The position numbers and the translations under genes were made by a program. The notes below the pieces were generated by a model. The model was not told where the DNA came from. It saw nothing but the letters and a program-made list of their open reading frames with translations, and searched no databases. From Spirochaetaceae bacterium (GTDB taxonomy: Bacteria; Spirochaetota; Spirochaetia; DSM-27196; SKKC01), in the NCBI GenBank assembly GCA_007694005.1, contig RECN01000103.1, positions 1 through 64,000 on the forward strand: a DNA stretch of 64,000 nt, given 5' to 3'. Below, piece by piece: positions 1-64,000 of the stretch (position 1 is the first letter of the stretch; every line of letters begins with the position of its first letter).

Positions 1-283
1 ATATCGCAGGCGGGTTATCGACCAGGACGCCCTCCGGATCCACGCGCCGCACACGTGTACGAAAGGTCATGACATGCCCGCCGGACGAGAAATATGCCTG
101 TATGGTCTCCCGCTCGTGAAGGTCATGAGAAGCGCTGATCGCGATCATGAGGCGGTACTCGGTAAAATCTGTGATCCGCCCGGTGCACCGGCGGGTCCCA
201 TAGTGGAGGTCGATAAGCGTCTGCCGGTCGATCAGCCCTCGAAGAACGTACTCTTTCTGCACACGCTGCATGGCGACTGCCAT
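1..283 (-). CDS. PilZ-like protein, N-terminal part (runs off the left edge)
   Basis: Reading leftwards from an ATG at 283 there are 94 open codons to the window edge without a stop. The start is chosen because GGAGG lies 4 nt upstream, and the gene follows the lipoprotein gene by 11 bp, so the two are probably co-transcribed. The visible part begins MAVAMQRVQKEYVLRG and continues with an RxT/GRITDF-type beta-rich segment that resembles the N-terminal (YcgR-N/PilZN) module preceding cyclic-di-GMP-binding PilZ domains in spirochaetes. The RxxxR and D/NxSxxG binding motifs of a PilZ domain are not in the visible part, so cyclic-di-GMP binding is only an inference. Confidence 0.6.
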   Translation of the reverse strand, partial: MAVAMQRVQKEYVLRGLIDRQTLIDLHYGTRRCTGRITDFTEYRLMIAISASHDLHERETIQAYFSSGGHVMTFRTRVRRVDPEGVLVDNPPAI

Positions 284-294
284 CTACACCTCCA

Positions 295-957
295 TCACGA
301 GCTGTGTTCCCGTTCGATAGAAAGGGCCTCAAGATCAACATGCAGGTCCACAAGGTACAGTCCTTCCGCACCGGTTTCGATGATTATGTCGCCACTCACC
401 GACAGCCCGCCACGAAAAAGCCGTACCGGGATCACCTGCTCCTCAGTATCGTCACTGTGGACCAGAGTCGGTATACCAAGCAGATAGGAATCCGGCAACG
501 CGTCGGAGTCAATGGCGCGCTGAACGCGACGACGCACGATAAAAAGCCGGTCAGGCCGTGTCACGCCGGCCAGCGTATCGCCGGAGGCGAGCAGTTCGAG
601 TACCTCAAGCACAAACTCCACGACTCTCGCCTGCGAAAGCTCCATTGGTCGCACCGCAAGGCGTCCAATCTGGTCGTCTTCGGGCGAAACGGGGCGAACG
701 ACGGTATCCACCGGTATCAGGAGATTCTCAATTGCGACCGATACCGGCTGCAAAGCACTCGGTGCAGAACCTGCGCTGCGTACCGCCGGGTCGATGCGCG
801 ACCCGCTCCCGGGGGTAACAGGCCGATGGAGTGTCTGACTCTCCGCGTCGGACAGATGCGGGTCGGTCCGACTCCCCTGCTCGACCGGTACACAGGCAAC
901 CGTCACGGAGATAAGCAGTACGATCGTCGCGGAGTATACACAGCGAACTGGTCTCAA
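295..957 (-). CDS. Putative lipoprotein of unknown function
   Basis: This 220-residue protein begins with a short signal peptide and a lipobox ending at Cys22 (VTVAC), so it should be lipidated and anchored in the membrane. The frame is open further upstream to 1089, but the chosen start is TTG at 957 because AAGGAG lies 8 nt before it and because it places the signal peptide right at the N-terminus. The mature part is hydrophilic with a mixed alpha/beta look, and I do not recognise the family. The gene precedes the PilZ-like gene by 11 bp. A conspicuous inverted repeat lies just upstream (981-1004). Confidence 0.75.
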   Translation of the reverse strand: MRPVRCVYSATIVLLISVTVACVPVEQGSRTDPHLSDAESQTLHRPVTPGSGSRIDPAVRSAGSAPSALQPVSVAIENLLIPVDTVVRPVSPEDDQIGRLAVRPMELSQARVVEFVLEVLELLASGDTLAGVTRPDRLFIVRRRVQRAIDSDALPDSYLLGIPTLVHSDDTEEQVIPVRLFRGGLSVSGDIIIETGAEGLYLVDLHVDLEALSIEREHSS

Positions 958-980
958 CGGGTAATCTCCTTGGCCCTTCA

Positions 981-1004
981 GTGTAACAGATTCTGCTGTT
1001 ACAC
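981..1004. promoter_or_regulatory. Perfect inverted repeat, operator or leader hairpin
   Basis: GTGTAACAG and its exact complement CTGTTACAC flank a 6-nt spacer. The repeat sits in the 113-bp space between the divergent lipoprotein gene (start 957) and the HD-domain gene (start 1071). Two 9-bp arms around a short centre are typical of a binding site for a dimeric repressor. It could also form a hairpin in a leader. There is no T-run beside it, so it is not an ordinary terminator. Confidence 0.5.
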
Positions 1005-1070
1005 GACAGCCTCCTCTGTTCAGACCGTATCCCTTTACACGACCGATACGCCCGGATAAGCTCCGGTCAC

Positions 1071-2384
1071 GTGACAGAACTTGACGCAATTATTCAGCAT
1101 CTGAATAGTGCCTACGATCGACCGATTCGGGATCCGGTATGGCACCACGTGTATCTTTCGGAACCCCTCGTAACACTCGTAAGTCGCCCGGAGATGCTGA
1201 AACTGACCAGAATCAAACAACTCGGACCGAGCTATCTCGTCTACCCGGGAGCGACGCATACCCGGCTGAATCACAGCATCGGTGTATTTCATCTTGCCCG
1301 AAGGATCATACAAAAGCTCGTGTTCTCCGCTTCGTGCCCGTCGCTAACGCTTATCGGGGTCAAATCATTTCTTACAGCGGCGTTGCTCCACGATCTCGGT
1401 CACTTCCCCTACACGCACAGCCTGAAAGAACTTTCGCTTGAAGAACACGAGCATCTTGCCGCACTCGCGATACGCGGAACGGATCTGGGTTCGTATATAC
1501 GCGACACAGTCGGCGCTGACCCGGACATGGTAGCTTCGATTATTGATGAAGAACGCATTGCACCGGAGGGGACGGAACTGACATTGTACCGGTCAATACT
1601 TTCCGGTGCACTCGACCCGGATAAACTCGATTACCTGAACCGCGATGCGTATTTCTGTGGTGTACCGTACGGTCTGCAGGACGTGGATTTCGTGATCGAT
1701 CAGCTCGAACCGCTACCCGATTACAGGCTTGCCCTGAAGCGGGAAGGTATTCAGGCCGTAGAAACCATACTATTCAGCAAGTACCTGATGTATCGGGCGG
1801 TGTACTGGCACAAGACCGTGCGCGTCGCGACTGCTATGATCAAGAAGGGGCTTTATCTGTCACTCCGCGACCGGTATATCATGCCGGACGCGCTGTACGG
1901 CCTGGACGATGAGTCCTTTGTCCGGGTCATGCAGGAATCGGGCAGCCCGTCGGCAGAAATCATTGGTGATGTCTCAATGCGAAGGTTTCACAAGGTTCTA
2001 TATGACATTCCCTTCGATGCGGAGAACGCGGCAATCACCGAACTCTCAGACATGGGAGCACGGACCCGCCTGGAAGCGGACCTTGCACGCGAGATGACAG
2101 GTATGCTCGGGGTCACCGTGGATGAAACGGACGTCATCATCGATATACCCGAGCGGGTATCGTTTGAGGTCGAGATGCCAATAACCGAACGGGGCCGCAT
2201 ACAGGACTTCCCGGATGCAGGAAGCGTGTTCACGACGGATGTGGTGCGCGAGTTTACGGCGTCTCTTCGACGGGTTCGCGTCATGTGCCGGGCACATGAC
2301 GGTTTGACAACAGAAAAAACAGCACCACTATTCGCGTCAGCATTCGGTCAAACCAGGGCTGACCAGAGTGGATTTCAGGTATGA
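1071..2384 (+). CDS. HD-domain phosphohydrolase (dNTPase/SAMHD1-like)
   Basis: This 437-residue protein has the metal-binding pattern of HD-superfamily phosphohydrolases of the COG1078/SAMHD1 type. His68 lies in NHSIGV, His107-Asp108 in LLHDLGH, and Asp184-Lys185 in LDPDKLDYLNRDAY. Relatives hydrolyse deoxynucleoside triphosphates or other phosphate esters in the cytoplasm; the substrate here cannot be told from sequence. The start is a GTG with no strong ribosome-binding site, placed just before the first conserved helix. Its stop overlaps the next gene in an ATGA, indicating translational coupling with the small protein and the ComFB-like gene. Confidence 0.88.
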   Translation: MTELDAIIQHLNSAYDRPIRDPVWHHVYLSEPLVTLVSRPEMLKLTRIKQLGPSYLVYPGATHTRLNHSIGVFHLARRIIQKLVFSASCPSLTLIGVKSFLTAALLHDLGHFPYTHSLKELSLEEHEHLAALAIRGTDLGSYIRDTVGADPDMVASIIDEERIAPEGTELTLYRSILSGALDPDKLDYLNRDAYFCGVPYGLQDVDFVIDQLEPLPDYRLALKREGIQAVETILFSKYLMYRAVYWHKTVRVATAMIKKGLYLSLRDRYIMPDALYGLDDESFVRVMQESGSPSAEIIGDVSMRRFHKVLYDIPFDAENAAITELSDMGARTRLEADLAREMTGMLGVTVDETDVIIDIPERVSFEVEMPITERGRIQDFPDAGSVFTTDVVREFTASLRRVRVMCRAHDGLTTEKTAPLFASAFGQTRADQSGFQV

Positions 2385-2851
2385 GTATGCGACAGTCCAA
2401 AGTAATGAAAGAGCGAATACGACGCGTGAACCTGCTCTTCAGGGAACTCGGTTACGAGTGCGCCGACGGAGAGCTGGTTGACGAAACCTACAGCACCGGT
2501 GTCGAGCAGGATGAGTTTCAGGCCGGCGTGTTTATCGACCGCGACAGTAAGTTCCTCGAGATAGCCTTCAGCTTTTCGTTTTCGGCATCCCTGGAAGAGT
2601 TCGTTCGCAGCAAACTCGAAGAGCTTTTTCAGATCTGCTACGAGTTCGGGTGTTATACCAACGTACAGACCTCGAAACGCGAGATAGTGTTTTCAGTCTT
2701 CTCAAAAGTATATTACGCTGGTCTCAACTACTTCAGTCTCAAAGAGACTGTTCGTGATTTTCGCATGGCGGTTGATGCTATTGCCGAATCACTCGACATA
2801 CAGCGGGAGATTTCCGGGGAGGATGGCGATGGACCTGCACAATCTTCGTGA
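2381..2851 (+). CDS. Conserved hypothetical protein
   Basis: This is a 156-residue cytoplasmic protein with no signal peptide or membrane segment. It has alternating strands and helices, with an aromatic-rich middle (FLEIAFSFSFSASLEEF) and a helical C-terminus. The arrangement vaguely recalls the YbjN/type III chaperone-like fold, but no motif confirms that. The start overlaps the stop of the HD gene (ATGA), and the end overlaps the ComFB-like gene by 23 nt, so the three should be made together. Function unknown. Confidence 0.75.
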   Translation: MSMRQSKVMKERIRRVNLLFRELGYECADGELVDETYSTGVEQDEFQAGVFIDRDSKFLEIAFSFSFSASLEEFVRSKLEELFQICYEFGCYTNVQTSKREIVFSVFSKVYYAGLNYFSLKETVRDFRMAVDAIAESLDIQREISGEDGDGPAQSS

Positions 2852-3515
2852 AGATGAAGTAATACGAGTCATCAGGGATCTCTGTGACGAAGAGACCCGG
2901 TCACCACGGTCAGGCTATTTAACGAGTCCGGACTGCCAACTGGACGCGGCGTGTTTTGTCCTCAACCGCATCGCTCCCCGCTATGTGAGTTCCGGCCGGG
3001 GCCTTGCACACACCTTATCTGACAGCGAACACGACACGCAGGGAAAAATCGATCTAATTGCGCTCGCACACGAAGGACTCAAAAGAGTAACTTCGGTCAG
3101 GCGATCGTATTACGATGCGCAGGGCGCAAGCGAAACATCACACTCCGACTTCGTGTTCATGTATCCGGCTATCAGTGGTCGTGTTATATGCGGAAGAACC
3201 TTCGAACCGGCTTCCGAGGTACAAGTCTCGCTGACACACGACGGAACCCTCGTTCCTATGGAAGATTCACGATGGCCGAACCCCTACGAGGTTACCGTTA
3301 ACACCCGAGGAACCTACACGTTTCTCCCGCGTGCCATCGAGGCAGACGTCGACGAGAGACAGAACGCTGAGTTCTGCATTAAGGTCACCGGAGACTCATA
3401 CGAGGAACTGAAACACTATTTTGTGGTTTCCGGCGCCAAAACCCCGGTTCGGGCCGTGCAGCTCGGAACATACGCGGAGTACCATCTCCCGGACCTCTAC
3501 GTCATCCCCCGCTGA
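2829..3515 (+). CDS. ComFB-like domain protein
   Basis: This is a 228-residue protein. Residues about 5-65 match the late-competence ComFB family: a helical region ending in QLDAACFVLNRIAPRYVSS, where the family has DVxAxALNxLPPRYV. Some ComFB-family proteins have been linked to cyclic-di-nucleotide signalling. The remaining part is beta-rich with a Tyr/Pro-rich end and no recognised domain. ATG 2829 is preferred because GGGGAGG ends 6 nt before it; ATG 2823 and a further upstream start are possible. It overlaps the preceding gene and is convergent with the DUF503 gene. Confidence 0.75.
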   Translation: MDLHNLREDEVIRVIRDLCDEETRSPRSGYLTSPDCQLDAACFVLNRIAPRYVSSGRGLAHTLSDSEHDTQGKIDLIALAHEGLKRVTSVRRSYYDAQGASETSHSDFVFMYPAISGRVICGRTFEPASEVQVSLTHDGTLVPMEDSRWPNPYEVTVNTRGTYTFLPRAIEADVDERQNAEFCIKVTGDSYEELKHYFVVSGAKTPVRAVQLGTYAEYHLPDLYVIPR

Positions 3516-3547
3516 AATAACGCGCGGTAACGGGTCTGCGCAGTCTC

Positions 3548-3838
3548 CTAGAAGTACTCCGTGTGTATCTGTACATCGTGCAGACGCCCGGGGACCTGGT
3601 CTTCAACGAAGGAGAGAACCTTGTTCATGACTTTCTCACCGTACCGTCGGTTGTTTGACACAACGGCCGCCCCGATCTGCCCGAACATCAGACTGTCCTG
3701 AAGGTCAACCTCAGCGACACTGATCTTGAACTTCCGGATAATACGGTCTCGAAGCGATACCATGGTCACACGCTTTTCCTTGATTGACGTGACATCAGGA
3801 AGTTCAATGACAATCTGTATCATGCTGACAGCCATCAT
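3548..3838 (-). CDS. DUF503 family protein
   Basis: This 96-residue protein matches the DUF503 family over its full length: an initial strand, SIKEKRxxxxSLRDRI, the VAEVD strand, and GAAVVSNNRRYGEKVMNKVLSFVE. The family is small, cytoplasmic and ferredoxin-like in predicted fold; in other bacteria it is often near rbfA/infB, but its role is not settled. Here it is instead last in a minus-strand cluster. Its ATG overlaps the stop of the voltage-sensor gene (ATGATG), which indicates coupled translation. A second in-frame ATG five codons later matches the usual family start. Confidence 0.85.
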   Translation of the reverse strand: MMAVSMIQIVIELPDVTSIKEKRVTMVSLRDRIIRKFKISVAEVDLQDSLMFGQIGAAVVSNNRRYGEKVMNKVLSFVEDQVPGRLHDVQIHTEYF

Positions 3839-4989
3839 ATGCCGTCGGTATCTCCCGGCAGATCGAACAGATCTCCAACGTTATCGAGCGTCAGGTCGCT
3901 CTGACCGGCACTGTCGCTCTGCCTCGCCTTCAGAGCGAGGAAATCAGTATTGTACGCCAGTGAGAGTTTTGAGACCTCGTCGGCGGGCTGCTCCGTTTCA
4001 ACTTTTACCTGCAGATTATACCCGGGCTCCGAGATTCCCCGTTTCATGACGTAGACCGGATCGGATACGGTCATGCAGAAATATGGTGCGTACAGAAACA
4101 GAAGAACGCCAATCATCGAAATTATGATCAAAAAATATACCAGGCTGTCTCGCGCCTGATTCCGGGAGACCGGCCGCAGGCTCAAAAAAACCTCGACGGT
4201 CCCAGACTCTATCCAGGTATAATCTGATGGTCCAAACCGTCGTGAGAACTCAGCGTCGGAGTAGCGCGCATACCGTGTATGTCCGCTCTCGCGCACGACA
4301 AGGATGGCTTCGTCGTAGTCGGCGAACTGCTGCAGCCGGGCCTCCGCTGCGGCGTCCGATAGCCCCTGAGCACGGATCTGTTCGGCCGATGCGAGGATGC
4401 GTTCGCGATAGCTGCGTTCGAAACCGGGGACGTTAACAAATATGTCTAAAAGCGAAAACAGCATAAGCACGGCGACGAAGGTCGTTACGACAAGAGATGC
4501 CAGCCGTCCAACGTGCTTCTGAGTAACGATGCTGTCGGTGTGTTTTATGTTCCGAAACAGCTTGAGGGCTCGAAGCAGTCGCAGGACTCTCGCGATACGG
4601 ATGGCTTTGATTATCTTGAGCAGGTTCAGACTGCGCCCAAGCCCCATGATTGGTGCCCCGCCGACGATTATAGCTGCAACCTGTGGACCCGAAGCGAACA
4701 GCAAGAGCGGAAGACTCGCAACCAGATCGATCCAGCCCCGCTCATACCGGATATAGTGTCCGGCGCGCCGCCGAATGAATGCGAAATAGAACCGCGTCAG
4801 AAACTCGATCGAAAACACTATGTCGAGTGCGAGTGCTGCGTACAGAATCATCCGACGCGAGGCCCAGTTCCAGTCACGCAGCTCGGAAAAATCTTCTAAG
4901 AAACTCTGAACGATAACAAGAACGATTGCGATCAGAATGATGTTCTCGAGTATCATCACATATCGGGGTGAACGCGCTGACTCAGTCAC
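3835..4989 (-). CDS. Voltage-sensor-like membrane protein with HAMP-like tail, no pore
   Basis: This is a 384-residue membrane protein. Residues 12-145 look like a voltage-sensor domain: S1 12-30, S2 48-70 with Asp56 and Glu62, S3 86-109 with Asp88, and an S4 carrying K125, K128, R131, R134, R137, R140, K143 and R146, exactly every third residue. A fifth membrane helix (162-185), about 95 hydrophilic residues and a sixth helix (282-301) follow. After the sixth helix comes a HAMP-like stretch with Pro311 and DEVSKLSLAYN at 337-347. No pore loop or TVGYG-like filter is present, and there is no catalytic output domain. GTG 4989 is chosen because GGAGG lies 7 nt upstream. The gene is coupled to the DUF503 gene. 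Confidence 0.75.
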   Translation of the reverse strand: MTESARSPRYVMILENIILIAIVLVIVQSFLEDFSELRDWNWASRRMILYAALALDIVFSIEFLTRFYFAFIRRRAGHYIRYERGWIDLVASLPLLLFASGPQVAAIIVGGAPIMGLGRSLNLLKIIKAIRIARVLRLLRALKLFRNIKHTDSIVTQKHVGRLASLVVTTFVAVLMLFSLLDIFVNVPGFERSYRERILASAEQIRAQGLSDAAAEARLQQFADYDEAILVVRESGHTRYARYSDAEFSRRFGPSDYTWIESGTVEVFLSLRPVSRNQARDSLVYFLIIISMIGVLLFLYAPYFCMTVSDPVYVMKRGISEPGYNLQVKVETEQPADEVSKLSLAYNTDFLALKARQSDSAGQSDLTLDNVGDLFDLPGDTDGI

Positions 4990-5027
4990 TGTTCTTCCTC
5001 CCTGAAGCTTTGCATTGCTCGCGACAC

Positions 5028-5954
5028 TCACCACATGAGCTCCGCTGCGATACTGTAGAGCTCATCCAGTATCTTGACGTCGAAGCCGTAGAACTTATAG
5101 TTCCGCCTCGCTACGCTGAACCAGCTTTTATCCGGCGTATCTGCTCCTCGATCCACCTTCTGATTCGGCTGAAAACCTCGCGCCCGCGAGGAAAATATAG
5201 ATGCGAGTCGCGATGTCGCTTCTATGTTCGGATTGTCGACGAAAGACATGTTCGCACGTACGGAAGCTGCGACGACCGCATCGGGCACCGCGGGAAGACG
5301 CTTAACAAGCAGTCCGCGCGCCGTCTCGGCGAAAGCCGGCTGTACGAGCCCGCTTGAGTAGCCGCTCTGGCCCCCATCACCACCCGAAACAAGATAGATG
5401 GCAGGCTTCAGCAGAATGTTGACATCGAGAAGCGCCTGGACGTGTTCGCGTCCCATACGCAGTCGTTGCACCTTCGTAAGTTCGAAGTGCGTGTATCCGC
5501 GTCGCTGAAACAGCTCGTCCAGGTACTTTTTCGACAGTCCGTAGTACACGGCGGCCAGCGGCCCTGTCATCGCACGACGCGACTCAGGACGGGTCAGCAG
5601 CGTTTCCACAGATCGGCGTACCTGTTCCCTCGACTGCCCGCCCGCATCTGCCTTCTGGGTCATAAACGAGATAAAATCAAAATTTACGCGTCGATCGAGC
5701 AGGAGGTCAAGAAATGCCGGTATTTCAGTGTTTATGATGTCTGTCAGAGATGTAAAAAGCAGAGACAGGATCTCATGGTCCGGAATACCTCCGAAAAACT
5801 GCGGCGTTCGCAGGGTCGGCATGAGCTGGGAACCGTTTGCGTTCAGAAACTGGAGGATCTGTTCTTCTTTCTGAAGCGGCGTGTAACTCTTTAGCGCGGG
5901 ATTAGCCAATAAACGGTTGATGAAGCCTTTTGCGATCTGTATTTGTGAATTCAT
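5028..5954 (-). CDS. Conserved hypothetical protein
   Basis: This is a 308-residue protein with no signal peptide and no convincing membrane helix. It is helical in the first 170 residues and contains a glycine-rich turn (VSGGDGGQSGYSSG) near residue 205. The stop at 5028 lies 38 bp before the start chosen for the voltage-sensor-like gene, so the two are probably in one operon. I do not recognise the family. The only clue to function is the neighbourhood. Confidence 0.7.
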   Translation of the reverse strand: MNSQIQIAKGFINRLLANPALKSYTPLQKEEQILQFLNANGSQLMPTLRTPQFFGGIPDHEILSLLFTSLTDIINTEIPAFLDLLLDRRVNFDFISFMTQKADAGGQSREQVRRSVETLLTRPESRRAMTGPLAAVYYGLSKKYLDELFQRRGYTHFELTKVQRLRMGREHVQALLDVNILLKPAIYLVSGGDGGQSGYSSGLVQPAFAETARGLLVKRLPAVPDAVVAASVRANMSFVDNPNIEATSRLASIFSSRARGFQPNQKVDRGADTPDKSWFSVARRNYKFYGFDVKILDELYSIAAELMW

Positions 5955-6023
5955 GGTTTACCAGTATGATATATAGTAATGATTCGCGCCCGATCTGCAA
6001 GATTCCCGCGCTCCTGAGACAAT

Positions 6024-9000
6024 ATGAACACCTTCTGTAGGACAGTCTGTCTCTCCCTGCGCACGTATATCATCCTGTTTCTCTGTATCGGCATGTGTGG
6101 AGCTTTGGTAAAAGTTCAGGCTGATGAAACACCTGGATCTGACATCCGTTCGGCTTCGCAGGCATCACTTTTCGCGTACGGACGACCCGATCCCCGCGTC
6201 GAAGTGTTTCTCGACGGAAGCTGGCAGACCGGCGCGGCTCTGCAGCTCGGTCTCCGCAGAGTCGCAACCGAAGACACCACAGGCAGCTGGACCATGGATC
6301 AGGTCTCTCTTCCGGGATTCGCGAGCAGGACCTTCAGCAATATAGTCGATCTGACGCTGTCTGTGCGGCTTGATGACCGCTACTACTTTGAAACCGTATT
6401 CATAGATGAGTTCGACCTCGACTCAATGCTGTTCGGCTACGACGGGCAGAACGACGAGTTCGTGCAGCGGGTGCGCATAGGCCTCGGGCCAATTGCGATC
6501 GATCAGTACCCCGGTCTCGCCGCGGGTGACGCCGGAGCATCGGTGTTCGGGATCGACACCCGGTTCCGCGGCGCCGCGTCGATTACCGAAGCTATGCTGC
6601 GCTTTGAGCAGACACAGCCTGACCTGCTTCGCTTTCAGGGTGGTGCCGAGCTCAGCCGTTCGCGGATTCCTGTTCTCGAGTACCTCCGGGGCCGTCGCTT
6701 CGTTCTTCCCGACCGGCCGGTTTCCGCGCTGCGCGTCTTTGTCGAAGCAGATTCAGGAATCGAAGCAGCCGACGGCAGGCGGTATCGGGAACTCGACCTC
6801 AACCGCGACGCGGTCGTGTCGCTGTCGCAGGGAACCGTCCGCCTCAGGGATCCGGCCCGGGGCCGCGTGCTCGCCACCTACACTACTGAAAGCGGTGCGG
6901 TCACCGGTGACCTTGAGACGGGGCGCGATTTCGTCGTCCCGATCGATGAACTCGGTGTTCTGAAATCGTCCGGACTCGCCGGGGCCGCCGGCAGATTTGA
7001 CGCAACGACCGCGACTCTCGGAGTGGCACGGTTTAATGGAAGCTCTGACCCTGAGGTGAGCGCCGGGGAAGAATTCCTCGAACGCATCGGCCGCCGGTCC
7101 GGCCGCCCCGAACAGGACGCCCTCTTTGTCGAGATAGACGGATCTGTAGCCGCCCTCCTCTACGAGTTGGGCTACTTCAGCCCCTTCGAGCGGCTTGACG
7201 CCTACGCGGTATCCCGGCCCCGGGATGCAGGCGAGTTTCCGGATATACGCTTTGTCCGGCGCGACGGTGCAGCCGAGTTTGTCCCTGATAGTGAACCGGC
7301 TGCCCGGTTCTCGCCTGAGGGCGACGAACTTCTGTTCGGCAGCCTTGATCCCGGTAATCCCAGTGCCCGCTATCCCTTCTCTGCGTATCCGGCCCTGTAC
7401 GGACCGGCGGCATGGCCCGAACCCGGTTCTGCAGCCGCACCCTTTGACATACTCCTTGAAGTCACCGACGAGGTCGATACGATCAGACTTCCCTCGGGCG
7501 TCGTTCCGGGTTCCGTTGAAATGACGAGAAACGGCATTCCCGACTCGCGTTTCGACGTCACCGCAGGGGGTCGTGTGAGTCTTCAGTCGCCGGCGCTGCC
7601 ACAGGACGTGCTCGAGTTCCGTTTCCGCACTATGGATGACGGGGCGTCATCCGGGACCATACACGGTGCCGTCGGTTCGCGCAGGCAGCTCTCGGAGCGA
7701 TCGGAGCTCGCAGCCGGGCTCAGCTACACGCGCGACCTGTCGGAGAACCCCTTCACCGAGCGGGCGAACGAGTCGGTCGCCGAGACGACCGGAACGCTGT
7801 CGTGGCGATTCACGGGAGAAAGCCTGCAGGCGGGTGCCGGGGTACACATACGAGCAAGACTTCCCGATACTACCGGCGTCAGAAGACTCTTTGACCTCGA
7901 CGCCGAGCAGATCGCCGTGCCGGCACAGCCCTGGCTCAGTCTCCCAGGTGCAGAACCCGCACCGGCTCTTGAAATTCGTGACCGGGATGGTGGAGAAATC
8001 GTCGCACCAGCCGCTGACGAAACAGATCGCACCCCCTGGAGCGGCAGCCGCGGGCGGCTGCTCTTTCGCGACTACCAGACTGAAGGCGGCTTTCGTGCCT
8101 TTGGGAGCGATCTGGATCCAGATCGAGAATACGCCTACGAAGACGGAAGCCTGACCGGACCTTATGTTGCCTCGCGTCCCGGCACCGACGGAAACGATGC
8201 ACGCGACCGGGCGCTGGTCCTGGACTACGAGCTCGACGCTCTCGACGATACAGGGCAGTGGGTCAGCGCTCAACTGCAGTTCGGACCCGATACGCTCACG
8301 CAGGCACCCGGCGGCATGCGCTTCAGACTCGAGACCGCCGGTGTAGACGGATCGGTCGACATCTACCTGCAGCTCGGCGCGACGGCCGAAGACCTCGACG
8401 GCGACGGTGTAACAGACCGCGGGCGGAGCGCCCTGCAGCCGGCGCTCGATTTTACGCACAGCGACGAGGGAATTACGCTGCTGGCAGGGGGACTCCCGCT
8501 GCCCGACGGCCGTGGCCAGGCAGCCCGGGAAGACATTCTGCAGCGTGGCTTCCTCGCCGCCGAAGACGGAAACCGCATCGTGACGCGACGGATTGCTACC
8601 GACGTCGGATCAACCGATAACCCGGCCAAAGACCCATATGTCGTTCTGACCTTCAGCGCTGCCGAAGTACAGCGCATGGGGATACCCCGCGCGGCGCGTC
8701 TGGTCGTCGTCCGCACCGATGATCCAGCCCCAGACGACGAACCTGCAAGCGGTGCTGTTCTTTTGTCTGACATCGCCTTCTTTTCGCGCCCGCTTTCGGC
8801 GCGCAGCATCGACACGTCAGGAAACACCACAGCAGACCCGAGGACCGTCAGTACCACTACTGAGTCCGATCTCAGGTTGCCTGACGGCACGCGTCTACCG
8901 GAGTCGTCGTTTCTCGTCATGGTGCACCCGGAAACAGCGATTTTCAGGTCCGGTACCGCCGCGTCGACCACGAACCGCGTGCTTGCCGTTCGCGCCGACC

Positions 9001-11114
9001 TTTTACCAGATGGCGGTTCCGAACGAGGCGTCGAAGTGACCGGGTTGCACGAAGAAGCACGGCTGGGCGAGTACGAGCGCTTCGTCGTGTACATCCATAC
9101 CGGGACGGTCCCGGAGGATAAGACGGTGTCCGTCGAGCTCAGCAGTGGTTCCGACGGGCGTAACGCGATTTCCGCCACGTTTAATCTGCCCCCGAGCGCA
9201 AACTGGCAGCGGGTTGAAGTAAATACCTCCACGGGCCGTGTCACCCGCTACTACCGGGAAAACAGCTCGACTGCCGATCTCAAAGCAGAGCAAATCGGGA
9301 CTGCTGAGCTCGACCGGATGACCCCGATACGGCGTACATCCATCAGCCTGTCGTCCTCAGCGGAAGACGACTGGACGGTCTACCTCGATGAACCGCATCT
9401 CGCCGGGAGTCGCAGAGGTCTCGACGGCAGTTTCAGCGCCGATCTGAGCTATCAGGGGCCAGAGCAGTGGTTCGTGTTGCCGGGTGGCGTTCAAGCAGGC
9501 AGGTTCACGTTCGATTTTGCAGGCACGGTAGACGCTTCCCGGGTCGACACAGGCGAAACGCCGGTTCGTGCCGACACGATACGCGTCGACGGGAGTAGCG
9601 GTATCAACCTTGGTACACTACGCGTCGAGCTCGACGCGGACTGGGTGTACGCCCCTCCTTTCGATGAGCAGATTCTGCTTCTCGGCCACGGCATCTCAAC
9701 GGCCTCGCCGTGGCACGGGCTGACCGCATCGGAAACCTACACGCGCAGCATGACTGGAGTCGGAACGACGGTCGAGCAACATCTGCTTTCCTCAGCGCTT
9801 TCGGCTGCCCCCTGGAGTTCGCGTGCATCCGCTTCACGGAGCAGCCGCAATGACCGGTATCAGAAACAGCAGAGCGCATCATTTGCGCACGCCCCGTTTA
9901 CCGGCAGCGTCGGACTCGCACAGGCGGGTCGTCGCGATGCGCTCAATCCCGATACACCCTATTTGCACAGCTGGATGGCGTCGTTCCCCGGTCTGCTCCC
10001 GGCGCAGGATGAGACGGTGACACGAAGAACCTTTGAAGGCCGCTTCGCCCTCAGGCCGACGTTTCAATCAGTATCTCCGTCGCTCGCACTCGACAGCCAG
10101 TGGACGGCCCTGCCTGCAGTCCCGCAGCTTTCTGCGAACTCGGGGGGCAGAATTGAGCTTGGACTTGAAGCCTTCGGGGATTCGGGCGTACGTCTGACCC
10201 CGTTTTACCAGCGCAGGCTCACGCTCACCGAAACGAATCGGTCACTTTCGACCTACCAGGACGACATCGGGGTCGTCGCTGAGTCCCTCGGACCGCAGGA
10301 AAATATCATATACCGGTCGGTTCCGTTTCTCGAGCTCTTTCCAGGCAACGCTTCATCGGTCCTGTCTTATATCGACTCCCGGCGCGCTGCGACGCGCTAC
10401 ACGCCTTCGGCGGGCATAGAGTTCCGGCGACCCTTCGGAACACGCTTGATGGATCTGGTTGTACCGCATTTTTCCTCTGTCGAAGTTGCCCGGGAGTACC
10501 GGGCGGAAGACGACAGCACGGATACCACCGGCAGAATCACCCTCGAATCGCGCGCTCTCGCGGTAAACCTCTTCGGCTCGCTTGGTGCCTATCCTCTCAC
10601 CGACATGTTTCGGACCGATGAATACGAGTCGCGCATACGTGTCCGGCTCGATTACCCCGACCGTCTTCGGGACGTATTCCAGCAAAAGTACCAGGCAGAC
10701 TTCGAATGGAGGGTGTTTCCGTCCAGTTCTACCGAGATCAGCCTTCTGAACGAGACGACGATAGACCGTGGTGTGCGCGAAGGTTTTGAGCATCGCACAC
10801 GGCTTTCCGCCACGCTCGAGCACGACGACAGTGGTTTTGCAGAAGGTATTCGCGTTCCCCTGACCTACGAGCAGTCACGCCTCCGTTCAGAACACGATCT
10901 CGAACTCGTAGTCCGCCGCACGGAAGCACCGACTGCGACTGAGCTGCTCCGAATCACCGCAGGCACACGCCTGCTCGCACTGTACGACAATACGCTCCGC
11001 ATTACGCTCGGAGGGAGAATCGGCTACGAGATAAGTGGAGCATGGACCGACGACCTTCAGACCGTTGAGCGACTCGCCGTTGAGTTGCGACTCGACGGCA
11101 GACTTCGGTTTTAG
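6024..11114 (+). CDS. Very large exported beta-rich protein, probable outer-membrane or surface protein
   Basis: This 1696-residue protein begins with a signal peptide (hydrophobic core near residues 12-30, cleavage likely after KVQA). The body is almost entirely predicted beta strand. It has repeated jelly-roll-like stretches, a DLDGDGVTDRG calcium-loop-like motif near residue 790, and a long C-terminal third of alternating strands ending in LDGRLRF, with the terminal Phe typical of outer-membrane barrels. The size, modular centre and barrel-like end recall giant surface translocon or adhesin proteins such as SprA, but I cannot establish homology. Two smaller barrel genes follow in the same direction. 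Start is the first ATG; there is no strong ribosome-binding site. Confidence 0.75.
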   Translation: MNTFCRTVCLSLRTYIILFLCIGMCGALVKVQADETPGSDIRSASQASLFAYGRPDPRVEVFLDGSWQTGAALQLGLRRVATEDTTGSWTMDQVSLPGFASRTFSNIVDLTLSVRLDDRYYFETVFIDEFDLDSMLFGYDGQNDEFVQRVRIGLGPIAIDQYPGLAAGDAGASVFGIDTRFRGAASITEAMLRFEQTQPDLLRFQGGAELSRSRIPVLEYLRGRRFVLPDRPVSALRVFVEADSGIEAADGRRYRELDLNRDAVVSLSQGTVRLRDPARGRVLATYTTESGAVTGDLETGRDFVVPIDELGVLKSSGLAGAAGRFDATTATLGVARFNGSSDPEVSAGEEFLERIGRRSGRPEQDALFVEIDGSVAALLYELGYFSPFERLDAYAVSRPRDAGEFPDIRFVRRDGAAEFVPDSEPAARFSPEGDELLFGSLDPGNPSARYPFSAYPALYGPAAWPEPGSAAAPFDILLEVTDEVDTIRLPSGVVPGSVEMTRNGIPDSRFDVTAGGRVSLQSPALPQDVLEFRFRTMDDGASSGTIHGAVGSRRQLSERSELAAGLSYTRDLSENPFTERANESVAETTGTLSWRFTGESLQAGAGVHIRARLPDTTGVRRLFDLDAEQIAVPAQPWLSLPGAEPAPALEIRDRDGGEIVAPAADETDRTPWSGSRGRLLFRDYQTEGGFRAFGSDLDPDREYAYEDGSLTGPYVASRPGTDGNDARDRALVLDYELDALDDTGQWVSAQLQFGPDTLTQAPGGMRFRLETAGVDGSVDIYLQLGATAEDLDGDGVTDRGRSALQPALDFTHSDEGITLLAGGLPLPDGRGQAAREDILQRGFLAAEDGNRIVTRRIATDVGSTDNPAKDPYVVLTFSAAEVQRMGIPRAARLVVVRTDDPAPDDEPASGAVLLSDIAFFSRPLSARSIDTSGNTTADPRTVSTTTESDLRLPDGTRLPESSFLVMVHPETAIFRSGTAASTTNRVLAVRADLLPDGGSERGVEVTGLHEEARLGEYERFVVYIHTGTVPEDKTVSVELSSGSDGRNAISATFNLPPSANWQRVEVNTSTGRVTRYYRENSSTADLKAEQIGTAELDRMTPIRRTSISLSSSAEDDWTVYLDEPHLAGSRRGLDGSFSADLSYQGPEQWFVLPGGVQAGRFTFDFAGTVDASRVDTGETPVRADTIRVDGSSGINLGTLRVELDADWVYAPPFDEQILLLGHGISTASPWHGLTASETYTRSMTGVGTTVEQHLLSSALSAAPWSSRASASRSSRNDRYQKQQSASFAHAPFTGSVGLAQAGRRDALNPDTPYLHSWMASFPGLLPAQDETVTRRTFEGRFALRPTFQSVSPSLALDSQWTALPAVPQLSANSGGRIELGLEAFGDSGVRLTPFYQRRLTLTETNRSLSTYQDDIGVVAESLGPQENIIYRSVPFLELFPGNASSVLSYIDSRRAATRYTPSAGIEFRRPFGTRLMDLVVPHFSSVEVAREYRAEDDSTDTTGRITLESRALAVNLFGSLGAYPLTDMFRTDEYESRIRVRLDYPDRLRDVFQQKYQADFEWRVFPSSSTEISLLNETTIDRGVREGFEHRTRLSATLEHDDSGFAEGIRVPLTYEQSRLRSEHDLELVVRRTEAPTATELLRITAGTRLLALYDNTLRITLGGRIGYEISGAWTDDLQTVERLAVELRLDGRLRF

Positions 11115-11196
11115 ATGGTGACGAAAGATAGTATGGTGTAATGGATAAGTATTCGAAACAGGGATATATTCCTGATCACAAACACGGAGGAACGGT

Positions 11197-12645
11197 ATGA
11201 TGAAATCGCGCGTTCGTCGTATATGCGCAAGTTTTTTGAGCACGCTGCTCATCCTGGCGGCGGGGAGTCTGACCGCGCAGGAGAGCCCGGAACCGGCTGC
11301 CGGTGACGAAACCCCGCAGTTCGGATTCGGAGTGAATCTCGGGCTTGGGGTCAGAACCTTCAGGAACCCGGCCTTTCCGGACGATCCGGATGCATCGGAG
11401 TTCATTACCTGGCAAAGCCTGCAACTGAACCCGGATATATCCTTTGGTCAGCTCGGAGTCGGGCTCGATCTGACGCTTAACTATACATTCACCGGCGGCG
11501 AGTTTGGTGATGAGTTTACCCTCAGAGCCGAGGACTGGGTCCCGGACGACGATACGAACTTCTTCGAGCTGTATCTGCCGAAGATACGCTATGTACGCTG
11601 GGCTCAGAAAGGCGATCCGCTGTTTCTCCTTTTTGGACAGATTGACGGCGCCGTCCTCGGTAACGCATTTATAGTCGGTGGGTACACGAACACCCGTTTC
11701 CTGCCTGAGCGGCCCATATTTGGTGCCCAGGTGGACGTCGACGGCTCGCTGTTCAGCTTTCCCTACCTCGGTGTGGAGACCTTCGTATCGAACGTAGCGG
11801 CTTTCGATCTGTTCGGAAGCAGACTGTATGTACGCCCGCTCGCCGATCTCGATGTACCGCTGCTTCCGGCGCTTGAAGTCGGAACGACGGTAGTTACCGA
11901 CCGGGATCCCTGGTATTTCGAACGTCGTGATCCCGACAGCAGCCTGCACGAATCAACGGAAGCGACCAGTCCGGTCACTATCTGGGGTCTCGACCTCAGA
12001 CAGCCTGTTCTGAATACGCCGGTGCTGTCGCTCGCATTGTTTTCGGACGTAGTAAACCAGAACAATAACTGGGGAAGTATGGTCGGATTCGGAGGCCGAA
12101 CGCTCGGTTTCTTAAGCTTCGGTGCGCAGGCGCGTTTCCTCGGAGAAAACTTCATTCCTTCCTACTTCGACGGATCCTACGACCTGTTCAGGCGTTCACG
12201 CTACGAGGTCTACCGTGGAAATGCCACCGTCGAGTCTTACGTCGGGTGGCTTGCCTCACTCGGCTTTTCGTTCCTGCAGGATCAGCTGGTATTCAGCGCA
12301 TCCATGGAAGGGCCCTTTGAAGCACCCATTACCGATGTCGATGGCGACGGTCGCCCGACACCACAGGCCCTTGCCCGCAATCCCATCCTCCGTGGCAGTT
12401 TCCTGATCGGAGACGGGGTCATTCCGGGTATCACTGTCGGGGCAAACTACGAAAAGCGTAATCTCCAGACCATAGGCGACGTTATCAGTCCGGAGGATGC
12501 AGTCATCGGTGCCCGCATAAACTATCGCACCGGTCCTGCCGTCATCTCGCTTACCTATGATCTCACATACGATCCGAATCCGGCGGCAGACCGCAGTCCA
12601 TGGCAGATCAATTCGGGTCTCGAAACATCCATTGCGCTGTTCTAG
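11197..12645 (+). CDS. Putative outer-membrane beta-barrel protein
   Basis: This is a 482-residue protein with a classical signal peptide ending at LTAQ (about residue 30) and a C-terminal Phe (IALF). Short amphipathic strands fill the length, as in porin-like barrels. It is clearly paralogous to the C-terminal half of the next gene: compare LPKIRYVRWAQKGDPLFLLF here with LALKIRYLEFGEQRDPFFLK there, followed in both by a Gly-rich turn. GGAGG lies 6 nt before the ATG, and a second ATG follows immediately. Likely located in the outer membrane; substrate or ligand unknown. Confidence 0.8.
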   Translation: MMKSRVRRICASFLSTLLILAAGSLTAQESPEPAAGDETPQFGFGVNLGLGVRTFRNPAFPDDPDASEFITWQSLQLNPDISFGQLGVGLDLTLNYTFTGGEFGDEFTLRAEDWVPDDDTNFFELYLPKIRYVRWAQKGDPLFLLFGQIDGAVLGNAFIVGGYTNTRFLPERPIFGAQVDVDGSLFSFPYLGVETFVSNVAAFDLFGSRLYVRPLADLDVPLLPALEVGTTVVTDRDPWYFERRDPDSSLHESTEATSPVTIWGLDLRQPVLNTPVLSLALFSDVVNQNNNWGSMVGFGGRTLGFLSFGAQARFLGENFIPSYFDGSYDLFRRSRYEVYRGNATVESYVGWLASLGFSFLQDQLVFSASMEGPFEAPITDVDGDGRPTPQALARNPILRGSFLIGDGVIPGITVGANYEKRNLQTIGDVISPEDAVIGARINYRTGPAVISLTYDLTYDPNPAADRSPWQINSGLETSIALF

Positions 12646-12655
12646 GAGGCAGACT

Positions 12656-14974
12656 ATGAAGGTCCAGAGAATATTATGTTTTGCCATAGCGATTGGCCTG
12701 TTTGCCTTCGCGCTTTCGGCGCAGCAGGCAACTGCAGTCGTTGAGTATTTCGACGATGAGTTCGAGGTGCAGCTCTTTGACGCAGATGGTTTCGAGCTGC
12801 AGGTATTCTCCTTCGGCCAGGAACTGACCGAAGGTTCCCGGGTACGAACCCGGAACTCGAGTCTGGAACTCCGGCTCGTTCCGAACGGGTCGATTATACG
12901 CGTCGCTCCGAACTCGGAGGTCATGATCGACCGGCTTCAGGGAACGACCAACGTAGAAATGACCATGACCAGCGGTCGCCTACGCCACGTCGCCTCACGC
13001 GTGTCGGGCGCCGACTACCGCATGCGGTCAGGAACGGTCACCGCTGGAGTGCGCGGCACCGACTATATCATTTCGGAGAACGAAATCGTCGTGTTCTCAG
13101 GGCTTGTTGATGCTCTTCGAAACGACACGAACGAAGTTGTATCGCTTGCCGCCGGACAGTCTGTCAGCGCGTTAGCCGATGCCTTCACCGCGATAACGCT
13201 TTCGGCGCAGCAGCTGAGCGATCTCGTTTCGGAGAACAGCTTCGAGCAGCTCGCTCCGGAAACGGTCCCTCAGGCCGATGCTCCGGAACCCGAAGACGTC
13301 GTCGCCGACGAGGACGACGACCCGGTCGACGAGGAAACAGCTGACACGACTGATCCCGCAGAACCCGAGCCGACACCGGTCGACGAAGAACCCGCACCGC
13401 AGACGCCACCGGCCCGTGTTGCTCCAACACCGCTTCCGCCGGTCGTAACCCCTGGCGTTGGCTCTCCTAACCCGGGAGTTTCGTCAGAGGACGCCATTAT
13501 GGCCGACTTCCTCGGTGGGCTCGGCAACATACTGTCTATGGAGATAGGCAGCGTGACACTCGACGGTCAGACCTACGCCAAGGCGGTTCTCCAGCCGCGA
13601 CTACAGTTTGGTCGTCTGCGCCTCGGTTTATACCTGCCCATCATCTATCAGAACAATCTGTTCGACCCATCGGACTGGTATCAGCCGCGGGGTAACAATG
13701 AATGGTCTTTTGGAACGGACGCCGAGTTCGCGGGCGAGGACGACGAGGTTCTGCTCCGAGCGCAGGATTTCCTTCGCGACCTCGCTCTGAAAATACGCTA
13801 CCTCGAGTTCGGAGAGCAGCGTGATCCGTTCTTCCTGAAACTTGGTAATCTCGACAATCTGACGCTTGGCCACGGCATACTCATGCGCAACTACGCCAAC
13901 GACAGTGACTTCCCTGCTGTCAGGCGTCTCGGCTTTAACCTCGGCCTCGATGGCGGTGGATCGGGCATTGAGCTTCTGGCAAACGACCTTACCGAACCCT
14001 CAATTTTCGGCGCCCGTCTGTTTGTCCGTCCGCTCGGAGAGTCCGTACCCTTCGCGGTCGGTATATCCGGTATGACGGATATCAGCCCGGCGCGGGAACT
14101 GCCACCTGCAGAAGCAGGCGAAGCGACCGCTCTGACGGCAGCACGCGAAATCAATCCGTATTTCATTAATGTGGCAGCTGATATCGACATTCCCATCGTC
14201 GAGACCGGTCTGTTCAGTGCCGTTCTGTTCGCAGACGTCGGAGGCATGATTCCATTTCTCCGGAACGGGTTTGACGACGGCTCGGGAGCGACTATTGCAG
14301 AAGGCTTTCGCAGTGACACCCTGTTTGTCCCCGACGGTGATTCGATAGTTCTTCGAAACTACGGGATCATGACCGGTATCTTTGGGAACATTGGCCCGGT
14401 GGATTACCGGCTTGACGCACGTAACTCCAACGGTGTGTTTCGGCCGTCTTTCTACGGGCAGAACTACGACCGCATACGCGGCGATCGGGCAGTTGAGCTT
14501 GCGCGCTATCTGCTTGACCCGGATGCCGATGAGTTCAACGAAAGCACCTATGGTATCTACGGAGAGGCAGGAGCAGAGCTGTTCAACGCGGTTCGACTTG
14601 AGGCCGGATATCTGTGGCCATGGAAGATCGCAACCGGGGGCGGACTAGCACCGGCCGATGACGACGAGCTCTATCTGAGCCTGCAGATACAGCCCGATAC
14701 ACTTCCGATGGGCCTCTACGGTGGGGTTTCCTACCGGCGGACCCAGTTCGCTCCGACCCTTCTTGGCCGTGGCGGCTTCGCCAACGCCGGTCTGTTCGAC
14801 GCGAACACCGTATTCACCGGCGAGCTGATCTATCCGGTGGCGCCTATAATGAATGTGGTTGGGGTTACGACCACGACCGTGGCACGAAACGCAGACGGCA
14901 CGATTCGCTACGACGACAACGGACGTCCCGAGACGAACTGGTCGTTTACAATTGAAACCCGGATCGGAATGTAA
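12656..14974 (+). CDS. FecR-domain protein fused to an outer-membrane barrel
   Basis: This is a 772-residue protein with a signal peptide at 1-22. Residues about 45-175 form a FecR domain, including SRVRTRNSSLELRL, SGRLRHVASRV and a VTAGVRGTDYIIS strand. An acidic, proline-rich linker spans about 201-280. The last 490 residues are a barrel-like domain paralogous to the whole preceding protein. FecR domains usually sit in inner-membrane regulators or surface proteins; fusion to a barrel suggests a periplasmic sensing or anchoring module on an outer-membrane protein. The start has GGAGG 6 nt upstream, and only 10 bp separate it from the previous gene. Confidence 0.82.
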   Translation: MKVQRILCFAIAIGLFAFALSAQQATAVVEYFDDEFEVQLFDADGFELQVFSFGQELTEGSRVRTRNSSLELRLVPNGSIIRVAPNSEVMIDRLQGTTNVEMTMTSGRLRHVASRVSGADYRMRSGTVTAGVRGTDYIISENEIVVFSGLVDALRNDTNEVVSLAAGQSVSALADAFTAITLSAQQLSDLVSENSFEQLAPETVPQADAPEPEDVVADEDDDPVDEETADTTDPAEPEPTPVDEEPAPQTPPARVAPTPLPPVVTPGVGSPNPGVSSEDAIMADFLGGLGNILSMEIGSVTLDGQTYAKAVLQPRLQFGRLRLGLYLPIIYQNNLFDPSDWYQPRGNNEWSFGTDAEFAGEDDEVLLRAQDFLRDLALKIRYLEFGEQRDPFFLKLGNLDNLTLGHGILMRNYANDSDFPAVRRLGFNLGLDGGGSGIELLANDLTEPSIFGARLFVRPLGESVPFAVGISGMTDISPARELPPAEAGEATALTAAREINPYFINVAADIDIPIVETGLFSAVLFADVGGMIPFLRNGFDDGSGATIAEGFRSDTLFVPDGDSIVLRNYGIMTGIFGNIGPVDYRLDARNSNGVFRPSFYGQNYDRIRGDRAVELARYLLDPDADEFNESTYGIYGEAGAELFNAVRLEAGYLWPWKIATGGGLAPADDDELYLSLQIQPDTLPMGLYGGVSYRRTQFAPTLLGRGGFANAGLFDANTVFTGELIYPVAPIMNVVGVTTTTVARNADGTIRYDDNGRPETNWSFTIETRIGM

Positions 14975-14988
14975 TAGCATTCCGAGAG

Positions 14989-16758
14989 GTGACACATACA
15001 CACGACACACCAACCGGGAAGGTACAAGTCCTTCCCGGTTCCATATCCGGAAAAATCGCCGCCGGCGAAGTAATCGAACGACCCGCATCAGTGCTCCGGG
15101 AACTTCTCGACAACAGCATTGACGCCGGAGCACGCGAGATTACCGTAGAGCTTGAAGACGGTGGGCTGCAGCGAATCCGGGTAAGCGACAACGGTTGTGG
15201 AATGAGTTCCGACGACGTCGCTCTGTGTGTAAAAACGCACGCAACCAGCAAGATTCGGACGCTTGAAGACCTGAACCACATCGAGACGCTCGGATTCCGG
15301 GGCGAAGCCCTGTCGAGCATAGCGCACGTAGCAAGACTGGAAATCGGCAGCAGGCAGGCTTCCGGAGACGGCGGGCGCATCGTCATTGCGAATGGCACCG
15401 TGCGAGACTCAGGCCCTGCCCTCGGGTCGACCGGAACCGTGGTCGATGTTCAGCAGCTTTTCCACAACCTTCCCGGTCGAAAACGTTTCCTGAAGCGTTC
15501 ATCGACCGAGCGTTCGCTGTGCAAAGCCGTGTTCATAGAGAAAGCACTGGCACATACAGGGATCAGTTTCCGGTTATTTGCTGACACACACGACCCACTC
15601 GTCGTATCCGGCAGCGAATACGCCGAAAGGATCTGCGAAGCCTATCCGGATTTCCCCCGTTTTCTGTTTACTACGTTTACGTATACGGGTGACGCCGCCG
15701 GGTTCGACATAGTCCTGGCTGATCCGAGCATACATCGACGCGACCGGAAAATGATACAGACCTTCGTGAACGGCCGAAGGGTCTGGGAGTACGGCTTTGC
15801 CCAGGCCGTCGAATACGGGACCTCAGACCTGTACCACGGCGGCATCTGGCCGGTGTGCTTCATCTTCATGAACGTGGACCCCTACACCGTGGACTTCAAC
15901 ATTCATCCGGCGAAACGCGAGGCTCGATTTCTCCATCGCGACCGGATACACCACGATATCGTAACTGCCTTGAAAAGGCCTGGCGCACCACATCCGAGTG
16001 GCAGCCCTCCCGTTCAGGATGGTAATACGCGCAACTCGCCCCCTGTAGACTCGCCGAGCCTTTTCCAGGGTTCCCGGTCGGATAATCGGCCATTTATGCA
16101 CCGCGGCGCGGAGATACGCGAACCGTTTCCTTCGGTGCTTGAGCCCGCGCGCCAGATAGCCAGCCCCAGGCCGGAAAACAGCAGACATCCGAATGATATA
16201 CGCTACGTCGGTCGCGTGTTCGAGGTATTTATTGCCGTTGAACGCGAAAAAACCTTGTATCTCATCGATCAGCATGCCGCACACGAACGTCTGCTGTACG
16301 ACAGACTTAGAGCGGACACCCGGTCCCAGGAGCTGCTCATACCGATAGAGTTTACCGTCGAATCCGATGAGGTAGCCCTGCTAATAGACCGCATGGACGC
16401 TGCACGGTCTATTGGAATCGTTCTGGAACACAAAACGGACAACGTGTTTCGTATAACCGCAATTCCGAAGGCGTATTTCGGGAAAGAGAACGACCTCACC
16501 GAGTCGCTCCGGGGGCTTGAACTCGTTTCCGGGGAGTTTGAGCGAAATCTATACTCGAGCATTGCGTGTAAGGCCGCCATCCGGTACGGCGACACGATCG
16601 ATCCGTCGACGGCCTGCGAACTTGCCAGATCAGTCTTTAATCTGGACGAACCGCGCTGTCCCCACGGCCGCCCGCTCTATGTCGCGGTGACCGAAACCGA
16701 GCTTCGGTCCGCCGTAGGTCGTGAGGAACTACGGTCTCGGGCAACCGGGCAGGCGTAA
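14989..16758 (+). CDS. mutL: DNA mismatch repair protein MutL
   Basis: This is a 589-residue MutL with the GHKL ATPase motifs: Glu38 and Asn42 in ELLDNSIDAG, DNGCG at 67-71, and GFRGEAL at 102-108. A low-complexity linker spans roughly 325-400. The C-terminal dimerisation and nuclease domain contains DQHAAHE at 427-433 with Asp438 where many nucleases have Glu, IACKAA around Cys527, and CPHGRP at 557-562. These are hallmarks of MutL homologues that nick DNA, expected in a bacterium without MutH. The start is a GTG lacking a clear ribosome-binding site; no later ATG, GTG or TTG precedes the conserved N-terminus. A perfect hairpin lies in its first codons. Confidence 0.95.
   Translation: MTHTHDTPTGKVQVLPGSISGKIAAGEVIERPASVLRELLDNSIDAGAREITVELEDGGLQRIRVSDNGCGMSSDDVALCVKTHATSKIRTLEDLNHIETLGFRGEALSSIAHVARLEIGSRQASGDGGRIVIANGTVRDSGPALGSTGTVVDVQQLFHNLPGRKRFLKRSSTERSLCKAVFIEKALAHTGISFRLFADTHDPLVVSGSEYAERICEAYPDFPRFLFTTFTYTGDAAGFDIVLADPSIHRRDRKMIQTFVNGRRVWEYGFAQAVEYGTSDLYHGGIWPVCFIFMNVDPYTVDFNIHPAKREARFLHRDRIHHDIVTALKRPGAPHPSGSPPVQDGNTRNSPPVDSPSLFQGSRSDNRPFMHRGAEIREPFPSVLEPARQIASPRPENSRHPNDIRYVGRVFEVFIAVEREKTLYLIDQHAAHERLLYDRLRADTRSQELLIPIEFTVESDEVALLIDRMDAARSIGIVLEHKTDNVFRITAIPKAYFGKENDLTESLRGLELVSGEFERNLYSSIACKAAIRYGDTIDPSTACELARSVFNLDEPRCPHGRPLYVAVTETELRSAVGREELRSRATGQA
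15010..15038 (+). repeat. Perfect 11-bp inverted repeat in the first codons of mutL
   Basis: AACCGGGAAGG, a 7-nt loop (TACAAGT) and CCTTCCCGGTT form a perfect G+C-rich stem starting 22 nt after the GTG start codon of mutL. No T-run follows. If it forms in the mRNA it could slow initiation or early elongation. A smaller stem, GGAATG-TAATAG-CATTCC, lies across the stop of the preceding gene at 14966-14983. Confidence 0.6.
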
Positions 16759-16766
16759 CGCTGAAC

Positions 16767-18761
16767 TCAGATTCCTGACAGCAGTCCTTCAACTTCCTGT
16801 CGGCGGCCATAATCGGGATTCTCCCGCAGGAGAGCTGTCAGAACTCTCTCGGCTTCAGTCAGTTCATTGCGATATATCAGAACCTCACCGAGTCGGTGAC
16901 GGGCCTCCCAGTCCTGCGGCTGTTCTGTCACAAGCTCGCGCAAGTGCCGCTCAGCTTCGCGGTAATCAGACGCACCCATATAGGCCATGGAAAGATTCAG
17001 ACGAATGCTCCGGTCCTCCGGTTGTGCCTGACGGGCCGTCCGGAAATGGTCTATTGCCTCGGAGAACTGTCCGAGATTCAGATACACGGTCCCGAGATTG
17101 TTATTTACACTGGGATTACGCGGTTCGATTCCAAACGCAATCAGGAGGTAGTCGAGTGCTTCCTCGCGCATTTCCATTTCATCGAGGATGCGGCCGAGCT
17201 CGATCATCGGGCGGACATACTGCCGGTCAAGATCGACAGCCGTCGTGTGGCTCTGTATTGCGGATACCTGATCGCCTAATGCATCTTCGATCTGGCCCCG
17301 GACGTAAAAGTACTCGGCACTCGGATTCAGGTTAATTGCGGCGAGAATATAATCGTAGGCCGCGTCGAAGTTTTCACGACGTCGCAAAATCTGCGCCGCG
17401 TTAAAATTATGCGTCGGGTTCTCGGGTTGTAACTGCACTGCACGGAGAAACTCCCGCTCTGCGGCCTGGAGATTACTCTGAGCCTCGTACGCGTTCGCGA
17501 GGCGCATGCGATAGGTCGCATTCTGGCCGTCGATGGCCACGGCCTGTTCCAGTTCGCGGGTCGCGGCAGCTACATCTCCCCGATCGAAGTGGATGTTTGC
17601 CAGTCGAAAGCGCGAAGCCGCATGGTCCGGGTTGTTCCGTATCTCGCTTCGGAACGCATCCGCAGCCGACGAAGCATCCCGCAGCTGCAGGTGCGTCATT
17701 CCGAGATTGAAATGCGCGTTGCGATAGCCGGAGTTGATCGAAACGACGGTTTCGTACGACGAGCGAGCTTCTCGAAAGCGGCTTGCCCGAAACTGCGCAT
17801 TCCCGAGAGCGAAATAGACATCGTCATTCCGGCCGGAACGGCGTGCGGCATCCTCAAATGCCTGAAGCGCGTCGTCGAAGTTCCGCTCCGACTGGTATAT
17901 CTGCCCAAGCGTGTAGTACGGCTGCCAGAGCGTATCGTCTGCGTTGCGTGCCCGTTCGGCGTATCGGCGGGCCTCTGTAATGTTTCGGGGATTGTCCGGG
18001 TCGGCGCGACGATAGCTTTCCGCTATCCCTGCAAGCGCCCGTGCGTTTTCGGCATCGACGTCGAGAACCTGCTCGAAGGTATTTCTTGCCTGGGTAAACC
18101 GATCAGCCTCCAGCGCGGCGTGGGCTTCTTCAAGAAGAGAGGAAATCAGCTCTTGCCGCTCCCGTTCTTCCTGCTCCATCGACGCACGTTCAGCTTCTTC
18201 CTGCTCGCGTCTGGCGCGCTCTTCGGCTTCGCGTTCGGCGCGCAGCCTGTCCTGTTCTGCGCGTTCGGCAGCCCGTTCCTGTACCAGAGCGGCCTGACGT
18301 TCGGCTTCTGCAGCAGCTATTCTGCGCTCGAGCGCAAGCAGTTCCGGGTCTGTCTGTTCGTCCCGGGAACCAAGGCTGTCTCTGAGCTCCTGAGCCTCAC
18401 GGCGAAGGCGCTCGATTTCGTCCTCGCGACGTCGGGCCTCTTCTTCCCGTTCACGACGGGCAGCGACGACAGAATCGCGGAGCGTACGTGCCTCAGCGTC
18501 ATCAGGATCTTCCAGAAGAACTCGATCGATGAGATCAAGCGCCCGCTCGAGTTCCCCCTGCACGAAGTACTCCTCTGCAAGTCGCAGCGCGTTTCTCCGT
18601 GCTGCGCTGTCCCTGAATAGAGTCTCGGTCTGCTCGGAAATGGACTCTTCCACGGGACCGTCAGCAGCATCGCGACCGGAAAAAAGGGCGAACCCTCCGA
18701 AGATCAAAAGCAAAGCGAGGGCCGCTGCACCGGCAATAATCAATGGTTTCTTGTTGTACAT
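16767..18761 (-). CDS. Membrane-anchored TPR protein with coiled coil
   Basis: This is a 664-residue protein. One membrane helix at about 8-27 acts as an uncleaved anchor. A first repeat pair lies at 58-95, and a highly charged Glu/Arg coiled coil at about 95-225 contains runs such as REREEEARRREDEIERLR. About twelve consecutive TPR units run from 228 to the end (for example AYYTLGQ- and NNLGTVYLNLGQ-type helices). Most of the chain probably lies in the periplasm as a scaffold. The gene is convergent with mutL (8 bp between stops) and lies downstream of a second TPR gene. Function not known beyond protein-protein interaction. Confidence 0.85.
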   Translation of the reverse strand: MYNKKPLIIAGAAALALLLIFGGFALFSGRDAADGPVEESISEQTETLFRDSAARRNALRLAEEYFVQGELERALDLIDRVLLEDPDDAEARTLRDSVVAARREREEEARRREDEIERLRREAQELRDSLGSRDEQTDPELLALERRIAAAEAERQAALVQERAAERAEQDRLRAEREAEERARREQEEAERASMEQEERERQELISSLLEEAHAALEADRFTQARNTFEQVLDVDAENARALAGIAESYRRADPDNPRNITEARRYAERARNADDTLWQPYYTLGQIYQSERNFDDALQAFEDAARRSGRNDDVYFALGNAQFRASRFREARSSYETVVSINSGYRNAHFNLGMTHLQLRDASSAADAFRSEIRNNPDHAASRFRLANIHFDRGDVAAATRELEQAVAIDGQNATYRMRLANAYEAQSNLQAAEREFLRAVQLQPENPTHNFNAAQILRRRENFDAAYDYILAAINLNPSAEYFYVRGQIEDALGDQVSAIQSHTTAVDLDRQYVRPMIELGRILDEMEMREEALDYLLIAFGIEPRNPSVNNNLGTVYLNLGQFSEAIDHFRTARQAQPEDRSIRLNLSMAYMGASDYREAERHLRELVTEQPQDWEARHRLGEVLIYRNELTEAERVLTALLRENPDYGRRQEVEGLLSGI

Positions 18762-18825
18762 ATGCGTTATGCGTACCTTATAAGTATACGTTCATGTTTT
18801 TCGCGACGAATCGTTTCAGTCTGTT

Positions 18826-19701
18826 CTAATCAAAGATATCAAAATCATCGTCTATCGACTCAAAACCTTCTTCGCCGCCACCGGAACGCTCTGCCTCGCG
18901 TCGCGATTCTTCGAGACTCCTGCGCACCGCGTCCTGGAGTTCCCGACGACGACGCTCGATTTCTGCGCGCTCCCGCTCCTCTGCCTCTATCCGCTGCTCC
19001 TCAGCCTGTAAAAGGGCGTTGAGACGGGCAATCATGCGTTCGACAGAATCTCGTGCGGACGACTGCGGACTCAAGGCGAGGTAGCGTTCATAGCGCTCGA
19101 TCGCATCAGTGTACGCACCCGATTCAACTGCGATGTTGCCGAGATTTCGCCATGGTGGACCGAATGACGCATCGTGCTCGGTAGACCTCAGGAACAGACG
19201 TTCCGCACCCGGAAGATCTCCGCTTCGAATACGTTGAACCGCCATATTATGATAAAAAATGTGCCCCTGTCCCGGGTTACGATCGAGCCCCTGCCGCAGA
19301 ATCGCCTCGGCCTGTTCCGGTTGTCCAAGCTGTTCATACACCACAGCGAGCTGAACGTACAACTGTGGCCGTTGAGGATCGTTCCGGATAGCCTCCTGAA
19401 ACTCCGGGAGGGCTTCGGCTGGCTGGTTCTGCAAAAACAGCTGCTCGGCACGCTCTCTGGCTGTCGCGAGCGATGTTACGGCGTCGTTGGCCGGAGCGGA
19501 CATCGCCGCTAACAGGAACAGAAGAACCGCACAGATAGATTTTCTCCAGGGACGGGAAAACCTGCCGTACCGACAGAATGTTTGACAGCGTGGCAGAGTT
19601 TCAGTACTGTCAATCGTCGGGTGAACGTTTCGAACATAAGGTGCTGTTGTTTGTATGCCAGGATTACTCATACTCATATTAATAGTCGGCGCGCTGGTCA
19701 T
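18826..19701 (-). CDS. Exported TPR protein
   Basis: The frame encodes up to 291 residues. A hydrophobic segment (ICAVLLFLLAAMSAPAN, residues 56-72) looks like a signal peptide, four to five TPR units follow at 75-220, and a Glu/Arg coiled coil with an acidic tail (DDDFDIFD) ends the protein. The start is uncertain. ATG 19701 has GAGGAG 13 nt upstream, ATG 19671 has none, and both lie inside the divergent TPR gene that starts at 19655. No ordinary start codon occurs between 19671 and the signal peptide, so either the starts truly overlap or a rare start codon is used. Likely co-transcribed with the next TPR gene. Confidence 0.75.
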   Translation of the reverse strand: MTSAPTINMSMSNPGIQTTAPYVRNVHPTIDSTETLPRCQTFCRYGRFSRPWRKSICAVLLFLLAAMSAPANDAVTSLATARERAEQLFLQNQPAEALPEFQEAIRNDPQRPQLYVQLAVVYEQLGQPEQAEAILRQGLDRNPGQGHIFYHNMAVQRIRSGDLPGAERLFLRSTEHDASFGPPWRNLGNIAVESGAYTDAIERYERYLALSPQSSARDSVERMIARLNALLQAEEQRIEAEERERAEIERRRRELQDAVRRSLEESRREAERSGGGEEGFESIDDDFDIFD

Positions 19702-21022
19702 ACTGTTTACAGTTCTCCTCGTACGCTCAATTATAGCACCTCGAAGGGTCGCTGCACTTGCTGATTACTATAAAAAGAGTAATCACACCGGTGTAGTAAA
19801 GGCCGCCAAGCGGATTATCGCGAAAAACCCCCGTAGTCCCGAAGCGCACTATTATCTTGGACTCTCATATCTGGAACAGGGTAAAGCCGAACTGGCGCTC
19901 ATGGAGCTAAAAACCGTCAACGCCATTGGTGTATTTGACGGAGGGCTGTCTGAGTCGGTGTTCCGGAAAAAGATCGCAGAACTCTACGCCCGATTCAATC
20001 AACCCGAGGAGGCACTCAAGGAATACCTCCTGCTCATGAAGCAGGAACCTTCAAACCCGGAGTATCCCTACCTCACAGGTTACCTGTTTGAGCAGAAAAG
20101 TAAAACAGATCGGGCAGTCGAGTATTACCGGAAAGCCATCGAGATTGACCCGCGTCACGCTGCAAGCTATCACCGTCTCGGCGTTATCCTGTACAGGGCC
20201 AAGCGTCCTGCAGAAGCGCGGAATATGCTTCAACAGGCAGTCCGGATGGATTCGGACAACTACCAGGCACACTACTATTTAGGCAAACTGTTCAAGGACG
20301 GTAAAGAGTACCCGTCGGCCTTGAAGTCTTTCGAGAAGGCCCAGAAAGACTCGGAGTTCAAGCTCAAGGCTATCATTGAACGGGGCGGTTGCTTCATGAA
20401 TCAGGGTGATTTCGATCGAGCGATCATCGAACTCGAACGCGCTCAGTCGCTCATCACGGATGAATCGCTGCCGGAATCGCTTTATACGCATTATTTCCTC
20501 GGTATTGCCTACGAAAAGGTCCGAAGAATCGAACCCGCCATAGAGCAGTGGGAGAAGGTATACGACAGAAAGCCGAAATTTCAGGATGTAGCCGAGAAAC
20601 TAAGTCAGTATCAGGAGCTGCGTGGTGACGATCGGGTAAAAGACTTTATTACCGCTGGCAACGATAAATTTGTCGAAATATGTAAAGCTCTTACGATGAC
20701 GCTCGGTCTCGCGGTCCGCGATGTGCAGGAGATACGGGACGGATGCGACATCGTCGGACACGAAGGCCAGTCAAAGTGGCGTAATGCCCGACGAATTCCA
20801 AAGCTCCTGCGTTTTCTTCGCAGTACCGACATCGTTGACGAGGCTGCCGTTCGATCCGTACACGAGGAAATCAAGAAACAGAATATTACCAGAGCAATTA
20901 TCATTACCAGCTCGACGTTTTCACGTATGGCACAGGAGTTTGCCGGTACGCGACCGGTAGAACTGTACTCTTCGGAGAAGCTCAAGGAACTACTTGACAG
21001 GACAGATACGCTTGATCTGTGA
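19655..21022 (+). CDS. Membrane-anchored TPR protein with Mrr-like C-terminal domain
   Basis: This is a 455-residue protein. A membrane helix spans 3-25, about seven TPR units span 35-320, and the C-terminal domain (about 335-450) resembles the Mrr branch of the restriction-endonuclease fold. The end reads AIIITSSTFSRMAQEFA followed by a PVELYSSEKLKELL segment, as in Mrr where this forms the last strand and helix. Asp365 and a QxK-like Gln372/Lys374 could be remnants of the D-(E/Q)xK site, although they are closer together than usual. Whether it cuts DNA is doubtful. The metallophosphoesterase follows after 39 bp. Confidence 0.78.
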   Translation: MPGLLILILIVGALVILFTVLLVRSIIAPRRVAALADYYKKSNHTGVVKAAKRIIAKNPRSPEAHYYLGLSYLEQGKAELALMELKTVNAIGVFDGGLSESVFRKKIAELYARFNQPEEALKEYLLLMKQEPSNPEYPYLTGYLFEQKSKTDRAVEYYRKAIEIDPRHAASYHRLGVILYRAKRPAEARNMLQQAVRMDSDNYQAHYYLGKLFKDGKEYPSALKSFEKAQKDSEFKLKAIIERGGCFMNQGDFDRAIIELERAQSLITDESLPESLYTHYFLGIAYEKVRRIEPAIEQWEKVYDRKPKFQDVAEKLSQYQELRGDDRVKDFITAGNDKFVEICKALTMTLGLAVRDVQEIRDGCDIVGHEGQSKWRNARRIPKLLRFLRSTDIVDEAAVRSVHEEIKKQNITRAIIITSSTFSRMAQEFAGTRPVELYSSEKLKELLDRTDTLDL

Positions 21023-21061
21023 GCCGACGGACGGTAAACACACGAACAGTCAGTATAGATC

Positions 21062-21742
21062 ATGAAAAAAATACTCTGCGTTTCAGACCATATCGACCCC
21101 CTGGTATACAGTTCACGGGTAAAGGACAGATTCGGCGACGTTGACCTGGTAGTCTCTGCAGGCGACCTTCCGATGGATTATCTCGGATTCATCGCCTCCA
21201 GCCTCAATAAACCGGTCGCCTTTGTGTTCGGGAATCACAATCTCGAAAAAATGCACCTGTTCCGCCGGGAGTTCCGCAGTGAACCTATCGGGCACAGAGC
21301 ATTCCACCACGGTATTTCCGATCATCATTACGGTTCCACCTACGTCGGCTGGAAATCCGTACTGATATCCAACGTTCTTATCGCTGGATTGGGCGGAAGC
21401 ATGCGATATAATTCCGGTGACAACCAGTATACTGAACGACAGATGCGACGGAGAATCTACCGGCTTATACCCCGTCTGATCTACAACAGGATTCGCTATG
21501 GACGGTACCTTGATGTGCTGGTGACGCACGCACCGCCGCGGGGAATACACGACCGAACGGATCCCTGTCACCTTGGTTTCCGTTCATTCATCTGGTTTAT
21601 GAAGGTGTTTCAGCCACGATATCTGCTCCATGGACACATACACCTGTACGACCAGAATGCATTACGGATAACCCGCTACATGAACACCGATGTGATCAAT
21701 GTATACGATCACTATGTACTTGAAATGGAAGAAATATCATGA
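21062..21742 (+). CDS. Calcineurin-like metallophosphoesterase
   Basis: This is a 226-residue cytoplasmic protein with the five blocks of the calcineurin-like superfamily: SDH at 8-10 (the usual DxH), GDLP with Asp35, GNHN with Asn58-His59, THAPP around residue 158, and HGHIH near 197. Family members hydrolyse phosphoesters with two metal ions; the substrate is not predictable here. The next gene begins within its stop codon (ATGA), so the ParB-like protein is probably made at a fixed ratio with it. Confidence 0.88.
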   Translation: MKKILCVSDHIDPLVYSSRVKDRFGDVDLVVSAGDLPMDYLGFIASSLNKPVAFVFGNHNLEKMHLFRREFRSEPIGHRAFHHGISDHHYGSTYVGWKSVLISNVLIAGLGGSMRYNSGDNQYTERQMRRRIYRLIPRLIYNRIRYGRYLDVLVTHAPPRGIHDRTDPCHLGFRSFIWFMKVFQPRYLLHGHIHLYDQNALRITRYMNTDVINVYDHYVLEMEEIS

Positions 21743-22659
21743 GCTCAGCCTTCATCAATAACCAGGCCTCCGAACACTTCAACAAAGCGCGCACTCAGGC
21801 GATGTTCTCCCGAATTCTGAATATCCTCAATCCGCATAACGAGGAGATGCTTTCATTGCAGGACGTCAAGGATGCTGTCAGGCCGATGGGAGAAACCTAT
21901 CGCGGGCTTCAGGTTGTAGACGTCGACCACATTGTCGGAAGCGAGGGCCGATACCGGGATTTTAACCGGGGTTTTCTGCCGAAACGCGAGGAGCTTCGAA
22001 ACAGATGGACCCGTGTCGACAAGGCACACCTTCAGGACATCATACTCCCACCGGTGCACTTATACGAAATAGGAGGCGTCTATTTCGTCCGTGACGGGAA
22101 CCATCGCGTGTCGGTGGCACGAACGCAGGGCATGCAGGCGATCGATGCCGAGGTGATATCACTCAACTCCAAGATCGAACTGGATCCGAAACTCACCCGT
22201 GATTCACTTGAAAAAAAGGTAATCGCATACGAGAAAGAACAGTTTTATTCCCAGGTCAACTTCGAAGAGCTTATTCCCGGCTACTCCCTCGATTTCACCG
22301 CGACCGGACGCTACCAGGAAATCCTGAATCACATTCACGTGCACAAGTATTTCATCAACCAGGAAGCTTCTTACGAAATATCTCTCGACGACGCCGTTAT
22401 CTCGTGGTTCCGCACGGTATACGAGCCGCTCGTAATGGTCGTCCGGGACGAGAATCTCCTGCAACGGTTTCCGGGACGAACTGAAGCTGACCTCTATACG
22501 TGGCTTGTAAAACACTGGCACGAATTGAAGGAAAAATACGGGGATGGGTTCAGCGTCAAGGACGCTGCGCTGGACTATTCGGAAAAACACGGTTTTTCTT
22601 TTGCAAAAAAAATCTCCGGACCGCTGAAGCGTATCCTGAGAGGCCTGTTTCGTCGGTAA
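21739..22659 (+). CDS. ParB/sulfiredoxin-like domain protein
   Basis: This is a 306-residue protein. A ParB/Srx-type core near residues 95-140 carries YFVRDGNHRVSVARTQG, the counterpart of the GxHR motif of ParB-like nucleases and CTPases. The N-terminal 30 residues are helical, the C-terminal half is helical and basic, and no helix-turn-helix is obvious. The preceding VDVDHIVGSEGRYRDF segment matches the family style seen in spirochaete and actinobacterial proteins of unknown role. It is translationally coupled to the metallophosphoesterase. It is not the chromosomal ParB, since no parA or parS is nearby. Confidence 0.7.
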   Translation: MSSAFINNQASEHFNKARTQAMFSRILNILNPHNEEMLSLQDVKDAVRPMGETYRGLQVVDVDHIVGSEGRYRDFNRGFLPKREELRNRWTRVDKAHLQDIILPPVHLYEIGGVYFVRDGNHRVSVARTQGMQAIDAEVISLNSKIELDPKLTRDSLEKKVIAYEKEQFYSQVNFEELIPGYSLDFTATGRYQEILNHIHVHKYFINQEASYEISLDDAVISWFRTVYEPLVMVVRDENLLQRFPGRTEADLYTWLVKHWHELKEKYGDGFSVKDAALDYSEKHGFSFAKKISGPLKRILRGLFRR

Positions 22660-22671
22660 GCTGTGCGGTGC

Positions 22672-23364
22672 TCAGTCCATCCGGTGCGGACCGGATACAA
22701 TCCACAGGTCAGATCGTTCAATGTATGCGTAAAGAAAGAAAACGCTGCCCGCATCCGCGACTTCGGCGAGCGACTGTATGCGCGCTGCTTCAATGACACC
22801 CTCGGACGAACGCACGCGATCGATCAGGGAACCATCGTTCCCGTAAACCCGCAGTTCGATTCTATCTGAGGCAAGCTCAATTCGAGAAGCGAGGGGGGTC
22901 GGTCCGATGTTTTCGATGAGCGACCGGGCTTCAGCGTAGTCGAGCGAAAACACATCAAAGCGAGTTTCAGCCGTCAGTCCGGCCAGATCACGAACTCTGA
23001 GTTCGTAGGTGCCGAAAACCGGATCAGTACCGTAGGGGAACGCGAGCGTGGTACTTCCGAACCACATCCTGCCGTCTTCGGACCGCCGAATCTCAAGCAT
23101 GTCCGCCGGGATGCGCCAGGTGAAGCGGTTCTCCGCGTCCGTGAGCACCCATTCAGCAAGGTCTTCATAACCGTCCTCGTCACTCACCTGGGCGAACACA
23201 GAAAGCCGGTAATCGATCGTGTTGGTTTCGGCACCGTGGTAGAGCACCAGGGCGTTGCGAACCGATGATATCGTCGGTGCCGACCCGGTACACGCTGAAA
23301 ACACGGCGAAGATCAGGGAGACGATAATGAGCAGTCGAGTGTAGTATCGTGTGATCAAGGACAT
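22672..23364 (-). CDS. Putative lipoprotein of unknown function
   Basis: This is a 230-residue protein with a signal peptide and lipobox (VFSAC, Cys25). The mature part contains a beta-sandwich-like stretch with a Tyr/Trp-rich core. ATG 23364 is chosen because GGAG lies 5 nt upstream. The longer frame from 23394 would begin inside the rpsU terminator hairpin, which argues against it. The C-terminal codons contain a 7-bp inverted repeat at 22679-22696. It is probably transcribed separately or by read-through past the terminator. Confidence 0.75.
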   Translation of the reverse strand: MSLITRYYTRLLIIVSLIFAVFSACTGSAPTISSVRNALVLYHGAETNTIDYRLSVFAQVSDEDGYEDLAEWVLTDAENRFTWRIPADMLEIRRSEDGRMWFGSTTLAFPYGTDPVFGTYELRVRDLAGLTAETRFDVFSLDYAEARSLIENIGPTPLASRIELASDRIELRVYGNDGSLIDRVRSSEGVIEAARIQSLAEVADAGSVFFLYAYIERSDLWIVSGPHRMD

Positions 23365-23379
23365 CGCCGCTCCGCGTTC

Positions 23380-23414
23380 AAAAAAAAAGCGCACACCGCG
23401 TAAGGGGCGTGCGC
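23380..23414 (-). terminator. Rho-independent terminator after rpsU
   Basis: On the minus strand GCGCACGCC and GGTGTGCGC form a 9-bp stem with one G-U pair and an 8-nt loop, followed by nine T residues. It begins 12 nt after the rpsU stop and ends just before the ribosome-binding site of the next lipoprotein gene. This is the clearest intrinsic terminator in the window. Confidence 0.88.
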
Positions 23415-23426
23415 ATTAAACATGGA

Positions 23427-23636
23427 TCAGTAGCTCTTCTGACCCTGCACTTTTCTCTGCTTCTTAAGCAGCTTTCTTTCGAGCGACTTCTTCTTACGAT
23501 TCTTGATTGTCGAAGGTTTCTCAAAATACTCGCGTTTTTTCCATTCGCGAATAATACCTTCTTTCTCAACCATGCGCTTAAAGCGCTTTATTGCACGTTC
23601 AAGATTCTCGCTGTCGTCCAATCGAATATAGGCGAT
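23427..23636 (-). CDS. rpsU: Ribosomal protein S21, probable AUC start
   Basis: This is small-subunit protein S21, with the family core [19 protein letters not shown] and a basic C-terminus. The first ordinary start codon in frame is a TTG at 23621, which would remove the beta strand (AYIRL) that normally begins the protein and lies 24 nt from the ribosome-binding site. GGGGGTGAT, almost the full anti-Shine-Dalgarno complement, is placed so that an ATC codon at 23636 sits 9 nt after the GGGGG core and gives an N-terminus (M)AYIRLDD of the expected length, 69 residues. I therefore annotate ATC as the start. It is last in a deoA-recJ-M23-rpsU run and ends in a strong terminator. Confidence 0.85.
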
Positions 23637-23663
23637 ATTACATCACCCCCTTTTTTTAGGGAA

Positions 23664-24644
23664 TTAAGGGCTCATAGTACCCATATACTCTGCCGTGTCA
23701 AGCAGTGGCTCCTCAAGAAAACGAAGCGGTGCTACCGCCTGACCGGCAACGCGAAGTTCCCAGTGCAGATGTGGTCCTGTCGCGAGTCCGGTCATGCCGA
23801 CCTCGCCGATCAGGTCACCGGCGTTAACCATCTGGTTTTCGGATACGGCAAGAGAGTCAAGATGGTAGTACAGGGTGTATACACCGGGCAGGTGCTCGAT
23901 GATGACGGTTCGACCGCTGAGAATGCGATCGCGGGACAGCACTACCCTGCCGGCACCAGCGGCAGCAGCTTCCGTTCCTGTTGCTGCAGCGAAGTCAACG
24001 CCCCAATGCACGCTCGTGCTTTCCCTGCCGTCAGCGTATTCATAGGTTCGTCTATCGCCGAACTGAGCGCTGATCCTACGCGCCTCCACCGGCATGACAA
24101 AGACATCCGTGTGGTACACCGCCGAGGAGCGAACCGTAAAAAGGATCCGCTGAAGCTCCCGGGCCTCGTCCAGGCGCTGCTGATCAGGCTCGGTAAGCAG
24201 ACTGGTAAGGCTCCGCCCGAGGGCTATTCGCATTTCCGAGTATACGCCCGGATACACGTCAACACTTTTTCGTTCCTCGACTCCAAAACGGTCGGACAGG
24301 AACCGCACCCGAACGGTGTATGGGCCTGTTGCCGCGGTACTCGAAACACCAAGAAGGGCAAACCACATTCCCGGTGCGTCATCGATCATGAACGCTTCCG
24401 TTCGCGAATGGGTGTTCCCGTTCGGAGCGATCAGTTCCACCTCCACCGATCGAAGACCGGAGGACGACTCAAAAATCGAGAGAAGATCCCGATTCGGCTC
24501 AATTGCGACCGTAAGTATCGATCCCTGCGATACCGACTGATCAACGTGTACTTCGATGGCCCCGAGGCTGGCAAGCGAAAAGATCAGACACAATGCGATC
24601 GCCGTGACTGCACGCTTCTGCCGCGATCCCGTCTCTCGCTTCAT
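23664..24644 (-). CDS. M23 (LytM-type) metallopeptidase, exported
   Basis: This is a 326-residue protein with a signal peptide (hydrophobic core about 12-27). A beta-rich domain of about 150 residues is followed by the peptidase domain at about 195-305. Metal-binding motifs are HWGVD (the HxxxD block) and HLHWE (the HxH block). GGRVV/EHLPGVYTLYYHL and GMTGLATGP match the family. Such enzymes cut peptidoglycan cross-bridges in the periplasm, or act as scaffolds when degenerate; both metal blocks are intact here. ATG 24644 is preferred, with AAAGGG 6 nt upstream, over an upstream start. It lies between recJ and rpsU. Confidence 0.9.
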   Translation of the reverse strand: MKRETGSRQKRAVTAIALCLIFSLASLGAIEVHVDQSVSQGSILTVAIEPNRDLLSIFESSSGLRSVEVELIAPNGNTHSRTEAFMIDDAPGMWFALLGVSSTAATGPYTVRVRFLSDRFGVEERKSVDVYPGVYSEMRIALGRSLTSLLTEPDQQRLDEARELQRILFTVRSSAVYHTDVFVMPVEARRISAQFGDRRTYEYADGRESTSVHWGVDFAAATGTEAAAAGAGRVVLSRDRILSGRTVIIEHLPGVYTLYYHLDSLAVSENQMVNAGDLIGEVGMTGLATGPHLHWELRVAGQAVAPLRFLEEPLLDTAEYMGTMSP

Positions 24645-24667
24645 ACAATTCCCTTTTTTTGAGACCG

Positions 24668-26782
24668 TCACGAACGCCGCACGTCCTGCAGCACAAGTTG
24701 CAGCGTTTCGTTGCCCTGGTAGTGGTTCACGGTAACCTCAAACACAGCATCGACAACATCGCCCGTCGCGAAATCGGCGTCGAGACGTTCACCGGCGTTC
24801 CAGAACAGGGCCGGCCATTTATGTTTACCCGAATCAAGAAGCAGTTTCGCGTGCTTCTTCTCGCCCTTACCGACGAGTTGCGCATCGAGAATTCGCAGTC
24901 CGCTGCTCATAAAGAGCAGCCCCCGGTATTGCTGCCCGTAGGGTCCGAGCCGTTCTACGAGGCTTCTTAACTCCGGATTGAGGTGCGCATGCGGGAGTTC
25001 AGCGTCGATAGTCACCGACGGTTCCAGTTCTTCGGTCAGTACGATGTCCGGAACAAGTTCAGCTATGCGCCGTTCAAACTCCGTCCAGCGCTCAAGCTGA
25101 AGATGAAAGCCGCCGGCAGCATCGTGCCCGCCCCAGTCGTCGAGAATGTCGTCAAGCTGCGCCAGAAAACCGGTTACGCCGAAGCCGCGCATCGCGCGGA
25201 CGCTCCCGACTGCGCGCTTGTCCACGACTGCCACGACGGTAGCGGGTGCGTTAAACAGCCGTGCGAGACGGCCTGCGATGATGCCTGTGATGCCGCGGTG
25301 CACGTCGTCATCGCGGACCAGAACGAATCGACCACCTGACGCCTCGTAACTCTGCTGTGCGGCCGGTAGTATCCGCGTCCAGGCGGTTTCGCCTATCTTT
25401 TTTCGGGTCAGGTTGAGTTGCACGATAGACTCGGCCAGGGTCGCACACTCGGCAGGATCGTCGGAGAGGAACAACCTCACCGCTTTATCGGGTTCACCCA
25501 TTCGACCGCTCGCGTTAATGACCGGCGAAATCTGCCACGCGACGTCGTTCGATGAGAGCGTTCTGCCGGCGAGTCCGAGTCTGGCGAGAAGCTCGCGCAG
25601 TCCGGGATTTCTCGTAGTTGCCAACGCGCGCAAGCCCTGTCGAACTATGATCCGGTTCTCGTCGATGAGAGGCATCATGTCTGCAAGGGTTCCAAGGGCG
25701 GGGAGATCGAGACGCTCCGCGTACGACGCTCCGAGGCGGGGTTCCTTTGCCGTGAGAAATATCGTGTACAGCTGCACGAGCACGTCGAGCTCCGACGGCG
25801 ATTCGGTCGAGTATACCGCCATTCGCGACTGATCCCGCATGCGGATGAGACTCTTTCCCTGCAGGGACGGGAAATACCGGTGTATCTCGGTGGCAATATC
25901 GAGAACGTGAACGTCCACTGACGGTCCGAAAGCCTTTCTGATCAGTTTTGCCTGAGTTGTCTCATCGTACACAAGGATCGCGTTGCCCTGGAGAAAGGAG
26001 AAGAGTCTGGTCTGCTCTATGTTTCCGACACCGGGGACGAGATTCTCGGATACCCGATCAACTTCAACGAGATTGATGAGTCTGACGGCCTCGATAATCA
26101 CCGTCTCGTTGCCGGGCCGGGCGTTCAGAAGTACGACCGGCTGCTTATAGAGTTCACCCTGCGCAAATATCAGAGCCCATCGCAACTTTGCCGCGAGACC
26201 ACAGCCACACAGCCCGTCAAACGGATAACTGCTGTCAGAAATTTTCGGGTTGATGATAGCCACCGCGGGGGGCAACAGTTCCGGAGCGTTATGATGATCG
26301 ACGATAACCGTATCGATCCCGAGCGACTGGGCGTGTTCAATAGCCGAAACGGCTGTTATTCCACAGTCGACGGTGACAATCAGCGTTCCGTCCTGTTCGT
26401 GAAAGCGATCAATGGTTCCCACTTGAATGCTGTAGGGTTCATCGCCCATAGGGACCGCCCAGTCGACGTTTATCCCGAGTTCACGAAACGTACGAACGAG
26501 CAGCGTGGTGGACGTGATCCCGTCGACGTCCCGGTCACCGAATACGAGGACCTTTTCCCCCTCGGACGCCGCCTGAAGAATCCGGTCGACTGCATCTTCC
26601 ATCTCATCGAACAGAAAGGGATTATGCATGTATCGGACGTCATCTTCGAGTACGTACCTGACATCATTCGGATCCGTGAGATCCCGTCGACATAAAATCG
26701 CAGCGGTCAACAGATCAATCCCGTAACGCTCCGAAACGGAGCGTACTTTATTTGAGTCTATTCGTTCTTTATTCCATCGCAT
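24668..26782 (-). CDS. recJ: Single-stranded-DNA-specific exonuclease RecJ
   Basis: This is a 704-residue DHH-family 5'-3' exonuclease acting in recombination and mismatch repair. Metal-site motifs are DRDVDG at 83-88 (usually DxDxDG; Asp83, Asp85 and Asp87 kept), DCG at 139-141, and DHH at 162-164, then the DHHA1 half with GRMGEPDKA and GGHDAAGG motifs near residues 410 and 550, and an OB-fold end. It is somewhat longer than the 570-residue E. coli enzyme, as is common for spirochaete and firmicute forms. It starts 7 bp after the pyrimidine-nucleoside phosphorylase gene, with AAAGGA 10 nt before the ATG. Confidence 0.95.
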   Translation of the reverse strand: MRWNKERIDSNKVRSVSERYGIDLLTAAILCRRDLTDPNDVRYVLEDDVRYMHNPFLFDEMEDAVDRILQAASEGEKVLVFGDRDVDGITSTTLLVRTFRELGINVDWAVPMGDEPYSIQVGTIDRFHEQDGTLIVTVDCGITAVSAIEHAQSLGIDTVIVDHHNAPELLPPAVAIINPKISDSSYPFDGLCGCGLAAKLRWALIFAQGELYKQPVVLLNARPGNETVIIEAVRLINLVEVDRVSENLVPGVGNIEQTRLFSFLQGNAILVYDETTQAKLIRKAFGPSVDVHVLDIATEIHRYFPSLQGKSLIRMRDQSRMAVYSTESPSELDVLVQLYTIFLTAKEPRLGASYAERLDLPALGTLADMMPLIDENRIIVRQGLRALATTRNPGLRELLARLGLAGRTLSSNDVAWQISPVINASGRMGEPDKAVRLFLSDDPAECATLAESIVQLNLTRKKIGETAWTRILPAAQQSYEASGGRFVLVRDDDVHRGITGIIAGRLARLFNAPATVVAVVDKRAVGSVRAMRGFGVTGFLAQLDDILDDWGGHDAAGGFHLQLERWTEFERRIAELVPDIVLTEELEPSVTIDAELPHAHLNPELRSLVERLGPYGQQYRGLLFMSSGLRILDAQLVGKGEKKHAKLLLDSGKHKWPALFWNAGERLDADFATGDVVDAVFEVTVNHYQGNETLQLVLQDVRRS

Positions 26783-26789
26783 TCAGGGT

Positions 26790-28103
26790 CTATTCCTTTT
26801 GCAGAGAAACTTCGTCGAGTATCATCGATGCCGGTGTATCGGCTCCCTCTGGTGACACACTGACGGCGTGTTGCAGCCACTTCAGTGCATCCTGTATACG
26901 AGATGCATCCTGTGCATACAGACGCGCGATTGAATCACCTTTTTTCACGGCATCACCGGGTTTGCAGTCAAGGATTATGCCGACGTCGGGAAGCACATCG
27001 TCTTCCGCCCGCATGCGACCGGCCCCGAGTGCACCTGCCGCTCGTCCGAACGCGTAGGCATCCATGCCGCTGATCACCCCGCCCTGACCGGCCCGCAGGA
27101 CATGCTCGTTACGGGCCCGGGCTACGGGTTCTATCGCCCGTGTCGCGTCTCCGCCCTGAGCTTCGACGTTCCGAACGAAGCGCTTCAGGGCGGTACCGTC
27201 GTCCACCGCGTTTCGACACAGTTCGGTTCCGGCATCTACCGTCTCGACGACACCGGCTGCGACGAGCATCCATGCCCCGAGACGGATGGTAACTTCCATG
27301 AGATCGTCAACACGACGACCCTGCAGACACGCGACCGACTCTTCTACCTCGAACGCGTTGCCTATGGCATAGCCAAGAGGCGCATCCATGCGCGTGATAC
27401 AGGTAATAACCGGCCTTCCCAGTGTCGCCGCCGCATTCCTGAGACTGTCAGCAAGAGCTCCTGCATCGTCTCTCGTCTTCATGAACGCCCCCGCGCCGCA
27501 TTTCACGTCAAAAACAAGCGCGTCGGCCCCTTCGGCGAACTTCTTCGAGAGAATACTCGCGGTTATGAGGGGAATGGACTCGACGGTTCCCGTGACATCA
27601 CGCAGGGCGTATAGAAGGCGGTCGGCAGGTACCACGTCACTGCTCTGTCCGGTCATTGCGTATCCGCAGCTACGAATGATTTCGCGAAACTGTTCTTCAG
27701 ACAGGGCTGTGCTGTAGCCGGGTATGCTCTCGAGCTTGTCGAGCGTCCCGCCCGTATGCCCCAGACCGCGACCGCTCATCATAGGTACCTGGACCCCGCA
27801 GGCGGCAACCATGGGAGCCAGAATCAGGCTGACCTTGTCGCCAACACCACCAGTTGAGTGCTTGTCGACCAGAGGTCCTTCCAGTCCCGAGAGGTCGAGC
27901 GTCCGACCGCTTTTTATCATGACATCCGTGAGGTTACCCGTCTCCTCGGAGCTCAATCCATTCAAAAAAGCGGCCATGAGCCAGGCAGACACCTGATACT
28001 CCGGAACCGAACCGTCGACGGCTCCAGATACCAGCTCTTCAATCTCCTGGCGACTGTTCTGCTTTCCGTTTCGTTTATTGATTATCGTATCGAGTACACT
28101 CAT
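26790..28103 (-). CDS. Pyrimidine-nucleoside / thymidine phosphorylase
   Basis: This is a 437-residue protein that cleaves thymidine, and perhaps uridine, with phosphate to base and (deoxy)ribose 1-phosphate. The signature DKHSTGGVGDK is at 80-90, SGRGLGHTGGTLDKLES at about 114-130, and phosphate- and sugar-binding Lys and Ser residues are present. Length equals DeoA/Pdp. Sequence alone does not separate DeoA (thymidine) from Pdp (broader), so no symbol is given. It is the first gene of a minus-strand run with recJ, the M23 peptidase and rpsU, and is divergent from the HAD phosphatase gene. Confidence 0.93.
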   Translation of the reverse strand: MSVLDTIINKRNGKQNSRQEIEELVSGAVDGSVPEYQVSAWLMAAFLNGLSSEETGNLTDVMIKSGRTLDLSGLEGPLVDKHSTGGVGDKVSLILAPMVAACGVQVPMMSGRGLGHTGGTLDKLESIPGYSTALSEEQFREIIRSCGYAMTGQSSDVVPADRLLYALRDVTGTVESIPLITASILSKKFAEGADALVFDVKCGAGAFMKTRDDAGALADSLRNAAATLGRPVITCITRMDAPLGYAIGNAFEVEESVACLQGRRVDDLMEVTIRLGAWMLVAAGVVETVDAGTELCRNAVDDGTALKRFVRNVEAQGGDATRAIEPVARARNEHVLRAGQGGVISGMDAYAFGRAAGALGAGRMRAEDDVLPDVGIILDCKPGDAVKKGDSIARLYAQDASRIQDALKWLQHAVSVSPEGADTPASMILDEVSLQKE

Positions 28104-28235
28104 ACCGGTATTATCCTGCAGCCCGCGTCAAACGGACGCCTGTTATCGTAGCACAGCTATCACCATCTGAATATACAGGACCTTTTCTACACCTGATTGC
28201 TATCTACGCTAAAAAACCGGCATTATTTTGGAGAT

Positions 28236-28712
28236 ATGTTCAAACTATTCATGGACCTTGACGGAGTACTGGTCGATTTCGACCGTGGTGTTCAGGAGTT
28301 GACGGGAAAACGCCCGGACGAGCTCCATCCAAAGCGCATGTGGCCACGGATCGCCCGTGCGGACGGTTTTTACGAGCATCTGCACTGGATGCCTGACGGA
28401 CGGGCTTTATGGGATGAGGTTCGTAAGATGAATCCTACCGTGTTAACAGGTCTACCGATGGGTGCGTGGGCAGAACCACAGAAACGTGCGTGGTGTGCGC
28501 GCGAGCTTGGCCCCGACGTCCCGGTTATCACCTGCATGTCCCGTCACAAAGCACGTCGCGCCCGTGAGATTACTCCGGACGGCGTAAGACCGGTCCTTGT
28601 TGATGACCGGGAGAAACTCATGGAAGCCTGGGAAGAGGCTGGAGGATTGTTCATTCTGCACACGGATGCGGAATCGAGTCTGCGAAAGCTCAGGGATGCC
28701 GGTGTGCTCTAA
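28236..28712 (+). CDS. HAD-family phosphatase, 5'(3')-deoxyribonucleotidase-like
   Basis: This is a 158-residue HAD protein. The nucleophile motif is FMDLDGVLVDFD with Asp7 and Asp9 catalytic, a Thr in VLTGLP is motif II, and RPVLVDDREK carries the acidic motif. The short cap and the WDEVRKM region resemble NT5C/5'(3')-deoxyribonucleotidases, which would fit nucleotide salvage beside the divergent nucleoside phosphorylase. The start at 28236 follows GGAG closely; a TTG at 28197 would add 13 residues before the first strand and is less likely. Confidence 0.78.
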   Translation: MFKLFMDLDGVLVDFDRGVQELTGKRPDELHPKRMWPRIARADGFYEHLHWMPDGRALWDEVRKMNPTVLTGLPMGAWAEPQKRAWCARELGPDVPVITCMSRHKARRAREITPDGVRPVLVDDREKLMEAWEEAGGLFILHTDAESSLRKLRDAGVL

Positions 28713-28735
28713 AACCCGCCGAAATAACGGCTTTT
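28711..28735. terminator. Weak bidirectional terminator
   Basis: AAAA, then GCCG-AAATAA-CGGC, then TTTT lies in the 24-bp gap between the converging HAD and recO genes. The stem is only 4 bp, so efficiency is doubtful, but the symmetrical A- and T-runs fit a shared terminator. Confidence 0.35.
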
Positions 28736-28736
28736 C

Positions 28737-29405
28737 TCAGGAATAGAGGCCGAGAAACCCGCCCGCGGTCCGAACGGTGTTCAACTCCAGCTCTAGGACC
28801 CGCTGCACGGCTCTGACCAGATACGGGATGGTATCGGGGAGGGTCCCGGTACAAGACTCGGAGAACTCGACGAGTTCCTCCACCGAACTCGTGTCGAGCG
28901 ACGAAACGATGTGCCGCATGTTCGCGTCCTTCACCGCGTCAGGATCAATGGGGGCACCGGTAATTGCGAGAAAGCGGAGGAGAAACTGGCTGCACACCAG
29001 TCGGACACGCGTTTCCCGGGCATCACGAACGAGCAGAAGGCACTCACGAAACACGTCGTAGAGTTCGTGTGCGGCCTCTCCACCACCGAAGGAGCGAAGA
29101 ACGATTTCGGCCCAGAGCGATGCAACGTAATACCGGACGACATCCTCGCGTATTCCGTAGAACATGTCGAACACTTCGACATCGCTGATTTTGACGTTCT
29201 GCTTGACCGGATCGCGATAGATGTAGAACTTTCCCCATACGAACGGATCGGTAACACCACGAAGGCTGCCTTTGCGGCTGTACGCCCCGAAGGCTGTGGC
29301 CCGGACGAGACCATTGTCAGGGGTAAAGAGACTCACACCTTTGTGCAGCTCTCCAAAACGTCTGTTTTCTAGCACAATGGCTTCACACGTGCTGTGGCGT
29401 TCCAT
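28737..29405 (-). CDS. recO: DNA repair protein RecO
   Basis: This is a 222-residue RecO, which loads RecA with RecR in RecF-pathway recombination. The N-terminal OB fold is recognisable (AIVLENRRFGELHKGVSLFT, then a GSLRGVTDPFVW turn), followed by the helical domain. No zinc-binding cysteines are visible, as in several RecO lineages. ATG 29405 is preferred over an upstream TTG at 29426 because it fits the usual N-terminus. It has no ribosome-binding site, but TATAGT lies 10 nt before it, so the mRNA may be leaderless. Divergent from lon. Confidence 0.88.
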   Translation of the reverse strand: MERHSTCEAIVLENRRFGELHKGVSLFTPDNGLVRATAFGAYSRKGSLRGVTDPFVWGKFYIYRDPVKQNVKISDVEVFDMFYGIREDVVRYYVASLWAEIVLRSFGGGEAAHELYDVFRECLLLVRDARETRVRLVCSQFLLRFLAITGAPIDPDAVKDANMRHIVSSLDTSSVEELVEFSESCTGTLPDTIPYLVRAVQRVLELELNTVRTAGGFLGLYS

Positions 29406-29415
29406 TCTGGCCCAT

Positions 29416-29429
29416 ACTATAATCAAGGA
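29416..29429 (+). promoter_or_regulatory. lon -10 element and ribosome-binding site, overlapping a recO -10
   Basis: A perfect TATAAT at 29418-29423 and AAGGA at 29425-29429 precede lon (ATG 29438). On the opposite strand TATAGT (29421-29416) sits 10 nt before the recO ATG, so the two promoters would overlap almost exactly. No good -35 is visible for either. No CIRCE element and no convincing heat-shock sigma motif were found. Confidence 0.4.
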
Positions 29430-29437
29430 ACTACATT

Positions 29438-31786
29438 ATGGACACTGACAACCTCAGAAACATCGTACCTGCAGACCACATTATTCCCACGCGGCTGGTA
29501 GTGATTCCTGTGACGGGGCGACCGCTGTATCCCGGAATATTCATACCGATGATGGTCACCGGAGAGCGCGACCTGAAAGCCGTGCAGGAGGCGAGCGCGA
29601 GCGACGGATTTGTGGGACTGGTACTGACGCGTGACGAAGACATAGATGATCCGACAGCTGAAGATCTCTTCGAAATCGGGACCGCTGCCCGCATTGTGAA
29701 AAAGATCAACCTGCCCGATGGCGGTTTAAACATCTTTCTGCAGACCGTAAAACGTTTTCGAGTAAAAAAGGTTCTCAAGAGCTCAAGCCCCATCGTTGTA
29801 GCGGCAGAACAGCTTGAGGACACGAACTATCAGGGTGACGAAGTAAAAGCCCTGACCCGAAGCCTGATCGGAGAAATGAAACAGGTATCCGAAAACAATC
29901 CGCTGTTTTCCGAAGAAATGCGTCTGAACATGGTAAACATCGACCATCCCGGAAAAATAGCCGACTTTATCGCAAGCATACTGAACCTCGATCGCGATGC
30001 TCAGCAGAACGTTCTTGAGACTATGGATGTTCGCACGCGCATGGAAATGGTGCTCGTCCACATTAAGCAGGAACAGGAGCTCATGCGTATACAGAAACGC
30101 ATACAGACCCAGATTAACGAGAAAATAGAAAAGAGCCAGCGCGAGTATTTTCTTAAAGAACAGCTGAAGGCAATCAAGGAAGAACTCGGAATGTCCGGCG
30201 ACGCGAAGAGCAGCGAACTAAAGCGCCTCCGCGATGCGATAGAATCCGTCGACCTTCCCGACGACGTGCGTGAATCGGTCGAGCAGGAACTCGAGAAGTT
30301 CGCGCTCACCGAACCGCAGTCACCTGAGTTCGCAATCATCCGGAACTATCTGGATACCGTCATCGGTCTCCCCTGGGGCGAACCGGCACCGGACGACATA
30401 GATATTAACCGTGCATCCGAAATCCTGGAAAAGGATCACTATGGCCTGGATGACGTGAAGGAACGCATACTGGAGTTCCTTTCGGTTCGCATACTTCGAA
30501 AGGACACGAAGGGTTCGATCATCTGTCTCGTCGGCCCTCCGGGTGTCGGCAAGACCAGCATTGGCCGCAGCATCGCGCGCGCGCTCGGAAAGGAGTTCTT
30601 CCGCTTCTCCGTCGGTGGCATGCGCGATGAAGCAGAAATCAAGGGGCACAGGCGCACGTATGTCGGTGCGATGCCAGGTAAGATCATACAGGGTCTGAAA
30701 ATAGTTAAGGATCGCGCTCCCGTTTTCATGATCGATGAGATCGATAAACTCGGATCGGGAATTCAGGGCGACCCGTCGAGCGCATTGCTCGAAGTTCTCG
30801 ATCCGGAGCAGAACTCCGACTTCCGCGATCATTATCTCGACCTTCCCTTCGACGTCTCCGGTATTCTTTTCGTTACGACGGCAAACAATATGGATACTAT
30901 TCCAGGACCGCTACTTGATCGCATGGAAGTTATCCGTATTTCCGGATACATCAACGAAGAAAAAACCGCTATCGCCAGAAAGTACCTCATTCCCAAATCC
31001 CTCACGAAAGCGGGTCTGAAACGCAGCGAGGTGAAGTACAACAAAACGACACTCATCGCGATCGCCGACCGGTACGCGCGCGAAGCGGGTGTGCGAAACT
31101 ATGAGAAAGCGCTCGATCGCATACACCGGAAAATCGCGCGCGCAAAACTGGAAGGAAAGGTAGAGACTCCAGTCAAAATGTCACCTGAGCTCCTGCCGCA
31201 ATACCTCGGGCACCCTTCGTTTGAAGAGCTGAACGAACGAACAGTTGAGCGCCCGGGCATGGCGATTGGACTGGCGTGGACACCCTATGGGGGAGACACG
31301 CTGCTCATTGAAGCCGCTCAACTCCCGGGGAAAGAAGCGTTCAAGCTGACCGGTAAAATGGGCGAAGTCATGCAGGAGTCCGCAAACATCGCATACACCT
31401 ACGTGCGCAGCATAGCGTCCGAGTACGGAGTATCCGCCGACTTTTTTGAGACGCACAGTATTCATCTACACATACCCGCCGGTGCGATTCCAAAAGACGG
31501 GCCCTCAGCCGGCATCACCATGGCAACGACCCTTCTGAGCCTCGCGCGAGGGAAAGCAATCCGCAAAAACGTCGCAATGACCGGAGAACTGTCTCTGCTT
31601 GGAGCCGTCCTTCCCATTGGAGGGCTCAAGGAAAAAACCGTCGCTGCAAAACGCTCGCGGATCAAGACGATTCTCTTCCCGAAAGCCAACGAGAAGGACC
31701 TTGAGGATATTCCACAGCACGTGAAGAAAGGGATACGATTCGTACCGGTGTCCCGTATGGAAGAAGTTATCGCGGAGGTTTTTTGA
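29438..31786 (+). CDS. lon: ATP-dependent protease Lon
   Basis: This is a 782-residue cytoplasmic AAA+ protease. The order is an N-terminal substrate-binding domain (about 15-210), a coiled coil (215-250), an AAA+ module with Walker A GPPGVGKT at 366-373 and Walker B VFMIDEIDK around 429-437, and a C-terminal protease domain with the Ser690 (PKDGPS) and Lys731 (GGLKEK) dyad. All key residues are intact and the length is normal for LonA. It degrades misfolded and regulatory proteins. AAGGA lies 8 nt before the ATG. Its stop overlaps the TTG start of the VanY-like gene. Confidence 0.97.
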   Translation: MDTDNLRNIVPADHIIPTRLVVIPVTGRPLYPGIFIPMMVTGERDLKAVQEASASDGFVGLVLTRDEDIDDPTAEDLFEIGTAARIVKKINLPDGGLNIFLQTVKRFRVKKVLKSSSPIVVAAEQLEDTNYQGDEVKALTRSLIGEMKQVSENNPLFSEEMRLNMVNIDHPGKIADFIASILNLDRDAQQNVLETMDVRTRMEMVLVHIKQEQELMRIQKRIQTQINEKIEKSQREYFLKEQLKAIKEELGMSGDAKSSELKRLRDAIESVDLPDDVRESVEQELEKFALTEPQSPEFAIIRNYLDTVIGLPWGEPAPDDIDINRASEILEKDHYGLDDVKERILEFLSVRILRKDTKGSIICLVGPPGVGKTSIGRSIARALGKEFFRFSVGGMRDEAEIKGHRRTYVGAMPGKIIQGLKIVKDRAPVFMIDEIDKLGSGIQGDPSSALLEVLDPEQNSDFRDHYLDLPFDVSGILFVTTANNMDTIPGPLLDRMEVIRISGYINEEKTAIARKYLIPKSLTKAGLKRSEVKYNKTTLIAIADRYAREAGVRNYEKALDRIHRKIARAKLEGKVETPVKMSPELLPQYLGHPSFEELNERTVERPGMAIGLAWTPYGGDTLLIEAAQLPGKEAFKLTGKMGEVMQESANIAYTYVRSIASEYGVSADFFETHSIHLHIPAGAIPKDGPSAGITMATTLLSLARGKAIRKNVAMTGELSLLGAVLPIGGLKEKTVAAKRSRIKTILFPKANEKDLEDIPQHVKKGIRFVPVSRMEEVIAEVF

Positions 31787-32592
31787 TTCGATCATTTCCG
31801 TTCCGGCTTCTATCCATCGCCCTCCTGCTCTGTGTGATACAGGAAGATCTGTTCGGACGCGGGGCATTTCACCCCAAGTTCGCAATGACGATCTCCGAAT
31901 ATCATGAGATGGTCGAGACGCTGCCGTTCGAAGTGCAGGCGCGCATAATACGGGATCCAGGACATTTCCTCGACCTTACGGCGGCGGTGCTCGAGTCCGA
32001 TATCCTGCTCGTGCGCCACATTGACAGGAGTAACGGGCTGTCTCCGGACTACACTCCCAACGACCTCGTACGTCTGCGTGAGGTGGCCCCTGATGTTCCC
32101 GTCTACGCGAGTGATGACAGACTCATTGAGTCCGCCGCGAATGCTCTTTTGGCCCTCGTGCGCAGCGCAGCGGATGATGGGATACACCTCGCAGTCTCGA
32201 GCGGTTTCCGTGACTACCCCACACAGGAGGACGTGTACGCCGATCACATTACGCGCTTTGGCTTTCGCAGCACCGTGCAACTTGTCGCACCTCCGGGTCA
32301 CAGCGAACATCAGCTCGGTACAACCGTGGACTTCTACCCCGTTGGACGACGGTTCAATGATTCCCCGCAGGATCGCTGGTTGAACGAGCACGCTGGCAGA
32401 TACGGTTTTTCGATGAGCTACCCGCCCGATCTTGAACATATAACCGGCTATCTTCACGAAAGCTGGCATTACCGCTATTTAGGCCTGCCGGCAATACATC
32501 TACGGGATCGCTTTTTCGGCGGTGTCCAGTTTCACCTGACGGAATTTTTTCACCGACACGGCGACTTCCTTCAGCAGGTCCTCAGACAGTAG
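31783..32592 (+). CDS. VanY-like D-alanyl-D-alanine carboxypeptidase (M15)
   Basis: This is a 269-residue protein with an N-terminal hydrophobic signal or anchor segment (about 6-20), so it acts in the periplasm. The peptidase domain carries SGFRDYPTQ, then PPGHSEHQLGTTVDF with zinc ligands His176 and Asp183, and ESWHYR with catalytic Glu226 and ligand His229. Such enzymes trim the terminal D-Ala of peptidoglycan stem peptides. The start is a TTG that overlaps the lon stop, with GGAGG 4 nt upstream. In this context it is a cell-wall remodelling enzyme rather than a vancomycin-resistance gene. Confidence 0.9.
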   Translation: MIRSFPFRLLSIALLLCVIQEDLFGRGAFHPKFAMTISEYHEMVETLPFEVQARIIRDPGHFLDLTAAVLESDILLVRHIDRSNGLSPDYTPNDLVRLREVAPDVPVYASDDRLIESAANALLALVRSAADDGIHLAVSSGFRDYPTQEDVYADHITRFGFRSTVQLVAPPGHSEHQLGTTVDFYPVGRRFNDSPQDRWLNEHAGRYGFSMSYPPDLEHITGYLHESWHYRYLGLPAIHLRDRFFGGVQFHLTEFFHRHGDFLQQVLRQ

Positions 32593-32612
32593 AGACTTCT
32601 CCGTCCCGATGG

Positions 32613-32625
32613 TATAGTGCGTGCA
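32613..32625 (+). promoter_or_regulatory. -10-like hexamer immediately before the DUF1015 gene
   Basis: TATAGT at 32613-32618 ends 6 nt before the ATG at 32625, and no ribosome-binding site lies between. Transcription from it would begin at or near the ATG, giving a leaderless message. No -35 match is visible, and read-through from lon is the alternative. Confidence 0.35.
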
Positions 32626-33959
32626 TGGATACGTCAGACGCCGCCGATACAATCGCAGAACTGTCGGAGCTTGGTATACAGGTTCCAGAGATTCTGCTGC
32701 CCGAACCAGGCATCGATCTCAAGACCTTTGCCGTCGTTGCATGCGATCAGTTCACGAGTGAACCCGAGTACTGGGATGAAGTGGACTCGTACGTCGGCGA
32801 TGCTCCGTCCGCACTCCGCTGTGTTCTGCCCGAAGTCTACCTTGAAAGCTCCGATGTGGACGATCGCATACGCCGGGCGCAGGAAACTGCTGCACGGTAT
32901 TGTTCCGAAGGTATCCTGCGCTCCCTTGGCGAGGGAATGATACTGACGAAGCGAAGCCTGCAGGATGGGAGTATCCGCGAGGGTCTCGTTCTTGCGCTTG
33001 ATCTGGAAGCCTACGATTTTTCATCAGGCTCCGAATCACTGATCCGGGCGACGGAAAAGACCATACTCGAACGACTGCCGCCACGCGTGAGAATACGCAT
33101 GGGCGCTGCAATTGAACTCCCTCACATCATGGTCATGATCGACGACTCGGAGAATCGGGTATTCAGCTATCTGGGCAGTATCCGCGAGGATCTCCCATCG
33201 GTCTACGACACGGAGCTGATGCTCGGAGGAGGCAGTGTATCGGGTCGGCTGCTCTCTCACTCCGATCATATCCGTGCCCTTGCGGCACAGCTACGCAAAC
33301 TCGTCGATCCCAAACGTCTGAGAGAGAAATACGACACCGATACTCCCCTGCTCTTTCCTGTCGGCGACGGAAATCACAGCCTTGCCGCAGCACGTACGTA
33401 CTGGCTCGGACTCAAGGAGCAGGGAGCGCCGATGGATCACCCTGCCCGCTACGCGCTTGTCGAGGTGGTTAACCTGCACGGCTCGGGTATGAGTTTTCAC
33501 CCGATACACCGACTCATCCGCCGTGTATCCGTGGCAGACCTCTACGAGTTTCTGAAGGAACACGGCTTCCGGCAGACGGACAGAAACGCGTCGGATAGCG
33601 AGACTGTCAGAGTCCACTCTGCTCATGACACGAGCGTGTTCGTCCCGCCGGAAGGAAGCTCGCTGACTGTCGGCCTCGTGGATTCCGCGCTTTCCCGTCT
33701 TGCCGAAAGCAGGAGTACGCTCTCGGTGGATTACGTACATGATCTGGATTCACTTTCGCGCTGGATGGCCGAGGGAGCGGTACTGCTGGAAATGCCGGCA
33801 ATAAACCCTCACGACATCGTTCCGACGGTAATACGCGACGGTGCACTGCCACGAAAGGCGTTTTCGATCGGCGAGGCGCGCGATAAGCGCTATTATCTTG
33901 AAGCACGCCGGATTCGGAACGATAATACGTTGAATTTTCGTGCAATGGGGGTAGAATAA
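32625..33959 (+). CDS. DUF1015 family protein
   Basis: This is a 444-residue cytoplasmic protein matching DUF1015 (COG4198) along its length. It has an N-terminal VACDQFTSEPEYWDE block, a central LFPVGDGNHSLAAARTYW motif around residues 244-261 reminiscent of the ParB/Srx GDGNHR loop, and a C-terminal PAINPHDIVPTVIRDGALP segment. The family often neighbours serine or D-3-phosphoglycerate metabolism genes in other bacteria, but its reaction is not established and no such gene is here. It starts 32 bp after the VanY-like gene. Confidence 0.88.
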   Translation: MDTSDAADTIAELSELGIQVPEILLPEPGIDLKTFAVVACDQFTSEPEYWDEVDSYVGDAPSALRCVLPEVYLESSDVDDRIRRAQETAARYCSEGILRSLGEGMILTKRSLQDGSIREGLVLALDLEAYDFSSGSESLIRATEKTILERLPPRVRIRMGAAIELPHIMVMIDDSENRVFSYLGSIREDLPSVYDTELMLGGGSVSGRLLSHSDHIRALAAQLRKLVDPKRLREKYDTDTPLLFPVGDGNHSLAAARTYWLGLKEQGAPMDHPARYALVEVVNLHGSGMSFHPIHRLIRRVSVADLYEFLKEHGFRQTDRNASDSETVRVHSAHDTSVFVPPEGSSLTVGLVDSALSRLAESRSTLSVDYVHDLDSLSRWMAEGAVLLEMPAINPHDIVPTVIRDGALPRKAFSIGEARDKRYYLEARRIRNDNTLNFRAMGVE

Positions 33960-33965
33960 ACAGGT

Positions 33966-34874
33966 ATGCGTCGCATCGGCCTTCTGGCTGTTCTATTATG
34001 TACCGTCGCTGCGACGGGAGTCCTCGCAGAAAACCACCGACCGGTTCTGGCATTTGCAGGGCTGATTGCGCGGGATGGGGATGTATCGGCAGCCGAACTA
34101 CGAGTTTTCGAGAATCGCATCACGTCGGTCCTCGTTCCCTTTGCCGAACAGACGGGATTCAGTGTGACTATACCTCGAAACCGGACAGCGATCCTCGAAC
34201 TGCTGCTCGGCTCGCCGGATGGCACCTCGGCTCAACTCAGTCAGGAGCTCGTCGCAGATGCGGTAATCGCTGGGGAGCTCACACGAATCGAAGGTATGCT
34301 CTTTGTTGACGTCAGAAGCATTATCGTCGATACAATGGAAATTGCGTCGCTGTATTCCGGAGAGTTTCGTGACTTCTCGGCAGCCCTGGGCTCGGCTCGC
34401 GAGATTGTGGCAAGTCTCGTCGAGTCTTCACGTGGCGTGGTCGCCGGGGTGTCTTCAGACGCGAACGTTCCCGAGATGACTGTTCGTTCCAGCCTGACCC
34501 TCAGAGAAATTGCCGGCGCGTGGAACGGCGACAGAGGTCTTGGCGTCGTAGAGATTCGAGACGACGGTTCGGGAACCGCACACCTGAACGGGTCCGGCAC
34601 CATGCTCGTGTCCGTGTCGATAGAAGACAGCCGGGTCATTGTGCGGCAGGACGAACCGAACGCACCGAAGATGTATATGCCCGTATTTCCGTATACCGTC
34701 GCCGTACAGATCGTAGATATCGCGCGACCCATGCGATGGGTTTTCACTCTCAATGAGCGCGGTGATACGCTCGTCGGGGTTAAAGATACGACCTTCCTGC
34801 AAGTCGACCGGGGTCGCGTCATCTGGGCCGACAACTCCTACTCACGGGAAGCCGTCTGGACCCGCCGCGAATAG
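33966..34874 (+). CDS. Exported protein of unknown function
   Basis: This is a 302-residue protein with a signal peptide cleaved near ATGVLA (residue 21). The first half of the mature chain looks like a TolB/FlgO-type alpha/beta domain, with a strand VLAFAGLI, a helix, and an ADAVIAGELTRIEG strand-turn. The second half is beta-rich. Probably periplasmic or lipid-associated, but there is no lipobox Cys. It starts 6 bp after the DUF1015 gene and is the last gene of the lon run. Function unknown. Confidence 0.75.
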   Translation: MRRIGLLAVLLCTVAATGVLAENHRPVLAFAGLIARDGDVSAAELRVFENRITSVLVPFAEQTGFSVTIPRNRTAILELLLGSPDGTSAQLSQELVADAVIAGELTRIEGMLFVDVRSIIVDTMEIASLYSGEFRDFSAALGSAREIVASLVESSRGVVAGVSSDANVPEMTVRSSLTLREIAGAWNGDRGLGVVEIRDDGSGTAHLNGSGTMLVSVSIEDSRVIVRQDEPNAPKMYMPVFPYTVAVQIVDIARPMRWVFTLNERGDTLVGVKDTTFLQVDRGRVIWADNSYSREAVWTRRE

Positions 34875-34896
34875 TCGCTCTTCAATGTATTCGGGT

Positions 34897-35379
34897 TTAC
34901 GCTGCGTGTTTTCGCTGGTCCACCGACTGACCCGTTTTCTCTGATCGTCGCTTCGTGGTGGAGTCCGTTCCCAGAACGCTCAGCAGTCCGAAGACTCCAA
35001 TACCGATGATTGCGGCGGTGAGCCGTAATGTTGCTCGATTATCATTAAAAGTAATGGTGCGGTATACCAGACTGCCCGGGCTCATGGGCTCGGTTACATC
35101 TACCCACGACTCAACAACCAGGCGTCGTTCGTCAGCTGCAAAGAATCCAAGAGATCGGGCGTAGACGCGAAGCAGTTCACGATCGCGCTGGAGATCGTGG
35201 ATTCGACCTTCAAGCTCTGCGTTTCGTGTCGAGAGGTTCTCTATGTTTACCTCAAGCCTTTCACGATACGAGAGCAACTCACGTTCGTTCTGAACTCCTG
35301 AAACTCCAAACACATAGGCAAGGACAAGATAGACACAAACAGAACTGAGGGTGGCGATGAGCAGATGTAACTTGACCAT
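34897..35379 (-). CDS. FtsB/DivIC-like septum protein with extra C-terminal membrane helix
   Basis: This is a 160-residue protein: membrane helix 4-25, coiled coil about 31-70 (RELLSYRERLEVNIENLST), then RVYARSLGF, which matches the conserved A-R-x-L-G turn after the coil in FtsB/DivIC. These bitopic proteins assemble with FtsL and FtsQ at the division site. Unusually, a second hydrophobic helix (about 119-137) is followed by a basic tail, so both ends would be cytoplasmic. ATG 35379 is chosen because AAGGA lies 6 nt upstream; an earlier ATG at 35418 has none. Confidence 0.72.
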   Translation of the reverse strand: MVKLHLLIATLSSVCVYLVLAYVFGVSGVQNERELLSYRERLEVNIENLSTRNAELEGRIHDLQRDRELLRVYARSLGFFAADERRLVVESWVDVTEPMSPGSLVYRTITFNDNRATLRLTAAIIGIGVFGLLSVLGTDSTTKRRSEKTGQSVDQRKHAA

Positions 35380-35458
35380 GGTGATTCCTTGTCTGATTAA
35401 CGGTCTGGAAGCTTCCATGTATTAGCGCCACACAATTCTTTATATGTGACCCGTTTTA

Positions 35459-35488
35459 TTGACAGCTATTTAACCGGCGTCGTACAGT
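35459..35488 (+). promoter_or_regulatory. Sigma-70-like promoter of the DUF115 operon
   Basis: TTGACA (a perfect -35) at 35459-35464 is followed after 18 nt by TACAGT at 35483-35488 (four of six matches to TATAAT). It lies in the 199-bp space between the divergent FtsB-like gene and the acidic-protein gene. It would give a leader of about 85 nt before ATG 35579. The rest of this interval is A+T-rich with no other recognisable feature. Confidence 0.5.
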
Positions 35489-35578
35489 GAGAATGGTGTT
35501 TAAATTACGTGGATACTGCCGATATCTACCGTAAGAGCATCTGTAAAGATTCGATTTTATTCTGCAGGAGCATGGTGA

Positions 35579-37312
35579 ATGTCCGCTGAAGAGGAAAAGA
35601 AAGAATACACAGCCGACGACGGGGCCTTTGACAGCACCGAACTCGATGAATACGGAGTCTGGGTAAAGTCCGGGCCCGACGATCTCGACTCTGACCTGTC
35701 TGCGGACTCAGTGGAAAATCTGGATCTGGAAGATGTCGGGTCAGACGTCGAGTCAGGTTCACTCGACGCCTGGGCAGAGTCCGAGCAGGGAAACCCGGAG
35801 TCAGAAAGTCTCGAAGACGATCTCATGTCGCTCGACGACGCTGATTTCTCGCTCGACGAGAGCTTCGGTGACAATGAGCCGGATGAACTCGACAGCGAAT
35901 CTGATACGGCTTTCGACGAACTCAATGAAGACCTCTCGTTTTCGATAGACGAAGACGACATCGCCGACGATACCAGGGTAGATGACCAGGCAGGCGAGTC
36001 CGAACTCACCGCCGAAGAGGAAGCCCTTCTGTCGGAACTCGAAGAGGACGATAACGAAGAACCCGCCGCGATCGACGAAGAACCCGCCGCGATTGACACT
36101 GAGTCGAGTTTTGAGCTCGACGATTTCGACGATATCGAAGCGGTAACTCGCGATTTGACCGATGAACCACCGGAAGAGGCTGAGAAGCCGCAAGCCGCGG
36201 CGCGAGATGTTTCGCCTCAGGTTCTTGAGAAAATCGAGGGGGAACTCAGCGGTATTCGCACTGAGATTGCTGCCCTGAAGGCCGAACTCGCTGAGCTCTA
36301 TGGACTTCGCGACACGGTAAAGACGTCCGGGCCGGAAACGGAAACACCGGATGCACCGTCGACGGTGGAATCCGTGAGCAGTCCCGTAGAAGAGTTTGAA
36401 TCCGACGATTTATTCGTGCCGGATGAAGACGAAACCGACGCGACTACGATCTCCGACGTCCTTGCCGAGACCGACGATGAGTTCTTCCTGCCCCAGGATG
36501 ATGAAGAAGGCGGCGGATTTTTCGATGACGATGGTGATGAGACGATCGCACTCACAGGTGACGAACTGGACAACATCCTCAGTACCGCCGAGTTTACCGA
36601 GGAAGCGGGAAAACCAACCGAGTTCGAGGACGAGACATCGTTCGGACTGCCCGATACCGATGAACAGGATATTACCTTCGACGACCTCTCTGAGGACGAT
36701 TCGTTTGAGGAAGAATCGTTTGAAGAAAGCACCGTTACAATAGGAAGCGACATAGATGAGTTTGACGCGGCGGTCGACGAGATATCTCTTGAGCCTGATG
36801 ACGATTTAATCGGTCCGGATGAATCAGCAGATAACGAAGAAGTTGACGCGCTCGCCAGCATGGACCTCGAGCAGGAGCTTTCAGACATAGACGAGCTTAC
36901 CGACGAGGACGAGCCTGCCGGCGGGCAGGACATCCCCGACATCGACGGGATATCTAATGAAGACCAGCTTACCACCGAAGACGAGCTTGCCGACATAGAG
37001 GAATTTTCCGAAGAGGATATTTCCGACGACGATGAACTGGTCGCTCCGGTGTCGGAAGAAGTTCCAACAGAGGACTTTGAGGTCGACGAGCAAAGCGAGC
37101 TGCAACCCGATACCGACATCGAGGTAACAGACGAATCCACGCGCAACGTAGATGAGATCCCAAGCGGGCTTCGTGAAGAAATACGATCGGTACTGACGTA
37201 TATGGATCAGCTCCTCGAGTCGCTCCCCGAGGACAAAATCCGAGAGTTCGCCGAGTCCGAACACTTTGAGGTATATAAGCGGCTGTTCGAGGAACTTGAT
37301 CTGGAGCCCTGA
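35579..37312 (+). CDS. Highly acidic, largely disordered protein
   Basis: This is a 577-residue protein with no signal peptide or membrane helix. Most of it is Asp/Glu/Ser-rich low complexity with scattered hydrophobic residues, suggesting intrinsic disorder. A short coiled coil lies at about 216-245 (EKIEGELSGIRTEIAALKAE). The only conserved-looking folded piece is the last 55 residues (IPSGLREEIRSVLTYMDQLL, then LPEDKIREFAESEHF and a KRLFEELDL end). A 7-residue unit (EEPAAID) is duplicated. It is the first gene of a five-gene coupled operon with two DUF115 proteins, so a scaffolding role there is plausible but unproven. The neighbouring ATG 35571 lies in a different frame. Confidence 0.75.
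   Translation: MSAEEEKKEYTADDGAFDSTELDEYGVWVKSGPDDLDSDLSADSVENLDLEDVGSDVESGSLDAWAESEQGNPESESLEDDLMSLDDADFSLDESFGDNEPDELDSESDTAFDELNEDLSFSIDEDDIADDTRVDDQAGESELTAEEEALLSELEEDDNEEPAAIDEEPAAIDTESSFELDDFDDIEAVTRDLTDEPPEEAEKPQAAARDVSPQVLEKIEGELSGIRTEIAALKAELAELYGLRDTVKTSGPETETPDAPSTVESVSSPVEEFESDDLFVPDEDETDATTISDVLAETDDEFFLPQDDEEGGGFFDDDGDETIALTGDELDNILSTAEFTEEAGKPTEFEDETSFGLPDTDEQDITFDDLSEDDSFEEESFEESTVTIGSDIDEFDAAVDEISLEPDDDLIGPDESADNEEVDALASMDLEQELSDIDELTDEDEPAGGQDIPDIDGISNEDQLTTEDELADIEEFSEEDISDDDELVAPVSEEVPTEDFEVDEQSELQPDTDIEVTDESTRNVDEIPSGLREEIRSVLTYMDQLLESLPEDKIREFAESEHFEVYKRLFEELDLEP
36056..36097 (+). repeat. 21-bp tandem duplication inside the acidic-protein gene
   Basis: Two adjacent 21-bp units encode EEPAAID twice and differ by one base. 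A recent in-frame duplication, consistent with length variation in a disordered region. Confidence 0.8.
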
Positions 37313-38379
37313 TGGGTTTGATGAATCGGGTACTCCGTAATCCGGGGTACCAGCGAGAACGACACGAACACGAAATGGAGCCGACAGGAGCACCCGACAC
37401 GGGGGAGACGCTCGAAGCTCCATTGTCAACAGCTCGTGAGTTCGGTCCCGTACCCCAGGAGTCCGCCAGACGCCTCGATTACGTGTTAAACAGCCTTGAG
37501 ACCATTCCAGCCGGGATCGGGTTTCCAGGTGCGGTATTCGATCTACTCGTACATACCCTGTCAATCACCAGCGGCGCATTGCTGATACGCGACGTCGAAG
37601 ATAAACGTTTCAAGGTATGGGCCTCCTGCGGACTCGACCCGACAACCAGAGGGCGCTTAATCCTGAAACGAAAGGTGATTGATGAACTCGTTCCACAGCG
37701 GGTGTCGTATCTCGACGAAACCAGACGGGAACAGATGGGCCAGTATCTTTCTGTTCGTGAACGGAGTCTCCACGAACCCGTTCTGCTCTGTCGTTTCCAG
37801 ACGAGTTCGCGTCTCTGCGGAGTTCTCATTGTTTTTCGAAGTCCCGAACTGTTTGCAGATTCTGAGAATGCCGAACTGCTTCTTGCAGCTTTGAGCGAGC
37901 CTGTCGCGAGGATTATCAGCACCTATCGGGAAACCCCGTTGCAACGAATGATAAACCCTCTGATCCTGGACCCGAAGGATTTTAGGCGGAGCGTCCAGAC
38001 CTCGATGCGCAGACTACTGTCCTCCTCACACGGACTGGTCCTCGCATACATTAACCTCAGCCGCATAACCGGGTCTGTTTTATCCGTCCTCCCGACGGCT
38101 GACCGGTATCATGTAACGAGAGATATTCGGCTTATCGCTGCATCGATGTTCGCGGCAGCGGGTGATGTCACCATAATAGAGCCAGACGGACTCGTTGTTG
38201 CGGTTACGATGCCATCCGGCGAACACGGTGAACTCCTGATCGATCAACTCAGTGGACGCCTCGGCGCGCTGCTCCCGGAACTGCCTGGCCGGTTCCGTGT
38301 TGAAGCGCGCATAAGACAGTGGCCAATAGATTCGGACGATGCAAACAGTCTTCTGGACAGCCTGTTAAATCAGACGTGA
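37312..38379 (+). CDS. GAF-like protein with a degenerate cyclase-like C-terminus
   Basis: This is a 355-residue cytoplasmic protein. After a disordered N-terminus, residues about 60-205 look like a GAF domain (SGALLIRDVEDKRFKVWASC, then LCGVLIVFRSPELF and a final long helix). The C-terminal 140 residues (VLAYINLSRITGS, then DGLVVAVTMPS) follow the strand order of nucleotide-cyclase/GGDEF folds without any catalytic motif. It starts within the stop of the acidic-protein gene (TGATG) and its own stop overlaps the GTG of the first DUF115 gene. A sensory adaptor is the likeliest role. Confidence 0.65.
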   Translation: MGLMNRVLRNPGYQRERHEHEMEPTGAPDTGETLEAPLSTAREFGPVPQESARRLDYVLNSLETIPAGIGFPGAVFDLLVHTLSITSGALLIRDVEDKRFKVWASCGLDPTTRGRLILKRKVIDELVPQRVSYLDETRREQMGQYLSVRERSLHEPVLLCRFQTSSRLCGVLIVFRSPELFADSENAELLLAALSEPVARIISTYRETPLQRMINPLILDPKDFRRSVQTSMRRLLSSSHGLVLAYINLSRITGSVLSVLPTADRYHVTRDIRLIAASMFAAAGDVTIIEPDGLVVAVTMPSGEHGELLIDQLSGRLGALLPELPGRFRVEARIRQWPIDSDDANSLLDSLLNQT

Positions 38380-39830
38380 TTGACGTTTTTCCGTCCCGTG
38401 ATGGCGGCCTGACCGTATCGGTAGATTCGCTTCAACTGTACTCGAAGTACAATCCGTCGCTTCAGGTCAGGCGTTTCCTCGAAACGAAAAACCTGCAGAA
38501 TACGGGCTGCATAATAATAATTAGCGATGGTCTCGGGCTGATCGAAGAAGAAATCATCAGACTTGATACCGATGCCACATTGATCTCAATCGTTTTAAGC
38601 CGATACGTGTACTCGTATCAACCACGCTCCCTCGCGAATGCAGCGTGGATATACGATCCTGACGAACGATCCGATCACCCATCTCTCAAGGCGTTCCTGC
38701 GAAACCACCTGGGCAGAACCAACACCGCTACGCCACAGCTGCTGGTATGGGACCCTGCTGCGCGTGCATTCGAGAACGAGTACACTTCCACTTTCCCCCA
38801 CATCGAGACATTTCTCCGGCGAGAAGCTCACAGTCAGCTCACGACACGAGCATTCGGCCGGAAGTGGATCCGAAACATCACGCGTAATTTAACGAGCCCA
38901 CCTTCTCCATACCGTATTAACACGCTTCCTGAAACCGGAAAACCGGTGGTCGTGATAATCCCGGGTCCGAGTACAGATGAGTGCTGTGAGATCGTCTCCC
39001 GGTACAGAACCAGGGTCATTATCCTGACCGTTTCCTCGGCTCTCTCCGTCCTGAAATCGTGGTCAATAGTACCCGATATCGTTGTTCACACGGACCCCGG
39101 TTACTACGCGCGATTGCACTTTTCCCCGGGATATACCCCCGGGAAAGCAATTCTCTGCATGCCATTAACTGCAGCGGGTCCGAGAATACCGTTTCATGCC
39201 TGGTTCGCGTTCAGTAACGGTCTGAACGTCGAACAGGACGCCTTGAGATACGTAAACGCACCCGAGATCCGCATACCCGAGGCAGGAACCGTCACGGCGA
39301 CCGCTCTGAGAATCGCCGGGCGAATCAGTACGTACAGGACATTCGTCTGCGGTCTTGATCTATGCCTGCGAGATATACAATCACACGCGCGCGGCCACAG
39401 CTTCAGCAGCTGGATCTTGCCGCGTACAAGCAGGTTTTCGTCCGTCGAGCAGGCTTACCTTGAGCGTGCCGTACACGCTGATGGCGACGGATCAGGGTAT
39501 CGCTATGCTCCCAACCTGGACGTATACGCTTCATGGATCAGGGATTACGCTCGGGATACGCGCGATCTGTACCGCGTCGCACCTTCACCGGTCGATGCTG
39601 GAATGAACAATCTCAGTCTCAGTGCCTTTGATGCACTTCTCAGTCGCACACCGGACGCGGAGGATGACCTGGCCTATGCGGCACAGATCGACCCTCTTCC
39701 GTTCCTCCCTCCCGATGACGCAGGACTGTCCGTTGCCAGACGGTGGAATCGCCTCAGGCAGCAATCCAGTTCAGGGTCGGATCTTACGAACGAGTTACGG
39801 ACCCTTCTCGGCGATACGGAGACACTATGA
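38376..39830 (+). CDS. DUF115 / Maf-type motility accessory protein (first copy)
   Basis: This is a 484-residue protein. The N-terminal SLQLYSKYNPS block and the central VVVIIPGPSTDE nucleotide-sugar-like loop with DIVVHTDPGY are typical of DUF115 (MptE-like/Maf) proteins. Maf proteins transfer sialic- or pseudaminic-acid-type sugars to flagellins in other bacteria. The N-terminal region here (GCIIIISDGLGLIEEE) is shorter than in the second copy. GTG 38376 overlaps the upstream stop (GTGA). It is immediately followed by the paralogue, whose ATG overlaps its stop. No sugar-synthesis genes are in the window. Confidence 0.82.
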   Translation: MIDVFPSRDGGLTVSVDSLQLYSKYNPSLQVRRFLETKNLQNTGCIIIISDGLGLIEEEIIRLDTDATLISIVLSRYVYSYQPRSLANAAWIYDPDERSDHPSLKAFLRNHLGRTNTATPQLLVWDPAARAFENEYTSTFPHIETFLRREAHSQLTTRAFGRKWIRNITRNLTSPPSPYRINTLPETGKPVVVIIPGPSTDECCEIVSRYRTRVIILTVSSALSVLKSWSIVPDIVVHTDPGYYARLHFSPGYTPGKAILCMPLTAAGPRIPFHAWFAFSNGLNVEQDALRYVNAPEIRIPEAGTVTATALRIAGRISTYRTFVCGLDLCLRDIQSHARGHSFSSWILPRTSRFSSVEQAYLERAVHADGDGSGYRYAPNLDVYASWIRDYARDTRDLYRVAPSPVDAGMNNLSLSAFDALLSRTPDAEDDLAYAAQIDPLPFLPPDDAGLSVARRWNRLRQQSSSGSDLTNELRTLLGDTETL

Positions 39831-41488
39831 GGAGTACCGACGAGAGTCTGTTCCGTAAGAACATGGACGCGTTACGGAGCTCGGATGAGTTCCGGTCTCA
39901 AGACCTGAGACATCAGACGTTCAGGGACGAACTCGAACACGTGGAACCGACGCACGCGGTGTCGCTCATCGAGGGCCGGGGCAGTTTCTCAATTCCCGAG
40001 ATTCGAACCGAAACCTCACGCTATGCGCTCCACTCGAAGTACAACCCTGCACGCGAAGCGGAGCGGGCGGTCGACGCCGTTGACGCAAGGGGTACCCTCT
40101 GCGTGTTCGGACTCGGTGCGGCCTACCACATACGGCGACTCCTTGCCGAACCACGTGTACTACGGATTCTCGTGATTAGTGAACCGCCCGAAGTCGTACG
40201 TACTATCTTGAGCCTTATCGATCTCAGCGACGTTCTGAAAGATCGACGACTGCATCTCAGTACATCCGATTCTGTCACAGCTATACGAGGAACAATTACC
40301 ACCGGGCACGTTCCCTTTTTCTCATCGCGCATCACAGGTTTCCACCTGCCTGTATTCGCGCGCGTATTTCCTGACTGTTTCGAGCGATTTCGGCACGGAC
40401 TGGACGCTGCAATCGAGGATATCGCAGATGACCTGAGCACACAGGTCCGTTTCTCAAAATTATGGTTTCGTAACATCCTGCTCAACAGTGTGTCATCGGA
40501 CCGTATTGCACCGGCGTCACTTCCCGATTCACAAGCCGTTACGATCGTGGCAGCCGGACCCTCGCTAGATGAACACCTCGGAGAGCTTTCACGCACAGAG
40601 CATCATCTGATCTGCTGCGATACCGCCGCCCCCGCGCTGGCAGGCGCCGGCATCGCTCACGCGACAGTTATCTGCATAGACCCGTCCCTGTATGGATACC
40701 ACCATCTCCTGAACGGATTTCCCGACGATTCCCGGACAATACTCGACATCGGCACGCACCCGACGGTATGGAAGCAGGCACCACGACCTGCCGGCGTCGC
40801 GTCGCGCCATCCACTCGTGCAACTCATGACACCTCTTTTCGATCACCTTCCGGTCGTTCACTTCAGCGGTGACGTAACGAACGCCGCCGTATGGCTTGCA
40901 CGGTCCTTCGCGTGTGCACCGATCCGGGTCATTGGAGCCGATTACCGATGGACCGGTGGAAGACCGTACGCACAATCGACATATATTCCGAAACTCTTCC
41001 TTGGGTCGGGCGACCGCTTTGCTCCAGGGGAGTCAAAAACAGTTGCATTCATGTTCGATCGTCACCAGAAACTGGGCCTGCAATCCAACGGTGACTACGC
41101 AGTCCCTGAGTTCGATTCGCGTCGGAAGGCTCTGCAGAATCTTCTTGATACGCCTCTATCGTGTACCTTTGTACAGCAGCACAGGACCACGTCCGTAACG
41201 AAGGGGACTCCACCTCTAAAAAGGATTCTTCAGGGTGTATACGACCTGCTCGAACACGTACCGGAACCGGAGGGCGGTTCGTCAGGACCGGAAACCTACT
41301 ATACGGGCCTCGACGAAGATGGTCGGTCGGCCGCCCTACTTCTCGCCCCCCTTGCAACCCACATGGCCAGACGGTTTCAGGTGGGGTCGGAACATGATTC
41401 CATGTTGCAACACATGTCGGAGGCCCGCTGCTTTGCAAGAATGCTGATCTCACACGTGCATAGCTTGTCCGGATCACGTATACTGTAA
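39827..41488 (+). CDS. DUF115 / Maf-type motility accessory protein (second copy)
   Basis: This is a 553-residue paralogue of the preceding gene. RYALHSKYNPAREAERAV and CVFGLGAAYHIRRLL form the Maf N-terminal block, and VTIVAAGPSLDE at about 257-268, followed by ATVICIDPSLY, is the central DUF115 domain. VIGADYRWTGGRPYAQ, near residue 380, resembles the substrate-binding end of the domain. The predicted role is glycosyl transfer to flagellin or a related surface protein in the cytoplasm. The start is ATG 39827, overlapping the first copy's stop (ATGA). Confidence 0.87.
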   Translation: MRSTDESLFRKNMDALRSSDEFRSQDLRHQTFRDELEHVEPTHAVSLIEGRGSFSIPEIRTETSRYALHSKYNPAREAERAVDAVDARGTLCVFGLGAAYHIRRLLAEPRVLRILVISEPPEVVRTILSLIDLSDVLKDRRLHLSTSDSVTAIRGTITTGHVPFFSSRITGFHLPVFARVFPDCFERFRHGLDAAIEDIADDLSTQVRFSKLWFRNILLNSVSSDRIAPASLPDSQAVTIVAAGPSLDEHLGELSRTEHHLICCDTAAPALAGAGIAHATVICIDPSLYGYHHLLNGFPDDSRTILDIGTHPTVWKQAPRPAGVASRHPLVQLMTPLFDHLPVVHFSGDVTNAAVWLARSFACAPIRVIGADYRWTGGRPYAQSTYIPKLFLGSGDRFAPGESKTVAFMFDRHQKLGLQSNGDYAVPEFDSRRKALQNLLDTPLSCTFVQQHRTTSVTKGTPPLKRILQGVYDLLEHVPEPEGGSSGPETYYTGLDEDGRSAALLLAPLATHMARRFQVGSEHDSMLQHMSEARCFARMLISHVHSLSGSRIL

Positions 41489-41491
41489 GAC

Positions 41492-42718
41492 ATGAGTCGG
41501 ATTTTTCGGACGGTTCTCGTACTTGCCAGTGTCGTGATTCTGGCAGGGGTGCCAAGCCTTTTCGCGGTCAGGCTGTATCTGGACCGATCGAAACAGCAGA
41601 ATCTCGCGGAAACGCATTTCTCAAACGTGATTGCTGCGGCGACCCGCATCGTTGCCGATAATGACGGTAGTTCAGGAACAGGCCAGACCATTGCCCAGGG
41701 GCTGCAGGGTCTCTTGCGCCTCAACGAACGGCTTAACAGCATCGTTGTCCTTCGCCTCCACGGTGAGGTCGAATATGCATGGACGAGGGACCCTCAACGC
41801 GCTGCTCTGCTCAATGAGCCTGACGCGTCGCTCGGCGATTACAGCTTCGAGTCAAATCTGTGGCTCGAGCGCCTGACCGAAACCATACACGCAGGTCCGA
41901 TTCAGTTCGTCGTGAATGCCGAGTATCAGGTCCTCTACCCTGAGTCAGTGTTTCAGAATATCCGTGACACGCTCCTCACCATTATCGCATTTGCGCTGCT
42001 GTTGATCGTTGGCCTCATTGCAAGCCTGTCGGCACCCGCTCATGCGGTCCCGACACCGCACAAAGACACACACACGCCGGACAAGCGGACACAAGCAGAG
42101 CCGGATCCTGTACCGGAACCGGTGCAGGATCTCAAACCGGAACCATCAGACAGACACTCGCATTCGTCGCAAAACAACACGCACATCCCTTCTGCCACGA
42201 CGCCTCTGGTTTCGGAGGACTCAGGCATGTCTTTTGCGGAACACCTGAACCGGCGGCTTGATCTGGAATTACAACGCGCGGCGGAGAACGAACTCGATGT
42301 AACGGTCATATACGGTTCTGTCCTGGACAGCCATACCCAGGCTGCGCCGGAAGCTGCCGTCTTCGGCCGTCTGGTTCTCGAGTTTTTTCCGTTTGAAGAC
42401 CTCGTTTTTGATCTCAGTAAGGAAGAACCCGGACTGTGCTGCATAATACTACCAGGCATAGACCTTTCAGGCGCGCTGAGAAAAGCCCAGCGTTTCGTCA
42501 CGTTGAGCCGCCGCCACGACTCGGGCACCTTCCGCACGCGCCTGGGCGCATCGAGTCGAAACGGACGCCTCGTCGAGAGTGTTCGTCTGCTTAACGAAGC
42601 TCGCGAAGCACTGGGAAAAACCGACGATACCTCGCCCATAGTCGGGTTCCTCCCCGACCCCGACCGGTATCGTCGTCTGGTCAGAAACAGCGGAGACCGT
42701 TTTTCTGTGTCCGGTTGA
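41492..42718 (+). CDS. Membrane protein with degenerate GGDEF-like domain
   Basis: This is a 408-residue protein with membrane helices at about 5-27 and 159-180 that enclose a 130-residue periplasmic sensor-like region. A Pro/His/Asp-rich linker spans about 185-245. The C-terminal domain from 250 follows the GGDEF layout (SFAEHLNRRLDLELQRA, the GLCCIILPG strand, TRLGASSRNGR, and a final helix NEAREALGKT). At the signature position it has SKEEPG instead of GGDEF, and no RxxD inhibitory site is visible, so it should not make cyclic di-GMP. It starts 3 bp after the second DUF115 gene, closing the operon. Confidence 0.78.
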   Translation: MSRIFRTVLVLASVVILAGVPSLFAVRLYLDRSKQQNLAETHFSNVIAAATRIVADNDGSSGTGQTIAQGLQGLLRLNERLNSIVVLRLHGEVEYAWTRDPQRAALLNEPDASLGDYSFESNLWLERLTETIHAGPIQFVVNAEYQVLYPESVFQNIRDTLLTIIAFALLLIVGLIASLSAPAHAVPTPHKDTHTPDKRTQAEPDPVPEPVQDLKPEPSDRHSHSSQNNTHIPSATTPLVSEDSGMSFAEHLNRRLDLELQRAAENELDVTVIYGSVLDSHTQAAPEAAVFGRLVLEFFPFEDLVFDLSKEEPGLCCIILPGIDLSGALRKAQRFVTLSRRHDSGTFRTRLGASSRNGRLVESVRLLNEAREALGKTDDTSPIVGFLPDPDRYRRLVRNSGDRFSVSG

Positions 42719-42760
42719 CGTGCCCTGCGACGGACGATGCCCCGTGATACAGGTCTAAGG

Positions 42761-43765
42761 TCACAAAGAGGAAAGAGCCAGCAAAAGTTCGTCGATGAGA
42801 TGGTCGAATACGAGAACGCCTTCGCGCATTTCGTGAAACTCTCCTGGAACGGAGGCAGGCCACATCAGACTTGCAGGGTAACCGCGTTCGCGTTCCGGGC
42901 CAACATGAACAGACAGCGGCCGTCCGGATGTTTCCAGATATATGTCAATCCGCATAATCGCGTCTTCTTCACGAACCGGTTCGAGCAGGAATGAGCCTCC
43001 CTCGAGACTCAGCAGTCGTGAAACAGCCGTTGCAGCCGCAGCTTCTGCCGCGCCGCCGCGTTCTGTTTCCGTAGTTGTGAATCCGCGTTCGAGCCGTTCG
43101 ATTTCAGCCTCTATCAGGCCGGTGAACCGCACGGAGCGGATCTCGGACCGGGAAACCGCTCCCCGGAACAGCCGATAATCGACAAACCAGTCCATGCCCT
43201 GCGACAGAATACGGCTCAAGCTGTCAGCAGTCGCATATACCGTGGTGCTTCCTTCTCCCCTGAGATAAAGAACTTCCATGGACGCCGATACACCGACGTA
43301 TACCCGGTGGCTTTCGTCGCCCGACCACAAACGGATAATGTATTCGCCCTGATTTAACGAGTCGGTAACATCAACGTGTCCGACGCCGAGCTCTTCGTGC
43401 CTGCCTTCATTCAGCGTTACCGTCCGTGCATCGTAGGTCGATAGAAACGATTCCGTAAACCCGAGAACCCGATCGGTACGTGCCGGGGCACCCGGTGTTC
43501 CGTCGCGACCGACACGGGGAGTCTGATTCACAGCTGTGTCGGGCTGCACGTCGGCAAGGAAGATAGTAAACGCTCCGTGGTATCCTATGACATCGATACG
43601 CGTTACATCTTCAGCTTCGAGGCCCTGGAACAGATCACGCTCGACGGCGCTATCGTCGTCTCTTCCAAGATCCGCCGTGGAATCGGTTAACACAAAGAGT
43701 ACGAACAGGAGCGCGAGAGAAATAGACACAGCAATTATCGTTCGTAGCCAGTACTTGTCACTCAT
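42761..43765 (-). CDS. DUF4340 domain protein
   Basis: This is a 334-residue protein with one N-terminal membrane helix (about 7-27) and a large periplasmic beta-rich repeat region. DUF4340 features are visible: IDVIGYHGAFTIFLADV, then FVDYRLFRGAVSRSEIRSVR, and the final IDIYLETSGRPLSVHVG strand pair. These proteins regularly accompany GldG-like proteins and ABC-2 exporters, as here, where it is the last of six minus-strand genes. It starts 18 bp after the GldG-like gene. The transported substrate is unknown. Confidence 0.85.
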   Translation of the reverse strand: MSDKYWLRTIIAVSISLALLFVLFVLTDSTADLGRDDDSAVERDLFQGLEAEDVTRIDVIGYHGAFTIFLADVQPDTAVNQTPRVGRDGTPGAPARTDRVLGFTESFLSTYDARTVTLNEGRHEELGVGHVDVTDSLNQGEYIIRLWSGDESHRVYVGVSASMEVLYLRGEGSTTVYATADSLSRILSQGMDWFVDYRLFRGAVSRSEIRSVRFTGLIEAEIERLERGFTTTETERGGAAEAAAATAVSRLLSLEGGSFLLEPVREEDAIMRIDIYLETSGRPLSVHVGPERERGYPASLMWPASVPGEFHEMREGVLVFDHLIDELLLALSSL

Positions 43766-43783
43766 GAGCTGCCCGCCCTGCGG

Positions 43784-45283
43784 TTAAGAACTCTGCCGAT
43801 TCCGCCTTCGCCGGACGGAAACAACACCTACGATCACCATTATACCCGGTAATACCCAAACGTTAAGCGCTTCAATTAACATGCCTGTAAACATGCGCGC
43901 GAAAGGCTCTTCTATGCGGTCCATACGAAGCACAGGAACCGGTGCGGGACTGAGTCGCGCGAGCCCGGACTCCCCTGCGATCCAGTCGATGCTACGTACA
44001 AGAAAATCGAAGTTTGCGTGACTATCCGTATACAGGACGAGATTGCTGAGAAAGTCGCTGTCCGCGCTTACAACGACCCTTGAGTCATCGTGAAAACCAC
44101 CTTCGTTCCAGGCGACCACGGCGTATATACCGGTACTGATCTCTCTATCCCGTTCTATCGATGCCCGGTTCACCGGATCAAGTATGAATGGTGGCCCCTG
44201 AAGCCAGGAGGATGTCGATGTAACGATAAGCGCTTCGGTGATTCCGCGTCCCGGTTCAGTGAGGCGCATCGGACTCGGCCAGAAAAAATCGACCGGCCCC
44301 GCGTTAACTCCAAGGGGATGCCCGGAATCGATATTTCGCTGGTCGGTTCGTACCCAGGGTGGGTACGCGAGCAGCTGACCCGAAACGAACTCGGGCGGGA
44401 AAAGGTTTGCTCGCGAATCAAGAAGTAATAAAGGCTCGACATGAACACCAAGGTGGCGCAGAAAACCGCTAAACGACTCGTTATGTATTTCCCGTGCCGT
44501 CAGACTCTGAATGTCAACGTCCAGACCGTCGAGCGCCAGAAAGGCCCCTGTCCCACGCTCAAGAGCATCCTGAACACGATCTGCAAGATCAGGATGAGGA
44601 TCCCGGCTGCCGAGTACAAGGACGACATCGGGTCTTGCCGACTCAAGGTCTCTGTGGTCCACGATCTCAAGCTCGTACAGACGATCCAGCGCATCGAGCA
44701 TAGCGCCGTACTCTTCGGAGATTCGTTCTCCTCTGCTTCCTGAAACGACCAGCACCCGCAGCGGTGTGTCCCGTGTCACCGAGAAGATGGCACGGGTGAC
44801 TTCGTACTCCACTGCTCCCGGATCAATCAGCGCAGGTATCACGATACGTCTATCGAGATATCGGATCTCAACACCGCTGTACAGGTGGCCCGGTCCTGCT
44901 CCGCCCTCGGCCTGTGGAACTGCCCGTTCAACCTCGATTCCAAGACCTTCAAGTTGCTCCGGTGTCAGTCCTCCGTCGACAATACGCTCGACGGTCACAG
45001 TTCCGCCGCCAAGTCTCTCGTATTGCCGCAGAAGCTGGAAGATCTGCTCTGTGCGTGGGCTCGCCGCGTTTAGAAACCCGCTCACGAAATAGCGGATCTC
45101 CAGGGGTTCATCGAGCGTGGTGATCAGTTCCTTCGTCTGCGATCCGAGCGTAAAAACCCGTCCGGGAGACAGATCAAGCTGTATACCGACACGCGAAAGT
45201 AAAAGTACTCCAAGTAGAACAGATACCGAAAAGAGCACGGTAAATACCCATTGCACGATCGCCGTTTTCTTCCGTCGGTTCAT
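43784..45283 (-). CDS. GldG-like ABC transporter auxiliary protein
   Basis: This is a 499-residue protein of the ABC-type uncharacterised transport family (GldG, DUF4350/PF09822-like). It has a membrane helix at about 12-31, then DLSPGRVFTLGSQTKELITT, which matches the family's N-terminal block. A Rossmann-like periplasmic domain follows, and a C-terminal membrane helix (about 470-489) precedes a basic tail. In Bacteroidetes GldG works with GldA and GldF in gliding; in spirochaetes the same trio must do something else. It begins 2 bp after the permease gene. Confidence 0.88.
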   Translation of the reverse strand: MNRRKKTAIVQWVFTVLFSVSVLLGVLLLSRVGIQLDLSPGRVFTLGSQTKELITTLDEPLEIRYFVSGFLNAASPRTEQIFQLLRQYERLGGGTVTVERIVDGGLTPEQLEGLGIEVERAVPQAEGGAGPGHLYSGVEIRYLDRRIVIPALIDPGAVEYEVTRAIFSVTRDTPLRVLVVSGSRGERISEEYGAMLDALDRLYELEIVDHRDLESARPDVVLVLGSRDPHPDLADRVQDALERGTGAFLALDGLDVDIQSLTAREIHNESFSGFLRHLGVHVEPLLLLDSRANLFPPEFVSGQLLAYPPWVRTDQRNIDSGHPLGVNAGPVDFFWPSPMRLTEPGRGITEALIVTSTSSWLQGPPFILDPVNRASIERDREISTGIYAVVAWNEGGFHDDSRVVVSADSDFLSNLVLYTDSHANFDFLVRSIDWIAGESGLARLSPAPVPVLRMDRIEEPFARMFTGMLIEALNVWVLPGIMVIVGVVSVRRRRNRQSS

Positions 45284-45285
45284 AT

Positions 45286-46005
45286 TCAGTATCCCCGGGA
45301 AATATATCCGTGGACTGCGACTCGTAGTAACACGGCGGTCATCCCGAAGAAGTACAGAACCGCATTTCCGTCCACCAGCCCTTGAACGAAGGGCGCGTGC
45401 CGGTAGTCGAGGCTGATCTGTCGGGCGAGACGGACGATGGTACCATCAAGGCCTATTGCGCTGCCGATAGAGTCTGCGTAGCTGAGTATTGCGAAAAACG
45501 CTATGGAACACATCAATGCAACGATCTGGCTGTCTGTCATCGAAGACACACAGATCCCGAGGGCAACGAGCACCATGCTCACCATAATGAGGCCCGTAAA
45601 ACGCACCAGAATAAGCCCCACTTCAACCTGCCCCATGAGAGACATGGAAAGCGGAATCAGCAGATCAAGCAGGAGAAAGATGGAGATAAAACTCAGAATC
45701 GCCGTCGCCTTTGACAGGACGGTTACTGCGGGGGACAGAGGAAGCGTGCGCAGAAGTAGATCCGCACCGGTCCGGTACTCCTCAGAAAAACTTCGCATAG
45801 TCAGCGCAGGGACAGTCAAGGAGAGGACGGCGAGCCAGCTCGAAGAGAGACCTGACAGATCCATGATCCCTGCCTGCATGAATGCTCCGAAACGGAACTG
45901 ATTCATGACGGGAACCACGAGCATGACAATCCCCGGGATCCATCCGTGCGAAGAGTACAGGTACACTCGAAACTCACGTTTGTACGCAGCAAGAAACCTG
46001 ATCAT
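45286..46005 (-). CDS. ABC-2 type permease (GldF-like)
   Basis: This is a 239-residue integral membrane protein with six predicted helices and the ABC-2 layout. The first helix follows an amphipathic YKREFRVYLYSSHG segment, then comes SFSEEYRTGADLLLRTLPLS, the conserved coupling region of GldF-like permeases. Its ATG overlaps the stop of the ATPase gene (TGATG). It forms the transmembrane part of a transporter with the neighbouring ATPase, GldG-like and DUF4340 proteins. Confidence 0.9.
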   Translation of the reverse strand: MIRFLAAYKREFRVYLYSSHGWIPGIVMLVVPVMNQFRFGAFMQAGIMDLSGLSSSWLAVLSLTVPALTMRSFSEEYRTGADLLLRTLPLSPAVTVLSKATAILSFISIFLLLDLLIPLSMSLMGQVEVGLILVRFTGLIMVSMVLVALGICVSSMTDSQIVALMCSIAFFAILSYADSIGSAIGLDGTIVRLARQISLDYRHAPFVQGLVDGNAVLYFFGMTAVLLRVAVHGYISRGY

Positions 46006-46979
46006 CAGAGTCCCTCCTCACCGGCCTCATCGGCGTTCTTCTGCCCCGTGAGGCCTCTATACAGCTCAGCGAGCGATTCGCGCGCAGTTCTGAGCTCGGC
46101 GATCGGCATCTCATGTGCAACAGCCCACGCAATCAGTTCCTGTTGCTTCTCTTCGGCTTGCAGGACGAACTCGATCAGCTGCTCCTTTCCCCGTACTGAA
46201 CTTGAGCGTACACGAAACGGAGCCTGCTTCAGAACAGAGTCGGCAAAGGGCGCTCTACCGGTCAAGTCGATCTTAAGGAAAAGTACACGGTCTTCGGTGG
46301 TTAAAAGATCGTCGACACTACCGGCGGCAACCACCGATCCCTTATTGAGAACAAGTATGTCATCGCAGACGCCCTCTATGTCGGGTATACTGTGCGAACT
46401 GAACACCACAACCCTGTTGTCTGCAAGGGCCCTGACGAGTCTCGAGAAGTCTTCTCTCTGTTGTGGATCAAGGCCGGATGTGGGCTCATCGAGCAGAATC
46501 ACGCGTGCCCTGGATACAAGGGCTCCAGCCAGACAGGTCCTGCGCCTGAACCCTTTACTCAGATGCTCGTAGCGACGTTCAGCGACGTCTGTGAGGCTGC
46601 AGGTCGTTAAAGCCGACTCAATGCGTGCTGCACGTTCGGTCCGTTCAAAACCCATTACGCCAGCGAGAAAGCCGAGGTACTCGCGAACGCTCATATGGGT
46701 GAACGCCGGCGATTCTTCCGGAACAAAGCCTATTCTGGCCCTCCACTCAGGACCTTCGTCGGAAGACCAGACACCATCTATGCCGATACGACCGTCGTCA
46801 GGAACGATCGCTCCCGCAATCGAACACAGGAGCGTCGTCTTCCCCGCTCCATTCGGCCCAAGCAGTCCCAGAACTCTCCCCGCCTCTGCGGTAAAGCTTA
46901 CGGAATCAAGCGCTGTAAGCGAACCGTAGCTCCTCGTGAGATCAACAACCTGCAATGTTGAATCGGTCTTGGCATTCAT
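46005..46979 (-). CDS. ABC transporter ATP-binding protein (GldA-like)
   Basis: This is a 324-residue ATPase with Walker A GPNGAGKTT at 41-49, signature LSKGFRRR at 140-147, Walker B VILLDE at 160-165 and the D-loop SGLDP. Its Q-loop reads GFVPEES, without Gln, as is usual for GldA-like ATPases. The extra C-terminal 90 residues are typical of the ABC-2/GldA group. It energises the adjacent GldF/GldG-like complex. It starts 11 bp after rnz and is coupled to the permease gene. Confidence 0.93.
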   Translation of the reverse strand: MNAKTDSTLQVVDLTRSYGSLTALDSVSFTAEAGRVLGLLGPNGAGKTTLLCSIAGAIVPDDGRIGIDGVWSSDEGPEWRARIGFVPEESPAFTHMSVREYLGFLAGVMGFERTERAARIESALTTCSLTDVAERRYEHLSKGFRRRTCLAGALVSRARVILLDEPTSGLDPQQREDFSRLVRALADNRVVVFSSHSIPDIEGVCDDILVLNKGSVVAAGSVDDLLTTEDRVLFLKIDLTGRAPFADSVLKQAPFRVRSSSVRGKEQLIEFVLQAEEKQQELIAWAVAHEMPIAELRTARESLAELYRGLTGQKNADEAGEEGL

Positions 46980-46990
46980 TTCGCATCCGA

Positions 46991-47935
46991 TCAGTCAGGT
47001 TCGCGGTACTCAACAGCCAACTGCTGTCGATCTCGAGTCAGAAAGCTTTCCTTGAAAACCTCCCGCGCCTCGTTCAGCAGTATCTTGAGCTCACGATCAG
47101 TATATCGCGGGCTGTAGTGTATCAGGCCCATTCGGCCGATGTTTCCCGCTTCCACTGCCAGCGTTGCGGCATCTCTGGCCGTCATATGTTTCTTGGCCAC
47201 CGCGCTTTCACGAAGGCTTTCATCGAACATACCTTCACAGATCAGCAGATCGCTCCCTGTTACCTCGTGAGTAAAACTATCCATCTTCGTGCTGTCGGTC
47301 AGATACGTTACTTTTCGCCCCGGTCGTTTCGGTCCGACCACTGCGGCCGGGGGAACGATGCGTCCATCATCGAGATGGACCGACTCACCTTTCTGAAGCA
47401 CCGACCACAAGGGGCCCCGCGGCACGCCTGCCTCGGTGGCCGCATCCGGGTTGAAGACTCCGCTTCTATCGTCTTCGATAAATGAGTATCCGACACAGGT
47501 ACGGGTGTGCCGTCCCGGAAAACTGCGGATACAAAAGCCGTCACCTTCGAAGACAGTCTGCGGGATTTCGGGATTTTCGATCTCCCGGACGATTATCTCG
47601 TAGTTAATGTACATTTCAAGCACTCGACGATTCGCCTCTACATACTCGCGAACACGCGGAGGGCCAATTATGTACAGGGGATCGCTTCGGTCTACCTGAG
47701 CACTCAACATGAGCATTCCGGGGAGGCCGGTAATATGATCAGCGTGGGTGTGCGATATAAAAATGGCAGAGATTTTCTTCCATCGAAGATTCAGGCGTCG
47801 CAAAGAGACCTGCGTACCTTCTCCACAATCGAAAAGAAACAGATCACCTTCCCGGCGCAGCAACATTGAGGTGAGGTGTCTATTCGGCAGCGGCATCATG
47901 CCTCCACAACCGAGGATAAAAGCTTCAAGATTCAT
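46991..47935 (-). CDS. rnz: Ribonuclease Z
   Basis: This is a 314-residue metallo-beta-lactamase-fold endonuclease that removes 3' trailers from tRNA precursors. SHTHADHITGLPG gives His62, His64, Asp66 and His67. LTDSTKMD and KKHMTARDAATLA supply later ligands, and LIHYSPRYTD contains the final His. The exosite-like region between strands (about 150-200) is present, so this is the short tRNase Z form. It lies 17 bp after ter and 11 bp before the ABC ATPase in a six-gene run. Confidence 0.93.
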   Translation of the reverse strand: MNLEAFILGCGGMMPLPNRHLTSMLLRREGDLFLFDCGEGTQVSLRRLNLRWKKISAIFISHTHADHITGLPGMLMLSAQVDRSDPLYIIGPPRVREYVEANRRVLEMYINYEIIVREIENPEIPQTVFEGDGFCIRSFPGRHTRTCVGYSFIEDDRSGVFNPDAATEAGVPRGPLWSVLQKGESVHLDDGRIVPPAAVVGPKRPGRKVTYLTDSTKMDSFTHEVTGSDLLICEGMFDESLRESAVAKKHMTARDAATLAVEAGNIGRMGLIHYSPRYTDRELKILLNEAREVFKESFLTRDRQQLAVEYREPD

Positions 47936-47952
47936 GTGTTCAGCGTTGCTGC

Positions 47953-49125
47953 TTAGCCGCCGGTCGGTACGTCAGCTTCGTAATCGACACCAGCAACGTC
48001 AAACCCGTGTATCGCAAGGAACTCGTGTCGATATCCGGGAAGATCGGTGTACTGCTCAAGGTTGTCCTGTTTTACAAGACTCCAGATCTTGAGGACTTCT
48101 TCCTGTATGTCGTCGCGCATTTCCCAGTCGTCCACGCGAATTCTTCCGCTCTCATCCGTCGGAACAGTCGAATCGGCGTACAATCTGTCGGAAAAGAGTC
48201 GGTACATCTGCTGTGTGCAATCCTCATGAAGACCGTAGCGTTTCATGACCTTGAACAGGATCGCGAGGTATAAGGGCACCACAGGGATTACTGCACTCGC
48301 CCGCGTCACAACGGCTTTGTTCACCGAGACGTAGGCCCGAACAGCCATGGAAGCTAATCGACCTTCGATTTCACCGGCTGTAGCTTCCAGATGATCTTTC
48401 GCGCGACCGATCGTACCGTGTCTGTACACAGGATACGTGATCTGTGGACCGATATAGCTGTACGCAGTCGTGACTGCTCCTTTTTCGAGAACTCCTGCCT
48501 CGGACAGCGCTTCCATCCAGAGTAGCCAGTCTTCCCCACCCATGACCTTTACCGTCTGTGCAATCTCATCTTCATTCGCAGGTTCAATCGTAACATGAGT
48601 CAACTCCCCTTCAATGGGATCGATGCTGCGTTCACTAAAGGATTCCCCGATGGGCTTGAGCGCTGAGCGGTACTGTTCTCCCGTTTCAGGATCGTTCCGT
48701 ACACCCGAGGCAAGACTGTACACAACGAGGTCTACGGTTCCAAACATCTCCTTTATCGCCGCTATGGCTTCTTTCTTGATCTCCCTGCTGAACGCATCAC
48801 CCATGATGGTTTTTGCGGGAAGCCCGCGTTCGGTCAGGCGCTGATCGAGGTGTGCTGATGTGTACCAGCCGACAGTACCGGTTCGTTTTTCGGTCGGAGG
48901 ACGCTCAAAAGCAACATTAAGGCTGCCAGCTCCAGCGTTGATCCCTGCAATAAGTCTGCTCGACAGACCGTATCCACCGGAACCACCAATCACGAGGACC
49001 CGTTTGGGCCCGTCAAACGAAGTCTGTTTCTCTGCCCATGCAATCTGTTCATCGACCCAGGCCGCACTGCCCGTCGGATGGGCGTTCATGCACAGGTTGC
49101 TCCGTATCATTGGTTTGATAATCAT
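47953..49125 (-). CDS. fabV: Trans-2-enoyl-CoA reductase (FabV/TER family)
   Basis: This is a 390-residue NADH-dependent reductase of trans-2-enoyl thioesters. GGSGGYGLSSR at 47-57 binds the cofactor, the catalytic Tyr234 and Lys243 form the Yx8K motif, and KVMGGEDWLLW is diagnostic for the family. The Treponema denticola enzyme reduces crotonyl-CoA; others act as FabV enoyl-ACP reductases, and sequence alone does not decide. ATG 49125 is chosen (AGGAG 10 nt upstream) although the frame is open to 49242. It heads the run ter-rnz-ABC system. Confidence 0.93.
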   Translation of the reverse strand: MIIKPMIRSNLCMNAHPTGSAAWVDEQIAWAEKQTSFDGPKRVLVIGGSGGYGLSSRLIAGINAGAGSLNVAFERPPTEKRTGTVGWYTSAHLDQRLTERGLPAKTIMGDAFSREIKKEAIAAIKEMFGTVDLVVYSLASGVRNDPETGEQYRSALKPIGESFSERSIDPIEGELTHVTIEPANEDEIAQTVKVMGGEDWLLWMEALSEAGVLEKGAVTTAYSYIGPQITYPVYRHGTIGRAKDHLEATAGEIEGRLASMAVRAYVSVNKAVVTRASAVIPVVPLYLAILFKVMKRYGLHEDCTQQMYRLFSDRLYADSTVPTDESGRIRVDDWEMRDDIQEEVLKIWSLVKQDNLEQYTDLPGYRHEFLAIHGFDVAGVDYEADVPTGG

Positions 49126-49157
49126 GCTGTCTACGCTCCTTACGCGTTTCGCTGCGT

Positions 49158-49187
49158 ATCGTAGCCCGCAGACCACTGAATATTCAA
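49158..49187 (-). promoter_or_regulatory. Possible promoter of the ter-rnz-ABC run
   Basis: On the minus strand TTGAAT (49187-49182) is followed after 18 nt by TACGAT (49163-49158), four of six matches each. It would start transcription about 25 nt before the ter ATG and leave room for the AGGAG site. The other strand of the same interval holds TTGACT at 49197-49202, which may serve hisD. Confidence 0.4.
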
Positions 49188-49232
49188 GTTCTTGCGTTGA
49201 CTGATATGCGGCAGCCTCATTATCGTAGCGCC

Positions 49233-50597
49233 ATGAGTGCACAATCAGTCGTGATACGGGTCTGGAAGCAGCTTGATGAACGCGAACGCACGCGTATCCT
49301 CCGACGTTCTGAAGAGGACATTGAACAGGTAATGGCCGAAACCGCGGAGCTCATTGAAGACGTACGGGTACGACGTGATTCGGCGCTCATTGAACTCGCG
49401 CAGACCTACGACGGAGCAAGCATTGCACCGGATGCAATTCGCGTCTCAGAGGACGAGTTCGACTATGCCGAGCAGACGCTATCGAGCGATGTAAAAAACG
49501 CATTGAACTACGTGATTGCGAACGTACAGACCTTTCATGAAGGACAGGTCTCACATGGGTTTCACATGCACACGATACGCCCGGGCGTTCTCGCCGGTGA
49601 ACGCGTTCGCCCGGTGGAGTCGGCCGGTTTATACGTACCTCGCGGACGTGGAAGTTTCCCGAGCATGTTGTACATGGCAGCTGTCCCGGCCCGTATCGCT
49701 GGTGTGCCGCGTATAGCCGTGTGTACTCCCGCCCTGCCCGATGGACGGGTTGATGCGGCATGTCTCGTCGCCGCGAGGTTGTGCGGAGTTAACGAGGTAT
49801 ACAGGGTCGGTGGACCGGGCGCGATTGCAGCGCTTGCACTCGGCACCGAAACCATACGACCCGTCCGAAAAATCCTCGGGCCCGGCAGCGCCCGCGTCAC
49901 CGCTGCGAAACGACTGCTCGGGCACGCTGTCGACGTCGGGATTCCTGCCGGTCCGACCGAGAGCATGATAATCGCCGACCGCCATGCGGATCCCGTTCTC
50001 GTTGCTGCTGATCTCATGAACGAAGCAGAACACGGAGCCGATTCGCAGGCTCTGCTTCTGACTCCGAGCCAGGCTCTCGCTGAGGCTGTCGTCGAGCTTA
50101 TGCCCGATCTCATGAAAACACTTCCAGACGAACGCGCCTCGTATGTCGGAACTGTACTCTCAGGAATCGGTGGGATACTGATTACCGACTCCATTGAGGA
50201 AGCCTGCAGCATTGCTAACCTGTACGCACCGGAACACCTGATGATCCACACGCAGGAACCCTGGGTAACGGCTGATTCTATCGACAATGCAGGGGAAATT
50301 CTCCTCGGACCGCATATCCCGTTCAGCATGGCCAACTATGCAACAGGCGTTAATGCAATCCTTCCGACTGGTGGCTGGGCTCATACGTGGAGCAGTATCT
50401 CCGTTCACGACTTCACAAAACGAACGTCGATAGTCGATGTTTCAAAATCGGGCTTCGACGCCCTTGCTCCTCATACCGTCTGCCTCGCAGATTACGAGGG
50501 CTTTCCGGCTCACGCAGCAGCGGTTCGCGTTCGAATGGCTGATCACAAGGACTCATACTGGACTGCTCTTGACGACTCTCAGTCCGACATCGTTTAA
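49233..50597 (+). CDS. hisD: Histidinol dehydrogenase
   Basis: This 454-residue zinc enzyme carries out the last two oxidations of histidine synthesis. The family blocks AGLYVPRGRGSFPSMLYM, GPTESMIIAD, NEAEHGADSQALLLT and YAPEHLMI are intact, as is SISVHDFTKRTS, which contains the catalytic His. Length is normal. Other his genes are not here. ATG 49233 is chosen for the best N-terminus; TTG 49197 and ATG 49206 are alternatives, and none has a ribosome-binding site. It begins a plus-strand series that continues with folC after 1 bp. Confidence 0.93.
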   Translation: MSAQSVVIRVWKQLDERERTRILRRSEEDIEQVMAETAELIEDVRVRRDSALIELAQTYDGASIAPDAIRVSEDEFDYAEQTLSSDVKNALNYVIANVQTFHEGQVSHGFHMHTIRPGVLAGERVRPVESAGLYVPRGRGSFPSMLYMAAVPARIAGVPRIAVCTPALPDGRVDAACLVAARLCGVNEVYRVGGPGAIAALALGTETIRPVRKILGPGSARVTAAKRLLGHAVDVGIPAGPTESMIIADRHADPVLVAADLMNEAEHGADSQALLLTPSQALAEAVVELMPDLMKTLPDERASYVGTVLSGIGGILITDSIEEACSIANLYAPEHLMIHTQEPWVTADSIDNAGEILLGPHIPFSMANYATGVNAILPTGGWAHTWSSISVHDFTKRTSIVDVSKSGFDALAPHTVCLADYEGFPAHAAAVRVRMADHKDSYWTALDDSQSDIV

Positions 50598-50598
50598 C

Positions 50599-52062
50599 AT
50601 GACACAGAAACCGGGATCCGCACACATGGGAAACAATGCCTCGCCTGCCGAGGCCTTACAGACCGCTGACGAAGTTTTTGCATATCTCGAAGCGTTCACG
50701 AATCTCGAGCGTGGCCTGTTCCGGCCGCGGGATTACCGCCTTGAACGCATGGAACGACTCCTGACAGACTTCGATAACCCGCATCTCGGTCGCTTGACGG
50801 TCCACCTTGCAGGATCCAAGGGTAAGGGGTCGACGGCCTGCTACGTCGCAGCAGGCATTGCAGCCCGAATGCCACGGGTAGGCATGTACTGCTCACCGCA
50901 CGTGAACGATTACCGCGAGCGCATCACCATCGACGGGCGTGCGGCACCGGATCCGGTAATCCTTGCGTGCGGACGAGCCATCTATTCGTACGTGCAGCAA
51001 CAGACATCAGACGGAACTCAGGACAGCCACCTCCCGACAACGTTCGAGCTTCTGACGCTCCTTGCGTTTCTCGTATTCCGCGAGGTCAAGGCTACAGCGC
51101 AGGTTCTCGAAACGGGTCTCGGAGGACGTCTCGACGCGACAAACCTGTGCAAGCCTGATTTGACCCTCATTACTCCCATCGAACGCGAACATACCGACTA
51201 TCTGGGAAACAGACTGACCGGAATTGCGCGAGAAAAAGCCGGGATACTCAAAACCGGTGTGCCCGTATGTGTTGCACCTCAACGTCCCGTTGTCCGGTCG
51301 ACCATTCTGCAGATCGCTTCCGAGCGTAATTGCCCCGTTCTTTGGGACGGCCGAAAACTCGGAATCCGCCGGACAACGCTGTCGGCGTCGGGGACGGAGT
51401 TCGATTTCCGTAGTCCCGCGGGCGACCGCATACGCGCACGACTGAAAATGCTCGGAGAAACCCAGGCCGAGAATGCGGTGCTTGCCCTGCACGCCCTTCG
51501 ATTCCTCTTTCCGGATGAGACATTCGATGAGCTGCTTCCATCCATTGTAAACGCGGGCCTCCCGGGCCGAATGGAGCTTGTCCACTTTCGAACCGACCCT
51601 GCTCGTCTGCTTCTTCTCGACGGCGCCCACACACCGAACTCCATCGATCGACTCTGCCTGGCGGCAGGCAGCGTACTTGGCAGTTCGATCACAGTGATTT
51701 TCGGGAGCGTATCCGGGAAAAACTATGGAGCAATGGCCGATCGCATATCGAAAGATGCAGCACGAGTCATCGTCTCAAAACCGGGAACGTTCAAGAAATC
51801 AGATCCGGAGGCGGTCTACGCAGCGTTCAGCAATAATGCGGTACCCGCAAGCCTTGCACTCGATCCACGTCAGGCCCTTGAAGAAGCCCTTTCAACTCCG
51901 CACCCGGTCCTCGTCTGCGGATCGTTTTACATGGTAAGCGAGATACGCCGACTATGCATCGAATCGGCCGTAATCGACTCCACAATTAACCTGTTCGGGT
52001 ACGGAACCACAGAGGCGAGAGACGACGCGCAGGGGCCAGCCCAAACGGTACAACCGTCGTGA
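50599..52062 (+). CDS. folC: Folylpolyglutamate synthase / dihydrofolate synthase
   Basis: This is a 487-residue Mur-ligase-type enzyme adding glutamate to folates. The P-loop is AGSKGKGST at about 71-79; ETGLGGRLDATN, EHTDYLG and LLDGAHTPNS complete the ATP, magnesium and C-terminal motifs. The N-terminal 35 residues are less conserved, so ATG 50626 is a possible start, but ATG 50599 directly follows the hisD stop. Its length is at the long end for FolC. The RqcH-like gene follows after 7 bp. Confidence 0.92.
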   Translation: MTQKPGSAHMGNNASPAEALQTADEVFAYLEAFTNLERGLFRPRDYRLERMERLLTDFDNPHLGRLTVHLAGSKGKGSTACYVAAGIAARMPRVGMYCSPHVNDYRERITIDGRAAPDPVILACGRAIYSYVQQQTSDGTQDSHLPTTFELLTLLAFLVFREVKATAQVLETGLGGRLDATNLCKPDLTLITPIEREHTDYLGNRLTGIAREKAGILKTGVPVCVAPQRPVVRSTILQIASERNCPVLWDGRKLGIRRTTLSASGTEFDFRSPAGDRIRARLKMLGETQAENAVLALHALRFLFPDETFDELLPSIVNAGLPGRMELVHFRTDPARLLLLDGAHTPNSIDRLCLAAGSVLGSSITVIFGSVSGKNYGAMADRISKDAARVIVSKPGTFKKSDPEAVYAAFSNNAVPASLALDPRQALEEALSTPHPVLVCGSFYMVSEIRRLCIESAVIDSTINLFGYGTTEARDDAQGPAQTVQPS

Positions 52063-52069
52063 GTCGCGT

Positions 52070-53506
52070 ATGAGTCTGAACTGGCGCGAAATCGATGCCG
52101 TTCTCGAGGAACTTCGGCTTCCCGATTACCATATTCAGCAGGTCTACCAGCCTGATTTCAGAAACCTCGTCTTCGAGCTCTACCGTCCGGGAGCTCGTAT
52201 ATTTCTGCTCCTGTCCCTCGAACAGGGGCGGACAAGGCTCCATGAAACGTCTCGAAAGCCCCGCAAGAGCCGCAAGGTTCAGCGATTCGAAGCCTTTCTC
52301 AAAGCACGGATACGCGGAGGTCGAATCATCTCGGCAGACCAGCCGGAGTCGGAACGCGTCGTTCGCTTCGTGATCGAACGCGCCTCGGAACAGACCATCC
52401 TGTGGCTGCGCCTGTGGGGAGGAGCCGCAAACCTCATCGCGACGGATACCGACCTGACCATACTGGACTGTTTTTTTCGCCGTCCGAAGCGCAACGAAAT
52501 CAGCGGAGCTGTTTTCGATACAGGCTTCCTTCGCAACAGCGAACCTGGCGGGGCTCAGGCGCGAGAACGGTTTATCGTGCGTGACTTCCCGGATTCTGAC
52601 ACGCTGAACGAACACCTCGATTCGTTTTACCACGGGCAGATCGAAGAAGAGTCGGTCGACAAGATCCGCTCTGAGTGCATTTCTCTGATCAGACGTCGGG
52701 AATCGTCGCTACAAGCCCGTCTCGACGATGTGCAGCGGGGTATTATAGAGGCCGACAGCTCGGAACAGTACAGGCACCAGGCGGACCTCATACTCTCGTC
52801 CCTGCATGTAATCGAAGATAGAGCCGAAAGCGTCACGACTACCGACTGGGCCAATGAAAACAGGGAGATTACGCTACAGCTCGACCCGCACATGAGCCCG
52901 TCCGAGAACGCACAGATGCTGTATCAGAAGGCTCAGAAAGCCGAAGAACGGCGGCAGGATCTGATCGATAAACAGAGCGGAATCCGCGCCCTTCTCGAAG
53001 ATTTACGAGCTCTCGAGGAACAGGCGCAGGAAACAGACAGCATCCGTGAACTCACCGCGATCAGATTCCAGGTGGCTCCGTCAGACAGGGCTTCCGGAAA
53101 CGAGCTGAAGACGGCATCCCCGGGGCTTCGGTTCGAAAGCAACGGATTCATTATCCTCGTCGGCAGAAATGCCAGAGAAAACGACGCCTTACTGCGACGC
53201 CATGTCCGCGGAAATGATTTGTGGCTTCATACACGGGATTATCCGGGCGGATATGTGTTTGTGCTCCATAGGGGGAGCAAGTCACCGCCTCTCGAAACGC
53301 TGATTGACGCGGGACACCTCGCAGTGCATTACAGCCAGGCGTCCGCAGAGAAACTCGTCGATCTGTACTATACACAGGTCAAATACCTGCGCCGGGCGCG
53401 GGACGCCGGGACGGGAACCGTCCTGCCGACCCAGGAAAAGAACTTTGTCGTCCGCATGGAAGCCGAGAGACTTCAAAAACTGCTTTCACAACACAGCCGA
53501 TATTGA
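52070..53506 (+). CDS. RqcH/NFACT family ribosome quality-control protein
   Basis: This is a 478-residue protein. Residues 1-190 are an NFACT-N (FbpA-like) domain, a helical and coiled-coil part spans 195-340, and residues about 348-445 form the NFACT-R domain with GRNARENDALLRR and GNDLWLHTRDYPGGYVFV. RqcH binds stalled 50S subunits and recruits tRNA-Ala to add C-terminal alanines. The Asp-Arg pair that RqcH needs for tRNA reads Glu95-Arg96 here (ESERVVRF), so tail synthesis should not be assumed. It is shorter than the 570-residue Bacillus protein. Confidence 0.85.
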   Translation: MSLNWREIDAVLEELRLPDYHIQQVYQPDFRNLVFELYRPGARIFLLLSLEQGRTRLHETSRKPRKSRKVQRFEAFLKARIRGGRIISADQPESERVVRFVIERASEQTILWLRLWGGAANLIATDTDLTILDCFFRRPKRNEISGAVFDTGFLRNSEPGGAQARERFIVRDFPDSDTLNEHLDSFYHGQIEEESVDKIRSECISLIRRRESSLQARLDDVQRGIIEADSSEQYRHQADLILSSLHVIEDRAESVTTTDWANENREITLQLDPHMSPSENAQMLYQKAQKAEERRQDLIDKQSGIRALLEDLRALEEQAQETDSIRELTAIRFQVAPSDRASGNELKTASPGLRFESNGFIILVGRNARENDALLRRHVRGNDLWLHTRDYPGGYVFVLHRGSKSPPLETLIDAGHLAVHYSQASAEKLVDLYYTQVKYLRRARDAGTGTVLPTQEKNFVVRMEAERLQKLLSQHSRY

Positions 53507-53537
53507 ATGCGGGGCGGGAATCGCCATACTTAAGACA
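53503..53537 (+). promoter_or_regulatory. Possible promoter giving a leaderless Memo-like message
   Basis: TTGAAT (53503-53508), a 16-nt spacer and CATACT (53525-53530) end 6 nt before the ATG of the Memo-like gene. No ribosome-binding site is present. The -35 overlaps the stop codon of the RqcH-like gene. Confidence 0.4.
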
Positions 53538-54397
53538 TGGGCAAAGTCGGCGAACCGCTGGTTCGTGAAGCAGTTCTTGAGGGTTTATTCTACCCGCACA
53601 GGTCCCAGGATCTCCGAGAGGCAGTCTCGAACCTGCTCGTACGGTCAGAAGAACCGGCTGGCCGCGCGAAAGGTATAATCTGCCCGCACGCGAGTTTCCA
53701 GTACGCCGGACTGCACGAGGCGACTGCGTTCAAGGCGGCTGCGGCACGTGACGTACACCTGGTCGTGATACTCGCTGCGGCAACGCATCATTCAGATCGA
53801 ACTCCGGCTGTACCGGAATCACACGTCTTTCGCACTCCACTCGGCGACAGCAACATAGACAGGCGGTTCATTTCAGCACTCAAGAAGCGTGTCGAAATGA
53901 TCCGCGGGGATGATCTGCCCTTTCTCGAATCACCCGCAGTCGAAACGCCCCTGCCGTTTATACAGTATCTCTGGCCGAAAGCGCGGATTGCTCCCTGTAT
54001 TGTTCCCCGTCTCGAACCGGAATCCATAGATGAACTCGGATATGGACTCATACACGCCGCGCGACATCATGCTGACGCTAACATTCTCTGGGTCGCTTCA
54101 ACGAACATTGCCCGGGGAGGAAACGCCGGACAGACGCGCACGGTTGCGGACATGGTCCTCCGGCAGCTTACCGCACCGTCGGCGATACCCGACTGTAAAG
54201 CTCGAAACACGGTACACGGCCTCGGAGCATACCCAGCTGACACGGTATGCAGGCTGCTGCGCAGGTGCACCGGGTCAGACCTTTCCTGTGAAATACTGAC
54301 ACGTGGTTCGAGTTGTGATTTTGACGGAAACACTGAATCAAACACCGAGTATGCGTCGATCTCGCTAACCGAGTGTCGACCCGCAGGCAGGGATTAA
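53537..54397 (+). CDS. MEMO1 family protein (AmmeMemoRadiSam system B-like)
   Basis: This is a 286-residue protein related to MEMO1 and to the extradiol-dioxygenase fold. REAVLEGLFYP and GIICPHASFQYAG match the N-terminal family block (PHAGYxYSG in most), then VVILAAATHH and a VETPLPFIQYL helix; the family Cys/His loops are partly changed. Bacterial and archaeal members may occur with an AMMECR1 domain and a radical-SAM protein, but neither is here. Reaction unknown. It has no ribosome-binding site (see the promoter at 53503-53537). Confidence 0.82.
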   Translation: MGKVGEPLVREAVLEGLFYPHRSQDLREAVSNLLVRSEEPAGRAKGIICPHASFQYAGLHEATAFKAAAARDVHLVVILAAATHHSDRTPAVPESHVFRTPLGDSNIDRRFISALKKRVEMIRGDDLPFLESPAVETPLPFIQYLWPKARIAPCIVPRLEPESIDELGYGLIHAARHHADANILWVASTNIARGGNAGQTRTVADMVLRQLTAPSAIPDCKARNTVHGLGAYPADTVCRLLRRCTGSDLSCEILTRGSSCDFDGNTESNTEYASISLTECRPAGRD

Positions 54398-54455
54398 GCT
54401 TCCATTTTCCTTCAGCTCTCTATACATTAGGGGACTGGAGAGGTCACCTCGCATC

Positions 54456-55880
54456 ATGAGAATACACACAATAGACTCAGGCCTTGTTCATCTTGAACGT
54501 AACGAAAACACGTATCTCGGAATAGCCGTCGGAAAGCCGGGGCGAACCTTCGGCCTGCGCAAACTCACGGAAGGCTCGGGTCCGAGAGGCTGTATCGTCT
54601 CAGGTAACGGGATTTCGGCGTGGGACACTCACGGTATCGTAGAACACGAGGACAGCGTATACCTGTACGGAGCGTTCTGCGATCCTACGCCGCTGGGAAC
54701 GATCCTTGAGTTGCCGGTCGACGAGGCTCTCGGCTACATCGAACGGCTCGCACACGCACTCGACGTGCTGACCCGCGCCGATCGCTGCCCGAAAAGGATA
54801 CATACCCGGGGAGTTCTGTTCCTGCAGTCGGGAGAGATCCTGTTTCTTGGTGACCGGGTTATCGACACCATTGCCGATATGTCCGATGAGTCACAGCGTA
54901 TCGAGGAAATGGAACGGTTGAATTACCCCGACTACGAGGGTCCGGGCAACGGGAGTTTTGCCGTTTCGGTACTTCTGTATCGCGTACTCTGCGGTCAATG
55001 GCCGTACGAGGCGGAAACCGAAGAAGACATTCACACACATATCCGCGAGGCCCACGCCCTGAGTCCGGAACTGCACATGCCGGAACTCGACCTCGCAGTC
55101 GCAAAGTCAGTCTTCGCTGCAATCAGGAATGAGGGTACGAAGACCTTCGAGGACTGGTCCCGGGAAATCCACGACTGGCGCGACAGTGGTTATACCCGGA
55201 CTATAGACGAGAAAGAACGAGAGGAGCTGCAGAAACGGGCAAACTCAGTTCGTGTCACAATGGATAAGTCTCTTGGCCGAAGAGAGATGGTACGAAAACA
55301 CTGGAAACAGGTTGTCGTCATAACGCTTGGAATTATCATAGCCGGGAGCATACCCATGAGCATGCTTCGGAACCACCTTGCTCCACGAAGAACCGCCGGC
55401 ATGGCTCCTCAGGAAGTCGTCGAAGCCTTCCTTTTCGGGCAGAATCAGCTCGACCACGATCTGATGGACGACGCGATCGTCGATGGTGCAGGCCGCCAGT
55501 ATGTTCGTGAAGTCACCAACATCTTCGTGGTGTCCAGGATGCGCATGAGTGTAGAAATGGATAGCGGTGTCATCGATCCGGTAACCTGGACTGCAGACGG
55601 TCGACCAGCGCTTGAGCCCGGACGCTGGGTATACGGAGTTGTGAACCCGGAGTTCGAGCAGCTGCCTGGTCCTCCGGACGAAACCATTTACCGTGTCCGT
55701 TACGAACGGTGGTCTCCCGATCAGGACACACACGGTGATCCTGAAGAAATCGATCTTGAGACCCCTATGGGCTTCAGCGGGGTCCGTCGCGAGGATATCT
55801 TTCGTCTCAGGCTGGACGGCGACGACTGGGTCATCTATGAGATAGAGACGGTCGGGCGGGAACGAATCGAAGACTGGTAA
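54456..55880 (+). CDS. Membrane-anchored protein-kinase-like protein, probable pseudokinase
   Basis: This is a 474-residue protein. Residues about 1-240 follow the order of a Ser/Thr kinase domain. RIHTRGVLFLQSGEILFLGD at 114-133 occupies the place of the catalytic loop and the strand to DFG, and GSFAVSVLLYRVLCGQWPY at 166-184 matches helix F and the following G-x-x-P-F/Y. The HRD aspartate, the DFG motif and a VAIK lysine are not recognisable, so catalysis is unlikely. A membrane helix spans 284-303 and a 165-residue beta-rich extracytoplasmic domain follows. An overlapping stop/start couples it to the next gene. Confidence 0.68.
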   Translation: MRIHTIDSGLVHLERNENTYLGIAVGKPGRTFGLRKLTEGSGPRGCIVSGNGISAWDTHGIVEHEDSVYLYGAFCDPTPLGTILELPVDEALGYIERLAHALDVLTRADRCPKRIHTRGVLFLQSGEILFLGDRVIDTIADMSDESQRIEEMERLNYPDYEGPGNGSFAVSVLLYRVLCGQWPYEAETEEDIHTHIREAHALSPELHMPELDLAVAKSVFAAIRNEGTKTFEDWSREIHDWRDSGYTRTIDEKEREELQKRANSVRVTMDKSLGRREMVRKHWKQVVVITLGIIIAGSIPMSMLRNHLAPRRTAGMAPQEVVEAFLFGQNQLDHDLMDDAIVDGAGRQYVREVTNIFVVSRMRMSVEMDSGVIDPVTWTADGRPALEPGRWVYGVVNPEFEQLPGPPDETIYRVRYERWSPDQDTHGDPEEIDLETPMGFSGVRREDIFRLRLDGDDWVIYEIETVGRERIEDW

Positions 55881-56812
55881 TGAGTGCTTCGGACCGGATA
55901 GCAATACATGGCGATCCTTCCATCAACTCCTGCCTGTCAGCTGTTCGCTCAAAATCCATCGAAGCTACACCACATTTCACTTTTGACGAGAACTTTTTTC
56001 TTCGCTCGAAGGATCCCTTCGATGTACCGACACTCCCTATACACCACGACGTGCGAGTGTCTGAGGTACCATCTGAGCTGGCCGAGAAACTCGAAACGGC
56101 GATAGCGCGTATCATCGAACGACTACCGGGTCTTTTTACGGGGTGTCGTTATATCTTTGACTCCGCGCGCCCGTTGCAACCGGTGTTCTATCGCATAATT
56201 CCCGGCCCTGCCTGCTCATACATGTATATACTGCGAATCAGTCTCGAGTTCATGCCAAGCATTCACCGAGTGATTGAAAAAGGATCGAACGATCTCAGCC
56301 CGGCATACCGTACCAACCAGCTTCCCGTAGACGCGTTGATCCTTCCCGTTGAACACGCGGACGAAGAAGTCATACAGCTCAAGCGCTACGTGACGAGTAC
56401 CTGGAGCGGAGAAACGGGGCGTGGTTATCTGACTCAGGGAATATGGATTGACCGCGACTTCGCGAAGTTTCTTTCCGGCATCGTTGTACCTTCCGGCCAC
56501 CGTCTGTACCCCTGGTTTCCGGTCAGCACTCGATACAACAGCATCAGTTATAGTCCCATCGACCCGGACCCGGAGAACATCGATCGCACGATACAGCACG
56601 TGGCGCTCATCGAGTCCTTTTTTGCCCCCCACATGGAAAGGATCGAATCGGTACTGCATTCGGGTGACACCGAAAAAGCGGCTGAACTCTCGAGAGATTT
56701 ATACTCCGCGTTCCCCGATAATGCCCGTACCGCATACCGAAGAATATTCACTCGCCCTTACCTGAACGATTTTGAACAGAAGGAGTATCGCGTTGAATAC
56801 GAGACTGTATGA
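55880..56812 (+). CDS. Conserved hypothetical protein
   Basis: This is a 310-residue protein without signal peptide or membrane helix, with a mixed alpha/beta pattern. Two Trp/Tyr-rich strands (YPWFPVSTRYNSISYSPI) stand out near residue 215, and the C-terminal 80 residues are helical. The start overlaps the stop of the pseudokinase gene (TAATG), and its 3' end overlaps murD by 20 nt, so it is embedded in this operon. No family recognised. Coupling suggests it could be a cytoplasmic partner of the pseudokinase. Confidence 0.7.
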   Translation: MSASDRIAIHGDPSINSCLSAVRSKSIEATPHFTFDENFFLRSKDPFDVPTLPIHHDVRVSEVPSELAEKLETAIARIIERLPGLFTGCRYIFDSARPLQPVFYRIIPGPACSYMYILRISLEFMPSIHRVIEKGSNDLSPAYRTNQLPVDALILPVEHADEEVIQLKRYVTSTWSGETGRGYLTQGIWIDRDFAKFLSGIVVPSGHRLYPWFPVSTRYNSISYSPIDPDPENIDRTIQHVALIESFFAPHMERIESVLHSGDTEKAAELSRDLYSAFPDNARTAYRRIFTRPYLNDFEQKEYRVEYETV

Positions 56813-58124
56813 CGGGGCCCGTGTCACCGTGCTTGGACTGGGCCTTCACGGCGGTGGTGTTGAGACCGTGCGGTACCTGCACCGGCACGGCGCGCAGATC
56901 GCGGTAACCGATCTTCGCAGCGAAGAACAACTCGCTTCGAGCCTTCGGGAAATAGACGGTATGGCTGATCGGATTGTACTGGGGCGACACGATGAAGAGG
57001 ATATCGTCGGCAGTGACTTCGTCGTCAAGAATCCTGCCGTTCCGCGGTCGGCACCGATTCTGAAATCCGCCAGACAAATTCGGACAGATATCTCGCTTTT
57101 TTTCGAAGCATGGTCAGGACCGTGTATCGCTGTCACGGGCAGCAAGGGAAAGAGCACCGTTTCGAGCATGATACATTACGCCCTGCTTCGATCGGACCCC
57201 CGCGCCCGCCTCGGCGGAAACATTACCGTCAGTCCGCTCAGCTTTGTCGACGAGATCTCAGCCGACACCCCGGTTGTGCTCGAGCTTTCGAGTTTCCAGC
57301 TCGGGGATCTGAGACTGGCAGCAGAGAGCGGAGCCGCCGTCCGCTTCAGTCCTCAGGTCTCGATCATCACAAACATATACCACGACCACCAGGATTACTA
57401 TGCTGGCAGCATGGAGGCCTACGTTCGCGACAAGGAACGGATCTTCGAATCCATGCCGGACGATGGTACACTTTTTCTCGGGTCAGATGATGCCTGGGCT
57501 GACCGATTTGAATCCCGTGCTTCGGTTCGCGTCCTGCGGGCCGGTGCGGTCGTGCCCGGAGATACAACGAAAGCGGTGCCAACACCTCTGCAGCAGAACA
57601 GGGCAATCGCGGTTGCTGCCCTCACGAGACTCGGGTTTGACGCAGACGAGACGGGGCAGATTCTCGATGGTTTCCGCGGTATAGAACACCGATTCGAAAA
57701 GGTTTGCTCAACAGGTCGCGTAACAGTGATCAACGATAGTGCGGCAACCGTACCCGAGGCCTGCGCGGCTGCGGTTCGTGCGGCGGGGATTGACACCGTA
57801 CTCATCGCCGGGGGCACCGACAAGAAGCTCGACGTATCGCCATTCCTCGATATTGCTCGTAGGTGTCGACATCTTGTCCTTCTCAAAGGCTCTGCCACAA
57901 GTCGGGTTCAGAGTCTGCTCGGTACTGAGGGACTATCATATCACGGTCCATTCGAGTCACTCGAAGACGCCCTGAACGAGGCTGTCGAGCTGGTAAACAG
58001 TTCAAACTGCTCCTGCTTACTGTTTAGTCCGGGATGCGCGAGCTTCGAGCTCTTTGCAAACGAGTTCGACCGGGGAAGACAGTTCAAAAAGCTTGTCGAA
58101 GCAGTACGCGCCGATTTAGAGTAG
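56793..58124 (+). CDS. murD: UDP-N-acetylmuramoylalanine-D-glutamate ligase
   Basis: This 443-residue enzyme adds D-glutamate to UDP-MurNAc-L-Ala in the cytoplasm. The N-terminal Rossmann part has VLGLGLHGGG, and the P-loop is GSKGKST at 116-122. LGGNITVSPL, LELSSFQL and TNIYHDHQDYY fit MurD better than MurC or MurE, and FSPGCASFELF near the end matches the MurD C-terminal motif. TTG 56793 is chosen because AAGGAG lies 7 nt before it. No other mur or fts genes are next to it. Confidence 0.92.
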   Translation: MNTRLYDGARVTVLGLGLHGGGVETVRYLHRHGAQIAVTDLRSEEQLASSLREIDGMADRIVLGRHDEEDIVGSDFVVKNPAVPRSAPILKSARQIRTDISLFFEAWSGPCIAVTGSKGKSTVSSMIHYALLRSDPRARLGGNITVSPLSFVDEISADTPVVLELSSFQLGDLRLAAESGAAVRFSPQVSIITNIYHDHQDYYAGSMEAYVRDKERIFESMPDDGTLFLGSDDAWADRFESRASVRVLRAGAVVPGDTTKAVPTPLQQNRAIAVAALTRLGFDADETGQILDGFRGIEHRFEKVCSTGRVTVINDSAATVPEACAAAVRAAGIDTVLIAGGTDKKLDVSPFLDIARRCRHLVLLKGSATSRVQSLLGTEGLSYHGPFESLEDALNEAVELVNSSNCSCLLFSPGCASFELFANEFDRGRQFKKLVEAVRADLE

Positions 58125-58154
58125 ATTACTCAACAGAATAAGGACGGGTACCGC

Positions 58155-59366
58155 ATGCATTCGTACAGCACAGACTTCCTCAGGGCGATTCCGAAGACCG
58201 ACCTTCACGTTCATCTCGACGGCAGTCTCCGGCTCCCGACTCTGATCGACCTTGCGAGGCAATACAAGGTTCAGCTGCCAAGTTTCACCGAATCGGGCAT
58301 GCAGGAACTGGTCTTCAAGGACTCCTATCGCAACCTCGACGAGTATCTGAATGGATTCCGATGGACAACGGCGGTAATGCAGCATAGTGAAGCTCTGCGG
58401 CGGGTCGCCTATGAACTCGCCATGGACAACGCTGCAGAGGGCGTCCGGTATCTTGAGGTACGTTTCGCTCCGCAGCTTCACATGTCAGCCGATCTTTCGT
58501 TCGAAGACGTAATGCGCGCGGTGGATGACGGCCTTCGCACAGCCTCACGCGAAATCAGCAGTTCCAGCCCCGATCTCCCGCGATTCAACTACGGAATCAT
58601 CGTATGCGCGATGCGATTCTTTACGGCCGAATTCTCCCGGTACTATGCAACACTCGCCACCGGACTCCAGTTCAGCACGCTCAGGGAAATACAGCAGCTT
58701 GCGAGCTACGAACTCGCACGTGCGGCAGTACGACTGAGGGACACCTCAGACATTCAGATCGTTGGATTTGACCTCGCGGGGAGCGAACGGGGAAATCCCG
58801 CAGGAGTTCACTCCCGGGCGTTTGCACACGCGCACGAAAATTTCCTTCACAAAACCGTTCACGCTGGTGAAGCATACGGTCCGGAGTCCATTTTTCAGGC
58901 GATCACCATACTACACGCGGATCGTATCGGACACGGACTTCACCTCTTCGACGCCGAGATGATCGAGAATCCCGACATTGCCGATCCGGACCGGTATGTC
59001 GAGCGCCTCGCGAACTCAATTGCGGAAACACGCACGGCGGTTGAAGTGTGCCTCACGAGTAATCTGCAGACCTCACCAGATATTGCCGACATAAAGCATC
59101 ACTCGCTCGCTCGCATGCTTGACCGTGGTATTTCGGTGACGCTCTGTACGGATAACAGACTCGTCAGCAGGACAACCGTTACCGACGAAATACAGCTGGC
59201 AGTGGATTCGTTCGATATTCCGCCGGAGACACTCAGAAACATCGTCATTCACGGCTTCAAGCGAAGCTTCTACTACGGCACATACGCGGAGAAGCGCCGC
59301 TACGTACGCGGCATTATCGACTACTACGACAAAATCAGTCAGGACAACTTGCGGAAGCGCCGGTAA
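58155..59366 (+). CDS. add: Adenosine deaminase
   Basis: This is a 403-residue metal-dependent deaminase of adenosine or a close relative. KTDLHVHLDGSL carries His18 and His20, TVHAGEAYG the zinc His and catalytic Glu, RIGHGLHL the next His, and LCTDNR the final Asp. It is a little longer than the 330-350 residue classical enzyme because of an insertion around residues 128-175. A role in purine salvage would complement the nucleoside phosphorylase elsewhere in the window. The last 28 nt overlap the convergent FemAB-like gene. Confidence 0.9.
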   Translation: MHSYSTDFLRAIPKTDLHVHLDGSLRLPTLIDLARQYKVQLPSFTESGMQELVFKDSYRNLDEYLNGFRWTTAVMQHSEALRRVAYELAMDNAAEGVRYLEVRFAPQLHMSADLSFEDVMRAVDDGLRTASREISSSSPDLPRFNYGIIVCAMRFFTAEFSRYYATLATGLQFSTLREIQQLASYELARAAVRLRDTSDIQIVGFDLAGSERGNPAGVHSRAFAHAHENFLHKTVHAGEAYGPESIFQAITILHADRIGHGLHLFDAEMIENPDIADPDRYVERLANSIAETRTAVEVCLTSNLQTSPDIADIKHHSLARMLDRGISVTLCTDNRLVSRTTVTDEIQLAVDSFDIPPETLRNIVIHGFKRSFYYGTYAEKRRYVRGIIDYYDKISQDNLRKRR

Positions 59367-60454
59367 TACCACATGCGGACTGCTTCTGCCTGTCGGTAAG
59401 CCCCGGCGTGTAGAACGCGCAGGTTTGCGTCAAGCGTGCCGGGCATCATTTTCTGTGATCCACCAAAGCCCGTCTTGAAACGGTATAAACCGTGCATGGG
59501 ATGATCAGTATCGTCCGACGGAGGTATTCCGAAAAAATCGTACTCGACACAGCCTGCTTCCCGGGCACGCTGTATGGCTTCCCACTGCAGCGCATAGGCG
59601 GGCATGAGGTTGCGTTTCTGATCAGACGCTGCGCCGAATACGTAAGTCGCACGCTGTGTTGTACGCGCCGTGATGATCGCGGCGATCATTTCACCGTCGT
59701 GTTCAGCGCACAAGAGCTCCCGAACGGGCATCTGGTCGGGTGAGAGTTTCAGGAAACGCTCATAGTACGACGGTGAATGTATGGTAATCCGGTCGCGATC
59801 AGCCGTGATCCGGTACATGCGGTAGAACTCTTCGATGTCCCTGTCAAGCTCATCCGGCTTGCTCACCCTGATCCGGACGCCTTTCTTTGTCGCAAGCCGG
59901 ATGTTATACCGCCATTTCGGCTTCATGTTAGCGAGAATAGCATCGAGTTCAGGCGCAAGATCAAGAATCACGGTATCCGGTGGCTGTATATCCGACGCTG
60001 ACGCTGACAGCGACGGGCGATCTTTTTCAGTGTATCCATGTCTCAACCGAAATGCCTGTTTCCGAGCAGTCGGCGAGAACGTGTCCGCGTCGAGCATCCA
60101 GGGGGGATCAAAGCGGATGATCGCGGTGTCCCGGGGCAGTGTCGGAGCTATTTCAGCGGCCACACGGGACAACGCAGCCGAAACGATCTGCGCGTCTTCA
60201 ACGGTATCGATATGGTCGCAGACGACAGGGCCAAGAAAGCCGGCTTCCGGACCGTGCGGTACGTAGGCCAGTCTGAGTCCAGGGGCGACTCGTCGGTGGA
60301 GCAGGAGCATACCTGCTCCTCGATCATTGACGTAGGCTTGTGGCACCCAGCCGGCGTGGGACTTGAACTGTCCCCACCATGGCGTCTGCATGAAGCCCGA
60401 ACCCTGCGGGAGGTCCGCAGGAGGAATCTGCTGTACGGAGCCGACAGGGTTCAT
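59339..60454 (-). CDS. FemAB/FemX-like peptidyltransferase (lipid II interpeptide bridge)
   Basis: This is a 371-residue protein with a GNAT-like double fold. FMQTPWWGQFKSHAGW at the N-terminus, LPRDTAIIRFDPPW, and MKPKWRYNIRLATKKGVRIR in the middle are hallmarks of FemAB/FemX enzymes, which transfer amino acids from aminoacyl-tRNA to peptidoglycan precursors. CVEYDFFGIPP and GLYRFKTGFGG are the C-terminal blocks. It starts 6 bp after metG, so the two are co-transcribed; linkage of a tRNA synthetase to a tRNA-using enzyme may be coincidental. Its end overlaps adenosine deaminase. Confidence 0.9.
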   Translation of the reverse strand: MNPVGSVQQIPPADLPQGSGFMQTPWWGQFKSHAGWVPQAYVNDRGAGMLLLHRRVAPGLRLAYVPHGPEAGFLGPVVCDHIDTVEDAQIVSAALSRVAAEIAPTLPRDTAIIRFDPPWMLDADTFSPTARKQAFRLRHGYTEKDRPSLSASASDIQPPDTVILDLAPELDAILANMKPKWRYNIRLATKKGVRIRVSKPDELDRDIEEFYRMYRITADRDRITIHSPSYYERFLKLSPDQMPVRELLCAEHDGEMIAAIITARTTQRATYVFGAASDQKRNLMPAYALQWEAIQRAREAGCVEYDFFGIPPSDDTDHPMHGLYRFKTGFGGSQKMMPGTLDANLRVLHAGAYRQAEAVRMWYYRRFRKLS

Positions 60455-60460
60455 AAAAGC

Positions 60461-62623
60461 CTATCCGACTGAACCATCGGCAACCCGTTCCGTCGTTATC
60501 TGACGCCCGTTTGCGGTCAGGGGACGGTCGGCAACCCGAACAACACTCTGGCGAGCCTCGATCGGAATCGAAAAGAACGTGTCGACATCGATAACAGGGG
60601 GATCTTCGAGGGTGCGATCGATACCTTCAAGCAGAATCTGAGTCCCGGGCTCGACGTCGTTCAGAAACAGCACCTCAACGATACTCCGGTCCTCGTTTTC
60701 GGCGGCAAGCAGCATGCCCTGGCTGAGCTCACCTCGAAGCTTGGCCGGTTTCAGGTTGTCGACGACGATGACCGTTTTACCGACGAGTTCCTCTGGTTCA
60801 TAGAACCCGACGAGGCCACTGACAATCTGGCGCTCGGCGCCGCTTCCGTCGTCGATCTGCTCGACGAAGAGCTTGTCGGCCTTTTCATGGCGTTTCACGT
60901 CAGTGATACGAGCAGCAACCAGTCGTACCGATGAGGCAAAGGTCTCGTCCATTTTCGCAGCAGCGGCTCGATCTGCCTGACTTCCACTGAAACGCTCGCG
61001 CAGGTCCTTTATCTGTCCGTCTTCAAGTTTTCGGAACAGGACTTCGGGGCGACCGACCGCTGTAATTCCTTCGCTTGTCCCGAGCATGGACCACGTCAGC
61101 TCTTCAATACCGAGGAATACAGCTATCCGACGGGCCGTCTCCGGCAGAAATGGTTCGATCAGGATCGCTATATCCCGAACCAGATATACCAGATCGGCGA
61201 GAAGCGCAGCGGTCGCATCCGGGTCAGTCTCCCGGGTCTTCCACGGCTCTCCCGCCTGAAAATGCCGATTTCCCAGTGAACTCAGGGCGAAGACCGCTCG
61301 AAACGCTGAACGTAGCTGCGCCCACTCAAAAAACTCCGTGATTTTGGCCTCACGCTCGGCGACCTCGGCCCAGAATGTCGGGTTCGAGCCCGCCCCCTGT
61401 GGCATGCTTCCCTCGTAGTATCGCGAAACAAAGGTCAGGGTCCGATTGACAAGGTTGGAAAGGTTCCCGATCAGTTCGCCGTTGGTCTTTTCCTGGAAGT
61501 CATCCCAGGTAAACACTGCGTCGCTCGTTTCGGGTCGGTTATAGAACATGTAAAAACGCCAGACATCGGCAGGAATTCCTGTTTCCTGTGCGTCATTTCC
61601 GAACACGCCGATTCCCATGCTTTTGGAAAACTTTCCGCTCTCGTAGTTCAGGTACTCGGTTGAGCTCATGTGGTGCAGCATGGTCCATTGCTCATGAGTG
61701 CCGAGAAGCGAACTCGGGAAAATGACCGTGTGAAACGGAATATTGTCCTTGCCAATGAACTGAAACAGCTCAACATTATCGGGATTTCTCCACCAGGATT
61801 CCCAGTCACTCGTGTGTGTCGCTGTTATGGAGATGTATCCGATCGGCGCGTCGAACCAGACGTAAAAGACCTTTCCGGCAAAGGCCTCAAGCGGCACCGG
61901 GATACCCCACTTGAGGTCCCGGGTGATACTCCGCTCTTTCAGGCCGTCCCGTATCCAGCTGTGCGTCATCTGAAGAGCATTGTGTGCCCACCTGCCGGAC
62001 ACGCTCGCCTCCTTCATCCACGCTTCAAGTTTGGGTAGGATCGCGGGTAGATTTATGTACAGATGCCTGGTCTTGCGCATAACGGGCCGGGAGTTGTCGA
62101 GCGCCGATCGCGGATCAACGAGGTCTGAGGGGTCGAGAACCTTTCCGCAGTTTTCGCACTGGTCACCCCGTGCTTCGGTATATCCACAGTGCGGACACGT
62201 CCCTCGAACATACCGGTCGGCAAGGAACATGTCGCTTTCTTCGGAATATAGCTGCTCGATTTCCTGTTCGTTGATATACCCGTTCTCGTAGAGCTTCAGA
62301 AATATGCTCTGAACGATCTCCGTCTGCTCGTCAGTTGAAGTTCGACCGAATTTATCAAATGAGATGTTAAACCAGTCATAAATATCCTTATGTATGGTAT
62401 AATACCGGGTACACAGTTCTTTCGGCGTGATCCCCTCTTCACGAGCCTTCGTCTCAGTCGCGGTTCCGTATTCATCGGTTCCGCAGATGTACAGTGTTTC
62501 ATAGCCCGCGAGTCGGCAGTAGCGCGCAAATACGTCTGCGGACAGTACCTGTATAAGGTTCCCGAGATGCGGAATGTTGTTGACATAGGGCAAGGCGGAT
62601 GTGATCAGTCGACGTTTCTTCAT
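60461..62623 (-). CDS. metG: Methionyl-tRNA synthetase
   Basis: This is a 720-residue class I synthetase. The HIGH-like motif is PHLGN at 18-22, the KMSKS-like motif is KFSKS at 331-335, and zinc knuckle cysteines lie at 143, 146, 156 and 159. The C-terminal EMAP/Trbp-type tRNA-binding domain (about 590-690, with NLKPAKLRGELSQGMLLA) is present, so this is the long dimeric form. The ATG has no ribosome-binding site; a small hairpin (TAGAG-TACG-CTCTA) and a -10-like TAGAGT lie directly in front. Confidence 0.96.
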   Translation of the reverse strand: MKKRRLITSALPYVNNIPHLGNLIQVLSADVFARYCRLAGYETLYICGTDEYGTATETKAREEGITPKELCTRYYTIHKDIYDWFNISFDKFGRTSTDEQTEIVQSIFLKLYENGYINEQEIEQLYSEESDMFLADRYVRGTCPHCGYTEARGDQCENCGKVLDPSDLVDPRSALDNSRPVMRKTRHLYINLPAILPKLEAWMKEASVSGRWAHNALQMTHSWIRDGLKERSITRDLKWGIPVPLEAFAGKVFYVWFDAPIGYISITATHTSDWESWWRNPDNVELFQFIGKDNIPFHTVIFPSSLLGTHEQWTMLHHMSSTEYLNYESGKFSKSMGIGVFGNDAQETGIPADVWRFYMFYNRPETSDAVFTWDDFQEKTNGELIGNLSNLVNRTLTFVSRYYEGSMPQGAGSNPTFWAEVAEREAKITEFFEWAQLRSAFRAVFALSSLGNRHFQAGEPWKTRETDPDATAALLADLVYLVRDIAILIEPFLPETARRIAVFLGIEELTWSMLGTSEGITAVGRPEVLFRKLEDGQIKDLRERFSGSQADRAAAAKMDETFASSVRLVAARITDVKRHEKADKLFVEQIDDGSGAERQIVSGLVGFYEPEELVGKTVIVVDNLKPAKLRGELSQGMLLAAENEDRSIVEVLFLNDVEPGTQILLEGIDRTLEDPPVIDVDTFFSIPIEARQSVVRVADRPLTANGRQITTERVADGSVG

Positions 62624-62633
62624 GATAGAGCGT

Positions 62634-62663
62634 ACTCTACCGCCGCGGAAAACTCGGAGTCAA
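62634..62663 (-). promoter_or_regulatory. Probable metG promoter
   Basis: On the minus strand TTGACT (62663-62658), an 18-nt spacer and TAGAGT (62639-62634) precede the metG ATG (62623) by 10 nt. The transcript would have a leader of only a few bases and no ribosome-binding site. Confidence 0.45.
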
Positions 62664-62677
62664 GGTAAGATCCTTGC

Positions 62678-62705
62678 TTGACCTCGCGTGGCGTACGTGA
62701 ATACT
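62678..62705 (+). promoter_or_regulatory. Probable hflK promoter
   Basis: TTGACC (62678-62683), a 16-nt spacer and AATACT (62700-62705) precede hflK by 35 nt. AGGAGG then lies 5 nt before the ATG at 62741. A 5-bp stem (CAAGG-CCTTG, 62661-62676) lies between this and the divergent metG promoter. Confidence 0.45.
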
Positions 62706-62740
62706 GAACACCTATTCAATCTACTCAACAGGAGGTAGAA

Positions 62741-63742
62741 ATGAGCAACGAAAGCAGCCCGCAGCGCACGCTTCCAAAAGGCGTGCGACCTATCACGGTT
62801 GTAGCGATACTCGTAGTCTTGCTGGTTGTAGCCGGCGGCAGCACAACAGTTTTTTCAGTCGACCAGACCGAAGAAGCCGTCATTCTTCGTTTTGGCCAGT
62901 ACAACCGAACCATGGGGCCCGGGCTCCGATGGAAACTCCCCTTCGGCATCGAAGACAACTACAACGTCCCGACACAGCAGGTTCAGACCATGAACTTCGG
63001 ATTCCGGACCGCCCAGGCAGGCGAATCGGGTCGACGTACCGTCTACTCCGATCAGCGTTTTCCTGAAGAGAGTGTCATGCTTACCGGTGATCTCAACATC
63101 GTCGATGTCGAGTGGATCATACAGTACCGGATCAATGACCCGCGCCAGTGGCTCTTCAACGTGGAGGAGCGCGAACAGACAATACGCGATATCTCCCAGA
63201 GTGTAATTAACCAGCTCGTCGGCGACCGGACGATTTTCGACGTGATCGGAAGCGAGCGGGCACGAATTGAGACCGAGGGCCAGATACAGATGAATGACTT
63301 CTTCAACGAATATGGCCTGGGTATCCGTGTTACGCAGGTTCGCCTGCAGAATATTGTTCCTCCCGTGGGCCGGGTACAGGACGCATTTGAAGATGTCAAC
63401 CGCGCGGTACAGGACATGAACCGCCTCATTAACGAAGGACGCGAGGAGTACAACCGCGAAATACCTCGGGTACGCGGTGAAGCCGAGCGCAGTGTCGAAG
63501 AAGCACGTGGTTACCGAGCGCGGCGCATTAACGAAGCGACCGGTGACACCGACCGTTTCCTTGAGGTCCTTTCTGCCTACAGCGAAGATCCGGAACGAAC
63601 GCGGCGGCGGCTGTACATCGAAACCATGGAAGCGATTTTCCGCAATCATGAGAGTCTTACACTGATCGACCGCACGCTTGAAAACGTGTTGCCCATCCTG
63701 AACATACCGGGAGCGGCGGGCGCAATACAGGGGACACGATAA
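62741..63742 (+). CDS. hflK: HflK, FtsH modulator subunit (SPFH/prohibitin family)
   Basis: This is a 333-residue protein with one membrane helix at about 19-39 and an SPFH domain at about 40-230. EEAVILRFGQYNRTMGPGL and LPFGIEDNYNVPTQQVQ match HflK, and SVINQLVGDRTIFDVIGSER and VRLQNIVPP are later family blocks. A coiled coil follows, rich in Glu/Arg. HflK and HflC form a cage around the FtsH protease on the periplasmic face. It is shorter than E. coli HflK, lacking the Gly-rich N-terminus. AGGAGG lies 5 nt before the start; its stop overlaps the hflC start. Confidence 0.94.
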   Translation: MSNESSPQRTLPKGVRPITVVAILVVLLVVAGGSTTVFSVDQTEEAVILRFGQYNRTMGPGLRWKLPFGIEDNYNVPTQQVQTMNFGFRTAQAGESGRRTVYSDQRFPEESVMLTGDLNIVDVEWIIQYRINDPRQWLFNVEEREQTIRDISQSVINQLVGDRTIFDVIGSERARIETEGQIQMNDFFNEYGLGIRVTQVRLQNIVPPVGRVQDAFEDVNRAVQDMNRLINEGREEYNREIPRVRGEAERSVEEARGYRARRINEATGDTDRFLEVLSAYSEDPERTRRRLYIETMEAIFRNHESLTLIDRTLENVLPILNIPGAAGAIQGTR

Positions 63743-64000
63743 TGAAGAAGCTACTTACCGTACTCGCCGTATTCGTTGTTCTCGCTATTGCATTTCTCGC
63801 CTTCGGGCCGCTCTACGTCGTTGACGAGGGTGAGCAGGCCGTCGTGACCCGATTTGGTGAGATCGTCCGTGTCGAGACCGAGGCAGGCCTCAAGTTTCGC
63901 ACTCCCTTTATCGACAACGTAGTCCGCTTCCCGCGCCGCATACAGAGCTGGGATGGTGAACCGAACCGGGTACCGACCAGCGAGAATCAGTTTATCTTCG
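63742..64000 (+). CDS. hflC: HflC, N-terminal part (runs off the right edge)
   Basis: 86 codons are visible. The start is an ATG overlapping the hflK stop (TAATG). A membrane helix spans about 4-24, and VVDEGEQAVVTRFGEIVR, then GLKFRTPFIDNVVRFPRRIQ, are the opening of the SPFH domain of HflC. It should pair with HflK. Truncated by the window edge. Confidence 0.93.
   Translation, partial: MKKLLTVLAVFVVLAIAFLAFGPLYVVDEGEQAVVTRFGEIVRVETEAGLKFRTPFIDNVVRFPRRIQSWDGEPNRVPTSENQFIF

Follow-up and report, generated by a model that had tools for sequence, protein, structure and literature searches.

What a voltage-sensor domain is for when no pore accompanies it is the question raised by a gene in the window (the whole stretch of DNA that was analysed, 64,000 nucleotides of a Spirochaetaceae contig). 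Every known prokaryotic voltage sensor is accompanied by a pore domain (2023 review, PMC10377628). The answer that we prefer, at a probability of roughly 60%, is that the pore-less sensor acts on a HAMP output of the receptor type, which is read by the product of an adjacent gene, U308.

Architecture of the sensor protein

The genes of the locus and the parts of the sensor protein are as follows.

3548..3838, minus strand: DUF503 (YlxP-like) gene, ATGA-coupled (Pfam PF04456, 8.2e-24)
3835..4989, minus strand: membrane protein of 384 residues with voltage-sensor and HAMP-like parts, started by GTG (open reading frame, ribosome site, Pfam, dN/dS)
4995..5001, minus strand: Shine-Dalgarno sequence GGAGGAA, serving the GTG start at 4989 (from sequence)
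5028..5954, minus strand: U308, all-helical partner gene of no known family, 308 aa (dN/dS 0.022)
4879..4968, minus strand: S1 helix, residues 8-37 (AlphaFold/DSSP); no variation at E15 and D33 among the long relatives
4774..4866, minus strand: S2 helix, residues 42-72; putative charge-transfer centre D56, F59, E62, R66
4663..4737, minus strand: S3 helix, residues 85-109; G85-W86-x-D88
4540..4629, minus strand: S4 helix, residues 121-150; nine Lys/Arg at i+3 (125-149)
4435..4521, minus strand: end of S4-TM5 linker and TM5, residues 157-185; long relatives all have Q157 and H159
4177..4434, minus strand: extracytoplasmic alpha/beta domain, residues 186-271, about 86 aa; two helices, four strands; D256-Y257
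4075..4176, minus strand: TM6, residues 272-305 (hydrophobicity and AlphaFold)
3916..4074, minus strand: HAMP-like segment, residues 306-358; DP...DE..KL..AYN (hhalign, weak Pfam HAMP)
3862..3900, minus strand: C-terminal peptide SDLTLDNVGDLFD, residues 364-376; proposed docking motif (conserved tails)

The original prediction gave the sensor gene the boundaries 3835-4989, which are correct; the open reading frame and the ribosome site place it on the minus strand, reading 4989..3835. Its dN/dS of 0.11 relative to a sister genome indicates a real, constrained protein. Both predicted neighbours are present: the sensor stop and the DUF503 start overlap in an ATGA at 3838-3835, and the 308-residue gene of no known family lies upstream, with 38 bases between its end (5028) and the GTG start (4989).

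Of the six main hydrophobic segments in the protein, the first four had been proposed to form a voltage-sensor bundle. This proposal is borne out by four helices in the AlphaFold model and by a match to Pfam Ion_trans (PF00520; E 5.8e-13; 49 bits, the cut-off being 25), a family that is also matched by 34 of 34 aligned relatives. The charges of S4 (K125, K128, R131, R134, R137, R140, K143, R146, and K149) follow strict i+3 spacing; thus, the predicted placement at every third position was right, and the predicted count of eight (125-146) becomes nine (125-149). No part of the protein varies less than S4 across 25 full-length relatives, in which the seven charges K125-K143 are invariant. D56, F59, E62, R66, and D88 likewise never vary; acidic residues in S2 and S3, as in true voltage sensors, had been part of the original prediction. 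We read F59-x-x-E62 and D88 as the counterparts of the charge-transfer Phe/Glu and of the Asp in S3 of Shaker, a reading with which a weak alignment is consistent. Searches with the sensor protein reached Shaker with phmmer (E 0.05) and HCN1 in a profile search (E 0.011). With Kv, BacNav, and HCN channels (PF00520) the sensor protein shares the S1-S4 helices, the charge-transfer residues, and an S4 whose charges are in register. It differs from them in having neither filter nor pore helix and in having an 86-residue ectodomain, a HAMP-like tail, and a separate partner.

The AlphaFold model, which was built from an alignment of 34 sequences (mean pLDDT 80.9, pTM 0.73), shows TM5 (residues 154-185) and TM6 (residues 272-307) as long, uninterrupted helices with the ectodomain between them. 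No pore helix lies there in the model, and the re-entrant pore that would have contradicted the original prediction is likewise not seen. It is therefore improbable, in our opinion, that the protein is a six-helix ion channel of an unusual kind, with a pore lined by S5-S6 and an extracytoplasmic domain in place of the P-loop, even though the Ion_trans match extends across S1 through TM6 (residues 13-298, profile positions 3-221) and TM5/TM6 may thus descend from S5/S6. A T-x-G-Y-G-type selectivity filter is absent from all 86 relatives (GYG or GFG occurs in 5 of the 86, by chance, and never as T-x-GYG), whereas the true channel of the same genome has TIGYG. Moreover, the HAMP-like segment continues directly from TM6. 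The channel in question (G000:C10, L190) is an ordinary CNG-type channel with a cyclic-nucleotide-binding-like tail. As for the ectodomain, no relative was found by sequence in PDB or Pfam.

The predicted HAMP-like character of the tail is supported, in the form of a divergent segment. Alignment of the HAMP part with HAMP domains of the same genome by hhalign gave a score of 21.5 (E 4e-4) over the full length of the tail, compared with a maximum of 7.2 in 40 column shuffles; inclusion of TM6 raised the score to 33.8 (E 2e-6). Control alignments of reversed or other segments scored 2.5-11.8, the highest being that of TM6 with the TM helix of receptors. HAMP was also the commonest Pfam family among tail matches of single relatives, but its matches (9 of 23 relatives, best E 0.0065) stayed below the cut-off. 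The lack of a HAMP-like coiled coil, which would also have contradicted the original prediction, did not occur: the AlphaFold model shows two short cytoplasmic helices (residues 311-320 and 338-360) resembling those of HAMP, followed by a C-terminal helix (residues 368-374). TM6 thus leads straight into a pair of amphipathic helices with a connector, as in the HAMP architecture. The chain stops about 26 residues past the HAMP-like segment, with no catalytic or signalling output domain, as had been noted from the sequence. The short C-terminal peptide is acidic/hydrophobic.

The partner gene and its association with the tail

U308 defines a new all-helical family. Its AlphaFold model is all-helical with high confidence (pLDDT 93.6, pTM 0.91), the dN/dS ratio reflects very strong purifying selection, and relatives were found neither in Pfam, NCBIfam, or PDB sequences nor, convincingly, in a fold search of PDB and viral structures. 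A weak Foldseek match to HD-GYP was not upheld; hhalign gave probabilities of 0.4% for HD-GYP and 0.1% for HDOD.

The sensor gene is an old gene of Spirochaetota. Sensor matches were found in 43 of 61 relatives and in 130 of the 393 genomes of the phylum, although some of the latter matches reflect no more than the sensor portion of an ordinary channel; U308 is present in 123 of the 393. All 80 named loci from the genome scan belong to Spirochaetota. In Spirochaetales-type genomes, HD, 156-aa, and ComFB genes converge on the DUF503, sensor, and U308 genes, beyond which a 1696-aa gene diverges. Outside these genomes, only the pair of U308 followed by the sensor persists. It is found in Leptospiraceae MAGs (L133, L135), in Borrelia-like genomes (L145, L146), and in Brachyspira-like genomes (L147, L149). 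In nearly all loci read, from several classes, U308 adjoins the sensor gene. In the one genome G074 it does not; the tail there is intact and two U308 copies lie elsewhere in the genome. The three-gene cluster of the original prediction is thus conserved in part: the linkage to U308 holds across the phylum, and that to DUF503 only at the order or class level. DUF503 (YlxP), the coupled downstream gene of family PF04456, was considered as a core partner and rejected; it is a neighbour only in Spirochaetales-type genomes and its absence from the locus in more distant spirochaetes places it outside the core module. The constant partner of the sensor gene is U308.

Other neighbours vary. The 156-aa and ComFB genes (window positions 2381-3515, convergent to the cluster) and the 1696-aa gene are conserved with the cluster across Spirochaetales-type genomes. 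The 1696-aa gene, divergent at window positions 6024-11114, has a signal-peptide-like start, a C-terminal Phe, and no Pfam match; its product looks like a large outer-membrane protein. The neighbours of the pair in Leptospiraceae-like genomes are a gene for a Na+/Ca2+ exchanger (2.7e-71 against Pfam Na_Ca_ex; after the pair at L150 8664-9635, and also in L131, L133, and L151) or a K+ channel gene. At the Borrelia-like locus L145 (6949-9828) the pair and an unknown 173-aa gene stand tail to tail with cheA-cheW-cheX-cheY. The Brachyspira-like pairs lie at L147 6041-7824 and L149 7386-9178, and the S4 charge ladder of their sensors is gone. Because the neighbours differ among lineages, the target of the pair is not readable from gene context.

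The second line of evidence for a functional partnership is the joint loss of HAMP, tail, and U308. All 11 HAMP-less members come from genomes without U308. The lineages f7, f37/f55, and f67 have a HAMP-like segment followed by a truncated tail and have no U308. Analogously, a subclade of genus g5 has a scrambled tail and no U308, while its siblings retain both. The rule, predicted beforehand, that the C-terminal motif is present exactly when U308 is held in all 20 U308-positive genomes read by eye (a strict regular expression for the C-terminal motif matched only part of these 20) and in seven U308-negative genomes; in another two negatives the gene lies at the end of a contig. The rule is broken by clade f62 g157, which has kept the motif as VSLDELI and has no U308 in its genome (L242 2114-3454, L243 2369-3703, L244 3048-4427, L245 2829-4169). 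In this clade, the sensor gene is directly upstream of a same-strand gene for a cyclic-nucleotide-type K+ channel (TVGYGD).

Eight changes of U308 presence are needed on the tree of sensor proteins (7-8 in bootstraps), and long branches carry most U308-less clades. It should be noted that the association of tail and U308 is not significant once ancestry is corrected for, the five independent contrasts being too few; two to three of the five run in the same direction and none in the opposite one. Gene order and co-loss, taken together, make a functional link of the HAMP-bearing sensor with U308 well supported. That the C-terminal peptide docks U308 directly is plausible.

Conservation across lineages also bears on whether the protein senses voltage at all. 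Seven to nine in-register S4 charges are present in 52 of 57 partner-bearing sensor proteins. In Borrelia-like members S4 has decayed to three or four charges, and Brachyspira-like members have no recognisable S4 charges; the partner is retained in both, so that voltage sensing cannot apply to all lineages and is dispensable in some. This retention of tail and U308 would be expected of a periplasmic ligand or stress receptor, in which the voltage-sensor fold is a mere membrane anchor and U308 reads ligand binding by the ectodomain, and the WalK-type layout of the second half of the protein fits such a receptor too. We nevertheless consider a pure ligand receptor unlikely, since it predicts the opposite of what most lineages show, namely an S4 that is best conserved and an ectodomain that is most variable (mean identity 0.83 vs 0.35-0.55).

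Proposed mechanism and related systems

The original prediction allowed that the signal might be passed to a partner, and this guess is strengthened by the conserved U308 gene. Under the preferred reading of a voltage sensor with a HAMP output, a change in membrane potential (depolarisation or hyperpolarisation) would move S4 within the S1-S4 domain, as we infer from the residues conserved there. The motion would pass through the S4-TM5 linker with its invariant Q157 and H159 to TM5, and from TM5 through the extracytoplasmic domain to TM6 and the HAMP-like segment, in a module that is probably dimeric. Switching of the HAMP-like segment would then alter the access or posture of the C-terminal tail for U308. 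On the cytoplasmic side, the HAMP-like segment and the C-terminal peptide would thereby offer the signal to U308, a product of its own gene, which presumably binds the HAMP/C-terminal tail and would relay the signal to a downstream target. The pair may in this way let spirochaetes read their own membrane voltage.

Each half of the sensor has its counterparts. WalK-type kinases and chemoreceptors share with the second half the order TM, extracytoplasmic domain, TM, HAMP; the sensor adds four voltage-sensor helices to it and has no kinase or methyl-accepting domain, and no known family was matched by the sequence of its ectodomain. A Foldseek search with the sensor model gave matches that were all weak, WalK (E 0.19, the best) and Kv2.1 (E 1.1) among them; neither is significant alone, although the two mirror the proposed halves.

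The eukaryotic proteins Ci-VSP, Hv1, TMEM266, and SLC9C1 resemble the sensor in coupling a voltage sensor to something other than a pore, be it a phosphatase, a proton path, or an exchanger (the function of TMEM266 is unknown). They differ in having no TM-ectodomain-TM-HAMP module and no U308-type partner. Eukaryotic pore-less S1-S4 domains can conduct protons (PMC10377628), and the sensor domain itself might form an Hv1-like voltage-gated proton pathway. Such a pathway is very improbable here, as Hv1-type channels are reported absent from bacteria and archaea (PMC10377628), and it leaves the receptor half and the conserved U308 unexplained.

Electrical signalling in spirochaetes

In the open-licence literature, a search for voltage sensors fused to HAMP came up empty, as did one for BB0674/BB0675, locus numbers that were derived from gene order. 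Electrical signals are in use among bacteria, but no bacterial protein that senses voltage and passes it on in biochemical form, without being a channel, appears to have been described. The sensor family, which is old, widespread within a single phylum, and provided with a constant partner, offers a concrete handle on the question of how spirochaetes coordinate distant motors.

Spirochaetes have motors more than 10 um apart that are coordinated faster than CheY can diffuse (PMC7225975). The titles of Goulbourne and Greenberg (1981/1983; cited in PMC4841586) name membrane potential in the chemosensory signalling of Spirochaeta aurantia and the inhibition of its chemotaxis by voltage clamp. That the sensor, its HAMP-like segment, and the private U308 relay form a spirochaete membrane-potential receptor, a counterpart of this signalling, is a tentative and rather doubtful extension; if true, the receptor might provide a fast signal linking the flagellar motors at both cell ends. 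FliM is present in 338 of 393 genomes and in about 115 of the 123 U308-positive ones; this co-occurrence is uninformative, since flagellated Treponema-like genomes are without the sensor/U308 pair. Their lack of the pair also indicates that it is no general requirement for spirochaete motility. At the Borrelia-like loci L145 and L146, the pair lies beside cheA-cheW-cheX-cheY and is convergent to that cluster; with the literature cited above, this location makes it attractive to assign the pair to chemotaxis or to the coordination of motors.

Follow-up and report, generated by a model that had tools for sequence, protein, structure and literature searches.

The window, by which we mean the whole 64-kb stretch of spirochaete DNA that was analysed, contains five consecutive genes on the forward strand, here called g1 to g5. 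The initial annotation had described them as a tightly coupled operon, and both the gene positions and all junctions proved to be as it described: g1/g2 join at TGATG, g2/g3 at GTGA and g3/g4 at ATGA, and g5 begins 3 nt past the TAA of g4. Unless stated otherwise, all features given below are on the forward strand.

The tight spacing is kept across loci. In all 53 loci having both genes, g3 and g4 are at most 20 nt apart; the same holds for g2/g3 in 45 of 49 loci, for g1/g2 in 42 of 58 and for g4/g5 in 23 of 45, with an opposite-strand gene in many of the wider g4/g5 gaps. Because the gene pairs sit within 20 nt of each other across loci, the coupling is not due to chance. The five genes follow one another as g1-g2-g3-g4-g5 in almost all genomes examined of the order and also throughout the class Spirochaetia, in dozens of families, and scattering of the five genes among relatives within this class was not seen. 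The operon is thus conserved far beyond what a single sequence could reveal. It is intact and in the same order in the genomes taken as Treponema denticola and Treponema pallidum. In T. denticola it was found about 10 kb from flaB1/flaB3; an identity with the T. denticola flaA operon (TDE1712-1716), considered by its description in the literature, was set aside.

The first gene, g1 (35579–37312), encodes an acidic low-complexity protein of 577 residues with 37% Asp/Glu and 3% Lys/Arg, of which both ends are conserved. The N-terminal motif YGVWVKSGPDDL (35651–35686) follows the pattern YG.WV, which a pattern search located, mostly as YGVWVK, in the majority of 44 g1 proteins. The conserved C-terminal domain (37148–37306) is about 55 residues long, has a mean column identity of 72% in the alignment and is matched in profile searches. 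This 55-residue terminus is present phylum-wide, and its profile was found in 155 of 248 genomes of the class. A search of it against the PDB gave no significant match.

Divergent to g1 lies a gene for an FtsB/DivIC-like protein (34897–35418, reverse strand; PF04977, 37.4 bits), a conserved neighbour whose homologues form a cluster seen at 38 loci. A weak sigma-70-like site (35459–35488; 10 of 12 positions matching) lies in the gap between genes ahead of g1, promoter-like sites being no more frequent than in shuffled sequences. Neither Rfam nor tRNA scanning of the window gave a hit. The genes adjoining the operon are non-flagellar, and no flagellar genes directly flanking it were found within the class.

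Two proteins with degenerate GGDEF regions

The gene g2 (37312–38379) codes for a protein of 355 residues, in which an approximate GAF-like region (37474–37842; weak profile match to 3ci6, E 0.021) precedes an approximate degenerate GGDEF region (37975–38274; profile match to 4wxw/4wxo, E 0.0025–0.003). The product of g5 (41492–42718) has 408 residues. Its two hydrophobic spans bracket a predicted periplasmic region, and a proline-rich linker and a degenerate GGDEF region (approximately 42230–42676) are also present, the GGDEF-like domain following both spans. The latter region yields profile matches to 6zxm, PleD and DosC; for the g5 family profile the E-value against the GGDEF structures 6zxm/PleD is 7.8e-6, and the T. 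denticola g5 protein matches TIGR00254 (E 4.5e-8).

Neither g2 nor g5 of the window has a Pfam match of its own, g2 remaining below the GAF cut-off. Homologues of g2 from other classes do exceed the Pfam cut-offs, two for GAF (loci L154 and L159; GAF_3, E 4e-11 and 2e-8) and one for GGDEF (L152; 28.1 bits). The GG[DE]EF motif was found in none of 54 g2 proteins and in none of 48 g5 proteins. Together with the GGDEF profile matches, this bears out the annotation of both proteins as cyclase-like folds that lack the catalytic motifs. The GAF assignment of g2 holds for the homologues above the cut-off and is tentative for the protein of the window, given the weak 3ci6 match. A close paralogy of the two degenerate GGDEF domains received no support from profile comparison. 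AlphaFold2 models of g2 and g5, computed with one homologue as input, were unusable (mean pLDDT 32 and 36).

As a membrane sensor combined with a GGDEF fold without active-site motif, g5 resembles known degenerate GGDEF sensors. Unlike these, the operon retains two dissimilar pseudo-GGDEF proteins class-wide in a fixed arrangement with Maf genes. The placement of dead GGDEF domains beside modification enzymes is an unusually old and strictly kept usage.

Two paralogues of the Maf/DUF115 family

The initial annotation of g3 and g4 as two paralogous DUF115 proteins was confirmed by profile analysis. g3 (38376–39830, GTG start) encodes the shorter, divergent paralogue of 484 residues, with an MptE-like domain (PF01973) at 38868–39371; g4 (39827–41488, ATG start) encodes a glycosyltransferase-like protein of 553 residues, with the same domain at 40529–40954. 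The PF01973 scores of g3 and g4 (52.3 and 67.0 bits) are above the gathering cut-off of 34.6, and 23 of 24 g3 homologues match this family. For Maf_flag10_N (PF20157), g4 stays just under the cut-off (20.9 versus 23.5 bits) and g3 has no match.

A search of the PDB with the single g4 sequence returned nothing useful. The g4 family profile matches the Maf structure 5mu5 with an E-value of 1e-19 in two regions, the N-terminal one included, and the g3 family profile does so with 1.1e-11. The central Maf motifs GPSL, D and GxD are conserved columns of the g3 and g4 family alignments, and both families align to 5mu5. The g4 orthologue of T. denticola matches FlagModPseD (E 4e-27). MptE, 6-hydroxymethylpterin diphosphokinase, is an archaeal pterin enzyme; it shares the PF01973 domain, and the g4 profile also matches its structure 8sd5. 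However, g4 matches Maf best and its distribution tracks flagella.

g3 and g4 are homologous across 383 columns. In a tree calculated by a quick method and containing long branches, g4 lies on one side of a branch with support 98, apart from g3 and the other Maf copies across families. As the tree separates them in this way, a recent tandem duplication as the origin of the pair was rejected; g3 and g4 are ancient Maf/DUF115 paralogues. DUF115 genes number about four per genome and fall into separate clades; the genome of the window has two outside the operon.

Compared with the Maf/PseD proteins (Aeromonas Maf1, Campylobacter Maf/PseD, 5MU5), g4 is similar in its N-terminal and central regions and motifs, and g3 in its central domain. 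The operon differs from these systems in having two ancient tandem paralogues, one of them (g3) shortened, whose translation is coupled to that of an acidic linker and of GAF/pseudo-GGDEF proteins.

Association with flagella and flagellin glycosylation

Among 248 genomes of the class, 170 contain both DUF115 and FliG, two only DUF115, 39 only FliG and 37 neither. The g1 gene co-occurs with FliG in 155 of these genomes and never occurs without it. DUF115 is absent from flagellin-less lineages and from Borrelia, all copies having been lost together. Outside the Borrelia-like family there are ten genomes with FliG only; the six that were checked (G047, G054, G056, G081, G112 and G145) all lack flagellin.

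In T. denticola FlaB1-3 carry a glycan of 450.2 Da, and flagellin glycosylation is needed for motility; it has been reported for T. pallidum too. Two serines of T. denticola FlaB (in VEVSQL and DRIAS) are reported to be glycosylated (PMC7431986), and filaments cannot be assembled without the glycan (PMC9481697). Both serines are kept in all 17 flagellins examined from DUF115-bearing genomes of the class, the three of the window genome included. In the Borrelia family they are replaced by Glu and Asp in five of five flagellins examined. Some flagellins of other classes lack one of the two serines despite the presence of DUF115. In the literature searched we found no paper which ties the five genes to the T. 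denticola glycan or names its genes or control, and for T. pallidum TP0172-TP0180 only annotation fusions and no function.

Flagellar glycosylation, as suggested by the initial annotation, is in line with the co-occurrence with flagella and the correlation with the FlaB sites, and in three genomes of other classes g1 directly follows fliS. Against a role in glycosylation alone speak g1-g2 without g3-g5 elsewhere, and g1 with or without g5 in flagellin-less genomes; the non-flagellar flanking genes and the other-class flagellins that lack a serine also count against the module. We give an even chance to the operon being a dedicated flagellin O-glycosylation module of Spirochaetia with g1, g2 and g5 as scaffold and regulator. 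The resemblance to Treponema flagellin glycosylation lies in the same class, the intact T. denticola operon and the serines kept in the FlaBs of the window genome. The Maf-type transferase g4 and its divergent paralogue g3 would modify FlaB in the cytoplasm prior to export, probably at the conserved serines of the D1 region. In Aeromonas, Maf acts ahead of export (PMC4065374). g1 would serve as a flexible acidic linker with conserved ends and g5 as a periplasmic sensor with two membrane spans and a dead GGDEF domain; with g2 they might keep the transferases close to the export apparatus at the membrane, or switch them there. Control would probably proceed via dimerisation of the pseudo-GGDEF domains and not via synthesis of c-di-GMP. 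As the operon is also present in T. pallidum, it offers a short list of candidates for flagellin glycosylation, two transferases and three helper proteins.

A more far-reaching and rather doubtful version is that the dead cyclase-fold pair and the acidic tether set the time and place of flagellin glycosylation by the two Maf enzymes, with feedback from the state of the periplasmic filament on subunit modification in the cytoplasm. If so, this would be a spirochaete-specific control device, in which one of the two cyclase-fold proteins reaches into the periplasm of the rotating flagella.

Alternatives to the glycosylation module

A serious, if less probable, explanation is that g1-g2, possibly with g5, form a separate older system, for example one that organises the place of flagellar export, the cell pole or the envelope. 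The transferases would have joined it later, in Spirochaetia, because of a common place or time of work, and g2 and g5 would exert no control over them. This would fit the finding that in the majority of the remaining classes of Spirochaetota g1-g2 lack neighbouring g3-g5, the pair adjoining fliS-fapA or the ATP synthase operon in such genomes. The FtsB-like neighbour of g1 points the same way, as do certain flagellin-less genomes that retain g1 with g5 (lineage f17) or g1 alone (f19). However, all 24 other-class genomes with g1-g2 have DUF115 genes elsewhere, and g1-g2 may therefore still serve them. The class-wide constant order with its overlaps and the restriction of g1 to FliG-containing genomes of the class also argue against a separate system.

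It is unlikely that g3 and g4 modify a target other than FlaB, such as the sheath protein FlaA, a different protein of the flagellum or a glycan of the envelope, and that other DUF115 copies handle FlaB. The several DUF115 clades, the two extra copies in the window genome and the strong divergence of g3 from Maf would agree with such a division of labour. Against it stand the PseD-like g4 of T. denticola and the joint disappearance of every DUF115 copy in flagellin-less lineages and Borrelia, although Borrelia, which is also a single clade, cannot distinguish between the copies because all of them are lost there.

A housekeeping operon of five functionally unconnected products is very improbable: unlike genes are often joined in spirochaete operons and the genes on either side of this one have no link to flagella, but the same order recurs over dozens of families with g3 and g4 invariably close, and g1 and DUF115 share their phylogenetic profile (151 genomes with both, four with g1 only).

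Conservation of the five-gene block

The five genes and their junctions were found at 35579–42718 of the window (plus strand), exactly as the initial annotation had described them, with g3 starting at a GTG (38376) and g4 at an ATG (39827). The genome has a close relative in the MAG Spirochaetaceae bacterium CSSed162cmB_249. The order g1-g2-g3-g4(-g5) was seen, contig ends excepted, in every neighbourhood examined around the correct locus within the taxonomic order, and the same block is present in other families of the class. Within the class the genes are conserved jointly and not scattered. The spacing between g3 and g4 is at most 20 nt in 53 of 53 loci. Most genomes are MAGs, and absence from incomplete ones carries little weight.

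The block also occurs in genomes of 2,843,201 bp and 1,139,633 bp, which we take to be Treponema denticola ATCC 35405 and T. pallidum; neighbouring genes in the latter resemble the tro operon and TpN15. From their position after the TpN15-like gene, its copies (locus L102, genome G119) would be about TP0172–TP0179. According to published papers, the first Nichols annotation had split one gene into TP0172-173 and another into TP0174-176.

Next to g1, in divergent orientation, lies an FtsB-like gene whose cluster is found in 38 loci. In a number of loci from many families, an opposite-strand gene, presumably AmmeMemoRadiSam-B/MEMO-like, lies between g4 and g5; one example is at 10733–11569 (minus strand) of locus L054, with counterparts at similar places in other loci. 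Downstream of the operon, DUF4340/Gld-type ABC transporter genes (42761–46005, minus strand) adjoin it in many genomes. Long Ser-rich antisense ORFs over g1 (35557–37146, minus strand) probably reflect the sequence composition that its acidic codons impose.

Domain composition of the five proteins

The assignment of g3 and g4 to DUF115 holds, as both exceed the PF01973 (MptE-like/DUF115) cut-off. Their class-wide family profiles matched the solved Maf protein 5MU5 with E-values of 1e-11 for g3 and 1e-19, in two regions, for g4. T. denticola g4 matched the flagellin modification protein PseD (E = 4e-27, under the full-length cut-off of the model). The two proteins align with each other over 383 columns. 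In a tree built by a quick method and having long branches, g4 is separated from g3 and the unlinked Maf copies by a branch with a support of 98, which supports an old paralogy and no fine detail.

In g5, a pair of hydrophobic spans and a proline-rich linker accompany a domain related to GGDEF (T. denticola g5 against TIGR00254, E = 4.5e-8). Protein g2 has a GAF-like N-terminal half and a GGDEF-related C-terminal half, calls which depend mainly on homologues from other classes passing Pfam cut-offs. Domain borders are approximate throughout the block. The proposed lack of a cyclase catalytic motif was borne out: GG[DE]EF occurs in none of 48 g5 and none of 54 g2 proteins, and neither is therefore expected to make c-di-GMP. 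Predicted structures of g2 and g5, built with one near-identical homologue, were uninformative. The acidic, low-complexity g1 has an N-terminal motif of the YGVWVK type and a C-terminus of 55 residues with 72% mean column identity.

Association with flagella and flagellin

Among 248 genomes, the g1 C-terminus and FliG occur together in 155, g1 alone in none, FliG alone in 54 and neither in 39; the corresponding values for DUF115 are 170, 2, 39 and 37. As the genomes are related, Fisher p values on these counts are not independent tests. The 39 genomes with FliG and without DUF115 comprise 29 of family f27, which we take to be Borrelia-like, seven of f19/g27, and G047, G054 and G112. Among these ten outside f27, a flagellin gene was absent from all six checked, so the FliG-like matches there do not mark normal flagella. 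In the phylum sample, g1 was found in none of 12 genomes of f16, a presumably Sphaerochaeta-like family also without FliG, and g1 was seen without FliG in six genomes, all of them MAGs of 54–88% completeness.

Borrelia-family flagellins have E and D at two serine positions (five of five examined). Within the class, 17 flagellins from genomes with DUF115 were examined, three of them from the window genome, and every one keeps both serines; in other classes most flagellins, but not all, do so. These serines, both reported to be substituted in B. burgdorferi, belong to VEVSQL and DRIAS, which are among the T. denticola glycosylation target motifs (PMC7431986). The pattern agrees with a putative DUF115-dependent glycosylation of FlaB, without telling which of the four DUF115 copies acts. 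In T. denticola (locus L174), flaB1/flaB3, FlaG-like and FliD-like genes lie about 10 kb from g1.

The best-supported reading of g1–g5 is a flagellin O-glycosylation module. The putative transferases g4 and g3 would modify FlaB in the cytoplasm ahead of export, the order known for Aeromonas Maf1, which acts on flagellin before export (PMC4065374). Proteins g1, g2 and g5 may keep them at the membrane or regulate them there, possibly as a complex responding to a signal. In T. denticola, filament assembly and motility require the FlaB glycan (PMC9481697), and such a need would explain the strict operon conservation.

Partial operons and other classes

Within family f17, G217 has a flagellin, DUF115 and a full-length g1, after which comes an ORF truncated where the contig ends. 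In G054 and G112, which lack flagellin, the operon is reduced to g1 and g5, suggesting a role of these two that does not need flagellin; there (L166, L167) g1 adjoins g5 although g2–g4 are lost. In the small flagellin-less genome G081 (f19), g1 (L165, 5886–6509) is short but retains the conserved C-terminus, and it sits beside a YrdC-like gene.

In other classes, g1 often adjoins g2 without g3–g5, and DUF115 matches, two to six in each of 24 of 24 genomes tested, lie mostly away from this pair. For this reason g1-g2 look like the older pair, to which the class-level operon adds the transferases and g5. In three such genomes (L154, L161, L164), fliS is directly upstream of g1, followed in L154 and L164 by g2 and a FapA-like gene.
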